From the NCBI RefSeq assembly GCF_003987395.1, contig NZ_PIPT01000006.1, forward strand, positions 173,637 through 237,636: a stretch of DNA of 64,000 nt, in the 5' to 3' direction. Position numbers and translations under genes: made by a program. Of the stretch, positions 1 to 64,000 are shown piece by piece. The stretch comes from Pseudidiomarina aquimaris. GTDB taxonomy: Bacteria > Pseudomonadota > Gammaproteobacteria > Enterobacterales > Alteromonadaceae. Within the stretch, counting starts at the first letter, position 1. Each line of letters starts with the position of its first letter. Under the pieces are notes generated by a model. That model had not been told where the DNA came from. It searched no databases and worked only from the letters and a program-made list of their open reading frames with translations.

Positions 1-627
1 GCGGTGATTAACTTGGCGGGTGTACCCTCGATTGTTTACGGGGTATTCGGTTTAGGTTTCTTCGTCTACATGGTGGGTGGTTCGCTTGACCAAATCTTCT
101 ATCCAGAAGCCTTGCCGAGCCCAACCTTTGGTACACCGGGCGTCATGTGGGCGGCGATTACCTTGGCGATTCTAACTTTGCCAGTGGTCATTGTCTCGAC
201 CGAAGAAGGTTTGTCGCGTATTCCAAGCACGCTGCGCGAAGGTAGCTTGGCACTCGGTGCGACCAAAGCTGAAACCCTGTGGCGGATTATTATTCCAATG
301 GCGTCACCGGCGATTATGACCGGTCTGATCTTGGCCGTCGCCCGAGCGGCGGGTGAGGTTGCACCATTGATGTTGGTAGGTGTGGTGAAGTCGGCACCGA
401 TGTTACCGGTGGATGGTAACTTCCCGTACTTCCATTTAGATCGCAAATTTATGCACTTAGGTTTCCACATTTATGATGTTGGCTTCCAGAGCCCGAACGT
501 TGAAGCGGCGCGGCCGCTGGTTTACGCCACCTCGTTCCTGTTGGTAACGGTGATTATTGGCTTGAACTTAACGGCTATTGGTGTGCGTAACCATTTACGT
601 GAAAAGTATCGCTCACTTGAGCATTAA
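1..627 (+). CDS. pstA: Phosphate ABC transporter permease PstA (3' part)
   Basis: Inner-membrane permease subunit of the high-affinity phosphate importer PstSCAB. The reading frame is open at the first base of the window, so the N-terminus lies upstream; the GTG at position 4 is an internal valine, not a start. The visible 208 residues contain several hydrophobic segments and the cytoplasmic EAA loop typical of ABC permeases (GSLALGATKAETLWRIIIP), which docks on the ATPase. It is followed after 30 bp by pstB and then phoU, the standard order of the pst operon. The family assignment is firm; only the missing N-terminus limits it. Confidence 0.95.
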   Translation, partial: AVINLAGVPSIVYGVFGLGFFVYMVGGSLDQIFYPEALPSPTFGTPGVMWAAITLAILTLPVVIVSTEEGLSRIPSTLREGSLALGATKAETLWRIIIPMASPAIMTGLILAVARAAGEVAPLMLVGVVKSAPMLPVDGNFPYFHLDRKFMHLGFHIYDVGFQSPNVEAARPLVYATSFLLVTVIIGLNLTAIGVRNHLREKYRSLEH

Positions 628-657
628 TTAACGAAGCAGAAGCGAAAAGGTCTTACT

Positions 658-1476
658 ATGATTTCGGTAACTCCGACAAACAATCAGGCAGAGAGCCTCG
701 ATTTAGAAAATTTAACGGCGGATCAAACCGCTCTGGAAATTCGCAATTTGAATCTGCACTACGGCGATGCTCAAGCTTTGCATGATATTTCCATGGCAAT
801 TCCAAAGAACCGCGTCACCGCTTTTATCGGCCCATCGGGCTGCGGTAAATCAACCTTATTGCGTTGTATTAACCGCATGAACGACTTGGTTGAGATTTGT
901 AAAATTACCGGCGAGATTCGTCTGCACGAGAAAAACATCTATGACAAAGATGTCGACGTTGCGGAATTACGTCGTCGTGTGGGCATGGTATTCCAGCGCC
1001 CGAACCCGTTCCCAAAATCAATTTACGAGAACGTGGTTTATGGCATGCGCTTGATGGGTGTGAACGACCGCCGTACTTTAGATGAAGTGGTCGAGCGTTC
1101 ATTGAAAGGCGCAGCACTTTGGGAAGAAGTAAAAGATCGTCTAAACGCGAGTGCTTTCAGCTTGTCAGGTGGTCAGCAACAACGTTTGGTCATCGCCCGC
1201 GCTATCGCGATCGAGCCTGAAGTATTGTTGCTCGATGAACCGACTTCGGCACTTGACCCAATTTCAACTTTGACGATCGAAGAGTTGATCACTGAGTTGA
1301 AAGAAAAATACACCGTAGTCATTGTCACGCATAACATGCAACAAGCGGCGCGGGTATCGGACCAGACAGCCTTTATGTACATGGGTAAGCTGATTGAATA
1401 TGCTGATACCAATACGCTGTTTACCACGCCGACCCAGAAGCAAACCGAAGATTACATTACTGGACGTTACGGCTAA
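658..1476 (+). CDS. pstB: Phosphate ABC transporter ATP-binding protein PstB
   Basis: ATPase that drives phosphate uptake through PstA/PstC. At 272 residues it has every ABC hallmark: Walker [10 protein letters not shown] (58-66), Q-loop glutamine near 113, signature LSGGQQ (169-174), Walker B VLLLDEP (189-195) and the H-loop histidine in VTHN (about 225). The first 25 residues are an N-terminal extension ahead of the ABC core. The ATG is preceded by an AAAGG Shine-Dalgarno sequence at 646-650. It lies between pstA and phoU in one transcript. Operons of this kind are normally under PhoB control, but the promoter would be upstream of the window. Confidence 0.97.
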
Positions 1477-1489
1477 GAGGAGCTGAATC

Positions 1490-2218
1490 ATGGATAAATT
1501 AAATACTGGTCGGCACATCTCCGGCAAATTTAATGACGAACTCGATGCCGTCCGTACCCAAGTGATGAACATGGGCGGCTTGGTTGAGCAGCAACTACGT
1601 GACTCGCTGGTCGCGATTGAAAACTCAGACCATGAGCTTGCCGAGCAAGTCTTGCAACGCGACTATAAAATTAACGCGTTGGAAGTGCAGATTGATGAAG
1701 CTTGTGTGCAAATCATTGCCAAACGTCAGCCTGCGGCAAGTGACCTGCGTTTGATTATCGCTATTTTCAAAACCATTGCCGACTTAGAGCGCATTGGTGA
1801 TGAAGCTGAGCGTATTGCGCGTGTGGCTCTTGAGAGTTTCAACAACGACCAGCAGCAGTTCTTGGTCAGTCTTGAGAACCTCGGTCAGCAGGTCTTGGCG
1901 ATGTTGCATGGCGTGCTTGATGCATTTGCACGTATGGACCTCGACAGCGCCTATGAAGTGCACCAAATGGACGCCCAAGCCGACCGTCAATACGAAGGCT
2001 TAACGCGTCAATTGATGACTTACATGATGGAAGACCCGCGTGGGATTCCGAAGGTCATGAATGTACTTTGGTCAGCGCGTTCACTCGAGCGCATCGGTGA
2101 CCGTTGCCAGAACATCGCCGAGTACATTATTTTCTTCGTCAAAGGTAAAGACGTACGTCATGTGTCGCCAGAATCCATGGCGCGCACCGTGGGTCGGCCG
2201 CAGCCTGACACTGAGTAA
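1490..2218 (+). CDS. phoU: Phosphate signalling regulator PhoU
   Basis: Cytoplasmic helical-bundle protein that links the Pst transporter to the PhoR kinase and keeps the Pho regulon off when phosphate is plentiful. Two PhoU repeats are visible, each with the family's metal-binding signature: ADLERIGDEAERIA in the first half and RSLERIGDRCQNIAEYI in the second. Length (242 residues) is normal. The ATG lies 13 bp after the pstB stop, with an AGAGGAG Shine-Dalgarno sequence starting in the stop region. A strong terminator follows directly, so this is the last gene of the pst operon. Confidence 0.97.
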   Translation: MDKLNTGRHISGKFNDELDAVRTQVMNMGGLVEQQLRDSLVAIENSDHELAEQVLQRDYKINALEVQIDEACVQIIAKRQPAASDLRLIIAIFKTIADLERIGDEAERIARVALESFNNDQQQFLVSLENLGQQVLAMLHGVLDAFARMDLDSAYEVHQMDAQADRQYEGLTRQLMTYMMEDPRGIPKVMNVLWSARSLERIGDRCQNIAEYIIFFVKGKDVRHVSPESMARTVGRPQPDTE

Positions 2219-2238
2219 ATAGGATTGCTTGCTGTAAG

Positions 2239-2264
2239 CGCCGACCACTAGGGTCGGCGTTTTT
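2239..2264 (+). terminator. Rho-independent terminator of the pst operon
   Basis: An 8-bp GC-rich stem (CGCCGACC at 2239-2246 with GGTCGGCG at 2252-2259) and a 5-base loop are followed by a T run at 2260-2264. It sits 20 bp after the phoU stop and touches the end of the minus-strand gene at 2263, so it may serve both converging genes. Confidence 0.9.
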
Positions 2265-2550
2265 ATTTGAAGGGCATAAACTTGGTCCGCAGCCAGTTGA
2301 GAATCACTGCTGCCAAGATAATATAAAGCGCTAAATTAACATGGGCGATAATCATCCAGCCGTCATTCGCACATGACGTCGAGAAGATAAAGCATGCGTG
2401 CCAAGTCACGAGCGCGAACGTGATGATTGGCGTCAACAACAGCAGGAGCACTGCAAACCCACGCCAGCGTAGTCTGAAAACATAGCTCAGAACAACAATA
2501 AGCAGTGCGGCGATACCAACTTCGGCGACTAGTGTTAAAGTGTCTGCCAT
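2263..2550 (-). CDS. Small hypothetical membrane protein
   Basis: I do not recognise this 95-residue protein. It has about three hydrophobic segments (LVAEVGIAALLIVVLSYVF; GFAVLLLLLTPIITFALV; a C-terminal helix around LALYIILAAVIL) joined by short loops, with a cysteine-containing loop (FSTSCANDGW) between the second and third. The start chosen is the ATG at 2550, which has AAAGGA 6 bases upstream; a longer frame to 2607 lacks a comparable site. It converges on phoU and stands alone between the pst operon and the HipBA-like pair. A small inner-membrane protein is inferred; no function is proposed. Confidence 0.7.
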   Translation of the reverse strand: MADTLTLVAEVGIAALLIVVLSYVFRLRWRGFAVLLLLLTPIITFALVTWHACFIFSTSCANDGWMIIAHVNLALYIILAAVILNWLRTKFMPFK

Positions 2551-2631
2551 TTGATTATCCTTTTTGCAACGTTTTTTTAAAATAACCAAGTTGGAATGGA
2601 ACTGCAAGAGTCCAACTACATAGCGCCGGTG

Positions 2632-3918
2632 TCATAGCTGTTTTACAAGAGCATCGCGAGAGCGTTCAATGCGTTGCGAAATAAGCCGTCGGGTTTGTTG
2701 CTGAATATCGAGCTCCTTTGCAATTGCGTTAAACTCATCAACAACCTCGGTAACTGCAAAAATATCGTGTTTTGCCTGTGACCAGCGCGCGTAGCCAGCA
2801 GAGTTCGCTAACTTCTGCAGAGCTTTAAGCGGCGGTTCTTTACCATAACCAGCGTAGGCTGTGGCATGCTCGTTAAATGCGCTGGGGTTAAAAATGATGT
2901 CGTAGAACGGAGCTGGATGCCATGCTCCATTGTCATCGAGTAAAAATCCCCAGTTTTTACTGTGATCATCCTGATTACAGGTGAGTAAATTGAAAATTGC
3001 GCGCTTAAATTGTAATTGACCATAGGCTGGTGACCTACAGAGCATTCTGGTTGCTTTGATTAAATCATCATAGTCGAGGCTTGGCGTGCGAAAATCAGCG
3101 TCAAGCAACCCACAAGCACTATGAAAATGTTGTCGCCCCGAAGTAGTCGCAGAATTTCTCACATAATCGAAACGTTGCGTTGCGAGCCATTGTCGAGCCC
3201 CCGAGGCTTGCGGTGCATCGAGTAACTGCCACTTCGGTGGGCTGAGCTTAGCTTTTGCCGCTAAGGTTAAATAGGCTGCTTCACATAAGCCTTCTTCATG
3301 GCCTAATGGCAGGCTAGCTGAAGTAAATTTGACCAACCAAGCATCGTCTCCCGCAAGAGGCTTAGTGCGACAACTGGCGTAATCATTACCTTGGAAATAA
3401 ATTTGTGCTTTCGGGCGTGCACCGCCTGAACCGCCAGCGGCAATAAGCTGTGCTAACACATCATCGGTTTGTCCATCGAAAACGGCTTGGGCGTTGAGAC
3501 CAAGTGTAGCCAAGTCGATTTCTCCCTGGTCGAGCGGAACGTAATCAGATGTGGGGCTGAAACTCAGCGCTCCGAGCGCGGAATTGCCGACGAACGCAAG
3601 TCGATCCATTGCGGTGACGGTGTTAGGTAGTAGGTCGTGTTGCCGAAACACGCGATCTTGTAGCAACAATCCCCAACCATCAGGCAGTGAGTCGGCAAAC
3701 AATCCATGTAAACCTGCGTGTGGTGAATGTGGCGCAGCTTGCACAGAATTGTCGAAGCGAAGACCGAACGGTGAGAGGTTATCGTGCTGGTCGAGGTAGT
3801 TTTGCGCGTACTGAAAGAATACACCCTGCCGATTTTGTGCAAGCGTACCCACGAGGACTTTCACTCCAGACATAAGGGTGCGGTGTACTTGGAGTTTCTT
3901 AACGGGTCTAAAACTCAT
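2632..3918 (-). CDS. hipA: HipA-like serine/threonine kinase toxin
   Basis: Member of the HipA family, protein kinases with a PI3/4K-like fold that act as toxins of type II toxin-antitoxin systems; E. coli HipA phosphorylates glutamyl-tRNA synthetase. The 428 residues carry the family marks: an N-terminal HipA_N region, the serine-containing loop GGSGGARPKA (162-171, equivalent to the autophosphorylated loop), the catalytic loop CNQDDHSKNW (314-323) and the metal-binding segment PFYDI (337-341). All catalytic residues appear intact. Its ATG overlaps the end of the small HTH gene by 11 bp, so the two are translationally coupled. The substrate cannot be told from sequence. Confidence 0.9.
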   Translation of the reverse strand: MSFRPVKKLQVHRTLMSGVKVLVGTLAQNRQGVFFQYAQNYLDQHDNLSPFGLRFDNSVQAAPHSPHAGLHGLFADSLPDGWGLLLQDRVFRQHDLLPNTVTAMDRLAFVGNSALGALSFSPTSDYVPLDQGEIDLATLGLNAQAVFDGQTDDVLAQLIAAGGSGGARPKAQIYFQGNDYASCRTKPLAGDDAWLVKFTSASLPLGHEEGLCEAAYLTLAAKAKLSPPKWQLLDAPQASGARQWLATQRFDYVRNSATTSGRQHFHSACGLLDADFRTPSLDYDDLIKATRMLCRSPAYGQLQFKRAIFNLLTCNQDDHSKNWGFLLDDNGAWHPAPFYDIIFNPSAFNEHATAYAGYGKEPPLKALQKLANSAGYARWSQAKHDIFAVTEVVDEFNAIAKELDIQQQTRRLISQRIERSRDALVKQL

Positions 3919-4192
3919 CTTTCAGCACCTCTTCGATAGAGGTCGGCGTCATTGACCGTTGTGCTTGAGTAAGTGCGTAAAGTCGTTTTAAGTCATCGAG
4001 GGTTTGCCACAACAATAGCAACTGGCGAAATGAAATTTGCCCAGTTAACTCGAATTTCTTAATTGTGGAGGCGGGAACAGTGCTTTTTTCGGCAAGAGCC
4101 GCGCGCGACAGTTTTGCTTGCTCACGCGCGGCACGCAGGTAGTCCGCAAACGCAGACTGAACATCTTGCTCCACCAATAATTGATACTTCAT
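3908..4192 (-). CDS. hipB: HipB-like HTH antitoxin
   Basis: A 94-residue protein with an XRE-type helix-turn-helix (about residues 20-75; LSRAALAEKSTVPASTIKKFE is the HTH core). It lies directly upstream of and overlaps the HipA-like gene, the standard antitoxin-toxin order, and probably binds both HipA and the operon operator. The ATG at 4192 was chosen because an upstream extension to 4255 would run through the promoter and operator repeats and looks non-coding. The Shine-Dalgarno sequence is weak (GGTG). The antitoxin role is inferred from position and fold. Confidence 0.85.
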   Translation of the reverse strand: MKYQLLVEQDVQSAFADYLRAAREQAKLSRAALAEKSTVPASTIKKFELTGQISFRQLLLLWQTLDDLKRLYALTQAQRSMTPTSIEEVLKDEF

Positions 4193-4205
4193 AGTGCACC
4201 CAAAG

Positions 4206-4265
4206 TAGACATAATGGTGTCTATTATAGCCTAAAAAATGTGCTTTTGGATACAATGATATCTAT
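4206..4265 (-). promoter_or_regulatory. Promoter and paired operator repeats of the hipBA-like operon
   Basis: On the minus strand there is a perfect -10 box TATAAT (4223-4228) and, touching it downstream, an inverted repeat TAGACA-6-TGTCTA (4206-4223). A related element, ATAGATATCATTGTATC, lies upstream at 4249-4265; both share ATAGAYAYCATT. Two similar sites flanking a promoter fit cooperative autorepression by a HipB-type protein. No good -35 box is seen at standard spacing. Confidence 0.6.
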
Positions 4266-4279
4266 TTGAGCGGCTATTC

Positions 4280-5521
4280 TTAGTACAAAACCCTAGCGCG
4301 AATGGTGCCTTCAATGGCGCGCATTTGCTCGAGCAGGTCGTCGGCGATGGTGCTCTCTTCCGGCGTGTCGACGTCGATGACCACGTAACCCACTTCGCTG
4401 TCGGTTTGCAGGTACTGACCCGAGACGTTGATGTTTTGCTCGGCCATGATTTGATTGATTTTGGTCAACATGCCGGGGCGGTTTTGGTGAATATGCAGCA
4501 AACGGCGGGCGCCGTGGTGCGCTGGCAATGATACTTCTGGGAAGTTGACTGCTGACAAGGTAGAGCCGTTGTCAGAGTAGTGAGCCAGTTTACCCGCCAC
4601 TTCAATACCAATGTTTTCTTGTGCTTCTTGGGTTGAGCCACCAACATGCGGGGTCAGAATGCAGTTGTCGATACCGCGTAGTGGTGATTCGAACAAGTCG
4701 TTATTGCTGCTTGGTTCCACTGGGAAGACGTCAATCGCTGCGCCGCCCAAGTGACCGCTGCGCAGACTGGCAGCCAAATCTTCAATATTTACCACAGTAC
4801 CGCGTGAGGCATTGATAAGAAGGGCGCCTTGTTTCATCTTGGCGAGTTGTGAAGCACTGATCATCCATTGGGTTTGCGCTGTTTCGGGTACGTGCAAAGT
4901 CACCACATCTGCTTGCTCCAGCAGGGCGTCGAGTGAACCGACCGAGAGGGCATTCCCTAGTGGCAGTTTGGTTTCAATGTCGTAAAAACGCACCTGCATA
5001 CCGATTTGTTCGGCGAGGATACTCAACTGGCTACCTATATGGCCGTAGCCAATAATGCCAAGCACTTTGCCGCGCGCTTCGAATGAGCCGTTGGCTGATT
5101 TGTCCCAGCCTCCACGGTGAGCTGCGGCATTTTTCTCAGGTACGCGGCGCAACAACATAATGATTTCGGCTAGAACCAGTTCGGCTACACTACGGGTGTT
5201 GGAAAATGGTGCGTTAAAGACCACCACACCGTGACGGCGCGCCGCTGCCAGATCCACTTGGTTGGTACCGATACAAAAACAACCGACGCCGATTAACTTC
5301 TCAGCCGCGGCAAAGACTTTTTCGGTCAGTTGCGTACGAGAACGTATCCCCAAAAAGTGAACGTCTTTGACGCGCTCGCAAAGTTCCTCTTCGCTCAATG
5401 AAGTTTTCACATACTCAATCGAATCATAGCCCTGCTGTTTGAGCACGTTGACCGCACTGTCGTGAACGCCTTCTAAAAGTAAAATTTTGATTCGGTCTTT
5501 GGCGAGCGATACTTGCGACAT
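4280..5521 (-). CDS. serA: D-3-phosphoglycerate dehydrogenase
   Basis: Catalyses the first step of serine synthesis, oxidation of 3-phosphoglycerate to 3-phosphohydroxypyruvate with NAD. The 413 residues show the D-isomer 2-hydroxyacid dehydrogenase fold: NAD-binding GIIGYGHIGSQ near 155, the arginine segment INASRGTVV, and the catalytic histidine in LTPHVGGST. A C-terminal ACT domain begins around residue 340 (HIHQNRPGMLTKI), the site of serine feedback inhibition in the E. coli enzyme, which has almost the same length. It lies 26 bp downstream of rpiA on the same strand. Confidence 0.96.
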   Translation of the reverse strand: MSQVSLAKDRIKILLLEGVHDSAVNVLKQQGYDSIEYVKTSLSEEELCERVKDVHFLGIRSRTQLTEKVFAAAEKLIGVGCFCIGTNQVDLAAARRHGVVVFNAPFSNTRSVAELVLAEIIMLLRRVPEKNAAAHRGGWDKSANGSFEARGKVLGIIGYGHIGSQLSILAEQIGMQVRFYDIETKLPLGNALSVGSLDALLEQADVVTLHVPETAQTQWMISASQLAKMKQGALLINASRGTVVNIEDLAASLRSGHLGGAAIDVFPVEPSSNNDLFESPLRGIDNCILTPHVGGSTQEAQENIGIEVAGKLAHYSDNGSTLSAVNFPEVSLPAHHGARRLLHIHQNRPGMLTKINQIMAEQNINVSGQYLQTDSEVGYVVIDVDTPEESTIADDLLEQMRAIEGTIRARVLY

Positions 5522-5547
5522 GGCTGTTATTGCACCTTTTATTGGGA

Positions 5548-6234
5548 TTATTTAAGGGTTTGGATACCGCTTGCGCTGGCAACGATGGTCACGTCAGCGC
5601 CGCGCTGGGCAAAGAGTCCGTTGGTGACGACACCGACGATATTGTTCAGCTGCTGCTCGAGATGAATCGGGTCGAGGATATCGAAGTTATGCACATCGAG
5701 GATCCAGTTACCATTATCGGTGGTCACGCCTTCACGCCAAACCGGGTCACCGCCGAGTTTGACGATTTCGCGGGCGATATACGAACGCGCCATGGGAATG
5801 ACTTCGACAGGTATTGGAAAGCGACCGAGGCGACCTACTTGCTTACTTGAATCAACAATACAAACAAAGGTATCAGCAACTGCGGCGACAATTTTTTCGC
5901 GGGTGAGAGCAGCGCCACCACCTTTGACCATGCGCATGTGCTCGTCAATTTCATCGGCGCCATCGACGTAAATCGGTAGCTCGCTGACGCTATTTAGGTC
6001 AACCACACGAATGCCGTGCTGCTTCAATCGCTCAGTTGAAGCTTCCGAGCTTGAAACGGCGGCTTCGATATCATGTTTGATACTAGCGAGCGCATCAATG
6101 AAGAAGTTGACCGTGGAGCCCGTGCCGACACCTATGACTGCTTGCTGCGGCAAATTGGCTTTGACGTAGTCGAGAGCTGCTTCTGCAGCCTTTTGTTTTT
6201 GCTCGTTTTTCTGTTGTTCTGATGAGGTAGCCAT
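5548..6234 (-). CDS. rpiA: Ribose-5-phosphate isomerase A
   Basis: Interconverts ribose 5-phosphate and ribulose 5-phosphate in the non-oxidative pentose phosphate pathway. Family motifs are all present: [15 protein letters not shown] (phosphate-binding loop), VDGADEID (active-site acidic residues) and [14 protein letters not shown]. It is 228 residues, slightly longer than the E. coli enzyme because of a lysine- and glutamine-rich N-terminal tail of about 15 residues. It is followed by serA, the same pairing as in E. coli. Confidence 0.96.
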
Positions 6235-6279
6235 GCCTGCTTCCTGAGTGAGTGGGCTATGGCTTTTCAGTATACATTT

Positions 6280-6900
6280 TTAGCATCTAAAGTCCCATAT
6301 TTTTGTTGGTGTAATGACCCTAGGTAGTGGTACGTCCCAAGCTTCGGTCGGCAGGCTTTCGACGAACTGGCAATCATAGGCGAGGCCGATGGGATGTAGG
6401 TTGGGGTAGCGACCTGCGCGCCAACCGGCGAGGGTGCGATCATAAAAGCCGCCGCCCATGCCGAGACGGTTGCCCACAGCGTCAAAGCCAACCAAAGGAA
6501 CGAATAAGACGTGGAGGCTTTGCAGCGGCACAACACGCTGGCATTCAAGCACTGGCTCCGGTATGGCGTATTCGTTGTGGCGCCATTCGCTGTGTTCGTC
6601 AATATGTAGCATCAATAAATGATGCTTGACGATAGGGTGCAGGACCGGGAGCGCCACACTGTGACCGCCGTGCTGTAGCGCTTGATTGAGCGTATGGGTT
6701 GGCAGCTCGGCACGAACACTGTGATAGCTGCCGATAGAGCACGGTTGCTGCAGCTCTGCAAGGGTCAATAGTTGCGTTTGGATGGCAGCAGCAGCCTGTT
6801 TGCGCTCTGCGGCACTTAGCGCTTTACGTGCGGCAAGCAACTCGCGCCGTAATTGCTGTCGGCTCGGCGCACTGCTATTCTGAGGCAATTGTCTTTTCAT
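6280..6900 (-). CDS. ygfA: 5-formyltetrahydrofolate cyclo-ligase
   Basis: Converts 5-formyltetrahydrofolate to 5,10-methenyltetrahydrofolate using ATP, rescuing folate inhibited by glycine-cleavage by-products. The diagnostic C-terminal motif PLVGFDAVGNRLGMGGGFYDRTL is intact, and an RRELLAARKAL segment near the N-terminus binds nucleotide. At 206 residues it is about 20 longer than the E. coli protein, mainly at the N-terminus. In E. coli this gene is cotranscribed with 6S RNA; here a secreted amidohydrolase gene on the opposite strand separates them, starting only 15 bp from this start codon. Confidence 0.93.
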   Translation of the reverse strand: MKRQLPQNSSAPSRQQLRRELLAARKALSAAERKQAAAAIQTQLLTLAELQQPCSIGSYHSVRAELPTHTLNQALQHGGHSVALPVLHPIVKHHLLMLHIDEHSEWRHNEYAIPEPVLECQRVVPLQSLHVLFVPLVGFDAVGNRLGMGGGFYDRTLAGWRAGRYPNLHPIGLAYDCQFVESLPTEAWDVPLPRVITPTKIWDFRC

Positions 6901-6915
6901 AGAGTGATTTATAGC

Positions 6916-8478
6916 ATGTTGAAACGGGTTCTGACTACGCTAGTTTTGTCCACCATTATGTCTTCACAGCTCATGGCGGCTCCGCCGAAAGCACCACCAC
7001 GTGGCGAGCAAGGTGAAGGGCCCTACGAACGGCTGATTTTGCGTGGGGTGAATCTGATCAACGGTGAAGGCGCACCGATGCAAGGCCCGGTCGACATTGT
7101 GATTGAAAACGATCGCATCAAAAATGTCGTCAGCGTGGGTAATCCTGGCGTGCCGATCCTTGAGCAGCGTCGCCCGAAAGCGGAGCCTGGCGATAAAGAA
7201 CTCGATTTAACCGGCCACTACGTTTTGCCGGGCTTCATTGACATGCATGGACACATTGGCGGTTCTGCCGACGGTATCCCAGCAGAGTACGTGTTGAAAT
7301 TGTGGTTAGCGCACGGCATTACCACGGTGCGCGAGCCGGGTAGTTTTAATGGGCTCGAGTGGACCAAATGGCACCAAGAGCAGGCCGCAAATAATTCCAT
7401 CGTTTCACCGCGTATTATTCCGTACCTCGGCTATGGTATGAACAGCGACGAGCCGATTTTCAAGCCAGAGCAGGCCCGTGAGTGGGTGCGTGACATCAAG
7501 CAAAAGGGCGCAGAAGGCATTAAATTCTTCGGTGCACGGCCTGAAATTATGGCCGCAGCGCTCGATGAAGCTGAGAAGCAGGGCCTTGGCACCATGATGC
7601 ACCATGCACAACTCAATGTAGTGCGCACCAACGTGGTGGACTCAGCGCGTTTGGGCCTCGACAGCATGGAACATTGGTACGGCTTGCCAGAGGCATTGTT
7701 CACCGAGCAAGTGATTCAGGACTATCCAGCCGACTACAATTACAACAACGAACAAGATCGCTTTGCCGAAGCGGGGCGCTTGTGGAAGCAAGCTGCCGAG
7801 CCGGGTTCAGAAAAATGGAACCAAGTGCGAGATGAGTTGATTGAGCTCGATTTCACCATTAACCCGACGCTGACCATTTACGAAGCCAGCCGCGACTTGA
7901 TGCGTGAGCGCCAAGCCATTTGGCACAACGAATACACGCTGCCGCAGTTGTGGGAGTTCTTCGAACCCAGCCGCTATGCTCACGGTTCTTACTGGTTTGA
8001 CTGGACCACCGACGAAGAAGTCGCGTGGCGCAAGAATTATCAAAAGTGGATGACCTTCTTGCAAGACTACAAAAACCACGGTGGGCGTATTACCACGGGT
8101 TCTGACGCGGGTTACATCTACAAAATCTACGGTTTCGGATTGATTCGCGAATTCGAATTGCTGCGTGAAGCGGGCTTTAACGCACTCGAAGTGGTGCAAG
8201 CGGCAACCTTGAATGGTGCAGAGGCATTGGGTCTTGAGCATGAAATTGGCTCTGTGGTGCCCGGTAAAAAAGCTGACCTCGTGGTCGTAGCAGAGAATCC
8301 ACTGGCGAACTTCAAAGTGTTGTACGGCACAGGCCATTTCAAGTTGAACGATCAGAACGAACCGATTCGCACCAAAGGCGTTCGCTACACCATTAAAGAC
8401 GGTATCGTTTACGATGCGCAAGAATTACTCAGTGATGTGCGTCGCTTGGTCGCCGAGGCGAAGGCCGACCAAGAGTAA
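6916..8478 (+). CDS. Secreted amidohydrolase family protein
   Basis: Metal-dependent hydrolase of the amidohydrolase superfamily, 520 residues. The start at ATG 6916 gives a clear signal peptide (MLKRVLTTLVLSTIMSSQLMAA), so it is exported; a longer frame from 6853 would overlap ygfA and spoil the signal. Metal-binding positions are visible as FIDMHGH (107-113), the lysine in GIKFFGA, the histidines in MMHHAQ and SMEHWYG, and the aspartate in TGSDAGY. The superfamily includes imidazolonepropionase-like and dipeptidase-like enzymes; the substrate is unknown. Its transcript runs toward the 3' end of the 6S RNA gene. Confidence 0.85.
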   Translation: MLKRVLTTLVLSTIMSSQLMAAPPKAPPRGEQGEGPYERLILRGVNLINGEGAPMQGPVDIVIENDRIKNVVSVGNPGVPILEQRRPKAEPGDKELDLTGHYVLPGFIDMHGHIGGSADGIPAEYVLKLWLAHGITTVREPGSFNGLEWTKWHQEQAANNSIVSPRIIPYLGYGMNSDEPIFKPEQAREWVRDIKQKGAEGIKFFGARPEIMAAALDEAEKQGLGTMMHHAQLNVVRTNVVDSARLGLDSMEHWYGLPEALFTEQVIQDYPADYNYNNEQDRFAEAGRLWKQAAEPGSEKWNQVRDELIELDFTINPTLTIYEASRDLMRERQAIWHNEYTLPQLWEFFEPSRYAHGSYWFDWTTDEEVAWRKNYQKWMTFLQDYKNHGGRITTGSDAGYIYKIYGFGLIREFELLREAGFNALEVVQAATLNGAEALGLEHEIGSVVPGKKADLVVVAENPLANFKVLYGTGHFKLNDQNEPIRTKGVRYTIKDGIVYDAQELLSDVRRLVAEAKADQE

Positions 8479-8491
8479 AAATAGGGAAAAG

Positions 8492-8680
8492 GGTGATCAC
8501 CCAGGATGCCGCTGCGTGCTTTGGCCCTTGAACCCACTGGTTCAAGGCGGGGCGCAAATCAACGGCCGTAGGCTTCTCGATACATGTCGAGCTTGCACAA
8601 TAGCCGGTCAGTGAGCCCCTTTACTGATGACATCGGCTCAGGGACATTAGCGTGCTGGCGCACATCCCAGGCGATCCTAA
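8492..8680 (-). ncRNA. ssrS: 6S RNA
   Basis: Regulatory RNA that mimics an open promoter and sequesters sigma-70 RNA polymerase in stationary phase. Read on the minus strand it contains the conserved CCCTGAGCCGAT element of the 5' half, GAGAAGCCT in the middle, and the CTTGAACC...GGTTCAAGGG hairpin and GCGGCATCC of the 3' half. The ends form the expected closing helix (GATCGCCTGGGATG with CATCCTGGGTGATC, including G-U pairs). It begins about 5 bp after the zapA stop, as in other gammaproteobacteria. Ends are estimated to within a few bases. Confidence 0.93.
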
Positions 8681-8684
8681 CTTT

Positions 8685-8993
8685 TTACTTCCGCCCTGGA
8701 CGCTGTTCGCTGGTAACTTGCTCCAGGGTTTCTTGCAGCAACTTAATCTTTTCTTCCAGCTCTTGAATGCGCTGCTGTTGTTCATGCTCGAGTTTGCTGC
8801 TCTCGTGGCTTAAATTCAGCGCTGCCATCACCGCTATCTGCTCGGGGTGGCTGAGCTTGGTCGCTTGGCGAATATGCTCAAGCTTGTGATTCAGCTTGTC
8901 TGCGGCTTGCTGCAACGCAACTTCCTGCCCCTCAGGGCAATTCACTTTGTAGTGACGGTCCATCAACTTGATGTCCATGGTGCGTTGAGTCAT
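8685..8993 (-). CDS. zapA: Cell division protein ZapA
   Basis: Small protein that bundles FtsZ filaments at the division site. It is 102 residues, the usual length, with the N-terminal beta region typical of ZapA (MDIKLMDRHYKVNCPEGQE) followed by a long C-terminal coiled coil (SSKLEHEQQQRIQELEEKI onward). The ATG at 8993 has AAGGAA 8 bases upstream and is preferred over a longer frame to 9032. It lies directly upstream of the 6S RNA gene and is divergent from ygfB, matching the E. coli arrangement. Confidence 0.93.
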   Translation of the reverse strand: MTQRTMDIKLMDRHYKVNCPEGQEVALQQAADKLNHKLEHIRQATKLSHPEQIAVMAALNLSHESSKLEHEQQQRIQELEEKIKLLQETLEQVTSEQRPGRK

Positions 8994-9121
8994 TTCACAG
9001 TTCCTTGCTGTTTTGTTGTCGTTTGCGCACATTATGCCATGCTTGAAGGGGCTTTGTCAGCTAGCCTGAAAAGACTGACAGTGGTAGGATGCAATGCAAA
9101 CCATGCAAGAGAAAATAGCTT

Positions 9122-9724
9122 ATGTCAGAGCGCAAATCGCCAGAAGATAAAACTGAACTTACCAGCTCACAGAGCTACGATCGGTTGACCGAGTTTTTTG
9201 AGCATCAAGGGTTACTTGCAAGCGGGGCAGAGGTGCATGGCTTGCTGACCGGGATGGTCGCTGGGGGCGCCAGTATTGAAGGTGACGAGTGGCTGTTGTT
9301 GCTCAGTGATTTGATTAACGAAGGGCAATCGTTTAAGCCGCAGTTGCGTGAACACGTAAAAATGATGGCAGCAGAAACCTGTGCGAGCTTGCGTGATCCG
9401 GATCTTGGTTTTCAGCTTATTTTACCTAGCGATCACGAGCCGCTGCATGAGCGTCTGCAGGCACTCACAGCGTGGGTGCAATCGTTTTTAGTCGGTTTTG
9501 GCGTAAATCAAACGAATTTAGCCGGACTTTCTGCCGATTTGCGTGAAGCTATCGATGACATGGTCGAAATTGCGAAACTCGATATCACCATCGAAGACGA
9601 TGAAGAAGCCGAGCGTGCCTATTTTGAAATCATGGAGTATCTGCGAATTTCAGCCATGTTGTGCTTCAACGAGCTTGGGCAAAACGCCAATACCACCTGC
9701 AAAACGAATAAAACCCTGCATTAA
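9122..9724 (+). CDS. ygfB: UPF0149 family protein YgfB
   Basis: All-helical protein of the YecA/YgfB (UPF0149) family, 200 residues. Family features seen include AEVHGLLTGMVAGGA near residue 40 and the C-terminal acidic stretch EDDEEAERAYFEIMEYLR. YgfB of Pseudomonas has been linked to control of AmpDh3 and beta-lactam resistance; whether that holds here is unknown. It is divergent from zapA and 26 bp upstream of pepP, the conserved order. Confidence 0.9.
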   Translation: MSERKSPEDKTELTSSQSYDRLTEFFEHQGLLASGAEVHGLLTGMVAGGASIEGDEWLLLLSDLINEGQSFKPQLREHVKMMAAETCASLRDPDLGFQLILPSDHEPLHERLQALTAWVQSFLVGFGVNQTNLAGLSADLREAIDDMVEIAKLDITIEDDEEAERAYFEIMEYLRISAMLCFNELGQNANTTCKTNKTLH

Positions 9725-9750
9725 GTTGATCTCCAAGGAGTAATGTTGCT

Positions 9751-11076
9751 ATGGCCTCAGCTGTACCCGTTGCCGAATACCAGCGCCGCCGCGAGCAGGT
9801 TCTCGAAAAGCTTGAAGCGTGTGGCGAAACGGCCATTGCGGTGATTCCAAGCGCCCACTTAGCTACGCGGAGCAACGACACGGAGTACCCGTTTCGGCAA
9901 AATAGTGACTTCTTTTATTTGACCGGTTTCAATGAACCCGATGCAGTACTGGTACTGGCGCCACATGCCGAATTACCGGTACAACTCTACTGCCAACCGA
10001 AAGATCCGCAGCAAGAAGTGTGGCACGGTCGTCGATTAGGCGTCGCGCGCGCGGTCGAAGCCCTGGGTGTAGACGTTGCGCACGCCATTGACGACCTTGA
10101 TGAGCACTTGTGGCAATTATTGGACGGTACCCACACGGTGTATTGCGATCAGAGCAATCAAGACTTCTTTCAACAGCTCTTGGGCTTAGCAGCCGAGCTG
10201 CGCAACAGTGGTAAGCGCGGAGTGCAGCCGCCGCAACGCTGGCAAGATGTGTCGCCTTGGTTGCATAGCATGCGATTAGTGAAATCCGCGGCTGAACTTG
10301 AGGTCATGCGCAAAGCTGCAAACATCAGTGTCGATGCCCACAAAAGGGCCATGCAGTTTGTGGCGCCTGGGCGCTTTGAGTATCAAGTGGCAGCTGAGCT
10401 GCATCACGCGTTCGCTATGCAAGGTGCTGCGGCACCGGCTTATGGCACCATTTGTGGAGGTGGTGAAAACGCCTGCATTTTGCACTACACCGAAAATAAT
10501 GCAGTGCTAAATGACGGTGACTTGATCTTGATCGATGCCGGCGCCGAATATCAGGGGTATGCTGCCGATATTACTCGGACGTTCCCGGTAAATGGCCGTT
10601 TTAGTGAGCCACAAAAACAGCTTTATGAGGTCGTGTTGCAGGCGCAACTGGCCTCTTTGGAGAGTATTAAGCCCGGCGCGACGTTGCAGCAAATACAAGA
10701 TATCGCGGCACAGGCATTGACCGAAGGTCTGGTTGAGCTTGGAATCCTGCGCGGCTCCGTACAGGACAATATGGAGCAAGCAACCTACCGGCGCTACTTT
10801 ATTCATGGCCTCGGCCATTGGTTAGGTCTTGATGTGCATGACGTGGGTGATGTCCGTCGCGGCGATAAATCAACGCCGTTTAAGCCGGGCATGGTGCTGA
10901 CCGTCGAACCTGGACTTTATATTCCGGCCGATGCCGAAGAAGTTGACGCAAAGTGGCGTGGTATGGGGATTCGTATTGAGGATGATGTAGTGGTGACCGA
11001 AACGGGCCATGACAACCTCACCGCAGCCGTTCCGAAAACAGTGACAGAGATAGAAGCGTGGATGCAAAACAAGTAA
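9751..11076 (+). CDS. pepP: Xaa-Pro aminopeptidase P
   Basis: Manganese-dependent exopeptidase that removes an N-terminal residue preceding proline. The 441 residues match the E. coli length. The pita-bread metal site is complete: aspartates in LILIDAGAEYQGYAADITR, histidine in HGLGHWLGLDVHDVG, and glutamates in TVEPGLYI and GIRIEDDVVVT. The N-terminal domain contains the typical RQNSDFFYLTGF. A good Shine-Dalgarno site (AAGGAG) precedes the ATG. The end overlaps the ubiH start by 19 bp, implying translational coupling. Confidence 0.97.
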   Translation: MASAVPVAEYQRRREQVLEKLEACGETAIAVIPSAHLATRSNDTEYPFRQNSDFFYLTGFNEPDAVLVLAPHAELPVQLYCQPKDPQQEVWHGRRLGVARAVEALGVDVAHAIDDLDEHLWQLLDGTHTVYCDQSNQDFFQQLLGLAAELRNSGKRGVQPPQRWQDVSPWLHSMRLVKSAAELEVMRKAANISVDAHKRAMQFVAPGRFEYQVAAELHHAFAMQGAAAPAYGTICGGGENACILHYTENNAVLNDGDLILIDAGAEYQGYAADITRTFPVNGRFSEPQKQLYEVVLQAQLASLESIKPGATLQQIQDIAAQALTEGLVELGILRGSVQDNMEQATYRRYFIHGLGHWLGLDVHDVGDVRRGDKSTPFKPGMVLTVEPGLYIPADAEEVDAKWRGMGIRIEDDVVVTETGHDNLTAAVPKTVTEIEAWMQNK

Positions 11077-12281
11077 CACCGGTGGTGATTGCTGGCGGCG
11101 GCCTCGTTGGCTCGCTGATGGCGTTTTTGTTTGCCCAACAACGCCCAGACGTTGTGGTTAAAGTTGTTGAACCCCAAGCGGACGGGCCAGTACCGGACAA
11201 ACGCACCATTGCCTTAGCGGCTGCTACCGTAGACCTGTTGAACGGCCAAGGAATTTGGCATGATCTTGCGGCGCAAGCCGAAGCGATTCGTCACATCCAC
11301 GTCAGCGACCGCGGTTATCTGGGCGCCACGCGACTGCATGCCGAGCAAGAAGGCGTTGCCGCACTCGGGTATGTTGTGCCTGCGGCCGCGCTCAATAAAG
11401 CTTTATATGAACGCATCCAAAGCTTACCGAACGTCGAGTGGCTTGCCGGTAGCAAAGTCGCACGACTCGAACAACAGCAAGATGATTGTATCGTCACGCT
11501 TGAAACGCCCAGCGGCGAGCAACAACTACAAGCGCAACTAGTGGTGGGAGCCGACGGCCAACGTTCGTTTATCCGCGAGCAACTTGGCATTGGCGTAAAG
11601 ACCACCGACTATGGGCAAGTGGGCATTATTGCCAACATTGACTTGGACAAACCATTAGAAGGCTGGGCCTACGAACGCTTCACCGAAACCGGGCCATTGG
11701 CATTATTGCCACTGCCGGACCAGCAAGCGTCATTGGTATGGAGCGTTGACGAAGAGCAGGCGGAAGCCGTGTTGGCACTCTCGGACAATGAATTCTTAGC
11801 GCAATTACAAAGTGCATTTGGTTACCGCGCAGGACGCTTTACCGGCATCGGTCAGCGCCTGCAATTTCCGTTGCGTTTACACTTAGCTGAACGCAGCGTG
11901 GCGCATCGAGCGGTGCTCATAGGTAATGCCTCGCATACTTTGCACCCGATTGCTGGACAAGGCTTTAATCTTGGTGTTCGCGATGCGATTTGTTTAAGCG
12001 ATCAGCTCGCGCGAGCCACCGATTTTGGCAGCTATGCAACGCTTGCTGCCTACTGGCGCGAACGTGAACAGGACTACAACAACATCATTGGCTTAACCGA
12101 TCTTTTAGTGCGTGGCTTTTCCAATCACCACTGGCCACTCACCAAGTTCCGTAACCTTGCACTTTTGGGACTCGATGCTGTGCCGCCATTGCGCCAAGCG
12201 TTTGCGCGACAAACCATGGGGCTGGCGCCGCTCGCCCGTCGCGCAAGCTCGCTGCAAATAGAGAAAGGAGAGAGATCATGA
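11058..12281 (+). CDS. ubiH: Ubiquinone biosynthesis hydroxylase UbiH
   Basis: FAD-dependent monooxygenase of ubiquinone synthesis (C1 hydroxylation of 2-octaprenyl-6-methoxyphenol). The 407 residues have the N-terminal dinucleotide-binding GGGLVGS, the family segment RTIALAAAT, the middle GADGQRS motif and the FAD ribityl motif GNASHTLHPIAGQGFNLGVRD. The assignment as UbiH rather than UbiI rests on VSDRGYLGATRL and on order: pepP-ubiH-ubiI, as in E. coli. Its stop overlaps the ubiI start in ATGA. Confidence 0.93.
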   Translation: MDAKQVTPVVIAGGGLVGSLMAFLFAQQRPDVVVKVVEPQADGPVPDKRTIALAAATVDLLNGQGIWHDLAAQAEAIRHIHVSDRGYLGATRLHAEQEGVAALGYVVPAAALNKALYERIQSLPNVEWLAGSKVARLEQQQDDCIVTLETPSGEQQLQAQLVVGADGQRSFIREQLGIGVKTTDYGQVGIIANIDLDKPLEGWAYERFTETGPLALLPLPDQQASLVWSVDEEQAEAVLALSDNEFLAQLQSAFGYRAGRFTGIGQRLQFPLRLHLAERSVAHRAVLIGNASHTLHPIAGQGFNLGVRDAICLSDQLARATDFGSYATLAAYWREREQDYNNIIGLTDLLVRGFSNHHWPLTKFRNLALLGLDAVPPLRQAFARQTMGLAPLARRASSLQIEKGERS

Positions 12282-13417
12282 GCCAACGTTTTATTGTGGT
12301 CGGCGGCGGCATGATTGGCTTAGCGGCTGCTTTAGGTCTGCGTCAGCAAGGTCACCGTGTGGTGCTGCTTGAGCGTGGACCACAACCTTCTTATGGCGAG
12401 GAAACAGAGTTGCGCGTGAGTGCTATTGCGCATCACAGTCGCGACCTGTTGCAACAACTGGGTGTTTGGGAGCGCCTGCCCACTGCCCGACTAGGGCCCT
12501 ATCAAGCGATGGAAGTTTGGGACCACGACAGTTTTGGCCGTATTCAGTTTGGCGCACACGAAGTCAATCAAACGGACCTCGGCGCCATCGTTGAAAACAA
12601 AGTTATTGAAGCCGAATTATGGCTGGCAGCGGCAGAGGCTGGGGTCGACTTGCAAGCCGAGACCGAAGTGCTCAAGCACAGTATCGCGGACGACCAAGTA
12701 AGCGTGACCACCGCGGCGACCACCTACACTGCGGACTATCTGATTGCCGCCGATGGCGTGCGCTCGCCACTGCGCCAAGCCGCTGGCTTACCTATGACCT
12801 TTTGGGACTATGAACAGCAAGGCTGTGTGGCAGTGGTCAAATGTTCAGCGCCGCACGGCGGTTGTGCGCGCCAAGTTTTTTTACCGAGTGGCCCAGTGGC
12901 GTGGTTACCGTTGGGTGATAGCCATCATGTCTCTCTGGTTTGGTCGGCGGATACCGCGATTGCCGAAGAGCTTAAAGGTCTGAGCGCTGAAGCGTTTAGC
13001 AAACGTCTACAAGCCGTCAGTGATGGCGCTTTAGGCTCCTTAGAGTTAGCCTCAGAGCGCGCCTATTTCCCACTGCGCATGCAATACACTCGCAGTTGGT
13101 TGGCGCAGCGTATGCTATTGCTTGGTGATGCGGCGCACAGTATCCACCCGTTGGCAGGGCAGGGAGCAAACCTTGGCTTTGGTGACGTACAGGCGTTGCT
13201 GAAGCTCACCAATAACGACTTCGGCCACACCGAATTACGCAACTGGGAGCGCGAGCGCAAAGTGGCAGCGGTACAAATGATCACCGCCATGGAAAGCTTC
13301 AAGCGTGGTTTTGCTGGCAGTAACCCACTGCTTAAACTGGTTCGCGGTATCGGTTTGAAACTAGCTAACGATGTGGCGCCATTAAAGCGCAGCCTGATCA
13401 AATCCGCTCTTGGATAA
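12278..13417 (+). CDS. ubiI: Ubiquinone biosynthesis hydroxylase UbiI
   Basis: FAD monooxygenase for the C5 hydroxylation of the ubiquinone ring. Visible are the dinucleotide fold VVGGGMIGLAAALGL, ELRVSAI (shared with E. coli UbiI), the GMEVWD-like AMEVWDHDSFG, the GADGxRS-type AADGVRSPLR and the FAD motif GDAAHSIHPLAGQGANLGFGD. At 379 residues it is about 20 shorter than the E. coli protein. It is coupled to ubiH through an ATGA overlap with GGAG just upstream. Its 3' end overlaps the convergent LysR gene by 20 bp. Confidence 0.93.
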   Translation: MSQRFIVVGGGMIGLAAALGLRQQGHRVVLLERGPQPSYGEETELRVSAIAHHSRDLLQQLGVWERLPTARLGPYQAMEVWDHDSFGRIQFGAHEVNQTDLGAIVENKVIEAELWLAAAEAGVDLQAETEVLKHSIADDQVSVTTAATTYTADYLIAADGVRSPLRQAAGLPMTFWDYEQQGCVAVVKCSAPHGGCARQVFLPSGPVAWLPLGDSHHVSLVWSADTAIAEELKGLSAEAFSKRLQAVSDGALGSLELASERAYFPLRMQYTRSWLAQRMLLLGDAAHSIHPLAGQGANLGFGDVQALLKLTNNDFGHTELRNWERERKVAAVQMITAMESFKRGFAGSNPLLKLVRGIGLKLANDVAPLKRSLIKSALG

Positions 13418-14267
13418 AGGCCGCTAACTGCTGGGCGGCGGAATTCTCTGCTGCCCGCGTAGACAACATCACCCCAACTTCACCTAGCTCTGGTAACGGC
13501 GTGCCATCAGCACAGCGCTGAATCTTTTCAAGGTGCGGTGGGACCGTACTTTGCGCCAAAACCGTGATCCCCAAGCCGCTCTCAATCGCTGCAGTAAGAC
13601 CACTAAAATCAGAATTGGTATAGGTAATACGCGACTGAATTCCAGCGTTGCGCAGGGCCTTCAAGGCGCGTCGGCGATAAATACAGCCGTCCGGCGCAAC
13701 CACCAAAGGTAGCGGTGCGGGCAGTAAGTGGCTATCACTATTGCCCACCCAAACCAGTGGTTCTTGGCGTAATTCCAGCCATTGCACCGGATTCACCCAT
13801 TGCGCCGCATCTTTGCCGCCACTTTCGGTGAGCGCAATAATGACATCAAAATCATCGGCGCTGGCCACCAATTGACGGCTCAGGCCCGAACTGACTTCGA
13901 GCGCGACGTTAGGATAGCCCTGGGCAAATTGCCCAAGCACTTGCGGTAATAACTTACTGGCAAACTCACTGGTCATGCCCAGCCGCACGCGACCGCTCAG
14001 TTCTGGCTCGGTTAGGCGAGCGATGATTTGATCGTTCAAGCTCAAGATGGAACGCGCTGCTTCAAGTAGCTCATTGCCTGCCGGGGTGAGCTGAATGCGG
14101 CCTCCGGTGCGAGCATATAGACGCATCCCTAGCATTTCTTCTAAACGCTGCAACTGCAGGCTAATAGCCGGCTGCGAGCGATTGAGCTGTTGTCCGGCAG
14201 CGGTAAAACTTTGTAGGTCATAGACGCTGACAAAAGCACGAAGACTGTCCATCGAGAGCTGCTGCAT
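13398..14267 (-). CDS. LysR family transcriptional regulator
   Basis: LysR-type regulator of 289 residues: N-terminal winged HTH (about 5-65, FTAAGQQLNRSQPAISLQLQ) and a substrate-binding domain. The effector domain resembles the LrhA/HexA branch (CIYRRRALKALRNAGI followed by a GLTAAIESGLGITVL segment) rather than GcvA. It is divergent from gcvT with 155 bp between starts, so it may control itself and possibly the glycine cleavage genes, but the target is an inference. Its 3' end overlaps ubiI. Confidence 0.85.
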   Translation of the reverse strand: MQQLSMDSLRAFVSVYDLQSFTAAGQQLNRSQPAISLQLQRLEEMLGMRLYARTGGRIQLTPAGNELLEAARSILSLNDQIIARLTEPELSGRVRLGMTSEFASKLLPQVLGQFAQGYPNVALEVSSGLSRQLVASADDFDVIIALTESGGKDAAQWVNPVQWLELRQEPLVWVGNSDSHLLPAPLPLVVAPDGCIYRRRALKALRNAGIQSRITYTNSDFSGLTAAIESGLGITVLAQSTVPPHLEKIQRCADGTPLPELGEVGVMLSTRAAENSAAQQLAAFIQERI

Positions 14268-14292
14268 AGGTGATTTAGCCCTTAAAATATAA

Positions 14293-14313
14293 TTAGACGT
14301 AATATACGGCTAA
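14293..14313. promoter_or_regulatory. Candidate LysR-type operator
   Basis: A 21-bp dyad, TTAGACG-7-CGGCTAA, has arms that match at 6 of 7 positions. It lies 26 bp upstream of the LysR start in the LysR/gcvT intergenic region, where LysR proteins commonly bind. The assignment is from symmetry and position only. Confidence 0.45.
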
Positions 14314-14354
14314 AGATTATTAATAAAACAAATAATAGCATAAGGAATTTTAAT

Positions 14355-14383
14355 TTGTTGCCAGCGCCTTAGAGTTTTATAAT
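14355..14383 (+). promoter_or_regulatory. Probable sigma-70 promoter of gcvTH
   Basis: TTGTTG (14355-14360), a 17-bp spacer and a perfect TATAAT (14378-14383). The predicted start of transcription is about 30 bp before the gcvT ATG, which leaves no room for a glycine riboswitch; none of its conserved elements are seen in the intergenic region. Confidence 0.65.
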
Positions 14384-14422
14384 TGCCGCCACTTTTATGC
14401 GAAACAACAGGACATCGATGCC

Positions 14423-15502
14423 ATGGCAAATCGTACCCCTTTATTCGACGCGCATGTGAAAGCTGGCGCAAAAATGGTCGACTTTCACGGTTGGGACATG
14501 CCGCTCAACTACGGCTCGCAAATCGAAGAGCACAATGCCGTGCGTAAAGATTCGGGTGTGTTTGATGTCTCCCACATGACCATCGTTGATGTAGCGGGCG
14601 CCGAAGCCAAAGCCTTCTTACGTAAAATGCTCGCCAACGACGTGGCGAAGTTATCAGTCCCTGGCAAAGCCCAGTACAGCAGCATGCTGAATGACAAGGG
14701 CGGCGTTATCGATGACCTTATCGTTTACTACTTTTCTGATGAGTCGTACCGCTTAGTTGTTAACTCAGCAACGCGTGAGCGCGATGTTGCTTGGATCCAA
14801 GAAGTTGCCAGCAAGTTCGATGTGACCATTACTGAACAAACCGAGCTAGGCATGGTTGCGTTGCAAGGCCCGAAAGCTGCTGAAAAACTACGTTTAGTGA
14901 TTGGCGACGAAGCATTCGCTGAAGTTGATGGCATGCGCCCATTTATGTCTGCACAGGTCGGTGACTTGTTCATCGCGACCACTGGCTACACTGGTGAAGC
15001 AGGCTACGAGATCGTATTGCCAGCAAGCGCCATTGAGAAAATGTGGGATGACCTGTTAAACGTTGGCGTACAGCCATGTGGTTTAGGCGCACGTGATACC
15101 TTGCGCTTAGAAGCAGGGATGAACCTGTACGGTCAAGATATGGACGAGAGCATTACTCCACTCGAAGCCAACATGGGCTGGAGCGTGGCATTTGAGCCAG
15201 AAGACCGTGATTTCATCGGTCGCGAAGCACTCGAGAAACAAAAAGCCGAAGGCCACGACAAGCTTGTCGGCTTAGTCATGCGCGAAAAAGGCGTATTGCG
15301 TCACGGCCAGAAAGTGGTGGTCGATGGTGGCGAAGGTGTGATCACCTCAGGTACCTTCTCGCCAACCTTAGGCTTCTCGATTGCGATGGCGCGCGTACCG
15401 AATTCAGTGGGCGAAACCGCTGAAGTGGAAATGCGCAAAAAATTCGTTACAGTTAGCGTGGTGAAGCCAAGCTTCGTACGCAACGGTAAAGGTCTGGTCT
15501 AA
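14423..15502 (+). CDS. gcvT: Glycine cleavage system T protein (aminomethyltransferase)
   Basis: Transfers the methylene group from the lipoylated H protein to tetrahydrofolate and releases ammonia. The 359 residues carry the family features: [13 protein letters not shown] near the N-terminus, [16 protein letters not shown] in the middle and [14 protein letters not shown] before the C-terminal barrel. Length is standard. It begins the gcvT-gcvH-gcvP cluster and is 47 bp upstream of gcvH. The ATG at 14423 is preceded by AGGA. Confidence 0.97.
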
Positions 15503-15549
15503 GCGACAACCTGCAAACACAACAGAACAACTAATTTGAGGATCACAAC

Positions 15550-15939
15550 ATGAGCTCAATTCCAAAGGAATTAAAGTACGCATCAACCCACGAGTGGGTT
15601 CGTAACGAAGGTGATGGTGTGTTCACCGTAGGTATTTCTGAGCACGCTCAGGACTTGCTGGGTGACATGGTGTTTGTCGAGTTACCAGAAGTTGGTGACA
15701 CTGTAGCGGCAGGTGATGATGTTGCAGTAGCAGAGTCAGTTAAAGCAGCGTCTGACATCTACGCGCCAATTGGTGGCGAAATTATCGCTATCAACGAAGA
15801 CCTCGAAGATGCGCCAGAAACAGTAAACAGTGATCCTTATGGCGACGGTTGGCTATTTAAGATTAAAGCCGACGACCCAAGCGAAGTAGAAGGCTTGCTT
15901 GATGCCGAAGGTTATCAAGCAGTTATCGACGAAGACTAA
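15550..15939 (+). CDS. gcvH: Glycine cleavage system H protein
   Basis: Lipoyl carrier that shuttles the aminomethyl group between the P and T proteins. It has 129 residues, as usual. The lipoylated lysine is K65 in AESVKAASD, and the family start THEWV and [18 protein letters not shown] are intact. A GAGGA Shine-Dalgarno sequence precedes the ATG. A strong hairpin terminator follows before gcvP, which suggests that P protein is made from read-through or from its own promoter. Confidence 0.97.
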
Positions 15940-15954
15940 TTTGGCAATGGATTG

Positions 15955-15984
15955 CAAAACCCCGGTCACGAAACCGGGGTTTTG
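15955..15984 (+). terminator. Rho-independent terminator between gcvH and gcvP
   Basis: A perfect 12-bp stem (15955-15966 with 15973-15984, CAAAACCCCGGT and its complement) and a 6-base loop. The right arm ends in TTTTG. Being A-rich on one side and T-rich on the other, it can act in either direction. Its place inside the gcv cluster is unusual. Confidence 0.8.
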
Positions 15985-16031
15985 TGTTTCCTGACCTGTG
16001 TTTTAACCCCGAACTGAGGGACGAGAAGTAA

Positions 16032-18917
16032 ATGACCACAGCAACGCTCAAGCAGTTAGAGAATCATGGCGAATTTATCGGCCGTCACATTGGCCCAAGC
16101 GCCGATGAACAGGCTGAAATGCTCGCCGTTTTAGGTGCCGAGTCACTCGAAGCACTGACCAAAGACACGGTACCAGGCGCAATTTTGCGTGACCCGTTCT
16201 TGCAAGTAGGTGAGCCGCTATCTGAACGTGAAGCTCTTGCGAAGCTGAAAACCATTGCGCAGAAAAATAAAGTTCTGACCTCGTTCATCGGTATGGGTTA
16301 CTACGACACCTTAGTGCCAAACGTTATTTTGCGTAACGTATTGGAAAACCCAGGTTGGTATACAGCGTACACGCCGTACCAGCCGGAAATTGCCCAAGGC
16401 CGTTTGGAAGCCATTTTGAACTTCCAGCAAATGACCATGGATTTGACTGGCCTTGACCTTGCCAGCGCGTCATTGCTTGATGAAGCCACTGCCGCTGCCG
16501 AAGCCATGGCAATGGCCAAGCGCGTAAGCAAGAGCAAATCGAACGCATACTTTGTTGCTGACAACGTCTACCCACAAACCATCGACGTGGTAAAAACCCG
16601 CGCCGAAATGTTTGGCTTTGAAATCATTGTGGCTCCTGCCCGTGAAGCGGCTGACCACGATGTTTTCGGTGCTTTGTTCCAATACCCAGATCGCTTTGGT
16701 CAGTTGCACAACCTTGAGCAACTGATTGCTGACGTACAGGCGAAGAAGGGTGTGGTAGCGGTTGCTGCGGACATCATGAGCTTGGTGATGTTGAAGTCGC
16801 CGGGCGAAATGGGTGCCGACATGGTACTCGGTTCAGCGCAGCGCTTCGGTGTACCTATGGGCTATGGCGGTCCACACGCAGCGTTCTTTGCTACTCGTGA
16901 CAAGTACAAGCGTTCATTGCCTGGCCGTATTATCGGTGTCTCAAAAGACAGCCGCGGCAAGCTTGCTTTGCGTATGGCGATGCAAACCCGTGAGCAGCAC
17001 ATCCGTCGTGAGAAAGCCAACTCGAACATCTGTACCGCGCAGGTATTACTGGCCAATATGGCGTCATTCTATGCGGTGTATCACGGTCCACAAGGCTTGC
17101 GCACAATCGCTGAGCGCATTCATCGCTTGACCGACATCGTTGCGCTTGGCTTGCAAGATAAAGGCGTACAGCTGGAAACCTCACACTGGTTCGACACCTT
17201 GACCTTTATGCTTGAAGGCAATCAAGAAGAAATCATCGACCGCGCCGTGGCGCATGGGTTGAACTTACGAGTGGATGGCGACAACCAGTTTGGCGTAAGC
17301 TTGGACGAAGCCAAGACTCGTGATGACGTGGAAAACCTCTTCACCGCATTGTTCGGCGATGACCACGGCCTTGACGTGGACATGCTCGATTCGCGTGTCG
17401 GTTCAGGTGACGTACAGTCGATTCCAAGCGAGCTTGAGCGCACCAGCGCTATCTTGGAACACGAAGTATTCAACACGCACCACTCAGAAACCGAGATGCT
17501 GCGTTACATCAAAAAGCTTGAGAACAAAGACTTGAGCTTGAACCACAGCATGATCTCACTCGGCTCGTGTACCATGAAGCTGAACGCGACCGCTGAGATG
17601 ATCCCAGTGACCTGGCCTGAGTTCGGTCAGTTGCACCCGTTCTGCCCTGAAGATCAAGCTGCTGGCTACTACGAGTTGCTACGCACCTTGTCGACCTGGC
17701 TCATCGACATCACTGGCTACGACGCCATGTCAATGCAGCCAAACTCAGGCGCACAAGGTGAGTACGCTGGTCTGTTAGCCATTCAGAAGTACCACGAAAG
17801 CCGTGGTGACGCGCACCGTAACATCTGCTTGATCCCAAGCTCAGCGCACGGCACCAACCCTGCGTCTGCTCAGATGATGGGCATGAAAGTTGTGGTTGTC
17901 GACTGCGACAAGAACGGTAACGTTGACCTTGACGACCTGAAAGCCAAAGCGGCAGAAGCGGGCGACAACCTGTCGTGCATCATGGTCACCTACCCGTCAA
18001 CGCACGGCGTGTACGAAGAAGGTATTCGTACCATCTGTGACGTAGTGCACGAGCACGGCGGTCAGGTCTACCTTGACGGTGCCAACATGAACGCGCAAGT
18101 AGGCGTGACCTCACCAGGTTATGTAGGCGCGGACGTATCGCACCTGAACTTGCACAAAACCTTCTGTATTCCACACGGTGGTGGCGGTCCTGGTATGGGC
18201 CCAATCGGTGTGAAGAAGCACTTAGCACCGTTCTTACCAAACCACAGCGTCGTGCCAATTCACGGCACAGGCTTGAACAATGGCGCAGTCTCAGCAGCAC
18301 CATTTGGTAGCGCGAGCATCTTGCCAATCTCATGGATGTACATCGTGATGATGGGCTCACGTGGCTTGCGCGAAGCGACTGAAGTAGCGATTTTGAACGC
18401 CAACTACATCGCTAAGAAGCTCAGTGGTCACTACCCGATCTTGTACAAAGGCCGTAACGACCGTGTTGCGCACGAGTGCATCATCGACCTGCGTCCATTA
18501 AAAGACGCCGCCGACGTTGCTGAAATCGACATCGCCAAGCGCCTGCAAGACTACGGCTTCCACTCACCAACCATGAGCTTCCCAGTTGCGGGCACCTTGA
18601 TGGTCGAGCCAACCGAGTCAGAGTCGAAGTACGAGCTGGATCGCTTCATCGAAGCCATGATCTCGATTCGCGAAGAAGTGAAGAAAGTCGAAAGTGGCGA
18701 GTGGCCGCAGGACAACAACCCGTTGCACCATGCACCACATACCTTGGCTGACATCACCTCTGGTGAATGGGACCGTCCGTACGACCGCGTCACCGCTGTC
18801 TACCCAGTCGCTGCCGTTGCCGAGAACAAGTTCTGGCCATCGGTTAACCGTATCGACGACGTGTACGGCGACCGTAACCTGATGTGTAGCTGCCCAGCGA
18901 TTGATGATTATCGTTAA
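16032..18917 (+). CDS. gcvP: Glycine dehydrogenase (decarboxylating), P protein
   Basis: Pyridoxal-phosphate enzyme that decarboxylates glycine and passes the aminomethyl group to GcvH. At 961 residues it is the fused single-chain type. The PLP lysine is in [17 protein letters not shown] of the C-terminal half; [13 protein letters not shown] and [13 protein letters not shown] are also characteristic. The 92-bp gap to gcvH holds a terminator. The third base of codons is strongly biased (many GAC, AAC, TTC), as expected for a highly expressed gene. Confidence 0.97.
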
Positions 18918-18946
18918 CGCCTGTTGGTAGTTGGTTTTGAATGATG

Positions 18947-18975
18947 AATGCCCTCCGCTTGGAGGGCATTTTTGT
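18947..18975 (+). terminator. Rho-independent terminator after gcvP
   Basis: Perfect 10-bp stem AATGCCCTCC / GGAGGGCATT with a 4-base loop (18947-18970) followed by a T run. It ends the gcv cluster 30 bp after the gcvP stop. Confidence 0.92.
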
Positions 18976-19083
18976 TTGTGGGGGTTGGTAAGCAGATATT
19001 GTCCACTATGACTTTTGTGTAATTGCGCACACGGAATTAAGAAGCTAGCTTAATATTTTTAAGCCTTACAGGGAGTGTTCGTT

Positions 19084-19401
19084 GTGAAGTGGCTTCTCAT
19101 TGCATTAGTTAGTATTTTGACTTTTTACTCACCGACAGCAGAGAGCTGCTCATTTCGCATTAAAGGTGGCGACCTCATTCGTTGTGGCATGACTAAAATT
19201 GAAGTCATGGACAAAATCGGCAACCCCGACATGCGCGATCGACAATCTGTTGGCGTCAATACCGGATTCGGCCGTGGCGGCAGATCCGCCGAAGCATGGT
19301 CTTACATCGTACGCGGCGACATCGGCGGTGAGTACTACCTAACCGTTCTATTTTCGGGCAGTAAAGTTGTGGAGATTGAATCGCGGCAGGCGCGTTGGTA
19401 G
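19084..19401 (+). CDS. DUF2845-type small secreted protein
   Basis: A 105-residue protein with an N-terminal signal peptide (about 20 hydrophobic residues ending near TAES) and a short domain resembling DUF2845: CSFRIKGGDLIRCGMTKIEV, GNPDMRD, an AWSYI strand and a C-terminal FSGSKVVEIES strand. GTG at 19084 is taken as the start because GGGAG lies 8 bases upstream; the GTG at 19075 overlaps that site. Probably periplasmic, with two cysteines that could pair. Function unknown. Confidence 0.7.
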   Translation: MKWLLIALVSILTFYSPTAESCSFRIKGGDLIRCGMTKIEVMDKIGNPDMRDRQSVGVNTGFGRGGRSAEAWSYIVRGDIGGEYYLTVLFSGSKVVEIESRQARW

Positions 19402-19402
19402 T

Positions 19403-19426
19403 GTCGGCTTTGAGCGAAGAGCGGAC
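19403..19426. repeat. Short palindromic element (GTCGGCT / AGCGGAC)
   Basis: GTCGGCT and AGCGGAC, complementary at 6 of 7 positions, enclose 10 bases right after the DUF2845 stop. The same outer arms recur in a longer element at 20209-20277. This points to a repeat family or a degenerate copy, but it has no T run and is not an obvious terminator. Confidence 0.5.
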
Positions 19427-19545
19427 GTTGACTTGTTCTTATATGTTCGTCCGTTTCAGACAAATTGCGGACCTTCAACGCCGCCTTAAGCTGCGCGAGC
19501 GTCGGGCGACCGAAGGGAGCGTAATTGATGGCTTGGTTATGCTTA

Positions 19546-20103
19546 TTATAGGTCTACTGCGTCCTGAACTACTTCAGACCAAGATTTATTGGAATGCCAC
19601 TCATCGTACTTTACCATTATTGGCAAGTAATGCTCTGGAATGTCTGATTCTGGCGCGTTGCTATACACATACGCCATACCTTCTCTAAACCATTCAGGTT
19701 TCATCATGGTCGAAACAGGGCCAATCTCATAAAATTGGAACCAATGAACCAATTCGTGCTGAGTGATGTAACGTTGCCACGATTCAGGAGCTATAACCGT
19801 ACCGAGAAACGGATAAGAAATCGCTCGCTCATTTCCTCCACCAAACGACTGGTAGCACTCTACAGTAGAGCAATAAACAAACGTGGGGCTAGCTCTAAGT
19901 GGAAGTCGAGCTGCAGAGATGTTCTTTACCGCAGAGCCATAAAGTTCAATAGCCTGATCCATCCCCCTCGTATCCTCCACGCACACTGAGCCGTTGCACG
20001 TCACTCCATTTAAATGAGGCAGAAGTAACCTTAACGGCTTTGCATATGACCAAGCGAGCGCTGGAATTAACGCAATTACTAAAACCATAAATAGTTTTCG
20101 CAT
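19546..20103 (-). CDS. Secreted HExxH metalloprotease-like protein
   Basis: A 185-residue exported protein with a signal peptide (MRKLFMVLVIALIPALAWS). It has a zinc-protease type HELVH motif at 116-120 and a downstream glutamate in FREGMAYVYS (141), the spacing of gluzincin-like enzymes in which two histidines and a glutamate hold zinc. Two pairs of cysteines (36/41 and 78/83) may form disulfides. It is much shorter than typical thermolysin-like enzymes, so it may be a minimal peptidase-MA-like domain. AAGGA precedes the ATG. Catalysis is inferred from the motif only. Confidence 0.75.
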   Translation of the reverse strand: MRKLFMVLVIALIPALAWSYAKPLRLLLPHLNGVTCNGSVCVEDTRGMDQAIELYGSAVKNISAARLPLRASPTFVYCSTVECYQSFGGGNERAISYPFLGTVIAPESWQRYITQHELVHWFQFYEIGPVSTMMKPEWFREGMAYVYSNAPESDIPEHYLPIMVKYDEWHSNKSWSEVVQDAVDL

Positions 20104-20106
20104 CAC

Positions 20107-20692
20107 ACTGAGTCCTTATGCATAACAGCTTATTACTAAGACTTCATAGTAGCACTCGTTTCCCCTTAGAAACCATATTCTTTGTTTTCTTAGGAAGGAA
20201 TCTGAAATGTCGGCTTTACGTACTAAGCTGCCCTCGCGAAATAAATTAGAGGCGGCAGCTGTTGGCACATAGCGGACGACCAAGTTTAAGCACCCAAGGA
20301 ATAATCAGAAAATGCATTCTCACTCGCAGAAAGTTCAGATTGTCCACTTCCCCATTAGTGAGACGTTCTAAACTCGACTGTTCCGATAATTGGGTCTAGA
20401 CCGAAGATTGTGGCAAATCACTAATAGGTTCATGCGGGCTTTCATCGGAGTAATTGATGCGATTTCGCATGCTCGCGAGAATAACCCAAATAAGCACGCA
20501 TCGAGAAATCCTAGCCGAAAGGTTTCAACGAACGAAAAAGCCTACGTTTCAAAAGACCGCTCAATCCCCTAGCTCTCTTCATATTTGCTTACAGTATGTG
20601 AGCTTTGTCGTATTGACACATGCGCAATTATTGTTCACATTTAATTACAAAAGCGTACGTAATTTTTACACAAACCTTGGTTGGTAAAACGA
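20107..20692. other. 586-bp stretch without a convincing gene
   Basis: No frame here has a plausible start, Shine-Dalgarno site and protein-like composition. It holds the 69-bp nested palindrome described separately. A TTGACA box (20613-20618), about 75 bp before the first pilin gene, is not followed by a good -10 at 16-18 bp (CACATT at 17 bp), so the pilin promoter remains uncertain. The DNA is more A+T-rich than its surroundings. Confidence 0.6.
20209..20277. repeat. 69-bp nested palindromic element
   Basis: Outer arms GTCGGCT (20209-20215) and AGCGGAC (20271-20277) enclose perfect inner arms AGCTGCC (20226-20232) and GGCAGCT (20254-20260). Folded, this gives a two-tier hairpin with an A+T-rich tip. 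The outer arms are shared with the short element at 19403-19426. Confidence 0.6.
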
Positions 20693-21115
20693 ATGACAGG
20701 CAGATGCAGGGTGTGGCAGTCGGGCTTTACGCTGGTAGAGCTAATGATTGTCGCGGCGATTGTGGCTATTTTGGCTGCGGTCGCCTTACCTAATTATAAA
20801 GATTATGTGGAACGTGGTTACGTGACCACCGCCAGCGCAGACCTTGTGGCACTGAGTCTTGCGTTGACGAATCGGTTCCAACGCCAGCTCAGTTATCCAA
20901 CCGTTACGACGACTTCAACTGCAGATACTAAAAGTGAGGTGACCGGTTGGGCGCCCGCTGAAACGCAGTATTTCGATTTCACCATGGCCTCAACCACAGC
21001 TGGGTATACCTTGACCGCGACAGGTAAAGGTCGCCTCGATGGTTGTACTTTAACCTTGCAAGATGACAACACACGCAGCATTTCAGGCGATTGCGCGGGA
21101 GTTGAATCATGGTAA
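20693..21115 (+). CDS. pilE: Type IV pilin, PilE-like minor pilin
   Basis: Prepilin of 140 residues. The leader MTGRCRVWQSG ends in the glycine cut by prepilin peptidase PilD, followed by the methylated phenylalanine and the conserved FTLVELM with Glu5. The hydrophobic N-terminal helix continues to about residue 32 (ALPNYKDYV). Two cysteines in the C-terminal half (DGCTL and SGDCAG) fit the pilin disulfide loop. The ATG at 20693 is used; an in-frame TTG at 20681 is possible and no strong Shine-Dalgarno site marks either. First gene of a five-gene minor pilin cluster, overlapping the next by 7 bp. Confidence 0.85.
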   Translation: MTGRCRVWQSGFTLVELMIVAAIVAILAAVALPNYKDYVERGYVTTASADLVALSLALTNRFQRQLSYPTVTTTSTADTKSEVTGWAPAETQYFDFTMASTTAGYTLTATGKGRLDGCTLTLQDDNTRSISGDCAGVESW

Positions 21116-21585
21116 ATCAGCGTGCTTTCTCATTAATTGAACTGCTAGTGGTGGTGACCATTGTCGGCATCCTTATTTTAGTGGCGATACCTTTTACGCG
21201 TGGCTGGAATGATAGTGCCCAAGTGGCGGAAGCCGAATCGATTTTGAAGCGCGCGGTTGGCAAGGCGCAGGCAGTGGCATTGCGCAATCCCACTGGCAGT
21301 GACGCCAGTGCGGCCGCTGCGGGCGTAAAGCAAACCGGTACGACGCTGTTAGTCTGCGAAGGAAGCCCGACATCTGCCAGTTGCAGTGCGGCCGGCAGTG
21401 CACTGATTTGGCGTGAAGAGTTACCCGCCGGTGTAACGCTCAATGTAGAAGGTGCCGCTTTAGCAACCATCGCGATGAATAATCGCGGCCGTATCATCAA
21501 CGGTAGCGGCCAAGTCCAAGTCCTTAATTACACCGTGGCCCGTGGGGAGGTGCGTGATGATGACGCGAATAACCGTCTCTACTAG
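21109..21585 (+). CDS. fimT: FimT/FimU-type minor pilin
   Basis: A 158-residue GspH/FimT-family minor pilin. The N-terminal helix FSLIELLVVVTIVGILILVAIP is canonical with Glu5, but the residue before the cut is alanine (NQRA/FSLIE) instead of the usual glycine. Two cysteines (VCEGS, ASCSA) lie close together in the middle. FimT/FimU pilins help prime type IV pilus assembly, and some bind DNA for uptake. It overlaps both the previous pilin gene and the next. Confidence 0.85.
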   Translation: MVNQRAFSLIELLVVVTIVGILILVAIPFTRGWNDSAQVAEAESILKRAVGKAQAVALRNPTGSDASAAAAGVKQTGTTLLVCEGSPTSASCSAAGSALIWREELPAGVTLNVEGAALATIAMNNRGRIINGSGQVQVLNYTVARGEVRDDDANNRLY

Positions 21586-21982
21586 TCAGCACAAACAAAA
21601 AGGTATGACGCTCATCGAGGCGCTGGTTGCGGCAGTGCTACTCGGTATCATCCTCTTAGGGCTTACCTACGCGTTGTCGCGAGCAATCGTGAGCCAGCGC
21701 TACACCGAAACGCAAAGTCTTTGGCTACAAGAAACCCGAGAGAATCTGCAAGGTGTTGGCCTGGAGCGTATCTGCGCTCAGGGTGAAACTCCACAAGCGG
21801 TCACGAACTTGCCAACGAATGTAGCGGCCACGGCGCAATGTATTAATGCTGACGTTGAAGTGTCAGTACCGGGGTTGGAACGCACGATTGCCAGCTCGCG
21901 CTTGCAATTGACCACAGCGAACACAGCGCAAAACCAATCACTTTTTGGCGGTGATGGTGAATTGCTGTTCACTGAGAACTAA
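21557..21982 (+). CDS. pilV: Minor pilin PilV
   Basis: A 141-residue type IV minor pilin with leader ending KQKG and mature start MTLIEALVAAVLLGIILLG, with Glu5 present. Position between FimT- and PilW-like genes and the ALVAAVLLGI helix match PilV. The ATG at 21557 was chosen because a strong GGGGAGG (21544-21550) lies 6 bases upstream; it overlaps the end of the preceding gene by 29 bp. Two cysteines (ERICAQG, AQCINA) may pair. Confidence 0.85.
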   Translation: MMTRITVSTSQHKQKGMTLIEALVAAVLLGIILLGLTYALSRAIVSQRYTETQSLWLQETRENLQGVGLERICAQGETPQAVTNLPTNVAATAQCINADVEVSVPGLERTIASSRLQLTTANTAQNQSLFGGDGELLFTEN

Positions 21983-21994
21983 GGAACCAAGACG

Positions 21995-22720
21995 ATGATG
22001 CAACAGACGCAACGCGGTGTTTCCTTAATCAGCTTACTGGTGGGCTTAGTTATTGCTTCCATCGTGGTCTTAGCGATGATGACTGTCTACCAAACCAGTG
22101 TGCGCGCAATGGCGACTTCGGCGGAGTCGGCGCGCTTGCATAGTGAGAGCTTGGCCAGTCTGCTGACCACACATTTGAGTATTCAAGGTGCCGGTTTCGG
22201 CGTACCGCCACAGGAGCTTGCCGATAATCCAGAATCAGCAATCGACCTAAATGCCGCGCATTTTAATGGCGCCGGTAAACTCGTGCCCGGCGGCGCAGGT
22301 ACCGCTTTGGTCTGGCGCGTCGGTATTGATACGAATAATGATTTTTTTGCTGATAGCTACCAGTGCGAAGGCCTCTATGTCAGTGCCGACCGCGGAATCG
22401 TGCAGTTGGTCAGCTCAGATAATTGCGCCACTGCGCGCAGCAATACCTGGCCAAGTAAGAACTGGGTTCAGTTACCTTTGCTCGAGCCTTCGCGTTTGGT
22501 ATCCCCAAGTGGCGAGGCGCCGGTAATTGCCAACTTTTTCATGCGTATGGACGACCGCGATCCGCCTTGCTCGCCTTATGGAGTAAGCGCGACGACAAGC
22601 TCTGAAGGAGTGTTGGGGCGTCGTTCCGTCACTATCGGCTATCAACGTTTGGTGGACGGTACGAATCAAACGGTGGCAAGTACGACTTGCTTAGTCAACT
22701 TATTACCGGAGGACGCCTAA
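21995..22720 (+). CDS. pilW: PilW-like minor pilin with altered N-terminus
   Basis: A 241-residue prepilin-like protein. The leader ends in TQRG and the helix is VSLISLLVGLVIASIVVLAMM, so position 5 is serine instead of the near-universal glutamate. Position and size match PilW, which with PilV, PilX and FimU forms the priming complex at the pilus tip. Cysteines occur in pairs (YQCEG, DNCAT, PPCSP, TTCLV). The stop is followed directly by the start of the next gene. Loss of Glu5 is seen in tip pilins such as GspK, so this one may sit at the tip. Confidence 0.8.
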   Translation: MMQQTQRGVSLISLLVGLVIASIVVLAMMTVYQTSVRAMATSAESARLHSESLASLLTTHLSIQGAGFGVPPQELADNPESAIDLNAAHFNGAGKLVPGGAGTALVWRVGIDTNNDFFADSYQCEGLYVSADRGIVQLVSSDNCATARSNTWPSKNWVQLPLLEPSRLVSPSGEAPVIANFFMRMDDRDPPCSPYGVSATTSSEGVLGRRSVTIGYQRLVDGTNQTVASTTCLVNLLPEDA

Positions 22721-24763
22721 ATGACTCGTCTACGTCAGCAAGAAGGTGCTGCAGCGGTATTGTTGTTGTTAGTCGTGAGCTTAGCAATTGTCGCCGCGGT
22801 ATTTGTTGGCATGCGGCAAATATCGGTGTCGCAAGACAAAACTCAAGCATTGCACGCACAAAGCCAAGCGCAGCTCAAAGCATGGCGCGGCGCCGATGTT
22901 GTCTATGATTATTTTCACCAACTGACTGTTACCGAGGGCAATAGCTGGGCCGATCTTGAAGTCGAGCTGAGTAACGCCATTAGTTCGACCAATGTAAGTG
23001 AAGCCGACATTCTCGATGGTGATCCTGCTGCCTTTATTCGTGCAGTCACCACCCCTGACCCGAACCTTGATGAGCACTATGTAACAGTCGATATCGTGGC
23101 TTCCTCAGGTACCGGCGGGCCTGCGGCAGCAACCTCGACTTTGCGCTTGGTCTACTTGTTGGCTGGGCCAGGTAGTGTCGGCGGAGGTAATGGTTTACCT
23201 TCAGTCATCACCTTTAATCGTAACCTTAATCTGCGCGGCAATATCGATGTTGTCACCGAAGACGACCAAGAATATGTGGTGAATGTGAAAGGGGACGTCA
23301 CCACCCAAGGCAACAGTATTCGCGGTATCGATACGATTAACGCAGACGGTTCGATTGAAATTGGTAGTGGCTCCTCGTTCAACAATCTCAACGCCAACGG
23401 TGACATTAAACTTACCGGTAGTGTTTCGGGTGAACAAAACCTAACAGCGCTCGGAGATATTTGTATCACCGGTGGTGCCTCTGCGATGGGCACGGTGAAG
23501 GCAAACGGTTCAGTGGTTGGCTCCGGCAGCGCGAGTTATGGTGACGTAACGGCAATAGGTAAAAGTGACAACCTCTTTCATACCTTGTTATGCCGTCCTA
23601 TAGGTGACGATCGCAACGGCGACATCATTGCAGTCGACTTGCGCAATAATGCGTCGGCGATTTCCGTTAAGAGTGGCGGGACTGTGCAACTTAACTCTGG
23701 CGACATTGGGAGTTTGCAGGGCGAAGCTGATCTCATCACCCTAAACTGGGGCGGCAACGTTGATGGTGTAATCAAAGGAAACTTTTACAACTACGGTAAC
23801 CCAGCGATGGATAACCGGGTGACGCGCAACCCTAATTTAAGTTTAGGGCTCACTCCGCTCGACCCGTTGATTGTCGATACCGCAACTTTCAATGCTTACC
23901 AGTATGAATCCGAGGCGAACTACGTTTTCCGTATGGCCAACAACGACATGAAAGTTGAAGTGAAAAATGTCGAGGGCATCCCCGATGGTGAGTATTTCTT
24001 AGGCGACAATACCGGTGTGCAAGGGCCGAAAAAAGATCGCCTTTGCCAAAACAAAAATTGTAGCGGCCAATCTTTTGCCCTGTGCCGAGGTCACTCAGAC
24101 TGGAATAACTGTTTTAGCTATCAGAAACAGCAGAATCGATGGGTGATAAACGGCGTCAGTATGGCTCCTGGCGTAGCGCTTTTTGAGGGCAATCTGCGCT
24201 TGAGTAATGGTGTTTACTACAACACGTTCATTGCCACCGGTGATATTGAAACTTCAGGTAACCACGCGAACTACGCTCCCAACTATGCTGGTTACAGCGG
24301 TGAAGTTGACAACGTTGAGTACGCACCCAAAGGGGTTTGTACCAACCGTATCGTCGGTATGGCACCCAAGCAATTCTGTAAAGCCGACGGTAGCTTTGAT
24401 ACAGAAGCTTCAAATGGCTTAGGAAATTACGCTTATATGGCTGGTAGTGAAGTCAACCAGACCTATGTCGGCGGCAATATTGAGCTCGGTGCTTCAACGC
24501 GCTCACATGGTAATGTGCTCGCGGGTAACGAATTCCAGAGTGGCGGTAACACTGAAGTGCACGGATATATCAGTGCTTTAGCGCAGGGCGCACCAAGCTT
24601 TAATGATATGGGCGGCAGCACCAGTATTATCTTACGTGACTTACCGCCAACCTTCACTCCAGGCAGTGCGCTCAATCCAGGAAATGGCGGCGGTAATAAT
24701 GGTGGTGGCGGAAGCGCTGGCGCCCTCGATAGAGTGGTATTAGTATGGAGTCGTTATTTATAA
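22721..24763 (+). CDS. Very large PilX-like pilus protein with repetitive beta-rich body
   Basis: A 680-residue protein at the PilX position. Residues 1-45 resemble the PilX N-terminus: a leader ending in EG and a hydrophobic helix AAAVLLLLVVSLAIVAAVFVG without Glu5. PilX of Pseudomonas is under 200 residues; here about 500 residues are added. From roughly 165 to 340 the sequence is a series of short Gly/Asn/Asp/Val-rich strands (GNIDVVTED, VNVKGDVTTQG, INADGSIEIGSG, NANGDIKLTGS), like the polymer-forming beta-solenoids of bactofilins, recurring near 590-630 (VGGNIELGAST, NTEVHGYIS). A cysteine-rich segment lies near 445-470 and a glycine-rich tail near 655. It may be a tip adhesin replacing PilY1, which is absent here; that role is inference. 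Confidence 0.75.
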   Translation: MTRLRQQEGAAAVLLLLVVSLAIVAAVFVGMRQISVSQDKTQALHAQSQAQLKAWRGADVVYDYFHQLTVTEGNSWADLEVELSNAISSTNVSEADILDGDPAAFIRAVTTPDPNLDEHYVTVDIVASSGTGGPAAATSTLRLVYLLAGPGSVGGGNGLPSVITFNRNLNLRGNIDVVTEDDQEYVVNVKGDVTTQGNSIRGIDTINADGSIEIGSGSSFNNLNANGDIKLTGSVSGEQNLTALGDICITGGASAMGTVKANGSVVGSGSASYGDVTAIGKSDNLFHTLLCRPIGDDRNGDIIAVDLRNNASAISVKSGGTVQLNSGDIGSLQGEADLITLNWGGNVDGVIKGNFYNYGNPAMDNRVTRNPNLSLGLTPLDPLIVDTATFNAYQYESEANYVFRMANNDMKVEVKNVEGIPDGEYFLGDNTGVQGPKKDRLCQNKNCSGQSFALCRGHSDWNNCFSYQKQQNRWVINGVSMAPGVALFEGNLRLSNGVYYNTFIATGDIETSGNHANYAPNYAGYSGEVDNVEYAPKGVCTNRIVGMAPKQFCKADGSFDTEASNGLGNYAYMAGSEVNQTYVGGNIELGASTRSHGNVLAGNEFQSGGNTEVHGYISALAQGAPSFNDMGGSTSIILRDLPPTFTPGSALNPGNGGGNNGGGGSAGALDRVVLVWSRYL

Positions 24764-24768
24764 GTTAG

Positions 24769-26961
24769 TTGGGAGTAGAAGCGATCAAACAGGTCGACAT
24801 CGATAAAGCTTTCCATTTATTCGCAGCAAACCTTCGCGAGGCGCGAGAGCTTGAATTCATTGAGAATCTGACCAAGTTGCTGAGTCGGCTGCTTGGTGCT
24901 GATCACGTCATGGTCTCAGAAATCTTTGAAGATGCACCGGATACCGCACATGTGGTGGCTTTCTATTCCAACGGCGAACTACAACAGCCGGTAAGCTATA
25001 ACTTAGTCGGTTCACCATGTGAAAAGGTTTTGAGCGCGGACTCGTGCGTTTTTAATGAAGGTGTGTGCGAGTCATTCCCACACGACGAAATGCTGCAAGA
25101 GTTAGGGGCGGCAAGCTATATCGGTGTTCCCATGCTTACCGCCGATCAAAATAAGCTTGGCCTGCTTGCCGTCCTGAATGACACCCCTACCGACTATTCA
25201 TCAACAGTATTTGAGCTATTACAGGTCGCAGCAGCGCAAGCGGCGGCAGAGCTTGCTCAGCTGCGTATCACGCGCAATCTTCAAGAAAGCCAACGTCGCC
25301 TCGAAACGCTCATGAATTCCCTACCCGGAATGGCGTATCGCTGTAAAAACGACGAGCTCTGGAGTATGGAAATTGTCAGCCGTGGCGCACTGGATTTAAC
25401 TGGTTACCAACCGCAAGATCTCATTAATAACAGTCGGATTGCTTGGGGTGAATTGATTCACCCAGAAGATCGTGAGCTCGTGCAGCAAGGGGGCGACGAT
25501 GCCACCAAGCGGGGTCAGTATTTTCGTTTGGCCTATCGGATTATCTGTGCCGATGAGAGCATTCGTTGGGTATGGGAGCAGGGCAAAGGTATTGCCAATG
25601 ACCAAGGCGAGGTCACGCATTTCGAGGGTTTCATCCTAGACGTGACGGAGCAACATCAGCATCAAGAGCACATTGCCGAGATTGCCTTCCGCGATGAACT
25701 GACAGGCCTTGCGAATCGCGCGGGGCTCCTCGACTTTCTTGAAAGCCAATATGAACAAAATGGCGAGCAAGATTACCTATTAGTCTTGCTCGATGTGCGT
25801 TACTTTCGCAGTATAAACGAGCGTTTTGGGCTCCATGCTGGAGACCGTCTACTCAGTATTGTTGCCGAGCGACTGCGAGACGGCGCTCGCGACTTCCAGG
25901 ACATCGTCATGTTAGCGCGGATAACAGGCGATGAGTTCGTAGTGGTTGTGAAAACTAATGCGTTAAAAGCTGAGCAATTCATGACGGTCGCCAACAACCT
26001 AAAATCCTGCTTCGAAGACTCAATTTTGCTAGGCGAGCATAAATGGGACGTGGAGTTACGTATCAGTGGCGCATTTTCATACAATGCGGATTCGGCCGCT
26101 GAATTGCTGCAGCAAGCAAGTATTGCCATGCACGAGGCGAAACAACACGAACTCCTCTACTGCATTTTTGATGAGGGCTTAGAGCGCAAGGTTTCTGCTG
26201 AGCGACACCGCACCGAGCGCTTTCTTAAAGCGCTGCGTGAGGACAAGTTAAGCATTTACTTACAACCGCTGATTTGCCTAAGCGACAATCAATGTGTTGG
26301 CGCAGAAGTTTTATGTCGATGGTTTGATGATGAACTCGGAGCTGTGAGCCCTGACGTTTTCATCGACATTGCGCGCAAGCAAGGAGTATTGCCGGAGCTG
26401 GGCTCACAGGTTTTAACCAAAACCTGCGAGCAGCTAAGACGTTGGCAATACGACGGTTTCGAACTGCCTTATGTCTCAGTGAATGTCGGCGCGCAACAGT
26501 TCGCCGCGCCCGATGTGGTCGATGATTTTCTTTCGACCTGTGCAGGGCTCGACACGCAGCTCATCACCTTAGAAATTACCGAAAGTGACCTGATGCTGGA
26601 TCCGCAGTTAGCGCTGACGGTCACCGGACGGTTACGCGACCATGGATTTCGCCTAGCCATTGATGACTTTGGTACCGGTTACTCGTCGCTCGCCTATTTA
26701 CAGCAATTTTCAGTCGATATCTTAAAAATAGATATGAGCTTTGTGCATGAAATGCTCCGTGATGCTTCAAGCAAAACACTGATCAATACGATTATTGCGA
26801 TGGCTCGTTCGCTGGATCTGGTAACGATTGCGGAAGGCGTTGAAACGGAACAGCAAGCCCAGGCACTAAAACAGCTTGGCTGCGAGTATGGGCAAGGCTA
26901 TTATTTTGCTCACCCCATGTCGCCCGAAGATTTCGCTAAGACTTGGTTACAACAACAATAA
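24769..26961 (+). CDS. GAF-PAS-GGDEF-EAL c-di-GMP signalling protein
   Basis: Cytoplasmic sensor of 730 residues: GAF (about 25-165), PAS (about 175-305), GGDEF (about 310-465) and EAL (about 480-725). The cyclase motif reads TGDEF, with the first glycine replaced, so synthesis may be weak or absent. The phosphodiesterase half looks active: EVL in place of EAL, then ITESDLM, IDDFGTGYSSL, KID and EGVET. It most likely degrades c-di-GMP under GAF/PAS control. It starts 6 bp after the pilin operon, so it may tune pilus function. The start is unclear: TTG at 24769 lies before the only GGGAG, and no ATG or GTG follows until inside the GAF domain. Confidence 0.88.
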   Translation: MGVEAIKQVDIDKAFHLFAANLREARELEFIENLTKLLSRLLGADHVMVSEIFEDAPDTAHVVAFYSNGELQQPVSYNLVGSPCEKVLSADSCVFNEGVCESFPHDEMLQELGAASYIGVPMLTADQNKLGLLAVLNDTPTDYSSTVFELLQVAAAQAAAELAQLRITRNLQESQRRLETLMNSLPGMAYRCKNDELWSMEIVSRGALDLTGYQPQDLINNSRIAWGELIHPEDRELVQQGGDDATKRGQYFRLAYRIICADESIRWVWEQGKGIANDQGEVTHFEGFILDVTEQHQHQEHIAEIAFRDELTGLANRAGLLDFLESQYEQNGEQDYLLVLLDVRYFRSINERFGLHAGDRLLSIVAERLRDGARDFQDIVMLARITGDEFVVVVKTNALKAEQFMTVANNLKSCFEDSILLGEHKWDVELRISGAFSYNADSAAELLQQASIAMHEAKQHELLYCIFDEGLERKVSAERHRTERFLKALREDKLSIYLQPLICLSDNQCVGAEVLCRWFDDELGAVSPDVFIDIARKQGVLPELGSQVLTKTCEQLRRWQYDGFELPYVSVNVGAQQFAAPDVVDDFLSTCAGLDTQLITLEITESDLMLDPQLALTVTGRLRDHGFRLAIDDFGTGYSSLAYLQQFSVDILKIDMSFVHEMLRDASSKTLINTIIAMARSLDLVTIAEGVETEQQAQALKQLGCEYGQGYYFAHPMSPEDFAKTWLQQQ

Positions 26962-26978
26962 CAAATAACTAGGTAACT

Positions 26979-28190
26979 ATGGCCTCATCAACTACTGCCT
27001 CGCGCCTCAAAAGTCTTGGGCCTGGTGTCATTCTCGCCGCCGCAGCTGTTGGCGCTTCTCATTTGGTCGCTTCTACGCAAGCCGGCGCACTCTTTGGCTG
27101 GCAGCTTTGGTGGCTCTTATTGCTCGTAAACGTGCTCAAGTATCCGTTTTTCCGCTTCGGCGTCACTTACACACTGACTCACAACGAAAGCTTAGTAAGT
27201 GGTTACTACCGCAAGCATAAGCTTTATCTATGGGCATTTACGGCACTCAGTATTATCGCTGCAGTTGTGAACACAGCCGGAGTTTTATTGCTTACGGCGA
27301 GCCTGCTGCAGCTGTTTGTACCGCAATTAAGTTTGGTGATGCTCTGTTGGCTTATCTTGCTGGCCTGCTTGCTTATTTTATTAGGTGGTCAGTACCGTAG
27401 TCTCGATGCGATCGCCAAATGGATCATGGTGACGTTGTCATTGGCAACGGTCATTGCTGTGGTCATTGCTTGGCAAACGGCAGTGCCACCGCCAGCTGAT
27501 TTTGTTGCGCCGTCGCCTTGGGAGCTTGCGGCACTTGCATTTCTCGTGGCGATGATGGGCTGGATGCCGGTACCTATTGAGCTTTCTGCGATTAACTCAC
27601 TGTGGTTGCGCAGCAAGCAGAAGCTAACAGCAGTTACACTGAAAGATGGCTTATTTGATTTTAATTTGGGGTATTGGAGCACAGCACTATTGGCCTTGGT
27701 GTTTCTGGCGCTCGGAGCCTTAGTGCAGTTTGGTGCGCCGCAGCCTATCGCGATGGCGGGGACCAAATTCGCTGAGCAATTTGTGGCGATGTACAGTGCC
27801 ACCATTGGAGCGTGGTCAGAGTACTTGGTCGGCGCCATTGCCTTTTTGTGTATGTTTGGAACCACCTTAGCCGTACTCGATGGCTATGCGCGCACTTTAC
27901 GCGAAGCTTATCGACTGGTCACCAAGCGTCGTTCGAGTTTGCGTTACTGGGTGTTAGGGCAAGCCGTTGCAGGGATGTTAGTGATCATTTACTTCCAAGC
28001 TGCACTGGGGCCCATGTTGAGCTTTGCGATGACCTTGGCCTTTTTAACCACGCCGTTTTTTGCATGGTTGAATTACCTGCTCGTACGACGTCAGCCGATG
28101 TCCAAGGCACTTCATTTGTGGGCATGGTTAGGTCTTGCGTACCTCCTTGGCTTCGCTTTGCTATTTATCTACTGGCGCCTGTTCCTATAA
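26979..28190 (+). CDS. NRAMP-like membrane transporter lacking metal-site motifs
   Basis: A 403-residue protein with about 11 membrane helices that aligns in outline with NRAMP Mn/Fe transporters: GPGVILAAAAVG at the start of helix 1 and QAGALFGWQLWW after it. The helix-1 metal site DPGN of MntH is replaced by GASH, and the helix-6 MPH motif reads MPVP. Classical Mn/Fe transport is therefore unlikely, and it probably belongs to an uncharacterised side branch of the superfamily. It begins 17 bp after the c-di-GMP gene on the same strand and may be cotranscribed. The substrate is unknown. Confidence 0.75.
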   Translation: MASSTTASRLKSLGPGVILAAAAVGASHLVASTQAGALFGWQLWWLLLLVNVLKYPFFRFGVTYTLTHNESLVSGYYRKHKLYLWAFTALSIIAAVVNTAGVLLLTASLLQLFVPQLSLVMLCWLILLACLLILLGGQYRSLDAIAKWIMVTLSLATVIAVVIAWQTAVPPPADFVAPSPWELAALAFLVAMMGWMPVPIELSAINSLWLRSKQKLTAVTLKDGLFDFNLGYWSTALLALVFLALGALVQFGAPQPIAMAGTKFAEQFVAMYSATIGAWSEYLVGAIAFLCMFGTTLAVLDGYARTLREAYRLVTKRRSSLRYWVLGQAVAGMLVIIYFQAALGPMLSFAMTLAFLTTPFFAWLNYLLVRRQPMSKALHLWAWLGLAYLLGFALLFIYWRLFL

Positions 28191-28248
28191 GGCTAGCCCC
28201 TGGTTCGTGCGGATTATCTGCAATTTAGGGGCGTTGACCTCACTGCAC

Positions 28249-28277
28249 TTGAGGTTTGCCTTAGCATCTCCTTTAAT
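28249..28277 (+). promoter_or_regulatory. Probable promoter of the S10 peptidase gene
   Basis: TTGAGG (28249-28254), a 17-bp spacer and TTTAAT (28272-28277) lie 44 bp before the ATG of the carboxypeptidase gene. The predicted transcript start falls at the edge of a 12-bp tandem duplication. Confidence 0.5.
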
Positions 28278-28283
28278 GGTTCC

Positions 28284-28307
28284 ATTCCAACAAGAATTCC
28301 AACAAGA
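28284..28307 (+). repeat. Perfect 12-bp tandem duplication in a 5' leader
   Basis: ATTCCAACAAGA occurs twice without a gap (28284-28295 and 28296-28307), just upstream of the GAGGT Shine-Dalgarno site of the S10 peptidase. It probably arose by replication slippage and could vary between strains. Confidence 0.85.
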
Positions 28308-28321
28308 ATGAGGTTGAATCC

Positions 28322-29860
28322 ATGAAATTAGTTTCACAAGCGGTAGCAGCGACGTGCGTTGCCGCAACGCTGATGTTGAGTCCTTTAGCGCATGCCCAGC
28401 AAGAGGCCTCGTTACCAAGCGCGAAAATTGCTGCTGATGACGTGGTCGTCACTTCGCATCGCGCCAATATTAACGGTGAGCGTTTTGAATATACAGCGAC
28501 CACCGGCACCCAGCCGGTTTTCGATGACAATGGTGACGCCACCGCGACCTTGTTTTTTACTTACTATGAACGCCAAGACGTGAAGAACCGCGAAGAGCGC
28601 CCATTATTGATTTCATTCAATGGCGGTCCGGGTTCAGCGTCAGTATGGATGCACATTGCCTACACCGGTCCGAAATCGTTGCGTGTTGACGATGAAGGCT
28701 TCCCGATCATGCCTTACGGTGTGAAAGATAACCCTCACTCAGTGCTTGATGTTGCCGATATCGTGTTTGTGAACCCAGTCAATACCGGCTATTCACGCGT
28801 GTTGCCAAATGAGAAAGGCGAAATGCCATCGCGTGAGCAACAGCAAAAAATGTTCTTCGGTGTGAACGCTGACGTTAGCTACCTCGCTGATTGGGTCAAT
28901 ACCTTTGTGACCCGTCATGAGCGCTGGCGCTCGCCGAAATACCTGATCGGTGAGAGCTACGGTACGACTCGCGTTTCCGGCTTGGCGTTAGAGCTGCAGA
29001 ACCGTCAGTGGATGTATTTGAATGGCGTCGTATTGGTATCGCCAACTGAGATTGGTATCAACCGTGAAGGCCCGGTCGAAGCCGCCAACCGCTTACCGTA
29101 CTTTGCCGCCACAGCTTGGTATCACGATGCCTTAGGCGAAGATCTGCAAAACAAAGACTTACTTGAAGTGCTTGAAGAAGTTGAAGCTTACACCCTGAAC
29201 ACCTATTTGCCAGCGTTGGCGAAAGGCGCCATGTTGCCTGCTGACGAGCGTGATGCCGTTGCCACTGAAGTCGCACGTTTCTCTGGTTTAAGCAAGCAAA
29301 CGGTTCTTCGTGCAAACCTCGACATTAATCCGCGCTTCTTCTGGAAAGAGTTGCTGCGTGACCGTGGACAAACAGTCGGTCGCTTGGACTCGCGCTACTT
29401 AGGTATCGACCGTGACGACGTTGGCGATAGCCCTGATTACAATGCGGAACTGACGTCATGGTTGCACTCTTTCACGCCAGCGATTAATTACTACCTGCGT
29501 GAAGAACTCGGTTATGAAACTGACGTGAAGTACAACATGTTTGGTCCAGTCCATCCTTGGGACCGCACCAATAACAACACTGGTGAGAACCTGCGTCAGG
29601 CAATGGCACAAAACCCTTACTTGAACGTGTTGATTCAGTCAGGCTATTACGACGGCGCCACTAATTACTTTGACGCGAAGTACACTGGCTGGCACTTGGA
29701 TCCGAGCTCGCGCATGTCTGACCGCATCGACTTTAAAGGCTACCGTAGCGGTCATATGATGTATTTACGTGCCGAAGATCTAAAATTAGCGAATGATGAT
29801 TTGCGAGACTTCATCAACGCAACGGTGCCAGCTAAAGGCGAGGCCGCGAAATACGAATAA
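28322..29860 (+). CDS. Secreted S10 family serine carboxypeptidase
   Basis: Serine carboxypeptidase that removes C-terminal residues from peptides, exported by a signal peptide (MKLVSQAVAATCVAATLMLSPLAHA). The oxyanion segment FNGGPGSASVW and the nucleophile motif GESYGTTR are clear, and the remaining triad residues fit the aspartate in SGYYDGATNYFD and the histidine in YRSGHMMY. Length is 512 residues. GAGGT lies 8 bases before the ATG. The next two genes, a Pmp3-type peptide and a propeller/amidohydrolase fusion, follow closely on the same strand. Confidence 0.92.
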   Translation: MKLVSQAVAATCVAATLMLSPLAHAQQEASLPSAKIAADDVVVTSHRANINGERFEYTATTGTQPVFDDNGDATATLFFTYYERQDVKNREERPLLISFNGGPGSASVWMHIAYTGPKSLRVDDEGFPIMPYGVKDNPHSVLDVADIVFVNPVNTGYSRVLPNEKGEMPSREQQQKMFFGVNADVSYLADWVNTFVTRHERWRSPKYLIGESYGTTRVSGLALELQNRQWMYLNGVVLVSPTEIGINREGPVEAANRLPYFAATAWYHDALGEDLQNKDLLEVLEEVEAYTLNTYLPALAKGAMLPADERDAVATEVARFSGLSKQTVLRANLDINPRFFWKELLRDRGQTVGRLDSRYLGIDRDDVGDSPDYNAELTSWLHSFTPAINYYLREELGYETDVKYNMFGPVHPWDRTNNNTGENLRQAMAQNPYLNVLIQSGYYDGATNYFDAKYTGWHLDPSSRMSDRIDFKGYRSGHMMYLRAEDLKLANDDLRDFINATVPAKGEAAKYE

Positions 29861-29874
29861 TAAGGAGATAACCC

Positions 29875-30036
29875 ATGGCTGATTTAATCCGTATTCTGAT
29901 CGCAATTTTATTGCCACCACTTGGTGTATTTTTGCAGGTCGGTATCGGCAAACACTTTTGGATCAATATTATATTGACGTTGCTTGGTTACATTCCGGGT
30001 ATTGTTCACGCGGTCTGGGTCATTGCTAAAAAATAA
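29875..30036 (+). CDS. YqaE/Pmp3 family small membrane protein
   Basis: A 53-residue protein of two membrane helices. The family pattern is clear: ILIAILLPPLGVFLQVG in the first helix and LTLLGYIPGIVHAVWVI in the second. Members in bacteria, plants and yeast are induced by salt and membrane stress and affect membrane potential. A strong AAGGAG site precedes the ATG, 14 bp after the S10 peptidase stop. Confidence 0.9.
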   Translation: MADLIRILIAILLPPLGVFLQVGIGKHFWINIILTLLGYIPGIVHAVWVIAKK

Positions 30037-30052
30037 CACTATAGGTTGAACT

Positions 30053-33000
30053 ATGACTAAATTATCAACGCTGGCCCTTGCGGTCAGCGTCGCGCTTTCT
30101 GCGTCTGCTGTTTCTGCGCCAAGCGTGGCGTTTGCACCGCAAGACGACGAAGCCAAGTGGGACGTGCAAGCTCCGCAAGGCGAATTTAAAGACATTAAAA
30201 TCCAAGTCAACGAAGGTACTTGGATGAACGTCGACATGAGCCCAGACGGTGAGTACATCGTTTTTGATTTGCTCGGCGATATTTATCGTATGCCTGCCAA
30301 AGGTGGCGAAGCAGAGCTTTTAGCTGGTGGTATTGCTTGGCAAATGCAGCCGGTCTATTCACCGGACGGCAAGCATATTGCGTTCACCTCGGATCAAAGC
30401 GGCGGCGACAATATTTGGGTAATGGATGCCGACGGCGGTAACCAACGCGCGGTGACTGACGAAACCTTCCGCTTGCTCAATAGCCCGGCTTGGAGCCCTG
30501 ATAGCCAATTTATCGTGGCGCGTAAGCACTTCACAGCGCGTCGTTCGCTAGGTGCGGGTGAGGTGTGGATGTACCACGTCAATGGCGGTTCAGGCGTGCA
30601 GTTGACCGAACGTCCAAATGACCAAAAAGACTTGGGTGAACCGGCCTTTTCACCAGACGGCCGTTACATCTATTTCTCACAAGATGACACGCCAGGCAAA
30701 ACCTTCCACTACAGCAAAGACTCGTTGGAAGGTATTTACACCATCAAGCGTTTCGATCGCGAAACCGGTGATATTGACGTGATCCGCGGCGGTGCTGGCG
30801 GAGCAATTCGTCCGACCCCTTCGCCGGATGGGAAGCACTTGGCTTACATCAAGCGCGAAGACTTCAATAGTGTGTTGTATCTGTACAACCTCGAAACCGG
30901 CGAAGAGCAACGCCTCTACACCCAACTTGATCGCGACATGCAAGAGACATGGGCGATTCATGGCGTGTATCCGACCATGGACTTTACTCCAGACGGCAAA
31001 GCTATTGTGTTCTGGGCCGACGGCAAAATCATGCGTCTTGATGTCGCGAGCCGCCAAGCACGCGTGATCCCGTTTAGTGTGGAAACCACCAAGAAAGTCC
31101 AAACCGCGTTGCACTTCAAGCAAAACATCGAAGCCGATGATTTCAAAGTTAAAATGCTTCGCAACGTGCAGGTATCGCCTGACGCTGAGCAAGTCGTGTA
31201 TGAAGCCTTAGGTCACTTGTATCAGCGCGACCTTGCTGGTGGTGACGTTGAGCGTTTGACGGACCGCGAGAGTGCATGGGAGCTTTTCCCAAGTTATTCA
31301 CGTGATGGCAGTAAGCTGGTTTACGTCACTTGGGACGATCAAGAACAAGGACAGGTCATTGTGCGCAACTTGCGCAATGGCAAGGAGCAAGTGCTCGCGA
31401 CCGGTAAGGGTAAGTTTGTTGAGCCGGTATTTAGCCCTGACGGTAAGTCCGTGGTGTATCGTAAAGTGCGTGGTGGCTACATCACCCCTGATACCTTTGG
31501 CATCAACCCTGGTATCTATCACCTCGCGTTAGAAGAGGGCGCTGAACCGCGCTTGATCAGCGAGAACGGTTTCCAGCCACAATTCGGTAAACGTAGTGAC
31601 CGTGTGTACTTGATGGATTCAAGTGGTGCGCAAAAGCTACTTTCTGTCGATTTAGAAACCAAACAACAACGCACGCTTTATACGTCTGAGCATGCGACCG
31701 AATATCGCGTCTCACCAGACGGTCAGCACTTGGCCTTTGCGGAGCGCTTTAAAGTGTTTGTGACGCCTTTGGTTGAGCGTGGAGCGCCAATCTCAATTAG
31801 TCCAAGCGACAAGCAGTTCCCAGTGGAGCAGCTGTCAGTGCGTGCAGGTGAGAACATCTCTTGGACCGCTGATGGTAAAAACCTCTATTGGTCACTCGGT
31901 CCGGAGCTTTATCACGCGTCTGTCGCTGGCTTGTTTGCGATCGAGAACGCCGACAACAGCTTCGAGAAAGTTGCCAATGGCAGCGATATTAGCTTTACCG
32001 CCAAGCACGGCATTCATGACGAGACAGTCGCCTTTGTTGGTGGGCAAGTCATTACCATGAACGGCGATACGGTCATCGGTGAGGGTACGGTGGTTGTGCG
32101 TGGTAATAAGATCGTTGCGGTGGGCGCTAAAGACGAGGTACAGGCACCAAGTGGCGCAACGGTTATTGATACCACCGGCAAGACCGTTATGCCTGGCCTG
32201 TTTGATGGCCATGCCCACGGCCCAGCAGGTGAGTATGAAATTATCCCTGAGCAAAACTGGCAAAGCTATGCCAATTTGGCGTTTGGTGTAACTTCGATTC
32301 ACGATCCGTCAAATGACACCACGGAAATCTTCACCGCGAGTGAGATGCAAAAAGCTGGTTTGATCGCCGCACCGCGAACCTTCTCGACTGGTACTATTCT
32401 GTACGGTGCCAATGGGCCGGGCTACACCTCGCATATCGATAGCTTGGACGACGCCAAGTTCCACTTGGAGCGCCTGAAAAAAGTCGGTGCTTTCTCGGTG
32501 AAGAGCTATAACCAACCGCGTCGTAACCAGCGTCAGCAAGTGATTGAAGCCGGTCGTGAGCTCGAAATGATGGTCGTGCCTGAAGGTGGCTCGTTGTTGC
32601 AGCATAACCTGTCGATGGTTGCGGATGGTCACACCACCATTGAGCACTCGATTCCTGTCGCAGAGATTTATGATGACATCGAGCAGTTCTGGCAGCAGAC
32701 CGATGTGTACTACACGCCAACCTTAGGTGTCGCTTACGGCGGTATTTGGGGTGAGAACTATTGGTATGCCGAGACCGACGTGTGGAAGCACCCGAAACTC
32801 TCGAAATTTGTGCCACAAGACGTGTTGGTTGGAAAGTCAATGCGCCGCGAAAAAGCGCCGCATAATCACTACAACCATATCAATAACGCCGAAGTCGCCA
32901 AGCGCTTGACGGATGCTGGCGTGAAGGTGGTTTCGGGTGCGCACGGCCAACGTGAAGGTCTGGCGCAGCACTGGGAAATCTGGATGATGGCGCAAGGTGG

Positions 33001-33253
33001 TATGACACCTCTCGAAGCCTTGGCAACGGCCACCATCAACCCTGCTATGGAGTTCGGTATGGATCATGCGCTAGGCTCGCTTGAACAAGGCAAGCTTGCC
33101 GATATCATTGTTATCGACGGTAACCCGTTAGAGGACATCCGCGTGACCGATCGGGTCACCCATACCATGGTGAATGGCCGTTTATACGATGCAACGACCA
33201 TGAACCAATTGGTGCCAGCGGCAGAGCCACGGGCAAAATTCTTCTGGGAATAG
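30053..33253 (+). CDS. Exported beta-propeller and amidohydrolase fusion protein
   Basis: A 1066-residue exported protein (signal peptide to about residue 25). Residues about 40-620 carry repeated TolB/WD40-like blades with the SPDGKxIxF pattern (SPDGEYIVFDLLG, SPDGKHIAFTSDQ, SPDGRYIYFSQDD and others). Residues about 650-1050 form an amidohydrolase domain: MPGLFDGHAHG with metal-binding histidines, the lysine in AFSVKSYNQ, TIEHSIP, GAHGQREG and the C-terminal LADIIVIDGNPLEDI. The propeller may gate or present peptide substrates, as in DPP-type and tricorn-like proteins, but the substrate is unknown. A terminator follows. It shares its direction with the S10 and Pmp3 genes upstream. Confidence 0.88.
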   Translation: MTKLSTLALAVSVALSASAVSAPSVAFAPQDDEAKWDVQAPQGEFKDIKIQVNEGTWMNVDMSPDGEYIVFDLLGDIYRMPAKGGEAELLAGGIAWQMQPVYSPDGKHIAFTSDQSGGDNIWVMDADGGNQRAVTDETFRLLNSPAWSPDSQFIVARKHFTARRSLGAGEVWMYHVNGGSGVQLTERPNDQKDLGEPAFSPDGRYIYFSQDDTPGKTFHYSKDSLEGIYTIKRFDRETGDIDVIRGGAGGAIRPTPSPDGKHLAYIKREDFNSVLYLYNLETGEEQRLYTQLDRDMQETWAIHGVYPTMDFTPDGKAIVFWADGKIMRLDVASRQARVIPFSVETTKKVQTALHFKQNIEADDFKVKMLRNVQVSPDAEQVVYEALGHLYQRDLAGGDVERLTDRESAWELFPSYSRDGSKLVYVTWDDQEQGQVIVRNLRNGKEQVLATGKGKFVEPVFSPDGKSVVYRKVRGGYITPDTFGINPGIYHLALEEGAEPRLISENGFQPQFGKRSDRVYLMDSSGAQKLLSVDLETKQQRTLYTSEHATEYRVSPDGQHLAFAERFKVFVTPLVERGAPISISPSDKQFPVEQLSVRAGENISWTADGKNLYWSLGPELYHASVAGLFAIENADNSFEKVANGSDISFTAKHGIHDETVAFVGGQVITMNGDTVIGEGTVVVRGNKIVAVGAKDEVQAPSGATVIDTTGKTVMPGLFDGHAHGPAGEYEIIPEQNWQSYANLAFGVTSIHDPSNDTTEIFTASEMQKAGLIAAPRTFSTGTILYGANGPGYTSHIDSLDDAKFHLERLKKVGAFSVKSYNQPRRNQRQQVIEAGRELEMMVVPEGGSLLQHNLSMVADGHTTIEHSIPVAEIYDDIEQFWQQTDVYYTPTLGVAYGGIWGENYWYAETDVWKHPKLSKFVPQDVLVGKSMRREKAPHNHYNHINNAEVAKRLTDAGVKVVSGAHGQREGLAQHWEIWMMAQGGMTPLEALATATINPAMEFGMDHALGSLEQGKLADIIVIDGNPLEDIRVTDRVTHTMVNGRLYDATTMNQLVPAAEPRAKFFWE

Positions 33254-33298
33254 ACCAAGGTCGTAGCTTTTACGGCTGTTTATTTTGCAGAAGCTAGT

Positions 33299-33336
33299 TA
33301 TAATCCCGCTATATTCTTGTAGCGGGATTTATTTTT
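33299..33336 (+). promoter_or_regulatory. Terminator of the propeller/amidohydrolase gene overlapping a LysR promoter
   Basis: AATCCCGCTA (33302-33311) and TAGCGGGATT (33320-33329) form a perfect 10-bp stem with an 8-base loop and a T-rich tail, a good Rho-independent terminator. A perfect -10 box TATAAT (33299-33304) overlaps the left arm. A transcript starting near 33311 would lack the left arm and so escape termination. The -35 region is weak. Confidence 0.7.
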
Positions 33337-33339
33337 CTT

Positions 33340-34275
33340 ATGAATAACATTAAAGATATCGACCTCAATCTATTGGTGTATCTCGATGTGCTTTTGCGCG
33401 AGCGTAATGTCACCAAAGCAGCAGCTCAGCTCAATATCACCCAGCCTGCTATGAGCAACGGTTTAAAACGTTTACGGAGTCTTCTCAACGATCCCATCCT
33501 AGTGCGTACGAGTGAGGGCATGATCCCGACCGAAACCGCATTGCGTATGCAAGAGCCCGTACGACAAATCCTCTATTCAGTTGAAGAAATGGTGCAACCA
33601 GCGCGCGAATTTGATCCGGCAACCACCGATCGTGTGTTCCGTATCATGGCTTCTGACTATGCCGCATCGACGCTACTGCCACGGTTACTGCCGGCAATTC
33701 AGGAGCAAGCACCGTCGGTGACGTTAGATATTATGACGCCCAGCGATATTAGCTTTCACGATGTTGAAAATGGCAAAGTTGACGTGGCCATCAACCGTTT
33801 TGAGAAGTTACCTCAATCGTTTCACCAAAAAGCGTTATGGAAAGACGACTTCTCATGTTTAATGCGTAATGATCACCCGCTGCTGCAAGACTACTGTCTC
33901 GAAAACTATCTTAAAGCCGAACATGTTTGGGTGAGTAAGACCGGTTTTGGTGTGGGAGTGGGGATGGACCCGCAAGACGTGCAAAAACTCGGTTGGGTAG
34001 ACGAAGCGTTAGCGGACCTTGGTCACAAACGTGACATTCGGGTGTTTACCCGTAACTACCACGTGGCGATGCACCTAGCGCGCCAAGGTTTGATTGCTAC
34101 ATTACCGACGCGCGCAGCGAGTCTGTACAAAGATGACGACGAGCTCACTATGCGCGAGCCGCCGTTTGCGATTCCTGATCTTGATCTCACCATGATTTGG
34201 AGCCCGCTGCTCCAGCATGATGCAGGTCACCGCTGGTTCCGCCAATTGGTGGCGGAAACAGCAGCAGAAGGCTAG
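33340..34275 (+). CDS. LysR family transcriptional regulator
   Basis: A 311-residue LysR regulator. Its N-terminus (MNNIKDIDLNLLVYLDVLL, then VTKAAAQLNITQPAMSNGLKRLR) belongs to the LeuO/NodD-like branch, followed by a type 2 periplasmic-binding effector domain. The effector is unknown. The ATG has no clear Shine-Dalgarno site in the 30-base leader expected from the overlapping promoter. It ends 3 bp before the convergent efflux operon, without a terminator between them. Confidence 0.88.
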   Translation: MNNIKDIDLNLLVYLDVLLRERNVTKAAAQLNITQPAMSNGLKRLRSLLNDPILVRTSEGMIPTETALRMQEPVRQILYSVEEMVQPAREFDPATTDRVFRIMASDYAASTLLPRLLPAIQEQAPSVTLDIMTPSDISFHDVENGKVDVAINRFEKLPQSFHQKALWKDDFSCLMRNDHPLLQDYCLENYLKAEHVWVSKTGFGVGVGMDPQDVQKLGWVDEALADLGHKRDIRVFTRNYHVAMHLARQGLIATLPTRAASLYKDDDELTMREPPFAIPDLDLTMIWSPLLQHDAGHRWFRQLVAETAAEG

Positions 34276-34278
34276 CAA

Positions 34279-35493
34279 TTAAGTGGTGCGCGTCGCTAAC
34301 GCTGGAGAGAGGTTAGCGGCTTTGCGGGCCGGACCCAGCACCGCAAGCTGTCCGACAACCACCAAGACTACCATGGCAATCGGCAGGTAATGCCAACCAA
34401 TTCGTGGCAGGCTGAAAGTGTCGACGAGCCAAATATTCAGCGCAATACTAGAAGCCACACCAATAATAAGGCCACTGCCCGTAATCAATAGGTTCTCGAG
34501 CATAAACTGGCGCATGATGTCGCTCTTGGTCGCTCCTAGCGCACGCCGTGTGCCGATTTGTTTGCGGCGCTGATTCACGGTGAAGCTGACCATCCCGACA
34601 ATCCCCAGTGCAGTCACGAGCGTCAAGACAGTGACAATAACCCAGAGCACCGTCTGCAAGGCGAAAAAGTCCTGATAGGCCTCGTCACGCTGCTCATCCA
34701 TAGCGGTCACATTGCGGATCAAGCGGCCATCGCGTTTGGCGAGCAGCAATTCTTCGACTTCACGCATCAGCCGATCGCGCTCGCCTGGTTCAGCGCGTAC
34801 GAGGTAACGGTTGGCGTTCCATAAGCCACGTTGCGGCACCAGCATGACATTGTTGACGTTACTCCATTGCACCCAAGGTGCCTGCAAGTGGTCAATAATG
34901 CCTTTAATCGTCATCGGCTCGTCGCCGCGAATGAACACTGTTTGTCCGACGATTTCGGCCATCGTGAGGTCAGGGAATAAATTCTTTGCCGCGGCCTCGG
35001 TCAGCAAAATATTCTGCGGCCATTGCTTGTCATTTGACTGGCGATAGGTGATTTCAGTCGGGCTAAAGTTCTCACCTGCAATCAATTCGACATCCAGTGT
35101 GTTTATCCCGTGGTCGTCAACGAAGTAGAGCGAGACTGGGGTGCCATCTTGGCTGTTAGCCGAGGTCGAGAGTCCCATCGACCAGCCTCCACCGCTGAGT
35201 GGCGTCGAGTTGATCTGAGTGGCATCGACCACTCCGTTGAGCTGCCGGATCTCCAGTAGATCGGTTTCCACCGCAACGCGCTCGTTGAAACTGTCTTTGT
35301 AGCCAACGTACATTAAGTGGAATTGATTCGCTTCATCCATGCCCGACTCACGCGCCATCATACTGCTGCGGTTTTCAATCATATGAATAGCATTAACGAT
35401 GATGGTCATGGTTAAGGCGATTTGCAGTGCGAGCAATAATGCGCCAACTTTGTTACGCAGTAACGCTCTAAAAATAGGGCCAATTTGATTCAT
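34279..35493 (-). CDS. ABC transporter permease (FtsX/MacB type), second
   Basis: A 404-residue permease of the MacB/FtsX type: one N-terminal membrane helix, a large periplasmic MacB-PCD-like domain (about 50-270), then three C-terminal helices with the FtsX signature (VNQRRKQIGTRRALGATKSDIMRQF). Start at ATG 35493 with AAGGA upstream. Last gene of an operon with the other permease, an ATPase and an adaptor. Such systems export peptides, antibiotics or lipoproteins rather than import solutes; the cargo is unknown. Confidence 0.88.
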   Translation of the reverse strand: MNQIGPIFRALLRNKVGALLLALQIALTMTIIVNAIHMIENRSSMMARESGMDEANQFHLMYVGYKDSFNERVAVETDLLEIRQLNGVVDATQINSTPLSGGGWSMGLSTSANSQDGTPVSLYFVDDHGINTLDVELIAGENFSPTEITYRQSNDKQWPQNILLTEAAAKNLFPDLTMAEIVGQTVFIRGDEPMTIKGIIDHLQAPWVQWSNVNNVMLVPQRGLWNANRYLVRAEPGERDRLMREVEELLLAKRDGRLIRNVTAMDEQRDEAYQDFFALQTVLWVIVTVLTLVTALGIVGMVSFTVNQRRKQIGTRRALGATKSDIMRQFMLENLLITGSGLIIGVASSIALNIWLVDTFSLPRIGWHYLPIAMVVLVVVGQLAVLGPARKAANLSPALATRTT

Positions 35494-35516
35494 GATGCGT
35501 TTCCTTTGTAGGCGTT

Positions 35517-36830
35517 TTATTGCGTCTTCAACTGACCTGCGGGAGCAATACTGCAGGCCCGCCAAGTCGGATAAAGTGCGGCTAAGATCGAACTGATGAT
35601 CGCGAGGGCAAAACCGACGAAAATCATGGTGCCGTCAAGTGAAGTAAGGCCTTCCGTAGAGTCACCGTAAAGTGCGCTGATGCCCTGTAAGCCGAACCAT
35701 GCCAAGACTAATCCAAGTAGACCACCCAGCACGCCAACAATCGCTGCTTCAACCGAATATTGGAGCATTAAGGTGCGGCGGCTCGCACCTACAGCGCGGC
35801 GTAAAGCGATTTCACCGAAGCGGCCGGTAAACTTGGCCAACAACAGAGCAATGGTATTAAGCAAGCAAACAACCAAGAACATCAGCGCCATATACATCAT
35901 CATTTGTGCGTCATCGGCGACGACTTCTTGGTACTCCAGCCACTCCATTACGTTGTGTAGACGGTTGTTTTGTTCGCGTGGAAAGCGGCCTAGTTGCTTT
36001 TGTTCAGCAACATAGTTGTGCAAGAAATCAAGGTAAGCGCCCTTATCAGCAGGGTCCTCAAGTTCAATCCAAAACTGTGAATTCACACATTCGGAATTTA
36101 AAAAAGCTTGAAAGGTTTCTTCCGCAATAGGCTTCCAGCAATTGTTGTTACCGCTGGTATCGAGCTCGAGTGCCTGTTTTAAGGTGTAGGGCATGTAGAC
36201 ATCTTCCATGTCATTGAATGCCCCCGTTGCGAGGTCAAAAAACTTGGGTTTAGGTTCCCACTCGTCGAGTACACCTACTACGCGAAAGATATTGCCGCTG
36301 AAAGTAACGGTCTCACCGACTGAATTGGCTCCACCAAAGATTTCATTGTTGGCTTCTTTACTGAGGACAATCACTAACTCACGTGCTTCATCTGCTTGTG
36401 AACTCCAGCCAGAGCCATAAAGAAACGGCGGCTCGAACATAGGAAAGAAGTCTGCATAAGTGATGCGCACGGAAGCCAAGTAGGGCTTTTGGTCCTGTCC
36501 TTTCGGTTCGATAACACCATAAGAAGTCCCCATGCCCGCTTGCCGATAGGCCATCTTCGCCTCGGTCAGTTGGGTGGCTTCGAGCCAGGTGACTTGATCG
36601 GGCGGTAAATTGGGTTCGCTATAAGCTTCATTTGGTGACCAGTTATCTACTTGCACGGCAAACAACCGATCGCTTTTATTTGGGATGGGGTCTGCGGACA
36701 TCAAATAGTTGACGGTAATCGTCGTCATCGCTGCGCCGATACCTAGACCGATCGCAGCAATCATCAAACCGGTCAGTGACACGTTCTTTTTTAAACTGAG
36801 CAGGGCCAAGCGGCCGTAATATGCAATCAT
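35517..36830 (-). CDS. ABC transporter permease (FtsX/MacB type), first
   Basis: A 437-residue MacB/FtsX-type permease with the same plan as its downstream partner: N-terminal helix (VSLTGLMIAAIGLGIGAAMT), a large periplasmic domain and three C-terminal helices with the FtsX segment GRFGEIALRRAVGASRRTLM. The ATG at 36830 has GAGGT upstream. It ends 23 bp before the next permease. The two differ enough in sequence to suggest a heterodimeric exporter. Confidence 0.88.
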   Translation of the reverse strand: MIAYYGRLALLSLKKNVSLTGLMIAAIGLGIGAAMTTITVNYLMSADPIPNKSDRLFAVQVDNWSPNEAYSEPNLPPDQVTWLEATQLTEAKMAYRQAGMGTSYGVIEPKGQDQKPYLASVRITYADFFPMFEPPFLYGSGWSSQADEARELVIVLSKEANNEIFGGANSVGETVTFSGNIFRVVGVLDEWEPKPKFFDLATGAFNDMEDVYMPYTLKQALELDTSGNNNCWKPIAEETFQAFLNSECVNSQFWIELEDPADKGAYLDFLHNYVAEQKQLGRFPREQNNRLHNVMEWLEYQEVVADDAQMMMYMALMFLVVCLLNTIALLLAKFTGRFGEIALRRAVGASRRTLMLQYSVEAAIVGVLGGLLGLVLAWFGLQGISALYGDSTEGLTSLDGTMIFVGFALAIISSILAALYPTWRACSIAPAGQLKTQ

Positions 36831-36840
36831 AACGACCTCA

Positions 36841-37554
36841 CTAAACTTGCGCAGTTTGTTGCAGCAATTCTTTGATGTTGGTGCCAGTCTTAACCTCAGT
36901 GACCTGACCATCGCGCACGAAAATATTGCGCTGAGCGCGTTGTGCGAGACCCGGATCATGCGTCACCATAATAATGGTCGTGCCTTGTGCATTGATTTCA
37001 CTAAGCAGATCAAGCACGCCACTGGCCATATTTGAGTCGAGGTTACCGGTGGGTTCGTCAGCGAGCAGAAAACGAGGTGAACCGGCAAGCGCCCGCGCAA
37101 TCGCCACACGTTGCTGCTGACCACCCGAGAGTTGCGCTGGATAATGCTTCAGGCGGTTGGCCAAGCCAACAGTTTCTAAAGCCTGTTCGATGCGTTGCTT
37201 ACGCTCGGCTGCGCCGAAACCACGGTAGCGCAGCGGCACATCGACATTGTCGAACAGGTTAAGGTCAGGGAGTAGGTTGAAGCTTTGAAAAATAAAACCA
37301 ATTTTCTCGTTGCGTAGCTGCGCCAACTGGCGGTCGTTCATACCGCGAACACTCTTGCCGTCGAGTTGGTAGTCACCGCCGTCAAAGCTTTCCAGCAAAC
37401 CAGCCACGTTCAAAAATGTGGTTTTACCGGAGCCTGAAGGCCCTGTTACCGCAACAAAATCACCTTCTTCTACGTGTAAATTGAAATCACGGAGGGCGTG
37501 CGTCTCTACCGTGTCGGTACGAAAGGTTTTGCGAATATCAGTCATTTTTAACAT
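36841..37554 (-). CDS. ABC transporter ATP-binding protein (MacB/LolD type)
   Basis: A 237-residue ATPase of the MacB/LolD subfamily that energises the two permeases. Walker A GPSGSGKTT, signature [15 protein letters not shown], Walker B FLLADEPTGNLD (the EPTGNLD form is typical of this subfamily) and H-loop VTHD are all intact. ATG 37554 was chosen; a frame to 37671 would add non-homologous sequence. It lies 10 bp from the first permease and 16 bp from the adaptor gene. Confidence 0.9.
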   Translation of the reverse strand: MLKMTDIRKTFRTDTVETHALRDFNLHVEEGDFVAVTGPSGSGKTTFLNVAGLLESFDGGDYQLDGKSVRGMNDRQLAQLRNEKIGFIFQSFNLLPDLNLFDNVDVPLRYRGFGAAERKQRIEQALETVGLANRLKHYPAQLSGGQQQRVAIARALAGSPRFLLADEPTGNLDSNMASGVLDLLSEINAQGTTIIMVTHDPGLAQRAQRNIFVRDGQVTEVKTGTNIKELLQQTAQV

Positions 37555-37570
37555 GCGGAATGTTCTCGTT

Positions 37571-38842
37571 TTAGTTAGTAAGGCGAACAGAGTCAGCGTC
37601 GCCGAAAGATTCAATACTGGAAATGATGATGCGGTCGCCGACCTGCAAGCCGTCGGCAATTTCGACCGCACTCATACTTGAAGCGCCGGTACGAATAGTG
37701 GTGCGATAGGCGATATCATCGCTAACGACATATGCGATACGGCCGCCGCCACTCTCGAGGAATTGGCCACGATTGACCTGCAAGACGTTTGGTTTTTGCT
37801 CAAGAATCACGCGTGTCGTGAGGCGTTGATTTTGTCTAAGTGCGGCAGGCATCTGATCAACGAAGCGCACATTACCTACGACTTGGTTATCGCGGATTTC
37901 CGGCGAAATAGCGACGAGCTGCGCAGCATAAATGGCACCGGAGTAGTTCACCTCAGCGGCCATACCAATACTTAAGTCATCGGCATAACTTTCGGGGATG
38001 GCTATCTCGACCTCAAAAGCTGATAGGTCGACCACGCCCAAAATGGCTTGATTGCGTGCTACTTGATTCTTTTGGTCGACTTCACGATTGCCGACCAAGC
38101 CACTTACGGGTGACAGGATTGACAAGCTCGCAACGCGGCGTTCTAAGTCATCGACAAGGGCTTGTTGGCGGGCCACCTGAAGCTCTGTTGTTTGCAGCTC
38201 AAACACCTGCGCATCGGCGGCAAGCTGAGCACTGGCGATAGCGTGCTCATATACCAGTTTGGCGTTTTCGAGATCGTCTTGTGCTTTTTCAAAATCAATT
38301 TCGCTAATGGCTTTTGCTTTCCATGCTTCGTCAGCACGACGTTTCTCTCGTTCAGCGGCAGTGAAGGTGACGCGCGCCATATCAATATCACGTTGAGCTT
38401 GTAGTTTGGCGCTCCGGGTTTCAATGCGTTGGCGTTCAAGATCGACGGTAGCGGCATCTAGGGAGGCGCGTTCTTGAGCTAATTGGCTCTCGAGCTCAGG
38501 ACTTTCGATGGTTGCGAGCGCTTGCCCCTTGGTGACAGTGTCGCCAGCATCGACATGATAGGTGACCGTGCCTTCAGCGGGGCTATAGAGCGTTGGCGCG
38601 ACTGCCGCAATCACACGCCCTTCAATTGAGACATCGCGTGTGAGGTCAGCGCGCGTTACCGCAGCGATACGCACGCGATCAAGCGGAATCGCTTGTTCTG
38701 TCTGACTCCATTTACTGAGTGCCGGCCAAGCTAAAGCTGCAACGATAAGGCATGCTGTTACACCTGCGATGAGCTTCCATGGGCGTTGTTTGCTAGGTTC
38801 GCGGACCACATCTTGGCCGCTGGTATCGGCGAGTTTAATCAA
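37571..38842 (-). CDS. Periplasmic adaptor (HlyD/MacA family) of an efflux system
   Basis: Membrane-fusion protein of 423 residues: cytoplasmic N-terminus, one membrane helix (LIAGVTACLIVAALAWPAL), a lipoyl half-motif (YSPAEGTVTYHVDAGDTVTKGQ), a long coiled-coil hairpin (about 105-235), the second lipoyl half (SILSPVSGLVGNREVDQKNQV) and a beta-barrel. It links the inner-membrane exporter to an outer-membrane channel. The start is TTG at 38842: an in-frame TGA lies just upstream and GGGA is 9 bases before the TTG. That Shine-Dalgarno site sits inside a long hairpin. First gene of a four-gene efflux operon. Confidence 0.85.
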   Translation of the reverse strand: MIKLADTSGQDVVREPSKQRPWKLIAGVTACLIVAALAWPALSKWSQTEQAIPLDRVRIAAVTRADLTRDVSIEGRVIAAVAPTLYSPAEGTVTYHVDAGDTVTKGQALATIESPELESQLAQERASLDAATVDLERQRIETRSAKLQAQRDIDMARVTFTAAEREKRRADEAWKAKAISEIDFEKAQDDLENAKLVYEHAIASAQLAADAQVFELQTTELQVARQQALVDDLERRVASLSILSPVSGLVGNREVDQKNQVARNQAILGVVDLSAFEVEIAIPESYADDLSIGMAAEVNYSGAIYAAQLVAISPEIRDNQVVGNVRFVDQMPAALRQNQRLTTRVILEQKPNVLQVNRGQFLESGGGRIAYVVSDDIAYRTTIRTGASSMSAVEIADGLQVGDRIIISSIESFGDADSVRLTN

Positions 38843-38846
38843 AGCT

Positions 38847-38893
38847 GTTCATCCCGTTCTAAGTTATTGTTTCGAACTTAGGACGAGATGAAC
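38847..38893 (-). promoter_or_regulatory. 47-bp palindrome covering the Shine-Dalgarno site of the efflux operon
   Basis: Arms of 19 bases (38847-38865 and 38875-38893; GTTCATCYCGTYCTAAGTT) match at 17 positions around a 9-base loop. On the minus strand the right half contains GGGATGAAC, the likely ribosome-binding site of the TTG-started adaptor gene. No T run follows, so it is not a normal terminator. It could be a DNA operator, a translational switch, or both. Confidence 0.65.
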
Positions 38894-38914
38894 GTTGGAA
38901 AGGTTTACAGGGTG

Positions 38915-40351
38915 TTAGTTAAATAGAGTGAACAGGTGTTCGTTAAGCCATAGATGCGCCAAGATACTCATTGCAAAGCCAACGGCAATCGCCGGCGCCC
39001 ATTTGAGGTGGCTAGCAAACGTATAATAGCCGCGCGCTTGACCCATGAGCGCTACGCCGGCAGCAGAGCCGATCGACAGCAAGCTACCACCGGTACCTGC
39101 GGTTAGAGTGATCAATAACCACTGGCCATGCGACATATCAGGCTGCATTGAAAGCACTGCGAACATGACTGGAATGTTGTCAATCACGGCAGACATGATA
39201 CCCAATGCAACGTTGGCATAGGTTGGTGACCACTCGTTGTAGAGAGTATCGGAAAGCAGGTGGAGATAGCCTAAGAAGCCCAAACCACCGACACACATAA
39301 CGATGCCATAGAAGAACAGTAACGTATCCCACTCGGCGCGTTGCACACGGCTAAATACATCGAACGGTACCACACCACCGAGGCGTTTAAGACGTTCCAT
39401 ATCGCCAGCGCGTTCGGCCATTGCGCGTTTGCGTGCAAGTGAGCCAGGTAGGGTCATCCGCAAGAAGTAGCCAAAGAATTGCAGGTAGCCTAGCCCCATC
39501 ATCATGCCGAGAACCGGTGGCAGATGCAGGAACATATGACAGGCAACGGCGGTAGCAATGGTCAGTAAGAATAGACCAGTAATGCGCAGTGCACCGCGCT
39601 TGAGTTCGACTTCTTCGTAGACGGCCTGTGGCTTTTTGTTCTCAATGAAGAAGTTCATAATGAGTGCTGGTAACAGGTAGTTCAGCAGCGACGGAATAAA
39701 TAAAACAAAGAACTCTTGGAATTCAACAATGCCGGCCTGCCAAACCATCAGTGTCGTAATATCACCAAATGGACTGAATGCGCCGCCGGCGTTGGCCGCA
39801 ACGACAATACTCACACACGACATACCGATGAATTTTTTGTCACCATCGGCAACTTTCATGACGACCGCACACATGAGGAGGGCGGTCGTCAGGTTATCGG
39901 CGATCGGTGAAATAAAGAAGGCAAGGAAGCCCGAGAGCCAAAACAGTTGGCGATAGGTAAAGCCCTTTTTCACCATCCACGAACGCAACACATCAAATAA
40001 ACGGCGCTCTTCCAGCGCATTGATGTAGGTCATGGCAACCAACAAAAACAGCATGAGCTCAGCGAACTCAAGCAGGTTGTGGCGGAACGCATCTTCGGCG
40101 ACACCGGGGAAGCCTTGATCAACATAAACCCAGCCGATCATAATCCAAATCAAACCTGCGGCGACCAGTACCGGCTTGGATTTGCGCATATGCAAGCGTT
40201 CTTCACCCATGACCAATATATAGGCGGCGGTAAAGATGATGATAGCGACAATGCCAACCGTCGAGGTAGTTAAGTCAAGCGGGCCAGCGGCAGCCAAAGC
40301 TGCAGGGCTCATGAGTAATGCAGCGAGCGCGATAAAGAGTAGCTTCCACAT
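38915..40351 (-). CDS. nhaD: Na+/H+ antiporter NhaD
   Basis: Sodium/proton antiporter of the NhaD family (ion transporter superfamily), 478 residues with about 12 helices. Characteristic segments are ISPIADNLTTALLM and AANAGGAFSPFGDITTLMVW in the first half and MSAVIDNIPVMFAVL and TAGTGGSLLSIGSAAGVALMG in the second, with the conserved charged residues in the middle of helices. The start is ATG 40351 with AAGGA 9 bases upstream. NhaD expels sodium at alkaline pH in marine and halophilic bacteria. The efflux operon follows on the same strand after 72 bp that hold the long palindrome. Confidence 0.92.
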   Translation of the reverse strand: MWKLLFIALAALLMSPAALAAAGPLDLTTSTVGIVAIIIFTAAYILVMGEERLHMRKSKPVLVAAGLIWIMIGWVYVDQGFPGVAEDAFRHNLLEFAELMLFLLVAMTYINALEERRLFDVLRSWMVKKGFTYRQLFWLSGFLAFFISPIADNLTTALLMCAVVMKVADGDKKFIGMSCVSIVVAANAGGAFSPFGDITTLMVWQAGIVEFQEFFVLFIPSLLNYLLPALIMNFFIENKKPQAVYEEVELKRGALRITGLFLLTIATAVACHMFLHLPPVLGMMMGLGYLQFFGYFLRMTLPGSLARKRAMAERAGDMERLKRLGGVVPFDVFSRVQRAEWDTLLFFYGIVMCVGGLGFLGYLHLLSDTLYNEWSPTYANVALGIMSAVIDNIPVMFAVLSMQPDMSHGQWLLITLTAGTGGSLLSIGSAAGVALMGQARGYYTFASHLKWAPAIAVGFAMSILAHLWLNEHLFTLFN

Positions 40352-40457
40352 GTGTCGGAGTCCTTGCACACAAAGGTTCTAGAGGAGATTTGCGCGCGCA
40401 TACTACCACAGAAATGACCAAATACAGTGCGGGTATTACGATTTTGTTAAAGGTCTT

Positions 40458-40485
40458 TAGAGGTACCTCCGATCAGGTACCTCTA
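40458..40485. repeat. Perfect 11-bp hairpin between the SDR gene and nhaD
   Basis: TAGAGGTACCT (40458-40468) and AGGTACCTCTA (40475-40485) with a 6-base loop. No T run follows in either direction, so it is a poor intrinsic terminator. It may slow transcription or protect the 3' end of the SDR message. Confidence 0.6.
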
Positions 40486-40505
40486 GAATTGACTTAAGGC
40501 TTTGA

Positions 40506-41303
40506 TTAGGAGTGCTTTTTGATGCTTCTATAGAGAATTCGGCGATACCATGAACGGGGCAGAAAACGCTTTAAGTACCAGGCGTATCGCCCCTGTTTAT
40601 GAGGAATTGTATAGCTATGTTGACGTTCAATTGCACGCATAATTGCTTTCGCGATATCAGTTGCATTGAGCTTACTCTTGCTCATCAGCTTATCGAGTTT
40701 CGCTTCCATGCCGTCAATCGACGAGCGCATGCCTTGACCAAGATTGGTTTTGAAAAAAGATGGACATACCGCAGTCACGTGAATCTTGTCTTCGGCTAAC
40801 TCATTCTCGAGGGTCTCTGACAAACTCACCACAGCTGCCTTGGTTGCGTTGTAAGAGGTCATGTTGGGCACATCGAGTAAGCCTGCCATCGATGCCACAT
40901 TAATGATATGCCCGCCGTTACGCTGCAACAGTGGTAAAAACGCCTTGCAGCCGCGCACCACACCTAACAGATTAATATCAATGATCCATTGCCAATCGCT
41001 GATGCTGGTATCACTTAATTTACCAACTTGCGCAACGCCGGCATTGTTGACCAGTATGTCGATTCCCTGCCACTGCTCATCGAGTTCTTTGGCGACATTT
41101 TCAAGATCACTAATACGGGTTACGTCACAAGTGAAGAAACGCGTGTCCGGCTGCCAGCGCTGTAGACTGCCAATGACGGCTTCACCGCGCTCGGTGTCAC
41201 GGTCAAGAATTGCGACTTTCCAACCAGCTTTAGCGGCAAGTTGTGCCAAGGCAAAGCCCAAACCACTCGCGCCGCCCGTGATGACGATACGTTGTTGCTG
41301 CAT
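40506..41303 (-). CDS. Short-chain dehydrogenase/reductase
   Basis: Classical SDR oxidoreductase of 265 residues: coenzyme motif TGGASGLG (8-15), NNAG in the middle, and the catalytic Ser...Tyr-x-x-x-Lys (INVASM then SYNATKAA). An aspartate after strand 2 (AILDRDTERG) suggests NAD rather than NADP. The C-terminus is basic and aromatic (YLKRFLPRSWYRRILYR), possibly a membrane anchor. The substrate is unknown. It starts 15 bp after the diguanylate cyclase gene and is probably cotranscribed with it. Confidence 0.88.
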   Translation of the reverse strand: MQQQRIVITGGASGLGFALAQLAAKAGWKVAILDRDTERGEAVIGSLQRWQPDTRFFTCDVTRISDLENVAKELDEQWQGIDILVNNAGVAQVGKLSDTSISDWQWIIDINLLGVVRGCKAFLPLLQRNGGHIINVASMAGLLDVPNMTSYNATKAAVVSLSETLENELAEDKIHVTAVCPSFFKTNLGQGMRSSIDGMEAKLDKLMSKSKLNATDIAKAIMRAIERQHSYTIPHKQGRYAWYLKRFLPRSWYRRILYRSIKKHS

Positions 41304-41318
41304 GAAATGAATAACCTA

Positions 41319-43430
41319 TTAATTGGATTGTATAGAAATACGATTACGTCCCGTGTCTTTACTTTGATAAAGCAATTTATCGGCTTCTGCAACCAAGCGG
41401 CGGAAGCTGCCACCACCATAAGTTTGCCTTACTTCAGCGATGCCCATGCTCATGGTCATCGGTACCACTTGGCCATTGACCTGACAATAGGTGGCAAGGG
41501 CATCCTGAAAGTCTTCGACCAGTTTGCGGACGTCATTAACGCCACTCACAAAGACCGCAAATTCTTCCCCACCGTAGCGCCCACACAGATGCCCACGGCG
41601 CTCGAAGTGCGCTTTAAGCAACTGTCCGACACAACGAATGCATTCATCGCCAGCAGGGTGGCCCATGGTGTCGTTGATTTGCTTAAAGTAATCAATATCC
41701 ATCAAGATTAATGCGATCGGTTCACGCGTTGCCATGGCTTCGTGATAACGCTGCTCGGCGAGGTCATCAAAAGTTCGGCGATTAAGCAGCTCGGTCAAGC
41801 CATCCTCGCGCGCGAGTTTTTGTAATTTCATATTCAGCTGTTCGAGATCAGCGGTCTTCTCAGTCACTTGGTGTTGCAGCTGACGGTTGAAATTCACCAT
41901 CAACTGACGCGCTGCGGTAAGGTTATCGGCAATGGTTCGAACCTCCCGAGTCATTTCGTCACTAGAAACGTTGAGTGGGCTATCCGTATTGTCTCGCAGC
42001 TGTTCAGCGAGCTGCTCGAGTGGACGGTTGAGTTCCTGCGCAAAGCGGCGCGTAACAAAAGCAAATAGAATTGCAATGAGCGTCAAAAAGACTGACAAAA
42101 TGATCAGATTATTAAGAAACAATTGGGTAATGAGCTCGGGGCTCGAAAATACATAGATATTCCACCCTTGTGTATTGAGCCTCTGAGTAAAGAGTAAATC
42201 TCGCTCATGAATCTGTGTAAGCGGTAAGTTTTGTGTGTAGAGGTTGGGTCGAGTGGTTGGTTCGAAATGACCAAGCGTTCGCAGCCGCAGGTCATCACTC
42301 GCGAACAGTACCTGATGCTGGTTATCAGTAACGACGACTGATTGGTAGTCAGGGTCGATATCGGTCCGGCGTACTAAGCGCACAAGCTCAGGCACATCCA
42401 ATGAGCCTTCTACAATCCCTTGGAACTCCCCATCTGTTACGAACGGCTCGCTAATTGCCAGAATCGGTTGTGTGCCAAATCCACGCCCACGGAAAGCGCT
42501 CGAGACATAACCCTCACCAGTGGCCTTAGGCTGATAAAAGTACGAACGGTCAGTTATATCTGGCGGAGTGTTCGGGTTATTTTGTAAAACTTGAAACTGA
42601 CGGGCTGGTACCCCATGCAGAATCCGACCGTCCGCATCGGCAAGCAACATAGAAACGAAGCCCGGGTAGCTTTCTTGCGTGATGCGTAACAACTCCAGTC
42701 GCTCTGGATAACTTGGAATGGCGCGCATGCTGTCGCGTAAGTTGCGAACGGCAACTCTGTAGGTATTGATAAAGTCATCGGTAACTTGTCGTAAGCTGTT
42801 AGCTTTGCTACCAATATCCGTCAAGATTTGCTGCTCGACCTGCTGTGCAGAGCGCACGGTATAGAGTAACGAGAAGCTTAACGAACTTACGATGATGCAT
42901 AAAAAGCTCAAATAAAAGACGCGGCCACGTAACGAGTCGGGAACGGGCTTCATGGTTATGTTACGCCATGTCTTCGGCGTGAGTTGATAGAGCAAAATAG
43001 CGAGGGCGGTATAGAGCAAGCCATTTAATAGTAGCTTGGCGAGCACCAAGACTAAAAAGCTGGTGGGTACGTCAATAACCGTAGGCAAATACCAAAAGCT
43101 CAACGGCATACCAAAGATAAGCCAGTAGATAAGGTCGGCGAGGAGAATTGGCACTTGCCGTTTAAATAAAAACCAGACAACGATGACTTCCGCAGCTAGG
43201 GTAACAAAGAAAAAGGAGTTGTCGGTATAAAGGTAGACCGCAACAGAAGCAATGACAGTGCTGACGAGGGCACTAAGTAACCCACGGGTAAAGAGTGCTA
43301 AAAAGACAAAAACTTGGCCCAGTAGAATCGTTACTGAGCCATATAACTCAAAGGCGAGAAAGTAGTTAACTAAAGCAGCAACAGCACCGAAGCCAACGCC
43401 GGCGAAGATGCTGATGAGGTTTTGATTCAT
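41319..43430 (-). CDS. Membrane-bound diguanylate cyclase with periplasmic sensor
   Basis: Cyclic-di-GMP synthase of about 703 residues. The N-terminal 175 residues hold about six hydrophobic helices, followed by a further helix, a periplasmic Cache-like sensor (about 200-440), another helix, a HAMP-like linker, a coiled coil (TEKTADLEQLNMKLQKL) and a GGDEF domain. The active site reads GGEEF in GRYGGEEFAVF, a functional form, and MDIDYFKQINDTMGH binds metal and nucleotide. The RxxD inhibitory site before GGEEF is not seen. The ATG at 43430 is used; an in-frame GTG at 43457 would add nine residues and neither has a good Shine-Dalgarno site. Confidence 0.9.
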   Translation of the reverse strand: MNQNLISIFAGVGFGAVAALVNYFLAFELYGSVTILLGQVFVFLALFTRGLLSALVSTVIASVAVYLYTDNSFFFVTLAAEVIVVWFLFKRQVPILLADLIYWLIFGMPLSFWYLPTVIDVPTSFLVLVLAKLLLNGLLYTALAILLYQLTPKTWRNITMKPVPDSLRGRVFYLSFLCIIVSSLSFSLLYTVRSAQQVEQQILTDIGSKANSLRQVTDDFINTYRVAVRNLRDSMRAIPSYPERLELLRITQESYPGFVSMLLADADGRILHGVPARQFQVLQNNPNTPPDITDRSYFYQPKATGEGYVSSAFRGRGFGTQPILAISEPFVTDGEFQGIVEGSLDVPELVRLVRRTDIDPDYQSVVVTDNQHQVLFASDDLRLRTLGHFEPTTRPNLYTQNLPLTQIHERDLLFTQRLNTQGWNIYVFSSPELITQLFLNNLIILSVFLTLIAILFAFVTRRFAQELNRPLEQLAEQLRDNTDSPLNVSSDEMTREVRTIADNLTAARQLMVNFNRQLQHQVTEKTADLEQLNMKLQKLAREDGLTELLNRRTFDDLAEQRYHEAMATREPIALILMDIDYFKQINDTMGHPAGDECIRCVGQLLKAHFERRGHLCGRYGGEEFAVFVSGVNDVRKLVEDFQDALATYCQVNGQVVPMTMSMGIAEVRQTYGGGSFRRLVAEADKLLYQSKDTGRNRISIQSN

Positions 43431-43526
43431 GTCATTTGCTGAGGATTGTGCATTCACAAAACTAGTAGTCCATTGCTTTGACGTCCTTTGAGGTTACCAC
43501 ATTTATCTAACATGGAAATGCACTTT

Positions 43527-43988
43527 TTAGCTAGGGGGTTGGTAGTCGTCACAATCTTCATCACGAGTGCATTTTTCTTTTTTCTTCGCTGCTTTTTTTA
43601 CTTTGGCGTCGGTCCGCTTTTCCGCTGCTTTCGCTTGTCCTGCTGTCGCGTTCTCCACCCCCGTTGTGCTGGCACTTTCGCTGGGTGGGCTCTGGTTCAC
43701 AGTGATGTCGATGTCAGGAATAGGGTCACCAGCAGCTTTAGCGGCTCCTTTGGGATAATCTGAGTCAGTTCGTGCTGCAGCGGCAACATCTCCATAACCA
43801 TCACCATCGAGGTCACCATCTTGCGGCGCTTTTAATTTTCTATCAGTGCGTTCGATTTTCTCGACGGCTAATTCAATTTTCTCATTTTTCTTTTGTGCGC
43901 TAGCTGCTTGCTTATCTTTCGGTGGTTCCGCAAAAGCGGCGGTGCTAAAAATAAGGCAGCTCGAAATCAAGATATGTTGAATTTTCAT
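43527..43988 (-). CDS. Small secreted acidic/basic repeat-like protein with calcium-type motif
   Basis: I do not recognise this 153-residue protein. It has a signal peptide (MKIQHILISSCLIFSTAAFA) and a low-complexity mature part rich in Lys, Ala, Glu and Asp. The segment DGDLDGDGYGD matches the DxDxDG calcium-binding loop of EF-hand and thrombospondin-3 type proteins. A lysine-rich stretch (KVKKAAKKKEK) and a CTRDEDC pair follow at the C-terminus. GGAGAA precedes the ATG. Probably a periplasmic or surface calcium-binding protein; this is inferred from one motif. Confidence 0.65.
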   Translation of the reverse strand: MKIQHILISSCLIFSTAAFAEPPKDKQAASAQKKNEKIELAVEKIERTDRKLKAPQDGDLDGDGYGDVAAAARTDSDYPKGAAKAAGDPIPDIDITVNQSPPSESASTTGVENATAGQAKAAEKRTDAKVKKAAKKKEKCTRDEDCDDYQPPS

Positions 43989-44232
43989 AATAGTTCTCCA
44001 CAGGCAACAGGCCTAAGTTGTAGGTTTAGCCGAATGTTTGTATGTACGCAAACTATTCCACGCTCATTGCACTTTCTTAACATAGCTCTACAAATGCCTC
44101 GCATGCTCATCTTTCAGTTGCTATAGGAGGCTAGCATTGTACGTTTTTTGAACTACGCTTTTTGCTCTTAGGGCAGGAAGCCCTTGCCGTAACGGAAGGA
44201 AAACCAGTAAAGGTCCTTCAGGAGGATAACCT
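43989..44232. other. Divergent intergenic region with short hairpins
   Basis: It separates two secreted-protein genes transcribed away from each other. GAAGGA (44195-44200) can pair with TCCTTC (44214-44219) right before the AGGAGG of the plus-strand gene, and GGGC/GCCC pair just upstream of that. I compared it with known riboswitch cores and found no match. Confidence 0.4.
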
Positions 44233-44985
44233 ATGCGGAAACTACCTTTCTATTTAACTGCAAGTGCATTAGCGATGACGCTGCTGCCAAATGTCACGCA
44301 AGCCGACGATCACGAAGACGAAAGTTACTATTTGTCGATGAGCGAGTTCACTTTGAAAACCGGTCATACTAAGCCCTTTATGGAAGGCGCGATAGCTTGG
44401 CGTGAATGCTATATGAAAGCAGGCGGAGATAAGCCCTACAACGTGTGGCGACGCCTGCAGGGTGATGGTAATACGATTGTGTTAACCAGTGTCTATAAAA
44501 ACTGGCAGTCATTTTTTAGTGAAAGTGAAGCTGGGAAGCAATGCGAAAAAATAGTTGATGAACAGATTGTGCCACACATGGCGAGTACCTCATTTAATAT
44601 GGCAGGTTTTATGCCGAAATGGAGTGGCGATCCCGCGGGAACCGGTAAATTTGTTGCCGTTTACAACTTCAAAGTTGCTGACTATGAACTCTTCGAATCG
44701 ACCGTTGAAGCGATTGAGTCAGCGGTCAAAGATGACGGCGGCCCAGACTCTTACTGGTACTACAGTATGGGTGGCCGTGATGTCGCTGATTACTTCGTCG
44801 TCGAAGAGTTTGCGGATGCTGAGGCTCTCGATGCGGATGACCCAAGTATCTGGAAACGTGTTGAAGCCAAACTCGGTGAGGAGAAAAAGAACCAGCTACA
44901 GCAAGACTTCATGAAGTCACTCAATGAATGGTGGAGCTATATGTACATTCATTTGGAAGATATTAGTTTTGCTGGAAAAGCCTAA
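44233..44985 (+). CDS. Secreted hypothetical protein with two similar halves
   Basis: A 250-residue exported protein (signal peptide to about QA, residue 24). The mature part looks like two domains of about 100 residues joined near FMPKWSGDPAGTGKF. Each begins with a beta strand (YYLSMSEFTLKTG; FVAVYNFKVADYE), continues with a helix and ends in an aromatic strand and a helix (TSVYKNWQSFFSE; FVVEEFADAEAL), the plan of dimeric alpha-beta barrels (ABM-like). Two cysteines lie in the first half. AGGAGG precedes the ATG. No function is proposed. Confidence 0.7.
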   Translation: MRKLPFYLTASALAMTLLPNVTQADDHEDESYYLSMSEFTLKTGHTKPFMEGAIAWRECYMKAGGDKPYNVWRRLQGDGNTIVLTSVYKNWQSFFSESEAGKQCEKIVDEQIVPHMASTSFNMAGFMPKWSGDPAGTGKFVAVYNFKVADYELFESTVEAIESAVKDDGGPDSYWYYSMGGRDVADYFVVEEFADAEALDADDPSIWKRVEAKLGEEKKNQLQQDFMKSLNEWWSYMYIHLEDISFAGKA

Positions 44986-45009
44986 TAACTGAACTAAAAT
45001 TAAGTAAAT

Positions 45010-45045
45010 GCGGCGAGTCAAGGAGCTCGCCGCAACTTATTTTTA
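45010..45045 (+). terminator. Probable terminator between two secreted-protein genes
   Basis: GCGGCGAG (45010-45017) pairs with CTCGCCGC (45026-45033), followed by AACTTATTTTT. The U tract is interrupted, so termination may be partial and allow some read-through to the next gene. Confidence 0.6.
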
Positions 45046-45063
45046 GGAATGGAGAACATGACA

Positions 45064-45594
45064 ATGAACGTCGCTAAAGCTCTTACCTTTCTAGTCTTTC
45101 TTACTTTTACCGTTCTCGTGCAAGCTCAAGAATCAGAACCTGTAGACCCTATTGCAAACTATTCACAGGAACAACTAGAGCGTGAAGTACTGGCGGTCGA
45201 CAATGCTATGTTTGACGCTGCATTTGGCGGATGTGACGCTGAATTGCTGAAAAACGTATTCCCCGATGACCATGAGTTTTATCATGATATCGGTGGTGCA
45301 CAACACAATTCAGAAGAATACTGGATTGGCTTATTTAGTGAGGATTTTTGCAAGTACAAACCCATTAAGCGTGAGTTAGTCGAAGGCAGTCATAAAGTTT
45401 ATCCGATGCATAATTACGGTGCGCTGGTATATGGCGAAAACCGATACTATGTGAAAAACCAAGAGGGTGAATATGAACTCGATGATACCGGTAAGTACAT
45501 GCATCTTTGGCGTTTAAATGATGGCCAATGGGAGCTTGCCCGTGCTATTAGTTACGACCATAAACTGCCTGAAGGCGCTCCACAATCAAAATAG
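45064..45594 (+). CDS. Secreted SnoaL/NTF2-like protein
   Basis: A 176-residue exported protein with a signal peptide ending near VQAQ. The mature part resembles the NTF2/SnoaL (DUF4440) fold: an N-terminal helix with AVDNAMFDAAFGGCDAELLKNVFPDDHEFYHDIGG, then alternating strands and a C-terminal HLWRLNDGQWELARAISYDH pair typical of the family. These pockets bind small molecules, but no ligand can be named. Of three close in-frame ATGs (45049, 45058, 45064) the last gives the best spacing to GGAG. Confidence 0.72.
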   Translation: MNVAKALTFLVFLTFTVLVQAQESEPVDPIANYSQEQLEREVLAVDNAMFDAAFGGCDAELLKNVFPDDHEFYHDIGGAQHNSEEYWIGLFSEDFCKYKPIKRELVEGSHKVYPMHNYGALVYGENRYYVKNQEGEYELDDTGKYMHLWRLNDGQWELARAISYDHKLPEGAPQSK

Positions 45595-45605
45595 AGAGAC
45601 AGAAG

Positions 45606-46256
45606 ATGTCTGTTAAGTTAGAAGACCGGCCTATTGAAAAGGTACGTGAAGAGACGATTGATAAACTCATCGTTAATTACAGCCATGAAGTGATTTCGAA
45701 AGAAGCTTTTGAGCGTCGCTTGGATGAGGCCATGGCAACCACCGTCCATCAAGAACTGGTCGATCTCGTTGCTGATTTACCTTTAGCGGCTGATGCTAAT
45801 TATCAACAGCAGAAGCAGGCATCTTTTGGTGCCACTTCTACGGCCGACCCAGCGCCGGATGAAAAGCTCGTCAGTATTTTAAGTAGCAATACACGCAAAG
45901 GGCCTTGGGTCGTGCCAGCACATCTAAAGATTATCGATGTGCTCGGCTCGGTAACACTCGACTTTAGTGAAGCTCACTTTGCTCAACCGAACGTGACCAT
46001 AGAGATGAACAATGTCTTGGGGTCGCTCAGCATTATCGTGCCCGATCATGTGGCCGTCGTATCCCGTGCAAGTCATATCTTGGGCTCAAGTGACGACCAC
46101 TGCCCACCGCGCGATGCCGGCACCACCCAGACCATCAGTGTTACAGGCTGGTCGTTGTTGGGGTCCGTTGACGTGTCCATCAAGCGCAACATGCGCGAGC
46201 GTTGGCTATCGTTCGCCAACAGCATGCGCGAAACCTTTGGTATGCAGCGTCGCTGA
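45606..46256 (+). CDS. DUF1707 / LiaF-type C-terminal domain protein
   Basis: A soluble 216-residue protein with an N-terminal SHOCT-like DUF1707 domain (about 10-60, ETIDKLIVNYSHEVISKEAFERRLDEA) and a C-terminal beta-helix-like domain of the LiaF/YvqF type (LKIIDVLGSVTLDFSEA, NNVLGSLSIIVPDHV, WSLLGSVDVSIK). These occur in envelope stress responses of Gram-positives; the role in Proteobacteria is unknown. It starts 11 bp after the SnoaL-like gene. Confidence 0.8.
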   Translation: MSVKLEDRPIEKVREETIDKLIVNYSHEVISKEAFERRLDEAMATTVHQELVDLVADLPLAADANYQQQKQASFGATSTADPAPDEKLVSILSSNTRKGPWVVPAHLKIIDVLGSVTLDFSEAHFAQPNVTIEMNNVLGSLSIIVPDHVAVVSRASHILGSSDDHCPPRDAGTTQTISVTGWSLLGSVDVSIKRNMRERWLSFANSMRETFGMQRR

Positions 46257-46276
46257 ATTTTTGGTTCGCTGAAACG

Positions 46277-46307
46277 AAAAAAGCCCCGCACGTGAGTGCG
46301 AGGCTTT
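46277..46307 (-). terminator. Terminator of the tRNA-Phe gene
   Basis: On the minus strand an interrupted stem (AAAGCC / GGCTTT with GCAC / GTGC inside, 4-base loop) is followed by a run of six T. It lies 9 bp beyond the tRNA 3' end. Confidence 0.85.
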
Positions 46308-46315
46308 CGGAATAA

Positions 46316-46391
46316 TGGTGCCCAGAGGCGGAATCGAACCACCGACACGAGGATTTTCAATCCTCTGCTCTACCGACTGAGCTATCTGGGC
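46316..46391 (-). tRNA. tRNA-Phe (GAA)
   Basis: A 76-base tRNA including encoded CCA. The acceptor stem GCCCAGA pairs with TCTGGGC, the anticodon loop TTGAAAA has anticodon GAA, and the T arm contains GGTTCGATTCC. A consensus promoter lies 10 bp upstream and a terminator 9 bp downstream, so it is a single-gene transcript. Confidence 0.97.
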
Positions 46392-46401
46392 AACGGGGCG
46401 T

Positions 46402-46430
46402 ATTAAACGAGTTTTTCGGCTCTGAGTCAA
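46402..46430 (-). promoter_or_regulatory. Promoter of tRNA-Phe
   Basis: On the minus strand TTGACT (46425-46430), a 17-bp spacer and TTTAAT (46402-46407), followed by a C/G-rich discriminator (CGCCCCG), the type linked to stringent control of stable RNA. Confidence 0.85.
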
Positions 46431-46496
46431 CCGCTTTTTCGTGATTTTCTACGGTTTCAGTGTCGTTTGCTCAGTAAATACGCAGTTTGTTGGATT

Positions 46497-48413
46497 TTAC
46501 GCCTTTAAGTAGGTGCTACCCGCCAAACATTTCTCGTAGTAATCGGTCCAACGCACACCTTCGCGTGGCGCAATGTGACCTTTACGAACTTCACGGTCAA
46601 TACACTTCTTCACAGTTTTGGCCATGAAGTCGGTATTGTACTGCATCGTCTCAAGAACTTTCTCGGCAGCAGTACCGGGCACAACCTCTTCGATGTAGAA
46701 GTCGCCTGGCTCGTCGTCGTGGCAGTAAATATGCACTTCGGTCAAACGGCCGAACAGGTTGTGCATATCACCCATCACGTCTTGATAAGCGCCGGTAAGG
46801 AACATTCCGACATAGTAGTCTTCACCTTTGTGTAAGGTGTGCATCGGAATATTATCGCTTATCTCGGTGCCTTCGATGTACTTGCTGAGCTTGCCGTCAC
46901 TATCACAGGTGATATCAACGATAGAGCAGCGCACTTCAGGCTTTTCCTGCAGGCGACTGACCGGCACGATTGGCAATACTTGGCCAATGGCCCAAGTGTC
47001 AGCGGCAGATTGGAAAATAGAGAAGTTACACAAGTACTGGCTCGCCAGCATGTCTTCGAGTTCTTCGAGTTCTTGGAAAACGAACGTATCGCGATCGATC
47101 GAGCCATGGATCTCACTAAGGATCCGCCAGTACATGGTATCGAGTTTCGCCATTTCGCTCAGCGATAGAATCCCGAGCTTAAACGCTTCATAGGCGCTTT
47201 GCTTGAATGACGCAGCATCGTTGTAGCGTTCTTGTGGGTGCAATTCGGTCGCTGAAACCAGCTCACGCATGTTGGAAACGAGAATATGCTCGCCTTCTTC
47301 TGCTGAGATGTCGAACTGCGCCCCTGTATTCTTGATTTCACCCACAATGTTGGTTACCACACAACTATGGTGCGCCGTAATGGCGCGTCCGCTCTCGCTG
47401 ACCAGGTTTGGATGTGGGACTTCTTCGAGATCACAGATTTGCTTCACACCATAGACAACGTCGGCAACATACTCGTCGGTTGAGTAATTGCGTGACGAGT
47501 CGGTGGTTGAGCTGGTGCCGTCATAGTCAATGCCAAGGCCGCCACCGATATCAAGGTACTCGAGCGGCACGCCTTCTTGAATAAGTTTGGCATACAAGCG
47601 TGCGCCCTCAGAAACCGCTTCTTTGATCTTGCGAATATCCGACATCTGACTGCCAATATGGAAGTGCAGAAGTTTGGCGCAATGCAGCATTTCTTCTTTC
47701 TTGAGCAGCTCAACGATGTTGAGAATTTCGGTAATACTCAAGCCGAATTTTGCACGGTCGCCGCTGGAGCCCGCCCATTTACCGCTGCTGCGCACCATCA
47801 TTTTGCTACGCAAGCCAATCATGGGCTCCACCCCTAGCTTCTTCGCTAGCGGAATCAGCATTTCCAGCTCACTGTATTTCTCGATGACAATAATCATCTT
47901 GCGACGTAACTGGCGGCCTAACAGTGCGAGGGTCAAGTAATCTTCGTCTTTATAACCGTTTAGAACGGTAAGCGCATTCGGGTTTTCGTTGTAGGCAAGC
48001 ACCGCCATGAGCTCAGGTTTTGAGCCGGCTTCAAGGCCATAGTTGTAGGGTTCGCCAGCGTCAATAATCTCTTCGACAACTTCGCGCATCTGGTTAACTT
48101 TGATGGGGAATACACCACAGTATTTTCCTTGGTAATTCGCCTCATCAATCGTTTTGGCAAAGGTCTCGTTTAAGATTTCAACTTGCGAGCGCAAAATGTC
48201 GTGGAAACGAATCACTGCTGGCAATTGAATGCCTTCGGCACGGATCTCATCCAACACATCTTTCATGTCGATGGTGACATCGGGTAGGCGATGGTTCGGC
48301 GCAATTTGAATATTGCCGTTCTCGCCAATTGAGAAATAGCCTGCGCCCCAGCGATTGACGCCATACAGCTCTTCTGCGTCGTCGATGCTCCAGTCGTGCG
48401 TGCTGTCGACCAT
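46497..48413 (-). CDS. speA: Biosynthetic arginine decarboxylase
   Basis: PLP enzyme converting arginine to agmatine, the first step of putrescine synthesis. The 638 residues match the E. coli SpeA family. The PLP lysine is in GVFPIKVNQ (about 105), followed by the family segments NGYKDEDY, LHFHIGSQMSDI and DIGGGLGIDYDGT. The C-terminal catalytic cysteine lies in DITCDSDG. The start codon overlaps the speB stop as TAATG, so the two enzymes are translationally coupled with speB first. Confidence 0.96.
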   Translation of the reverse strand: MVDSTHDWSIDDAEELYGVNRWGAGYFSIGENGNIQIAPNHRLPDVTIDMKDVLDEIRAEGIQLPAVIRFHDILRSQVEILNETFAKTIDEANYQGKYCGVFPIKVNQMREVVEEIIDAGEPYNYGLEAGSKPELMAVLAYNENPNALTVLNGYKDEDYLTLALLGRQLRRKMIIVIEKYSELEMLIPLAKKLGVEPMIGLRSKMMVRSSGKWAGSSGDRAKFGLSITEILNIVELLKKEEMLHCAKLLHFHIGSQMSDIRKIKEAVSEGARLYAKLIQEGVPLEYLDIGGGLGIDYDGTSSTTDSSRNYSTDEYVADVVYGVKQICDLEEVPHPNLVSESGRAITAHHSCVVTNIVGEIKNTGAQFDISAEEGEHILVSNMRELVSATELHPQERYNDAASFKQSAYEAFKLGILSLSEMAKLDTMYWRILSEIHGSIDRDTFVFQELEELEDMLASQYLCNFSIFQSAADTWAIGQVLPIVPVSRLQEKPEVRCSIVDITCDSDGKLSKYIEGTEISDNIPMHTLHKGEDYYVGMFLTGAYQDVMGDMHNLFGRLTEVHIYCHDDEPGDFYIEEVVPGTAAEKVLETMQYNTDFMAKTVKKCIDREVRKGHIAPREGVRWTDYYEKCLAGSTYLKA

Positions 48414-49348
48414 TAGCGCGCTCCCTTTTCGTTCAAAATAATTAAGAGTTCACGGACAATTTTAGCCGCAAACACGTCAGAGTTACCGGTTGGATCAATC
48501 TCAGGCGATAACTCAACTACGTCGGCACCAACCAAATTCTTCTCGCGTAGAATCTTCATCAGGCTCACGTAAGAGTGAAAGTCTTCACCGCCTGGTTCCG
48601 GTGTGCCGGTGCCTGGTAGAAAGGCTGGATCAAAATAGTCCAAATCAAGCGTTAGATAGATCGGGCGGTCAGCCGCAAGCGCAGCAACGCTCTCGAGGAA
48701 ATCTTTCCGCGAGGTGCGTACGGTCTTGTGTTCTTTCATGAACTGATATTCTTCACGCGTCCCTGAACGGATGCCATACTGAATCAACTCATGACCCGGA
48801 CCAAAATGATCAAGTGAGCGGCGAATAATCGACGCGTGCGAATAGTGATAGCCCAAAAAGCCATCGCGCAAGTCCGCATGAGCGTCGAGGTGTAACAATA
48901 CCAAATCAGGGTATTGCGCTAGGTATTTGCGAATCGGCGCATAGGAAATCGAATGTTCGCCACCCAGGGTGAGGACGCGAATTTGCTCCTTTGCCAAGTC
49001 GAGCGAGCCAAAAATAGCATCAAACTGATCGGTGGCATGTTGCCATTGACCTTCAATGTCCTCTCCGTGGCCGAGCGATAAATTCCCCAGATCATAAAAA
49101 GTCTGATCAAAAAGATCGGCGTCAAGGTACGGTGAATAGGATTCGATATCTTCCGAGACCGCACGCAGGCCATCAGGACCATTACGCGTTCCTTTACGGA
49201 AACACGCAGTACCGTCGAAACCAAAACCAATCATATGCGTAGCATTCGCATGAATGGCGTTATCAACTTGGGCACCAAAAAACTCGCGCACAGGCGCGAC
49301 CGTTTGGACGTTTACGGAAGTTACCGCGTCAGTTAGATGTTGGCTCAA
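48413..49348 (-). CDS. speB: Agmatinase
   Basis: Manganese enzyme that splits agmatine into putrescine and urea, using the product of SpeA. The arginase-fold metal ligands are all present: GGEHSISY, LDAHADLRD and LDLDYFDPAF. The start is most likely TTG at 49348, giving 311 residues, since GGAGG lies 9 bases upstream; a longer frame to 49393 would place that Shine-Dalgarno site inside the coding region. Overlaps speA by one base. A UUG start may hold down SpeB translation. Confidence 0.93.
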   Translation of the reverse strand: MSQHLTDAVTSVNVQTVAPVREFFGAQVDNAIHANATHMIGFGFDGTACFRKGTRNGPDGLRAVSEDIESYSPYLDADLFDQTFYDLGNLSLGHGEDIEGQWQHATDQFDAIFGSLDLAKEQIRVLTLGGEHSISYAPIRKYLAQYPDLVLLHLDAHADLRDGFLGYHYSHASIIRRSLDHFGPGHELIQYGIRSGTREEYQFMKEHKTVRTSRKDFLESVAALAADRPIYLTLDLDYFDPAFLPGTGTPEPGGEDFHSYVSLMKILREKNLVGADVVELSPEIDPTGNSDVFAAKIVRELLIILNEKGAR

Positions 49349-49395
49349 GGTCAAGCACCTCCGTCGTTGCAACAGGGCAGTAAAAATGGGCAAAT

Positions 49396-49428
49396 AAAAA
49401 AGGGGGCTATTATCTGTGCAAAAGCCCC
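49396..49428 (-). terminator. Terminator of pfkA
   Basis: On the minus strand GGGGCT and AGCCCC (49403-49428) with a 14-base loop are followed by six T. It separates pfkA from speBA, so speBA needs its own promoter in the roughly 50 bp before speB. Confidence 0.85.
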
Positions 49429-49450
49429 GAATTGCTACACTTTTACTGCG

Positions 49451-50485
49451 TTAATTGTCTGTTTTCGTACGCCGATTTTTCTTCACTGGATTAAATATTT
49501 CATGCTGGATACGTAGCAGGTTCTGATCAAGCGGATTTTTCTTCTGCCAAGTATCGGTTAAGGGCACTGCAACACGCTCATTAGCGCGTTTCCCAGCCAT
49601 CACCCGATGCTCGCCTGCAAGTAATAGCTCAACTGCGTGAACACCGAGCTCTGAGGCTAAAATGCGATCTGCCGGTGCTGGCGCGCCACCGCGTTGGATG
49701 TGACCGAGTAAGCAGGGGCGACAGGGTAAATGATGTTCTGCTTCAAGCTGTTCTGCTAAAGACACCGCGCCGCCGGGCCATTGATGCTCGCTTAGCACCA
49801 TAACGTAACTACCTTCACCACGAATCTCTTGCACTCGCTGAATGTGTTTAACGAGGGCAGCGACGGTCAACGGCTTCTCTTTTTGCAGTTCCGGCAGGAT
49901 CATCCGTTCTGCGCCCGCGGCCATTGCACTGCCTAAGCCAATAAAGCCGGCATCACGTCCCATGACTTCAACAATAAAGACACGGTCCATGGCATCGGCG
50001 GTGTCGCGGATCTTATCCAAGGCATCCATGGCGATATTGACAGCCGTAGCATAGCCAATGGTCATGTCCGTACCGTAAAGGTCATTATCAATAGTGCCAG
50101 GCACGCCAATGACTTTGCCCTGCCAATGATTGGCTAAATGGTCGGCGCCACGAAACGAACCATCGCCACCAATGACAACCAACGCATCGATTGCGTGGGA
50201 GTCTAAGTTAGCTGCGGCTTCCTTCGCTGCGTCTACTTCTTTAAAGCGCTGACAACGCGCACTTTTAATGATGGTGCCGGAGTACTGCAAAATATGCAGT
50301 ACGTCTTTTGCCACAATCGGCACCGCATCATTCTCTAGTAGGCCCTTATAGCCGTGGCGAAAAGCGATCGTCTCGATACCATAATGATCAGCTGCAAGCA
50401 CCACGGCGCGCAATGCTGCATTCATCCCTGGGGCGTCACCACCACTGGTGAGTACGCCAATCCGTTTTATTGTTTGCGAAGACAC
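49451..50485 (-). CDS. pfkA: ATP-dependent 6-phosphofructokinase
   Basis: Phosphorylates fructose 6-phosphate in glycolysis. The 344 residues show the ATP-type PFK motifs: TSGGDAPGMNAA, GGDGSFRGA, GTIDNDLYGTDMTIGYATA (catalytic aspartate) and VMGRDAG. The second glycine of GGDGS supports ATP rather than pyrophosphate as donor. A GTG start at 50485 is preferred since AGGAG lies about 10 bases upstream; a TTG frame from 50506 would include the Shine-Dalgarno site. A short basic C-terminal tail (VKKNRRTKTDN) extends past the usual end. Confidence 0.93.
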   Translation of the reverse strand: MSSQTIKRIGVLTSGGDAPGMNAALRAVVLAADHYGIETIAFRHGYKGLLENDAVPIVAKDVLHILQYSGTIIKSARCQRFKEVDAAKEAAANLDSHAIDALVVIGGDGSFRGADHLANHWQGKVIGVPGTIDNDLYGTDMTIGYATAVNIAMDALDKIRDTADAMDRVFIVEVMGRDAGFIGLGSAMAAGAERMILPELQKEKPLTVAALVKHIQRVQEIRGEGSYVMVLSEHQWPGGAVSLAEQLEAEHHLPCRPCLLGHIQRGGAPAPADRILASELGVHAVELLLAGEHRVMAGKRANERVAVPLTDTWQKKNPLDQNLLRIQHEIFNPVKKNRRTKTDN

Positions 50486-50567
50486 CGAGCGCTTACTCCT
50501 CTGCAATGTGTCGTATGTTTCATAAATTATTTGGTAAGCTTATCGAACTAATCACGAATAACAAGCG

Positions 50568-51650
50568 ATGGAGCTCATGAGCGAAGAAAAAAAGCCAACG
50601 GCAGCAGTAATGACGGCATGGGCGAGCCGTTGTTTGATGAAGCAGGGTGCGACACCAGATGTCGCACAGTCGATGGCCGAGCATTTGGTCGCGGGTGATT
50701 TGCTTGGCTTCAGGACTCACGGCTTACTGCGCCTACGCTATAACTTGCAAGCCTTGCAACGGGGGCAAACTAAGCCAGCGGGCGAACCCGAGCTCGTGCA
50801 AGGGCGTGCGGCAATTGAACTTTGGGACGCTGATTTACTATCAGGGCTTTACGTGGTGCCGAAGGCGGTCAAGCGAGCGATTGCTATGGCTCGAGTATGC
50901 GGTACGGGTACTGTAGTTATTCGCCGCACGCAACATGTCGCTGCGCTTGCGGTGTACCTTGAGCAGGCAGTGGATGCCGGCATGTTAATTCAAATGATGT
51001 GCAGCACCCCGGCACAAGAAGTCGTGGCCCCCTATGGCGCAAAATCAGCCTGTTTTTCACCTAATCCATTTGCCCTTGGCGTGCCAACCGAGTCAGCGCC
51101 GATATTACTCGATATGAGCTTATCAATGACGGCCGCAGGGAAAGTTCGTACCGCATTGGCGGAAAACAAGCAGTTGCCTTATGCAGCGTTGATAACGGCT
51201 GAGGGTGACTACAGCTGTGATCCTGCGACTTTTGTCGCTGAACCAGCCAGTGTATTGGCGAGCTTAGGTGGCAAGGAGCTTGGCTATAAAGGTACCGGCT
51301 TAAATCTATTTAGTGAACTATGGACCCTTGCATTAAGTGACTACGGGCGCAAAGACGCCGCCCCAGCAGATGCTGATGCTAATACGGTTTGGCTACAAGT
51401 GGTGGATCCTACCGCGGTGGCTGAACAGGGAGCTTTTGAGCGTCAAGCGAGTGCACTGGTTGAGGCGCTGAAAAATACCCAACCGATTGATCCGCAGCAA
51501 CCTGTGCGGGTACCCGGTGCCGGTGCTCTCGCAACACGTGCACGGCAGTTAACGCACGGTATAGAGTACAGCGCAGCCACCTGGCGTCAGCTCGAGTGGT
51601 GCGCTGATTTTTGTGATGAGCCGTTACCTACGGCTGCAAACGCTCAATAA
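50568..51650 (+). CDS. Malate/L-lactate dehydrogenase family oxidoreductase
   Basis: NAD(P)-dependent dehydrogenase of the Ldh/MDH2 family (YlbC, AllD, ComC, DpkA), a fold distinct from ordinary malate dehydrogenase. Family marks are FRTHGLLRLRY, the substrate segment VRRTQHVAALAVY-like region, CFSPNPFALGVPT and ELGYKGTGLNLF. Members reduce 2-oxo acids or cyclic imines; the substrate here is not determinable. About 360 residues. ATG at 50568 is listed, but ATG at 50577 with GGAG just upstream is an alternative. Its 3' end overlaps pdxH by 23 bp. Confidence 0.85.
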   Translation: MELMSEEKKPTAAVMTAWASRCLMKQGATPDVAQSMAEHLVAGDLLGFRTHGLLRLRYNLQALQRGQTKPAGEPELVQGRAAIELWDADLLSGLYVVPKAVKRAIAMARVCGTGTVVIRRTQHVAALAVYLEQAVDAGMLIQMMCSTPAQEVVAPYGAKSACFSPNPFALGVPTESAPILLDMSLSMTAAGKVRTALAENKQLPYAALITAEGDYSCDPATFVAEPASVLASLGGKELGYKGTGLNLFSELWTLALSDYGRKDAAPADADANTVWLQVVDPTAVAEQGAFERQASALVEALKNTQPIDPQQPVRVPGAGALATRARQLTHGIEYSAATWRQLEWCADFCDEPLPTAANAQ

Positions 51651-52269
51651 GCCATGCGCTAGCAGTGGATTTGCGGTAAACAAAACGGTCATGCAAGCGG
51701 TATTTACCGCCTTGCCAAAACTCAAAAAGTTGCGGCTCGATACGATAGCCGCCCCAAGTTTCCGGCATCGGTACGGTTTCTCCTTCATAGCGCTGGGTTA
51801 GCTCATGATAGCGGGCCTCAAGCTCATCGCGGCTCGCGATAGGGCTACTTTGCGCAGAGGCGAGGGCGCCGAGCTGACTGGCACGTGGGCGACTATGGAA
51901 GTAGGCTTCACTGTCAGCGGTCGCGACTTTCTCAATCCGACCTTCAATGCGTATCTGCTGCTCTAGTGGTAACCAAGCAAAATGCATCGAAACACGAGTA
52001 TTGGCTTCGATATCTTGTCCTTTTTGGCTGGCGTAGTTGGTGTAAAAGACGAAGCCATGGTGATCGAAATCTTTCAGCAACACGATACGCTGGTGCGGCT
52101 GACCTTCGCGACTGACGGTCGCTAGGGTAAAGGCCGTAGGGTCTGGCAATAACCCACTTTCTTTCGCTGCGCCAAACCAGTCAGCAAACTGTGCAAAAGG
52201 ATCGTCTTGGAGAACTGCGCGGCGTAACTGCGCACGTTCATAGTCACGCCGTTCATCATGTAACTTCAT
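51628..52269 (-). CDS. pdxH: Pyridoxamine 5'-phosphate oxidase
   Basis: FMN enzyme that makes pyridoxal 5'-phosphate from pyridoxine or pyridoxamine phosphate. The 213 residues contain all family segments: REYERAQLRR-like start (RRDYERAQLRR), FTLATVSREGQPHQRIVLLKDFD, FYTNYASQKGQDIEAN, the RIEGRIEKV FMN region and the C-terminal FWQGGKYRLHDRFVYRK. It supplies cofactor to the PLP enzymes encoded nearby, though this is coincidence of position. It lies 9 bp downstream of the amidohydrolase gene on the same strand. Confidence 0.96.
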   Translation of the reverse strand: MKLHDERRDYERAQLRRAVLQDDPFAQFADWFGAAKESGLLPDPTAFTLATVSREGQPHQRIVLLKDFDHHGFVFYTNYASQKGQDIEANTRVSMHFAWLPLEQQIRIEGRIEKVATADSEAYFHSRPRASQLGALASAQSSPIASRDELEARYHELTQRYEGETVPMPETWGGYRIEPQLFEFWQGGKYRLHDRFVYRKSTASAWLIERLQP

Positions 52270-52278
52270 TGCTTACCT

Positions 52279-53958
52279 CTACTGTGATGACTGTTGGTAG
52301 ACCGCTTCGCCCGCTACATAAGTAGCTAAAACGTCAGCGCGCCATAGTTTAGCGCTATCTACTGCGAACGGGTCTTGATCAAGAACAATGAAATCGGCCC
52401 ACTTGCCAGGTTCAAGACTGCCGAGCAATTCCTCTTGGTTTGACGCATATGCGGCATCCAACGTGAAGGCACGCAAAGCCTGCTCCAGCGTCATCGCTTC
52501 ATGGGCATACCAACCACCTTCCGGTTGATTGCTGCGATCTTGTCGCGTCACCGCGGCATGTACACCGAAAAACGGATTTGAAAGCTCAACCGGGAAGTCT
52601 GAGCCAGCCGCAACGATCGTACCTTGCTGTAGAAAGGTTTGCCATGCGTAGGCGCCACGCATACGGGCTTTCCCTAAACGGTCTTCCGCCATATTTTTGT
52701 CAGAGGTCGCGTGGGTCGGCTGCATCGAAGCAATGATATTGAGTTCGGCAAAGCGCTCAAGGTCGTCCGGGTGTACAACTTGCGCGTGTTCGATACGATG
52801 TCGAAGGTTACGCCCACCCACCGTGTCAAACGCCGATGCGAACTTATCCAAGGCAATGCGATTTGCGCGGTCGCCGATGGCATGGATATTGATTTGGAAT
52901 CCATGGGGAATGATCAGCTCAAACAAGTCTTCAATGGCGCCAGGCTGGGTGACAAGCAAGCCACGATTATTTGGATCATCGTGGTAAGGTTCAATAAGCG
53001 CGGCCCCGCGGCTACCGAGAGCTCCGTCTGTGTAAATTTTAACACTACGCACGGTTAATCGGTCATCCGCTGTGGTGATCGGTCCGGCGGCGAGAAGTTC
53101 AGGTAGTGCTGGTTCCATCGCGCTTAGCATGGCATAAACACGGACGGGCATCGCTTGCTCCGCCGCGAGCTCTTGATATACCGCCAAGTTTGTCGCATCT
53201 ACGCCCGCATCATGAACGCCAGTAATCCCCTCGGACACCAAGTGGTCAAAGGCCGCAGTAAGCGCTCGGCGATGGTAGCTGGCATCTTTCTGTGGTAATT
53301 GCTGCTCAACCAACGCCATCGCATTATCAATCAAAACACCGGTCGGTTGGCCGCTTTCATCCCGCACGATTTCGCCACCATCGGGGCTAACTGTTTCAGC
53401 GCTGATACCGGCCATTTCAAGAGCTTTGCTATTGGCCCAACCGGCGTGTCCATCAACACGTGTTAACCAAACGGGGCGATCGCTAAGAAACTCATCTAAG
53501 CTCGCTGTCGTCGGGAAATTACGTACTTGCCAGTTTTCTTGGTTCCAGCCACGACCGATTATCCAGTCGCCGCTCTCAATCTTGGCAAACGCCACCACAC
53601 GCGCAACCGCATCTTGTTCAGACGTCGCTTCCCGTAAATCGACTTGCATTAAATTTTCGCCAAGCCCAAGCATGTGCCCGTGCGCATCGATAATGCCAGG
53701 CAAGACCGTCTTGCCTTGCAAGTCCACGCGTTTGAGATCCTTCCCAGCGAATAACTGCGCTAGTGTTTCGGCGTCACCGGTTGCCGCGACTTTCCCATCG
53801 CGCACAACGAGGCCATCGAAGCGTTTCAGTTGCGCGCCTTCACCGGCGAGTCCAGTTGGAGTGTAGCCTTTGAAATTAAAATAAAGCGTCGATTGTGCAT
53901 TTACTGAGTTAGCGACTAAGCTAAATGTTAGCACTAACAAGGATAATACAATTCGCAT
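52279..53958 (-). CDS. Secreted YtcJ-like amidohydrolase
   Basis: Metal-dependent amidohydrolase of the YtcJ/NfdA-like (amidohydro_3) group, 559 residues, with a signal peptide (MRIVLSLLVLTFSLVANSVNA). Metal ligands are seen as IIDAHGHMLG near 90, HAIGDRANR, the HRIEHAQVVH pair and AGSDFPVELSNPF. The pattern RVDGHAGWANSKAL is typical of this subfamily, which acts on N-substituted formamides and related amides. The true substrate is unknown. It is the third exported amidohydrolase in the window. Confidence 0.88.
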   Translation of the reverse strand: MRIVLSLLVLTFSLVANSVNAQSTLYFNFKGYTPTGLAGEGAQLKRFDGLVVRDGKVAATGDAETLAQLFAGKDLKRVDLQGKTVLPGIIDAHGHMLGLGENLMQVDLREATSEQDAVARVVAFAKIESGDWIIGRGWNQENWQVRNFPTTASLDEFLSDRPVWLTRVDGHAGWANSKALEMAGISAETVSPDGGEIVRDESGQPTGVLIDNAMALVEQQLPQKDASYHRRALTAAFDHLVSEGITGVHDAGVDATNLAVYQELAAEQAMPVRVYAMLSAMEPALPELLAAGPITTADDRLTVRSVKIYTDGALGSRGAALIEPYHDDPNNRGLLVTQPGAIEDLFELIIPHGFQINIHAIGDRANRIALDKFASAFDTVGGRNLRHRIEHAQVVHPDDLERFAELNIIASMQPTHATSDKNMAEDRLGKARMRGAYAWQTFLQQGTIVAAGSDFPVELSNPFFGVHAAVTRQDRSNQPEGGWYAHEAMTLEQALRAFTLDAAYASNQEELLGSLEPGKWADFIVLDQDPFAVDSAKLWRADVLATYVAGEAVYQQSSQ

Positions 53959-54101
53959 GGGGTTCTCTCTGTAGTGTTTATGACAAATTACGTATCGTTT
54001 ATTTAAAGTTTATATTTGTTTACAACTAACGCACCTAAATGTTTTAAAAAGGTTTATGATCGGTGTAGACTGTCAACATTCTAACAATTACGCAAATATC
54101 C

Positions 54102-54728
54102 ATGAAAATTCTAATAATAGATTCTCAATTCTTTACTCGTGCAGGGCTTATCCACTTGTGTACCAGCTACACTTCGGACCTTTCAATCTTTGAAGCGCCC
54201 ACGTTTGATCTGGCGAGCGAATATTTGCAACACAGTAGCCAGTATAATTTAATTTTCCTCGATGTGGACTTACCCGACGCCGAGTTACGTCCTGCATTAG
54301 CGCAAATAAAACATTACGCACCAACTGCGCATGTGGTTCTTTTTTGCTGGTCACGGCCGATGACTGAAATTCGTCAGGCAATGACCGCGGGCGTACGCAG
54401 CTACTTACCTAAAGATTCGAGTGCAGACGATGCCAAGCATGCGGTGCGCACTTTACTTCGCAATGACCGCTATGTGCCGGATGACGCTAAAATCACGGAC
54501 AGCCCAACGCGTCATAGTCAGGCCGAGAATTTTCTTTCGCCGCGGCAACTCGAAATCATGCAATTGTTAGCACAAGGTCTATCGAATAAAGAAATCGCTA
54601 CTATTTTGGGTATCACAGAAGGCACCATACGTGTCCATCTTTCTGCTATATTTAAAGCTATCAAGGTTTCGAATCGAACTGAAGCAACCCTATGGTATCT
54701 GCTTCGCCAAAAAAGACTCGTGAGTTAG
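54102..54728 (+). CDS. LuxR/NarL-type response regulator
   Basis: Two-domain regulator of 208 residues: a receiver (1-120) with phospho-acceptor aspartate in LIFLDVDLPD (about 54), the lysine in YLPKDSS (about 104) and a C-terminal LuxR HTH (about 140-200, LSPRQLEIMQLLAQGLSNKEIATILGI). The receiver acidic pair is reduced (IIDSQ instead of two adjacent acids), which may weaken magnesium binding. No histidine kinase gene lies nearby, so it is an orphan. The ATG has no clear Shine-Dalgarno site. The DUF1285 gene follows after 4 bp. Confidence 0.88.
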   Translation: MKILIIDSQFFTRAGLIHLCTSYTSDLSIFEAPTFDLASEYLQHSSQYNLIFLDVDLPDAELRPALAQIKHYAPTAHVVLFCWSRPMTEIRQAMTAGVRSYLPKDSSADDAKHAVRTLLRNDRYVPDDAKITDSPTRHSQAENFLSPRQLEIMQLLAQGLSNKEIATILGITEGTIRVHLSAIFKAIKVSNRTEATLWYLLRQKRLVS

Positions 54729-54732
54729 TACA

Positions 54733-55251
54733 ATGCAATTACAGCAGCTTCTAAAATCGTTAGAACTGCGCAATCATGCTCCAACAGAGCAGTGGAACCC
54801 GCAGTATTGTGGTGAAATCCCACTTCATATCGATGCCAATGGTAAGTGGTTCTATCAAAATTCGCCTATTGGCCGTCAGCGCCTCGTTAAACTATTTGCC
54901 TCGGTGTTGATTTGCGAAAACGGCGAACACTTTCTTGTGACGCCGGTTGAAAAAGTGAAAATCAGCGTCGCCGACGCTCCTTTAATGATTGTTGCTTGGC
55001 AGCAAATCGATAGTGAGCAAGGCAAGGTCATGCAAGTCACGACCAATGTTGACACTCAGTATCCCCTATCCGAAGACTATCCATTAGTGGTCAAAGACCA
55101 AGTCCCTTACGTACAACTTGACCACGGCTTGCGCGCGAAGGTCGCACGTAATGTCTATTATCAATGGGCTGAGCTCGCAACGGTAGATGAAGCGTCGCAA
55201 ACCATGCGACTTACGAGCGGTGCAAGCTCGTTTATTCTCGGCCACCTCTAA
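54733..55251 (+). CDS. DUF1285 family protein
   Basis: A 172-residue protein of the DUF1285 family, recognised by EQWNPQYCGEIPLHIDANGKWFY, PIGRQRLVKLFASVL and FLVTPVEKVKISVADAP. The family has a two-domain beta-rich structure and occurs widely in Proteobacteria. Its function is unknown. Coupled to the preceding regulator by a 4-bp gap. Confidence 0.85.
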   Translation: MQLQQLLKSLELRNHAPTEQWNPQYCGEIPLHIDANGKWFYQNSPIGRQRLVKLFASVLICENGEHFLVTPVEKVKISVADAPLMIVAWQQIDSEQGKVMQVTTNVDTQYPLSEDYPLVVKDQVPYVQLDHGLRAKVARNVYYQWAELATVDEASQTMRLTSGASSFILGHL

Positions 55252-55325
55252 TCACAGCATTTGCCCGCCGTCGCGGCCTGCTATATTATGCGCAGCTTAG
55301 TTACGCGCAGAGGTAAAAGTACACT

Positions 55326-57339
<2,014 letters not shown>

Positions 57340-57362
57340 CATAACATTTTGCTGAGCAACCC

Positions 57363-58097
57363 TTAGAAGTTTGTTGCGAGGGTTGCGCGCGCATCGGCGC
57401 TTAGTTCGTCTAAACCTAGCGCTTCATAACTGGTAACCATGACTTCAAGCGCTTGCTTAGTCTCTGGTGTATCCGGGAAGTTCTCCAGAATATATTTGCC
57501 ACGGTTTGCAGCCGCTAGCCATGCTTGGCGCTTCATATAATATTCCGCTACCGCAAGTTCATATTTGGCAAGACGACTCTTAATCGCAATCATCCGTTGC
57601 TTGGCATCAGCTGAATATTTCGAGTCAGGGAAGCGACGCAACAGCGAAGTAAAGTCATTGAATGCTTCTTCGGCTTTGCTTGGGTCACGATCCGAACGGT
57701 CGATGCCAACAAACTCTTGAATGGCGTTTGAGTCTGCGCGTTGGTTAATTAGCCCGCGCATATACATTACGTAATCAAGGTTCGGATGATTCGGGTTCAA
57801 TTGCATGAAACGATCCACTTCGGCGAGCGCCTTATCAATGTCACCGAGCTTGTAGTTCACGTAAATCTTATCCATCTGCACTTGATGTGCATAGGGTCCA
57901 AACGGATACCGTGTCGCATGTTGTTGGAGAATATTTTGGGCCGTACTGAAGTTACCCGCGGCGATGCTTCCTTGTGCTTTCTCATAAAGCAATGCCGCAT
58001 CGTTAAGGACAGCTGAATTGAGCTCTTCATCCGGTGAGCTTGAACATGCCGAAAGCATGACGGAAAGCGCTAACAGCAAACTAATACGCAGTTTCAT
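57363..58097 (-). CDS. bamD: Outer membrane assembly lipoprotein BamD
   Basis: Essential lipoprotein of the BAM complex that folds beta-barrel proteins into the outer membrane. The 244-residue precursor has a lipoprotein signal ending in LSAC (lipid-modified cysteine) followed by SSSPDEE, then five TPR-like repeats (YEKAQGSIAAGNFSTAQNIL, YRLGD-like NYKLGDIDKALAEVD, RRFPDSKYSADAKQRM). ATG 58097 is chosen as the codon that begins the signal. Divergent from rluD, as in E. coli. Confidence 0.95.
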   Translation of the reverse strand: MKLRISLLLALSVMLSACSSSPDEELNSAVLNDAALLYEKAQGSIAAGNFSTAQNILQQHATRYPFGPYAHQVQMDKIYVNYKLGDIDKALAEVDRFMQLNPNHPNLDYVMYMRGLINQRADSNAIQEFVGIDRSDRDPSKAEEAFNDFTSLLRRFPDSKYSADAKQRMIAIKSRLAKYELAVAEYYMKRQAWLAAANRGKYILENFPDTPETKQALEVMVTSYEALGLDELSADARATLATNF

Positions 58098-58226
58098 AAG
58101 CAGTTGTTCTGATCTCTGTTGATTTAGTTTTGGTGCGTAGCCGACCAAACAGGTACACTATACACATCGAATTTGCATGCATTCTATCGCAGCCTTTGCT
58201 GCTTTCACAGGTCCATTGTCTATTTT

Positions 58227-59204
58227 ATGAGTGAACATATTGAATTAACTGGTACGGTCCCTGCTTCCTGCAACGGTAAACGCTTGGACCAAACACTTGC
58301 GGAGTTGTTCCCTGACTATTCGCGATCAAGATTAAAAACTTGGATCACCGATGGTTGGGTGAAAGTTGATGACGAAGTGGTCGACAAGCCGCGGGAAAAA
58401 GTCATTACCGGAATGGACATCACGGTGAATGCCGAAATCATGGAAGAGCAGCGATTTGAAGCGCAAGCAATCGAGCTCGATATTGTCTACGAAGATGATG
58501 CTATTTTAGTACTCAACAAGCCCGCGGGATTGGTGGTTCACCCAGGTGCAGGAACGCCTGATGGGACTCTGCTCAATGCCTTGTTGCATCATTATCCAGC
58601 GATTGATCAGGTCCCTCGTGCAGGAATTATCCATCGGCTTGATAAAGATACCACTGGTTTGATGGTCGTCGCGAAAACCTTGCCAGCACAGACCCACTTG
58701 GTCGCCGCCATGCAAGAGCGTGAAATCACGCGTGAGTATGAAGCCGTTTGTAACGGACCAATGACTGCTGGGGGACACATTGACGAGCCGATAGGCCGGC
58801 ACCCGACGAAGCGCACGCACATGGCCGTGGTACCGACGGGGAAACCAGCGGTAACTCATTATCGGGTGGTTGAACGCTTTCGTAATCATACGCACTTACG
58901 GTTGCGCCTTGAAACCGGTCGGACACACCAAATTCGTGTTCACATGGCGCACTTACGCCATCCATTAGTCGGCGACTTTACTTATGGTGGTCGCCCGCGT
59001 CCACCGCAGAACGCGTCACCGGAGTTGCTGAGCTTTTTGCGTAACTTTAAACGTCAAGCATTGCACGCTGCGCGACTCTCATTGCATCACCCAATCACCG
59101 GAGAATGGATGAGTTGGGATGCGCCAACGCCACCTGACTTTGTTGAGTTGCTGAAAATGCTCCGCGCAGACCGTCAAAGCCATGCCAACGACGACCAGCG
59201 CTAA
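58227..59204 (+). CDS. rluD: 23S rRNA pseudouridine synthase RluD
   Basis: Makes pseudouridines 1911, 1915 and 1917 in helix 69 of 23S rRNA. The 325 residues have an N-terminal S4 RNA-binding domain (about 18-75) and a catalytic domain with the aspartate in GIIHRLDKDTTGLMVVAK and RLETGRTHQIRVHMAHLRHPLVGD. A longer frame from 58173 lacks similarity and a Shine-Dalgarno site. The end overlaps pgeF by 23 bp, the conserved arrangement. Confidence 0.94.
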   Translation: MSEHIELTGTVPASCNGKRLDQTLAELFPDYSRSRLKTWITDGWVKVDDEVVDKPREKVITGMDITVNAEIMEEQRFEAQAIELDIVYEDDAILVLNKPAGLVVHPGAGTPDGTLLNALLHHYPAIDQVPRAGIIHRLDKDTTGLMVVAKTLPAQTHLVAAMQEREITREYEAVCNGPMTAGGHIDEPIGRHPTKRTHMAVVPTGKPAVTHYRVVERFRNHTHLRLRLETGRTHQIRVHMAHLRHPLVGDFTYGGRPRPPQNASPELLSFLRNFKRQALHAARLSLHHPITGEWMSWDAPTPPDFVELLKMLRADRQSHANDDQR

Positions 59205-59922
59205 TAGCGACTTTGGCATTACGCCGGCATGGCCGTTAGCGAACGGAGTTCAGGCGCGCGTTACGACGGTGACCGCGCCGGGCAACCTTGCCGTACACGT
59301 TGGTGACGATCCGGCTGCGGTGATACGTCATCGGCGCATTCTACAACGACGTTTAGCCTTACCAGTGACGCCAAAATGGCTTAACCAAGTCCATGGCACG
59401 CAAGTCGTTAATTATCAAAGCTGCCAGGCTGGTGTCACAGCTGATGCAATTTGGGCGCAAAGCACTCCCTCCGTCTGTGCGGTTCTAACCGCTGATTGCC
59501 TGCCGATTTTGCTGGCCAGTCATGACGGCGAAGTTATCGCTGCCGTGCACGCCGGTTGGCGTGGTTTGGTTGCTGGAGTTGTTGAGCAGACTTTAGCAGC
59601 CCTACCAAAACCGCCGTCGCAACTCAGCGCGTACATAGGCCCAGCAATTTCTCGTGCACATTTTCAGGTCGGTAATGACGTGTATACAGCATTTGCCGAG
59701 CGAGAATTAGTTGACGATGCGACCTTTACCCGCGACCAACAAGGGAAGTGGTTAGCGGACTTACCTTTACTGGCAGAGCGTATTCTGCAAAGCACTGGCG
59801 TTATGCAGGTAATGCAAAGTGGCCTCTGTACCTTCAGTGACCCGCGCTTTTCATCCTATCGACAAAACCCGAAAGCGGGACGTATCGCCAGTTTGATCTG
59901 GAAAAACCATCCTCACTCTTGA
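59182..59922 (+). CDS. pgeF: Peptidoglycan editing factor PgeF (YfiH, laccase-domain)
   Basis: Member of the YfiH family, once called polyphenol oxidase and in E. coli shown to remove wrongly built UDP-MurNAc-L-Ser from peptidoglycan synthesis. The 246 residues contain LNQVHGTQVV, the zinc-site cysteine in VLTADCLPILL, and HAGWRGL. Overlaps rluD and is followed by clpB, as in E. coli. Its stop codon overlaps the heat-shock promoter of clpB. Confidence 0.93.
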   Translation: MPTTTSANSDFGITPAWPLANGVQARVTTVTAPGNLAVHVGDDPAAVIRHRRILQRRLALPVTPKWLNQVHGTQVVNYQSCQAGVTADAIWAQSTPSVCAVLTADCLPILLASHDGEVIAAVHAGWRGLVAGVVEQTLAALPKPPSQLSAYIGPAISRAHFQVGNDVYTAFAERELVDDATFTRDQQGKWLADLPLLAERILQSTGVMQVMQSGLCTFSDPRFSSYRQNPKAGRIASLIWKNHPHS

Positions 59923-59945
59923 ATTCGCTTAATTTATACCCACTT
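59918..59945 (+). promoter_or_regulatory. Sigma-32 heat-shock promoter of clpB
   Basis: CTTGAAT (59918-59924), a 14-bp spacer and CCCACTT (59939-59945) match the sigma-32 consensus (CTTGAAA, 13-17 bp, CCCCATNT). It is 41 bp before the clpB ATG and overlaps the end of pgeF. Confidence 0.8.
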
Positions 59946-59985
59946 TTACTACAAGGACTTTTATCGTATGTGAGGTATTAAAATC

Positions 59986-62559
59986 ATGCGTTTTGACAAA
60001 TTAACCCATAAATTTCAATTGGCGATCGCCGACGCACAATCGCTTGCGCTGGGGCGCGATCACCAATTCATTGAACCTGTGCACATTATGCATGCGTTGC
60101 TTAACCAAGACGGCGGCACGCTACGCCCGCTGTTAACTTATTTACAGGTTGACAGTAATCAACTGCGCGCAGCCTTGAGTGAAGCTCTTGATAGCCTTGC
60201 CCAAGTTGAAGGTGCTGGCGGCGAAGTCCAAGCTTCAGCGGCCACCGGAACACTTTTAAATCTGTGCGACAAATATGCACAGAAGCGCAACGATCAATAT
60301 ATTTCCTCAGAACTGTTTGTCTTGGCTGCCACTGAAGATAAGGGCAAACTTGGCGACATTCTGAAGGGCTTAGGCATTACGCGCGACAAAGTTGAAAAAG
60401 CTATCCAACAAGTACGTGGTGGTGAAAATGTCAACGATCAAAGTGCGGAAGATCAGCGCCAAGCATTGGATAAATACACCATCGATCTTACTGAGCGTGC
60501 CGAGCAAGGTAAGCTCGACCCAGTGATTGGGCGTGACGATGAGATTCGTCGCACTATTCAGGTGTTGCAGCGTCGGACCAAAAACAATCCGGTACTGATT
60601 GGTGAGCCGGGTGTTGGTAAAACGGCGATTGTCGAGGGTCTTGCCCAGCGCATCGTTAATGGCGAAGTGCCAGAAGGTTTGAAACATAAGCGTGTGCTTT
60701 CCCTAGATCTCGGTGCATTGCTTGCTGGTGCAAAATATCGTGGTGAATTCGAAGAGCGCTTGAAAGCGGTGCTGAACGAGCTAAGTAAAGAAGAAGGGCG
60801 CATCATTCTCTTTATTGATGAGTTGCACACGATGGTCGGTGCGGGCAAAGCGGACGGCGCTATGGATGCCGGTAATATGCTGAAGCCGGCACTCGCTCGC
60901 GGTGAGCTACACTGCGTTGGCGCAACAACCCTTGACGAATACCGTCAATACATCGAAAAAGATGCCGCACTTGAACGGCGTTTCCAGAAAGTGTTGGTTG
61001 ATGAACCATCAGTCGAAGATACGATTACGATTCTGCGTGGCCTGAAAGAGCGCTACGAAGTGCACCATTCAGTCCAAATAACGGACCCCGCGATTGTGGC
61101 TGCAGCGACGCTTTCCCATCGCTACATCAGTGATCGACAATTGCCAGATAAAGCAATCGATTTGATTGACGAAGCCGCCTCGAGCATTCGTATGCAAATC
61201 GATTCAAAACCGGAAGATCTTGATCGCCTCGAACGCCGCATTATCCAGTTGCAACTCGAACAAAAAGCGATGCAAAAGGAAGATGATGAAGCGAGTAAAA
61301 AACGCCTTGAAACCCTCGAACGCGAGTTAACAGAGCAACAACGCAAATATGCTGAGCTTGAAGAAGTATGGTTGAGCGAGAAAACCGCTGTACAGGGTGC
61401 GCAAAACATAAAAGCACAGCTTGAAGACGCCAAACGCGACTCTGAAATCGCCAAACGTGCCGGCGACTTGAACCGTATGTCAGAGATTCAGTACGGCCGT
61501 ATTCCTGAGCTTGAGCGTCAGTTGAAAGCGGCCGAGGAGGCTGAAGGCAAAGAGATGACCTTGCTAAAGAACAAGGTTACTGATGAACAAATAGCTGACG
61601 TCCTATCGCGTTGGACCGGAATCCCAGTGAGCAAAATGCTCGAAGGTGAACGTGAAAAGTTATTGCAAATGGAAACGCAGTTGCATCAACGCGTGGTCGG
61701 CCAAGATGAAGCGGTCACCTCGGTGGCGAATGCGATTCGTCGTTCTCGCGCAGGTTTGTCTGATCCGCAGCGTCCAATTGGCTCATTTCTATTCTTAGGG
61801 CCAACAGGTGTAGGTAAAACAGAACTCTGTAAGTCGTTAGCAGCGTTTCTCTTCGATACGGAAGACGCCATGGTGCGCATTGACATGTCGGAGTTCATGG
61901 AAAAACACGCGGTGTCACGACTTGTCGGGGCACCTCCGGGTTATGTCGGCTATGAAGAGGGTGGTTACCTAACCGAGGCCGTGCGCCGTCGTCCTTATTC
62001 AGTAATTTTGTTGGACGAGGTTGAGAAAGCTCACCCAGATGTCTTTAACATTCTTTTGCAGGTGTTAGACGATGGTCGCCTTACCGATGGCCAAGGACGT
62101 ACCGTGGATTTTCGCAATACAGTGATTATCATGACCTCGAACTTGGGTTCTGATGTCATTCAAGAAAAAGCACATCAACAAAGCTATGACGAGATGAAAG
62201 CGGATGTAATGGAAATTCTGTCGCATCACTTCCGTCCAGAATTCTTGAACCGAGTTGATGAAACAGTAGTCTTTCACCCGTTGGCGAAGAGCGAGATTCG
62301 TTCAATCGCGCAGATTCAGTTACAACGTTTGTATAAACGTTTGGCTGAACGCGACTATCAGCTTGAGATGAGTGACGCAGCTCTTGATCACTTGGCTGCG
62401 GCTGGGTTTGACCCGGTCTTCGGGGCGCGACCTTTGAAGCGCTCGATCCAGCAAGAGATTGAGAACCCACTTGCGCAGCAGTTGCTGGCGGGTAAGTTAC
62501 TGCCAGGTAAACCAATTAAAGTCGATTACAACGACGACGCTATTGTTATCAGTCAGTAA
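59986..62559 (+). CDS. clpB: Disaggregating chaperone ClpB
   Basis: Hexameric AAA+ chaperone that pulls apart protein aggregates with DnaK. The 857 residues are the standard full length: N-terminal ClpN domain (1-145), first ATPase with Walker [10 protein letters not shown] (about 206) and IDELHTM, the coiled-coil middle domain (about 405-525, [19 protein letters not shown]) that contacts DnaK, the second ATPase with GPTGVGKTE (about 605) and the C-terminal D2 small domain. GAGGT is upstream of the ATG. Confidence 0.97.
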
Positions 62560-62575
62560 CTCGAGTTTAAGGTAC

Positions 62576-62628
62576 TAGCATAGCAGTGGGCTGTAATGCC
62601 TATTTATTGCAGTTCGCATGCTATGCTA
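62576..62628. repeat. Two-tier inverted repeat in the clpB-pssA gap
   Basis: Perfect outer arms TAGCATAGCA (62576-62585) and TGCTATGCTA (62619-62628) enclose a second stem CTGTAAT / ATTGCAG (62591-62597 with 62606-62612, one G-U). No T run follows. It may be a processing site or an unusual terminator. Confidence 0.55.
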
Positions 62629-62666
62629 TCCTGCACGGTCTCAACATTTTGTAATCAGGAAGCTCT

Positions 62667-63497
62667 ATGCCAAATAATGCATCGACCAAGAACCGAGGCA
62701 TCTTTTTACTACCGAACCTGCTGACTACTGCGGGTCTATTCTCCGGTTTCTTTGCTATTGTCGCCTCAATGAACAACCAGTTCGAGTCAGCTGCTGTCGC
62801 GATTTTTATTGCAATGGTATTTGATGGACTCGATGGGCGTGTTGCACGCATGACGAATACGCAAAGCGACTTTGGTGCGGAATATGACAGCATGGCGGAT
62901 ATTGTTTCGTTCGGCATGGCTCCAGCTTTAGTTATGTATAACTGGGCTCTTTCGGACTTAGGGAAATTTGGCTGGCTCGCTGCGTTCATATTTGTCGCTG
63001 GTGGCGCGCTGCGTTTGGCACGATTCAATACCAACATAGGTTCTTCCGATAAACGCTTTTTCCAAGGCCTTGCCATCCCAAGTGCCGCAGCTATTGTAAG
63101 TGGTCTAGTTTGGGTCGGTTCAAAGTATGAAGTGGATCCTTCATCTATTAGCTATTTAGCCGCAATCATTACTATATGTGCGGGCCTGCTTATGGTCAGT
63201 AACTTCCGCTATCACTCATTTAAAGATGTTGACTGGCGTGGACGTGTTCCGTTCGTAGTTATCCTTGCGGTTGTGCTCGCGTTCGTGGTTGTTGCTACCG
63301 AACCATCCCTCGTGCTGTTTAGCATTTTCTTCTTGTATGCACTCTCAGGTCCAATTTTGACTGTGCGTTCAGTGAAGCGCCTCGAGTTAAAGCATGTCGT
63401 TGGTGACACTGACGACGAGTGTGAAGAAGAGGAAGAAAAGGCCGACAAGAGCGCGAAAAAAGAGCAATCTGACAATAAAAAGGACACGACCGATTAA
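62667..63497 (+). CDS. pssA: CDP-diacylglycerol--serine O-phosphatidyltransferase
   Basis: Integral-membrane enzyme that makes phosphatidylserine, the precursor of phosphatidylethanolamine. The 276 residues have about eight helices and the CDP-alcohol phosphotransferase motif DGLDGRVARMTNTQSDFGAEYDS-type segment with its conserved aspartates (from about residue 53). This type-II, membrane-bound form differs from the E. coli enzyme. A highly charged C-terminal tail of about 30 residues (ECEEEEEKADKSAKKEQ) is cytosolic and atypical in length. AGGAAG precedes the ATG. Confidence 0.93.
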   Translation: MPNNASTKNRGIFLLPNLLTTAGLFSGFFAIVASMNNQFESAAVAIFIAMVFDGLDGRVARMTNTQSDFGAEYDSMADIVSFGMAPALVMYNWALSDLGKFGWLAAFIFVAGGALRLARFNTNIGSSDKRFFQGLAIPSAAAIVSGLVWVGSKYEVDPSSISYLAAIITICAGLLMVSNFRYHSFKDVDWRGRVPFVVILAVVLAFVVVATEPSLVLFSIFFLYALSGPILTVRSVKRLELKHVVGDTDDECEEEEEKADKSAKKEQSDNKKDTTD

Positions 63498-63511
63498 AAA
63501 CTGAGCGGTCG
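63487..63511 (+). terminator. Weak hairpin at the end of pssA
   Basis: CGACCG (63487-63492) pairs with CGGTCG (63506-63511) around the stop codon, with a 13-base A-rich loop. The following bases are only partly T-rich, so it is a weak terminator at best. Confidence 0.4.
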
Positions 63512-63533
63512 GAACTTATTTCGCAAAAAGATC

Positions 63534-63561
63534 TTGCACGCCGGTAAATGATCCTTATAAT
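63534..63561 (+). promoter_or_regulatory. rRNA promoter P1
   Basis: TTGCAC (63534-63539), 16-bp spacer and perfect TATAAT (63556-63561), followed by a G/C-rich discriminator (TCGCCGCC). An A-rich stretch upstream (GCAAAAAGATC) could act as an UP element. Confidence 0.85.
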
Positions 63562-63647
63562 TCGCCGCCGTTGTCACCGAGGGCAAAGCCAACGGAGATA
63601 ACGGTCAGCGGCGCGTAGCGCCTGCAAAAAAAAGATCGAAAATGATC

Positions 63648-63675
63648 TTGACGCTGGCAAGGGAAAGCGTAAAAT
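63648..63675 (+). promoter_or_regulatory. rRNA promoter P2
   Basis: TTGACG (63648-63653), 16-bp spacer and TAAAAT (63670-63675), again followed by a C/G-rich start region. It lies 114 bp after P1, the usual tandem layout of rrn operons. Confidence 0.82.
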
Positions 63676-63715
63676 ACGCATCCCGCTTGAGAGTTCCGAG
63701 AGAGCACCAAGCAAC

Positions 63716-63727
63716 GTTCTTTAACAA
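63716..63727 (+). promoter_or_regulatory. boxA antitermination signal
   Basis: GTTCTTTAACAA matches the boxA consensus (TGCTCTTTAACAA) that loads NusB/NusE on rRNA transcripts. It lies about 160 bp before mature 16S rRNA. Confidence 0.85.
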
Positions 63728-63888
63728 TATATCAAGCCAAGCAAACTGTGTGGGCACTTACCGGATTCAGGCAGAGAAAGCATCTTCGGATGCGACAAGT
63801 ACTTTAAATAGTACACCTGACTGATTGAACGAAGTGCTTAACAAATTAAAGCTTAAGTCATGAAATTCAATGAGTCGATTAAACTTTT

Positions 63889-64000
63889 AAACTGAAGAGT
63901 TTGATCATGGCTCAGATTGAACGCTGGCGGCAGGCCTAACACATGCAAGTCGAGCGGTAACAGAGAGAAGCTTGCTTCTTTGCTGACGAGCGGCGGACGG
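63889..64000 (+). rRNA. rrs: 16S ribosomal RNA (5' part)
   Basis: The sequence opens AAACTGAAGAGTTTGATCAT, the universal 16S start, and continues with GGCGGCAGGCCTAACACATG and AGTCGAGCGGTAAC, the usual gammaproteobacterial helix 6 region. The gene is cut by the window end. An A-rich leader with boxA and two promoters precedes it. Confidence 0.98.

What the first reader, a model, noticed from the sequence alone, without database searches (positions are those of the whole stretch)
22721..24763. Giant PilX-like pilus protein with a beta-solenoid-like body
The gene at the PilX position encodes 680 residues instead of under 200. Only the first 45 or so look like PilX; the rest has short repeating Gly/Asn/Asp-rich strands like bactofilin-type beta-solenoids, a cysteine-rich segment and a glycine-rich tail. 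PilY1, the usual tip adhesin, is missing from this cluster. A minor pilin fused to its own adhesin-like rod would be an uncommon way to build a pilus tip.
Basis: partly seen in the sequence, partly recalled or inferred. Interest (0 to 1): 0.7.

Follow-up and report, generated by a model that had tools for sequence, protein, structure and literature searches.

The report
Pilus-tip pilin with inserted beta-solenoid
A rare, patchily distributed five-gene pilin cassette encodes a 680-residue pilin that is predicted to carry a large beta-solenoid inserted into its pilin fold and that would likely sit at the tip of a type IV pilus as an adhesin, built like the known Thermus pilin ComZ.

Summary
The gene is real and conserved (45 relatives, 31-98% identity). 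Two AlphaFold models, of the window protein and of a 31%-identical relative, agree: pilin helix, three strands, a beta-solenoid of about 480 residues, a Gly-rich linker, one last strand (W[SAT]RY). That is the layout of ComZ, the solenoid pilin of Thermus and best Foldseek match of both models; solenoids of tapirins (adhesins) score highest in the second alignment.

It is not simply a PilY1 substitute: PilY1 is undetected in all 26 searched genomes of the genus, 23 of which also lack this gene, and 16 of 21 giant-bearing genomes do have PilY1. The giant ends a pilE-fimT-pilV-pilW-giant cassette (same order in 17 of 21 related loci) found in 3 of 26 congeners; here it lies in an interval that is empty or holds other genes in congeners. 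Unlike PilY1-linked pilin sets of the same genomes, cassette FimTs lack the C-terminal DNA-binding motif, and most cassette PilWs, like the giant, lack Glu5. I read it as an accessory tip cassette, likely adhesive rather than DNA-binding. New variant of a known kind.

The parts
20681..21115 (+). PilE/ComP-like pilin, first gene of the cassette (mature part from 20726, Glu5 present)
   Evidence: Pfam ComP_DUS E 4.9e-10, N_methyl E 3.4e-7; cassette order
21109..21585 (+). FimT/GspH-like minor pilin, Glu5 present, no C-terminal G[RK]x[RK] motif
   Evidence: N_methyl E 1.3e-7; motif check
21542..21982 (+). PilV-like minor pilin, Glu5 present (listed start is a mechanical GTG; cleavage Gly at 21602)
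   Evidence: TIGR02523 PilV E 7.7e-5, below its cut-off
21995..22720 (+). PilW-like minor pilin with Ser instead of Glu at mature position 5
   Evidence: named by place
22721..24763 (+). the giant pilin (680 aa)
22721..22747 (+). leader peptide, residues 1-9, ending in the Gly of the expected prepilin-peptidase site (G9 kept in 90% or more of rows)
22748..23164 (+). pilin module: long N-terminal helix (to residue 71) and three strands (103-148); Leu at mature position 5
   Evidence: AlphaFold model
23201..24640 (+). predicted beta-solenoid module, residues 161-640
24044..24112 (+). conserved Cys segment (C442, C455, C464), probably disulfide-bonded (inference)
24641..24727 (+). variable, partly Gly-rich linker, residues 641-669
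24728..24760 (+). predicted last strand, residues 670-680 (DRVVLVWSRYL)
   Evidence: same in the relative
24769..26961 (+). GAF-PAS-GGDEF-EAL gene just downstream; marks the edge of the variable interval, not a conserved part of the cassette

Best explanation
The gene encodes an outsized minor pilin that is predicted to carry a beta-solenoid inserted before the last strand of its pilin fold, and that would likely cap a type IV pilus and act there as a tip adhesin. Likely working: the prepilin peptidase cuts after Gly9; the giant, lacking Glu5, is the first subunit of the tip complex; the cassette's PilV-, PilW-, FimT- and PilE-like pilins would join it to a filament built by a machine encoded elsewhere; the acidic, probably disulfide-braced solenoid would bind a surface or polysaccharide, and pilus retraction would pull the cell to it. 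The cassette is an accessory: it is absent from most congeners searched, and in most other genomes where it was found a PilY1 gene exists as well. Shown here: gene, cassette, conservation, distribution, motif differences. Predicted: fold and topology. Inferred: processing, tip location, adhesion, ligand.
Confidence: 0.55

Rival explanations
1. It is a tip-associated DNA receptor for natural transformation, as proposed for ComZ: the solenoid binds DNA and retraction brings it to the cell.
For: Same predicted layout and best Foldseek match, ComZ; ComZ also sits with four pilin genes (PMC6561018, section 6); the first cassette gene matches the ComP_DUS family, though that family matches the PilE of the genome's other set more strongly.
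Against: The C-terminal DNA-binding motif is found in 0 of 20 cassette FimTs, against 8 of 14 FimT-like pilins near PilY1 in the same genomes; solenoid net negative in 40 of 46 rows; patchy presence, 3 of 26 congeners.
Confidence: 0.25
2. It replaces PilY1: the genus lost PilY1 and this pilin carries the adhesin role instead.
For: No PilY1 match in this genome and none in the cluster.
Against: 0 of 26 congeners have a PilY1 match and 23 of these also lack the giant; 16 of 21 giant-bearing genomes have PilY1.
Confidence: 0.07
3. It is a structural primer or pseudopilus cap (GspK-like) for a secretion-type filament and does not bind an outside ligand itself.
For: E5-less cap place; GspK is the closest pilin fold to ComZ's pilin module (PMC6561018, section 7); the genome seems to have two T2SS-like sets.
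Against: Six of the seven solenoid-region segments have mean conservation 0.53-0.65, like the N-terminal helix (0.59) and above the pilin strands (0.43); the seventh, 281-300, has 0.36. This suggests a function of the solenoid itself. The T2SS-like sets have GspK-like genes of their own (by recall).
Confidence: 0.13

Closest known systems
ComZ of Thermus thermophilus (PDB 6qvi; PMC6561018: abstract, sections 6 and 7 and part 1 of section 12 read)
   Same: Large E5-less pilin with a beta-solenoid before the last pilin strand, encoded with four other pilins; best Foldseek match of both models.
   Different: No detectable sequence similarity; found in Pseudomonadota; conserved cysteines; cassette FimT without the DNA motif; DNA binding untested.
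Tapirin C-terminal domains of Caldicellulosiruptor (4wa0, 6n2b, 6n2c); role in attachment from a search listing only (PMC9933333) and recall
   Different: Only C-terminal domains are in the lists; whether tapirins have a pilin module was not tested here; no sequence match.
Modular pilins such as PilB and PilC of Streptococcus sanguinis (PMC8179133, passages)
   Same: A functional module grafted on a pilin for display by the filament.
   Different: There the module follows the pilin; here it is predicted to be inserted, and it is a solenoid.
PilX and GspK, the E5-less tip pilins
   Same: Place in the operon and absence of Glu5.
   Different: 680 residues; PilX_N matches 0 of 46 members; extra module is beta, not alpha as in GspK (PMC6561018, section 7).
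PilY1/PilC tip adhesin
   Same: Would share the adhesin role at the tip.
   Different: No PF05567 match; PilY1 also present in 16 of 21 giant-bearing genomes.

Membership tests
ComZ-type solenoid pilin | Pilin N-terminus (leader ending in Gly, long hydrophobic helix) without Glu5 | tested here: met
   G9 in 90% or more of rows; position 5 of the giant is Leu, Met or Ile in 18 of the 19 loci whose site one search listed (L021's listed site is shifted by one); helix 8-71
ComZ-type solenoid pilin | Beta-solenoid placed before the last pilin strand | tested here: met
   Predicted in two models: solenoid 161-637 then strand 671-679; 152-595 then 618-626. Strand partner not read.
ComZ-type solenoid pilin | Overall fold match to ComZ | tested here: met
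   Foldseek rank 1, E 2.8e-4 and 9.2e-6; but TM 0.21-0.29 and VIA rank 5 and 7
ComZ-type solenoid pilin | Sequence similarity to ComZ | tested here: not met
   No ComZ chain at E <= 10 with the sequence or the 46-row profile. So not filed as a ComZ orthologue; it is built like ComZ.
ComZ-type solenoid pilin | DNA binding and role in transformation | not testable with these tools
   Only indirect signs, against
PilX | PilX_N profile PF14341 | tested here: not met
   No match at E <= 1 for P0001, 0 of 46 members at E <= 0.01
PilX | Place after pilW in a minor pilin operon and no Glu5 | tested here: met
Bactofilin | PF04519 match | tested here: not met
   P0001 none at E <= 1; 1 of 46 members, E 0.006
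PilY1 | PF05567 domain | tested here: not met
   No match at E <= 1
Modular pilin | Pilin module plus a separate functional module | tested here: inconclusive
   Two-module architecture predicted; function of the module untested
Tapirin | Tapirin C-terminal solenoid fold | tested here: inconclusive

The most novel reading that the evidence does not exclude
A swappable pilus-tip cassette: five pilins that travel together and re-cap the host's pilus with a ComZ-like solenoid adhesin, using a tip architecture with two subunits that lack Glu5 (the giant and the PilW-like pilin) where known tip complexes have one.
Probability: 0.35. Interest if true: 0.7.

Novelty: new variant of a known kind. Interest (0 to 1): 0.5.

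Why it matters
ComZ is a structural oddity from Thermus. A family with no detectable sequence similarity to it but the same predicted layout, in Pseudomonadota, suggests that putting a solenoid into an E5-less tip pilin is a recurrent design. Because the cassette is present in some and absent from other members of one genus, and occurs together with PilY1 elsewhere, what a tip complex adds to a pilus could be tested by comparing related hosts with and without it. A second E5-less subunit would challenge the idea that only the cap lacks Glu5.

Tried and rejected
PilX filing: rejected, PilX_N not matched. Bactofilin and FapA filing: rejected; FapA matches 14 of 46 members (best E 1.4e-4), Bactofilin one (E 0.006), and for P0001 FapA scored 13.9 bits against a cut-off of 31; read as generic solenoid signal. 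PDB by sequence: nothing of use. NCBIfam: no match for P0001. PilY1 in the own genome: PF05567 and a Craterilacuibacter PilY1 both empty. The 14 control genomes gave none either, and warns of this, so the positive control is (16 of 21). GGDEF-EAL gene as part of the cassette: rejected; L072 carries the cassette without it, L068 and L069 carry it without the cassette.

Counts and dropped rows. Cassette order in 17 of 21 loci (L002, L004-L014, L016, L019-L022; in L019 PilW, and in L008 PilE, were seen by tblastn); L003, L015 and L018 are cut by a contig or locus end and L017 has another order. L021's giant is in two reading frames in that MAG and was left as it is. PilW position 5, window plus 20 loci: Ser 18, Gly 1 (L019), Glu 2 (L010, L017); L015 has none. 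For L006, L013 and L020 one search listed a site one codon earlier; I placed the cut at the Gly before ESL. PilW beside PilY1: Glu5 in 13 of 13 found, from 12 genomes; 19 stretches were fetched and six gave no PilW by my motif scan (L076, L077, L078, L080, L091, L092). That scan favours sites with Glu5, and PilW was named by place and length, not by a profile. FimT control: 14 proteins from 13 stretches, L081 (cut) left out. Fisher tests ignore kinship. In one search the printed pos5 of own2 pilE, own2 fimT and L016 pilV is off by my slicing and was not used. Of nine congener stretches, L067 ends before gcvP and L070 and L071 show only a 46-47% match, perhaps a paralogue, without the other genes; these three were not counted for the site.

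Papers: no description of this family seen in the searches (open-licence library only; an accented spelling of tapirin cannot be searched).

Full report
WHAT IS THERE. The ORF at 22721-24763 (+) encodes 680 residues and ends a run of five pilin genes: PilE/ComP-like (20681), FimT-like (21109), PilV-like (21542), PilW-like (21995) and the giant. A protein search gave 45 relatives at E <= 0.001, 31-98% identical and mostly full length; only the 7990 candidates sharing most words were scored. P0005, from Pseudidiomarina salilacus, is named there 'DUF4097 family beta strand repeat-containing protein'. A scan of GTDB genomes gave 21 loci, by their titles all Pseudomonadota (only one peptide pattern was used, so a lower bound). 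The window genome belongs to the genus of P. sediminum (inference: G132 of that genus and L002 of P. sediminum carry the gene at about the same contig place).

ANATOMY. AlphaFold on the window protein with a 46-row alignment gives mean pLDDT 81.5, pTM 0.69: helix 8-71, strands 103-110, 118-128, 138-148, many short strands 161-637, a low-confidence Gly-rich linker, and a strand 671-679. A relative of 627 residues and 31% identity, with a 50-row alignment of largely the same family, gives pLDDT 88.8, pTM 0.72 and the same order: helix 10-75, strands 91-102, 108-119, 122-133, solenoid 152-595, strand 618-626. The stretch before the last strand varies in length, yet the chain ends in W[SAT]RY plus one residue in 42 of 46 rows. 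The simplest reading is that the chain returns to the pilin sheet after the solenoid, so that the solenoid is inserted, not appended. The strand partner was not read from coordinates.

CASSETTE. All five genes stand in the same order in 17 of 21 related loci; three more are cut by an end and one has another order. The neighbours outside the cassette differ between lineages. In a tree of 21 giants, gamma- and betaproteobacterial rows mix: the three Pseudidiomarina rows group with Porticoccaceae (96/96), next to Thioflavicoccus with a Variovorax MAG (95/97).

SITE. In this genus 3 of 26 genomes have the giant, in a family sample 1 of 98, in a class sample 2 of 369, one of these over profile positions 7-274 only; the own genome is counted in each. 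In the window the cassette lies between gcvP and a GGDEF-EAL gene. In two congeners these two genes are about 130 bases apart (L068, L069); in three, other genes lie between them (L064, L065, L066). In L072 the cassette lies between gcvP and the transporter gene, and the GGDEF-EAL gene is not there. In L002 the downstream side is as in the window, but gcvP is not in the 22-kb locus. So this is a variable interval and the cassette one of several contents.

PILY1 AND OTHER PILIN SETS. PF05567 gives no match in the own genome (99.99% complete) nor in any of 26 congeners, 23 of them at least 90% complete, while it matches in 16 of 21 giant-bearing genomes reached through the loci (five without, some of them MAGs). 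So neither lack nor presence of PilY1 goes with the giant. The own genome has a second minor-pilin set on contig C18, beside what looks like ispH: PilE, FimT, PilW, a 371-aa PilX_N-like protein (24.4 bits, 20.6, cut-off 25.5) and a 645-aa PilV-like pilin, again without PilY1. It also seems to have MSHA, two T2SS-like sets and a pilA-pilB-pilC locus (names from recall of the sequences).

TWO SIGNATURES. (1) FimT carries the motif G-[R/K]-x-[R/K], important for DNA binding, in competence pili (PMC12040237, passages). It is absent from the last 45 residues of 20 of 20 cassette FimTs (matches further upstream in L019 and L022), present within the last 25 residues in 8 of 14 FimT-like pilins near PilY1 in the same genomes, and present as GRVR in the FimT of this genome's C18 set. 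(2) The PilW-like pilin lacks Glu5 in 19 of 21 cassettes, window included (Ser in 18, Gly in one), while PilW beside PilY1 has Glu5 in 13 of 13 found. The giant lacks Glu5 too. In two modelled competence tip complexes one pilin lacks E5 and is the predicted cap. Fisher tests give p 1.7e-4 and 1.1e-7, without correction for kinship.

HOW IT LIKELY WORKS. Inferred: cut after Gly9, the giant starts the tip complex, the cassette pilins adapt it to a filament made by a machine encoded elsewhere, and the solenoid, net negative in 40 of 46 rows and in a protein with seven near-invariant cysteines, binds a surface or polysaccharide. The DNA-receptor rival stays open because ComZ binds DNA without an evident positive patch.

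VERDICT. Observation confirmed with two corrections; interpretation partly supported; new variant of a known kind.

Noticed in passing
L024:6150-10832 (own genome C18:39149-43831): Second minor-pilin set with a 371-aa PilX_N-like protein and a 645-aa PilV-like pilin with a large C-terminal extension, no PilY1 beside it; the long PilV may be another modular pilin.
   Followed up: partly
window 18918-20680; L064:4600-7840, L065:4579-9969, L066:4539-8085: The interval between gcvP and the GGDEF-EAL gene differs between congeners; L064 has what looks (by recall) like an XRE-regulator/PIN-type pair, L066 sugar- or cell-surface-type genes; GC of the interval 0.42-0.50.
   Followed up: partly
PilW-like genes of the cassette, e.g. 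window 21995-22720: Ser (or Gly) instead of Glu at mature position 5 in 19 of 21 cassettes, not explained by a tip with one E5-less cap.
   Followed up: yes
L017:8168-18497: Craterilacuibacter has a rearranged set with the giant directly beside a full fimT-pilV-pilW-pilX-pilY1 cluster, and its PilV-like pilin has Gly at position 5.
   Followed up: partly
L045 (own genome C21:134000-149000): A second T2SS-like pilin and ATPase cluster next to genes that look like a YjbEFGH-type exopolysaccharide set (recalled resemblance).
   Followed up: no
window 19546-20106 (-): 186-aa ORF with a signal-like N-terminus and an HExxH motif (HELVH), possibly a metallopeptidase.
   Followed up: no
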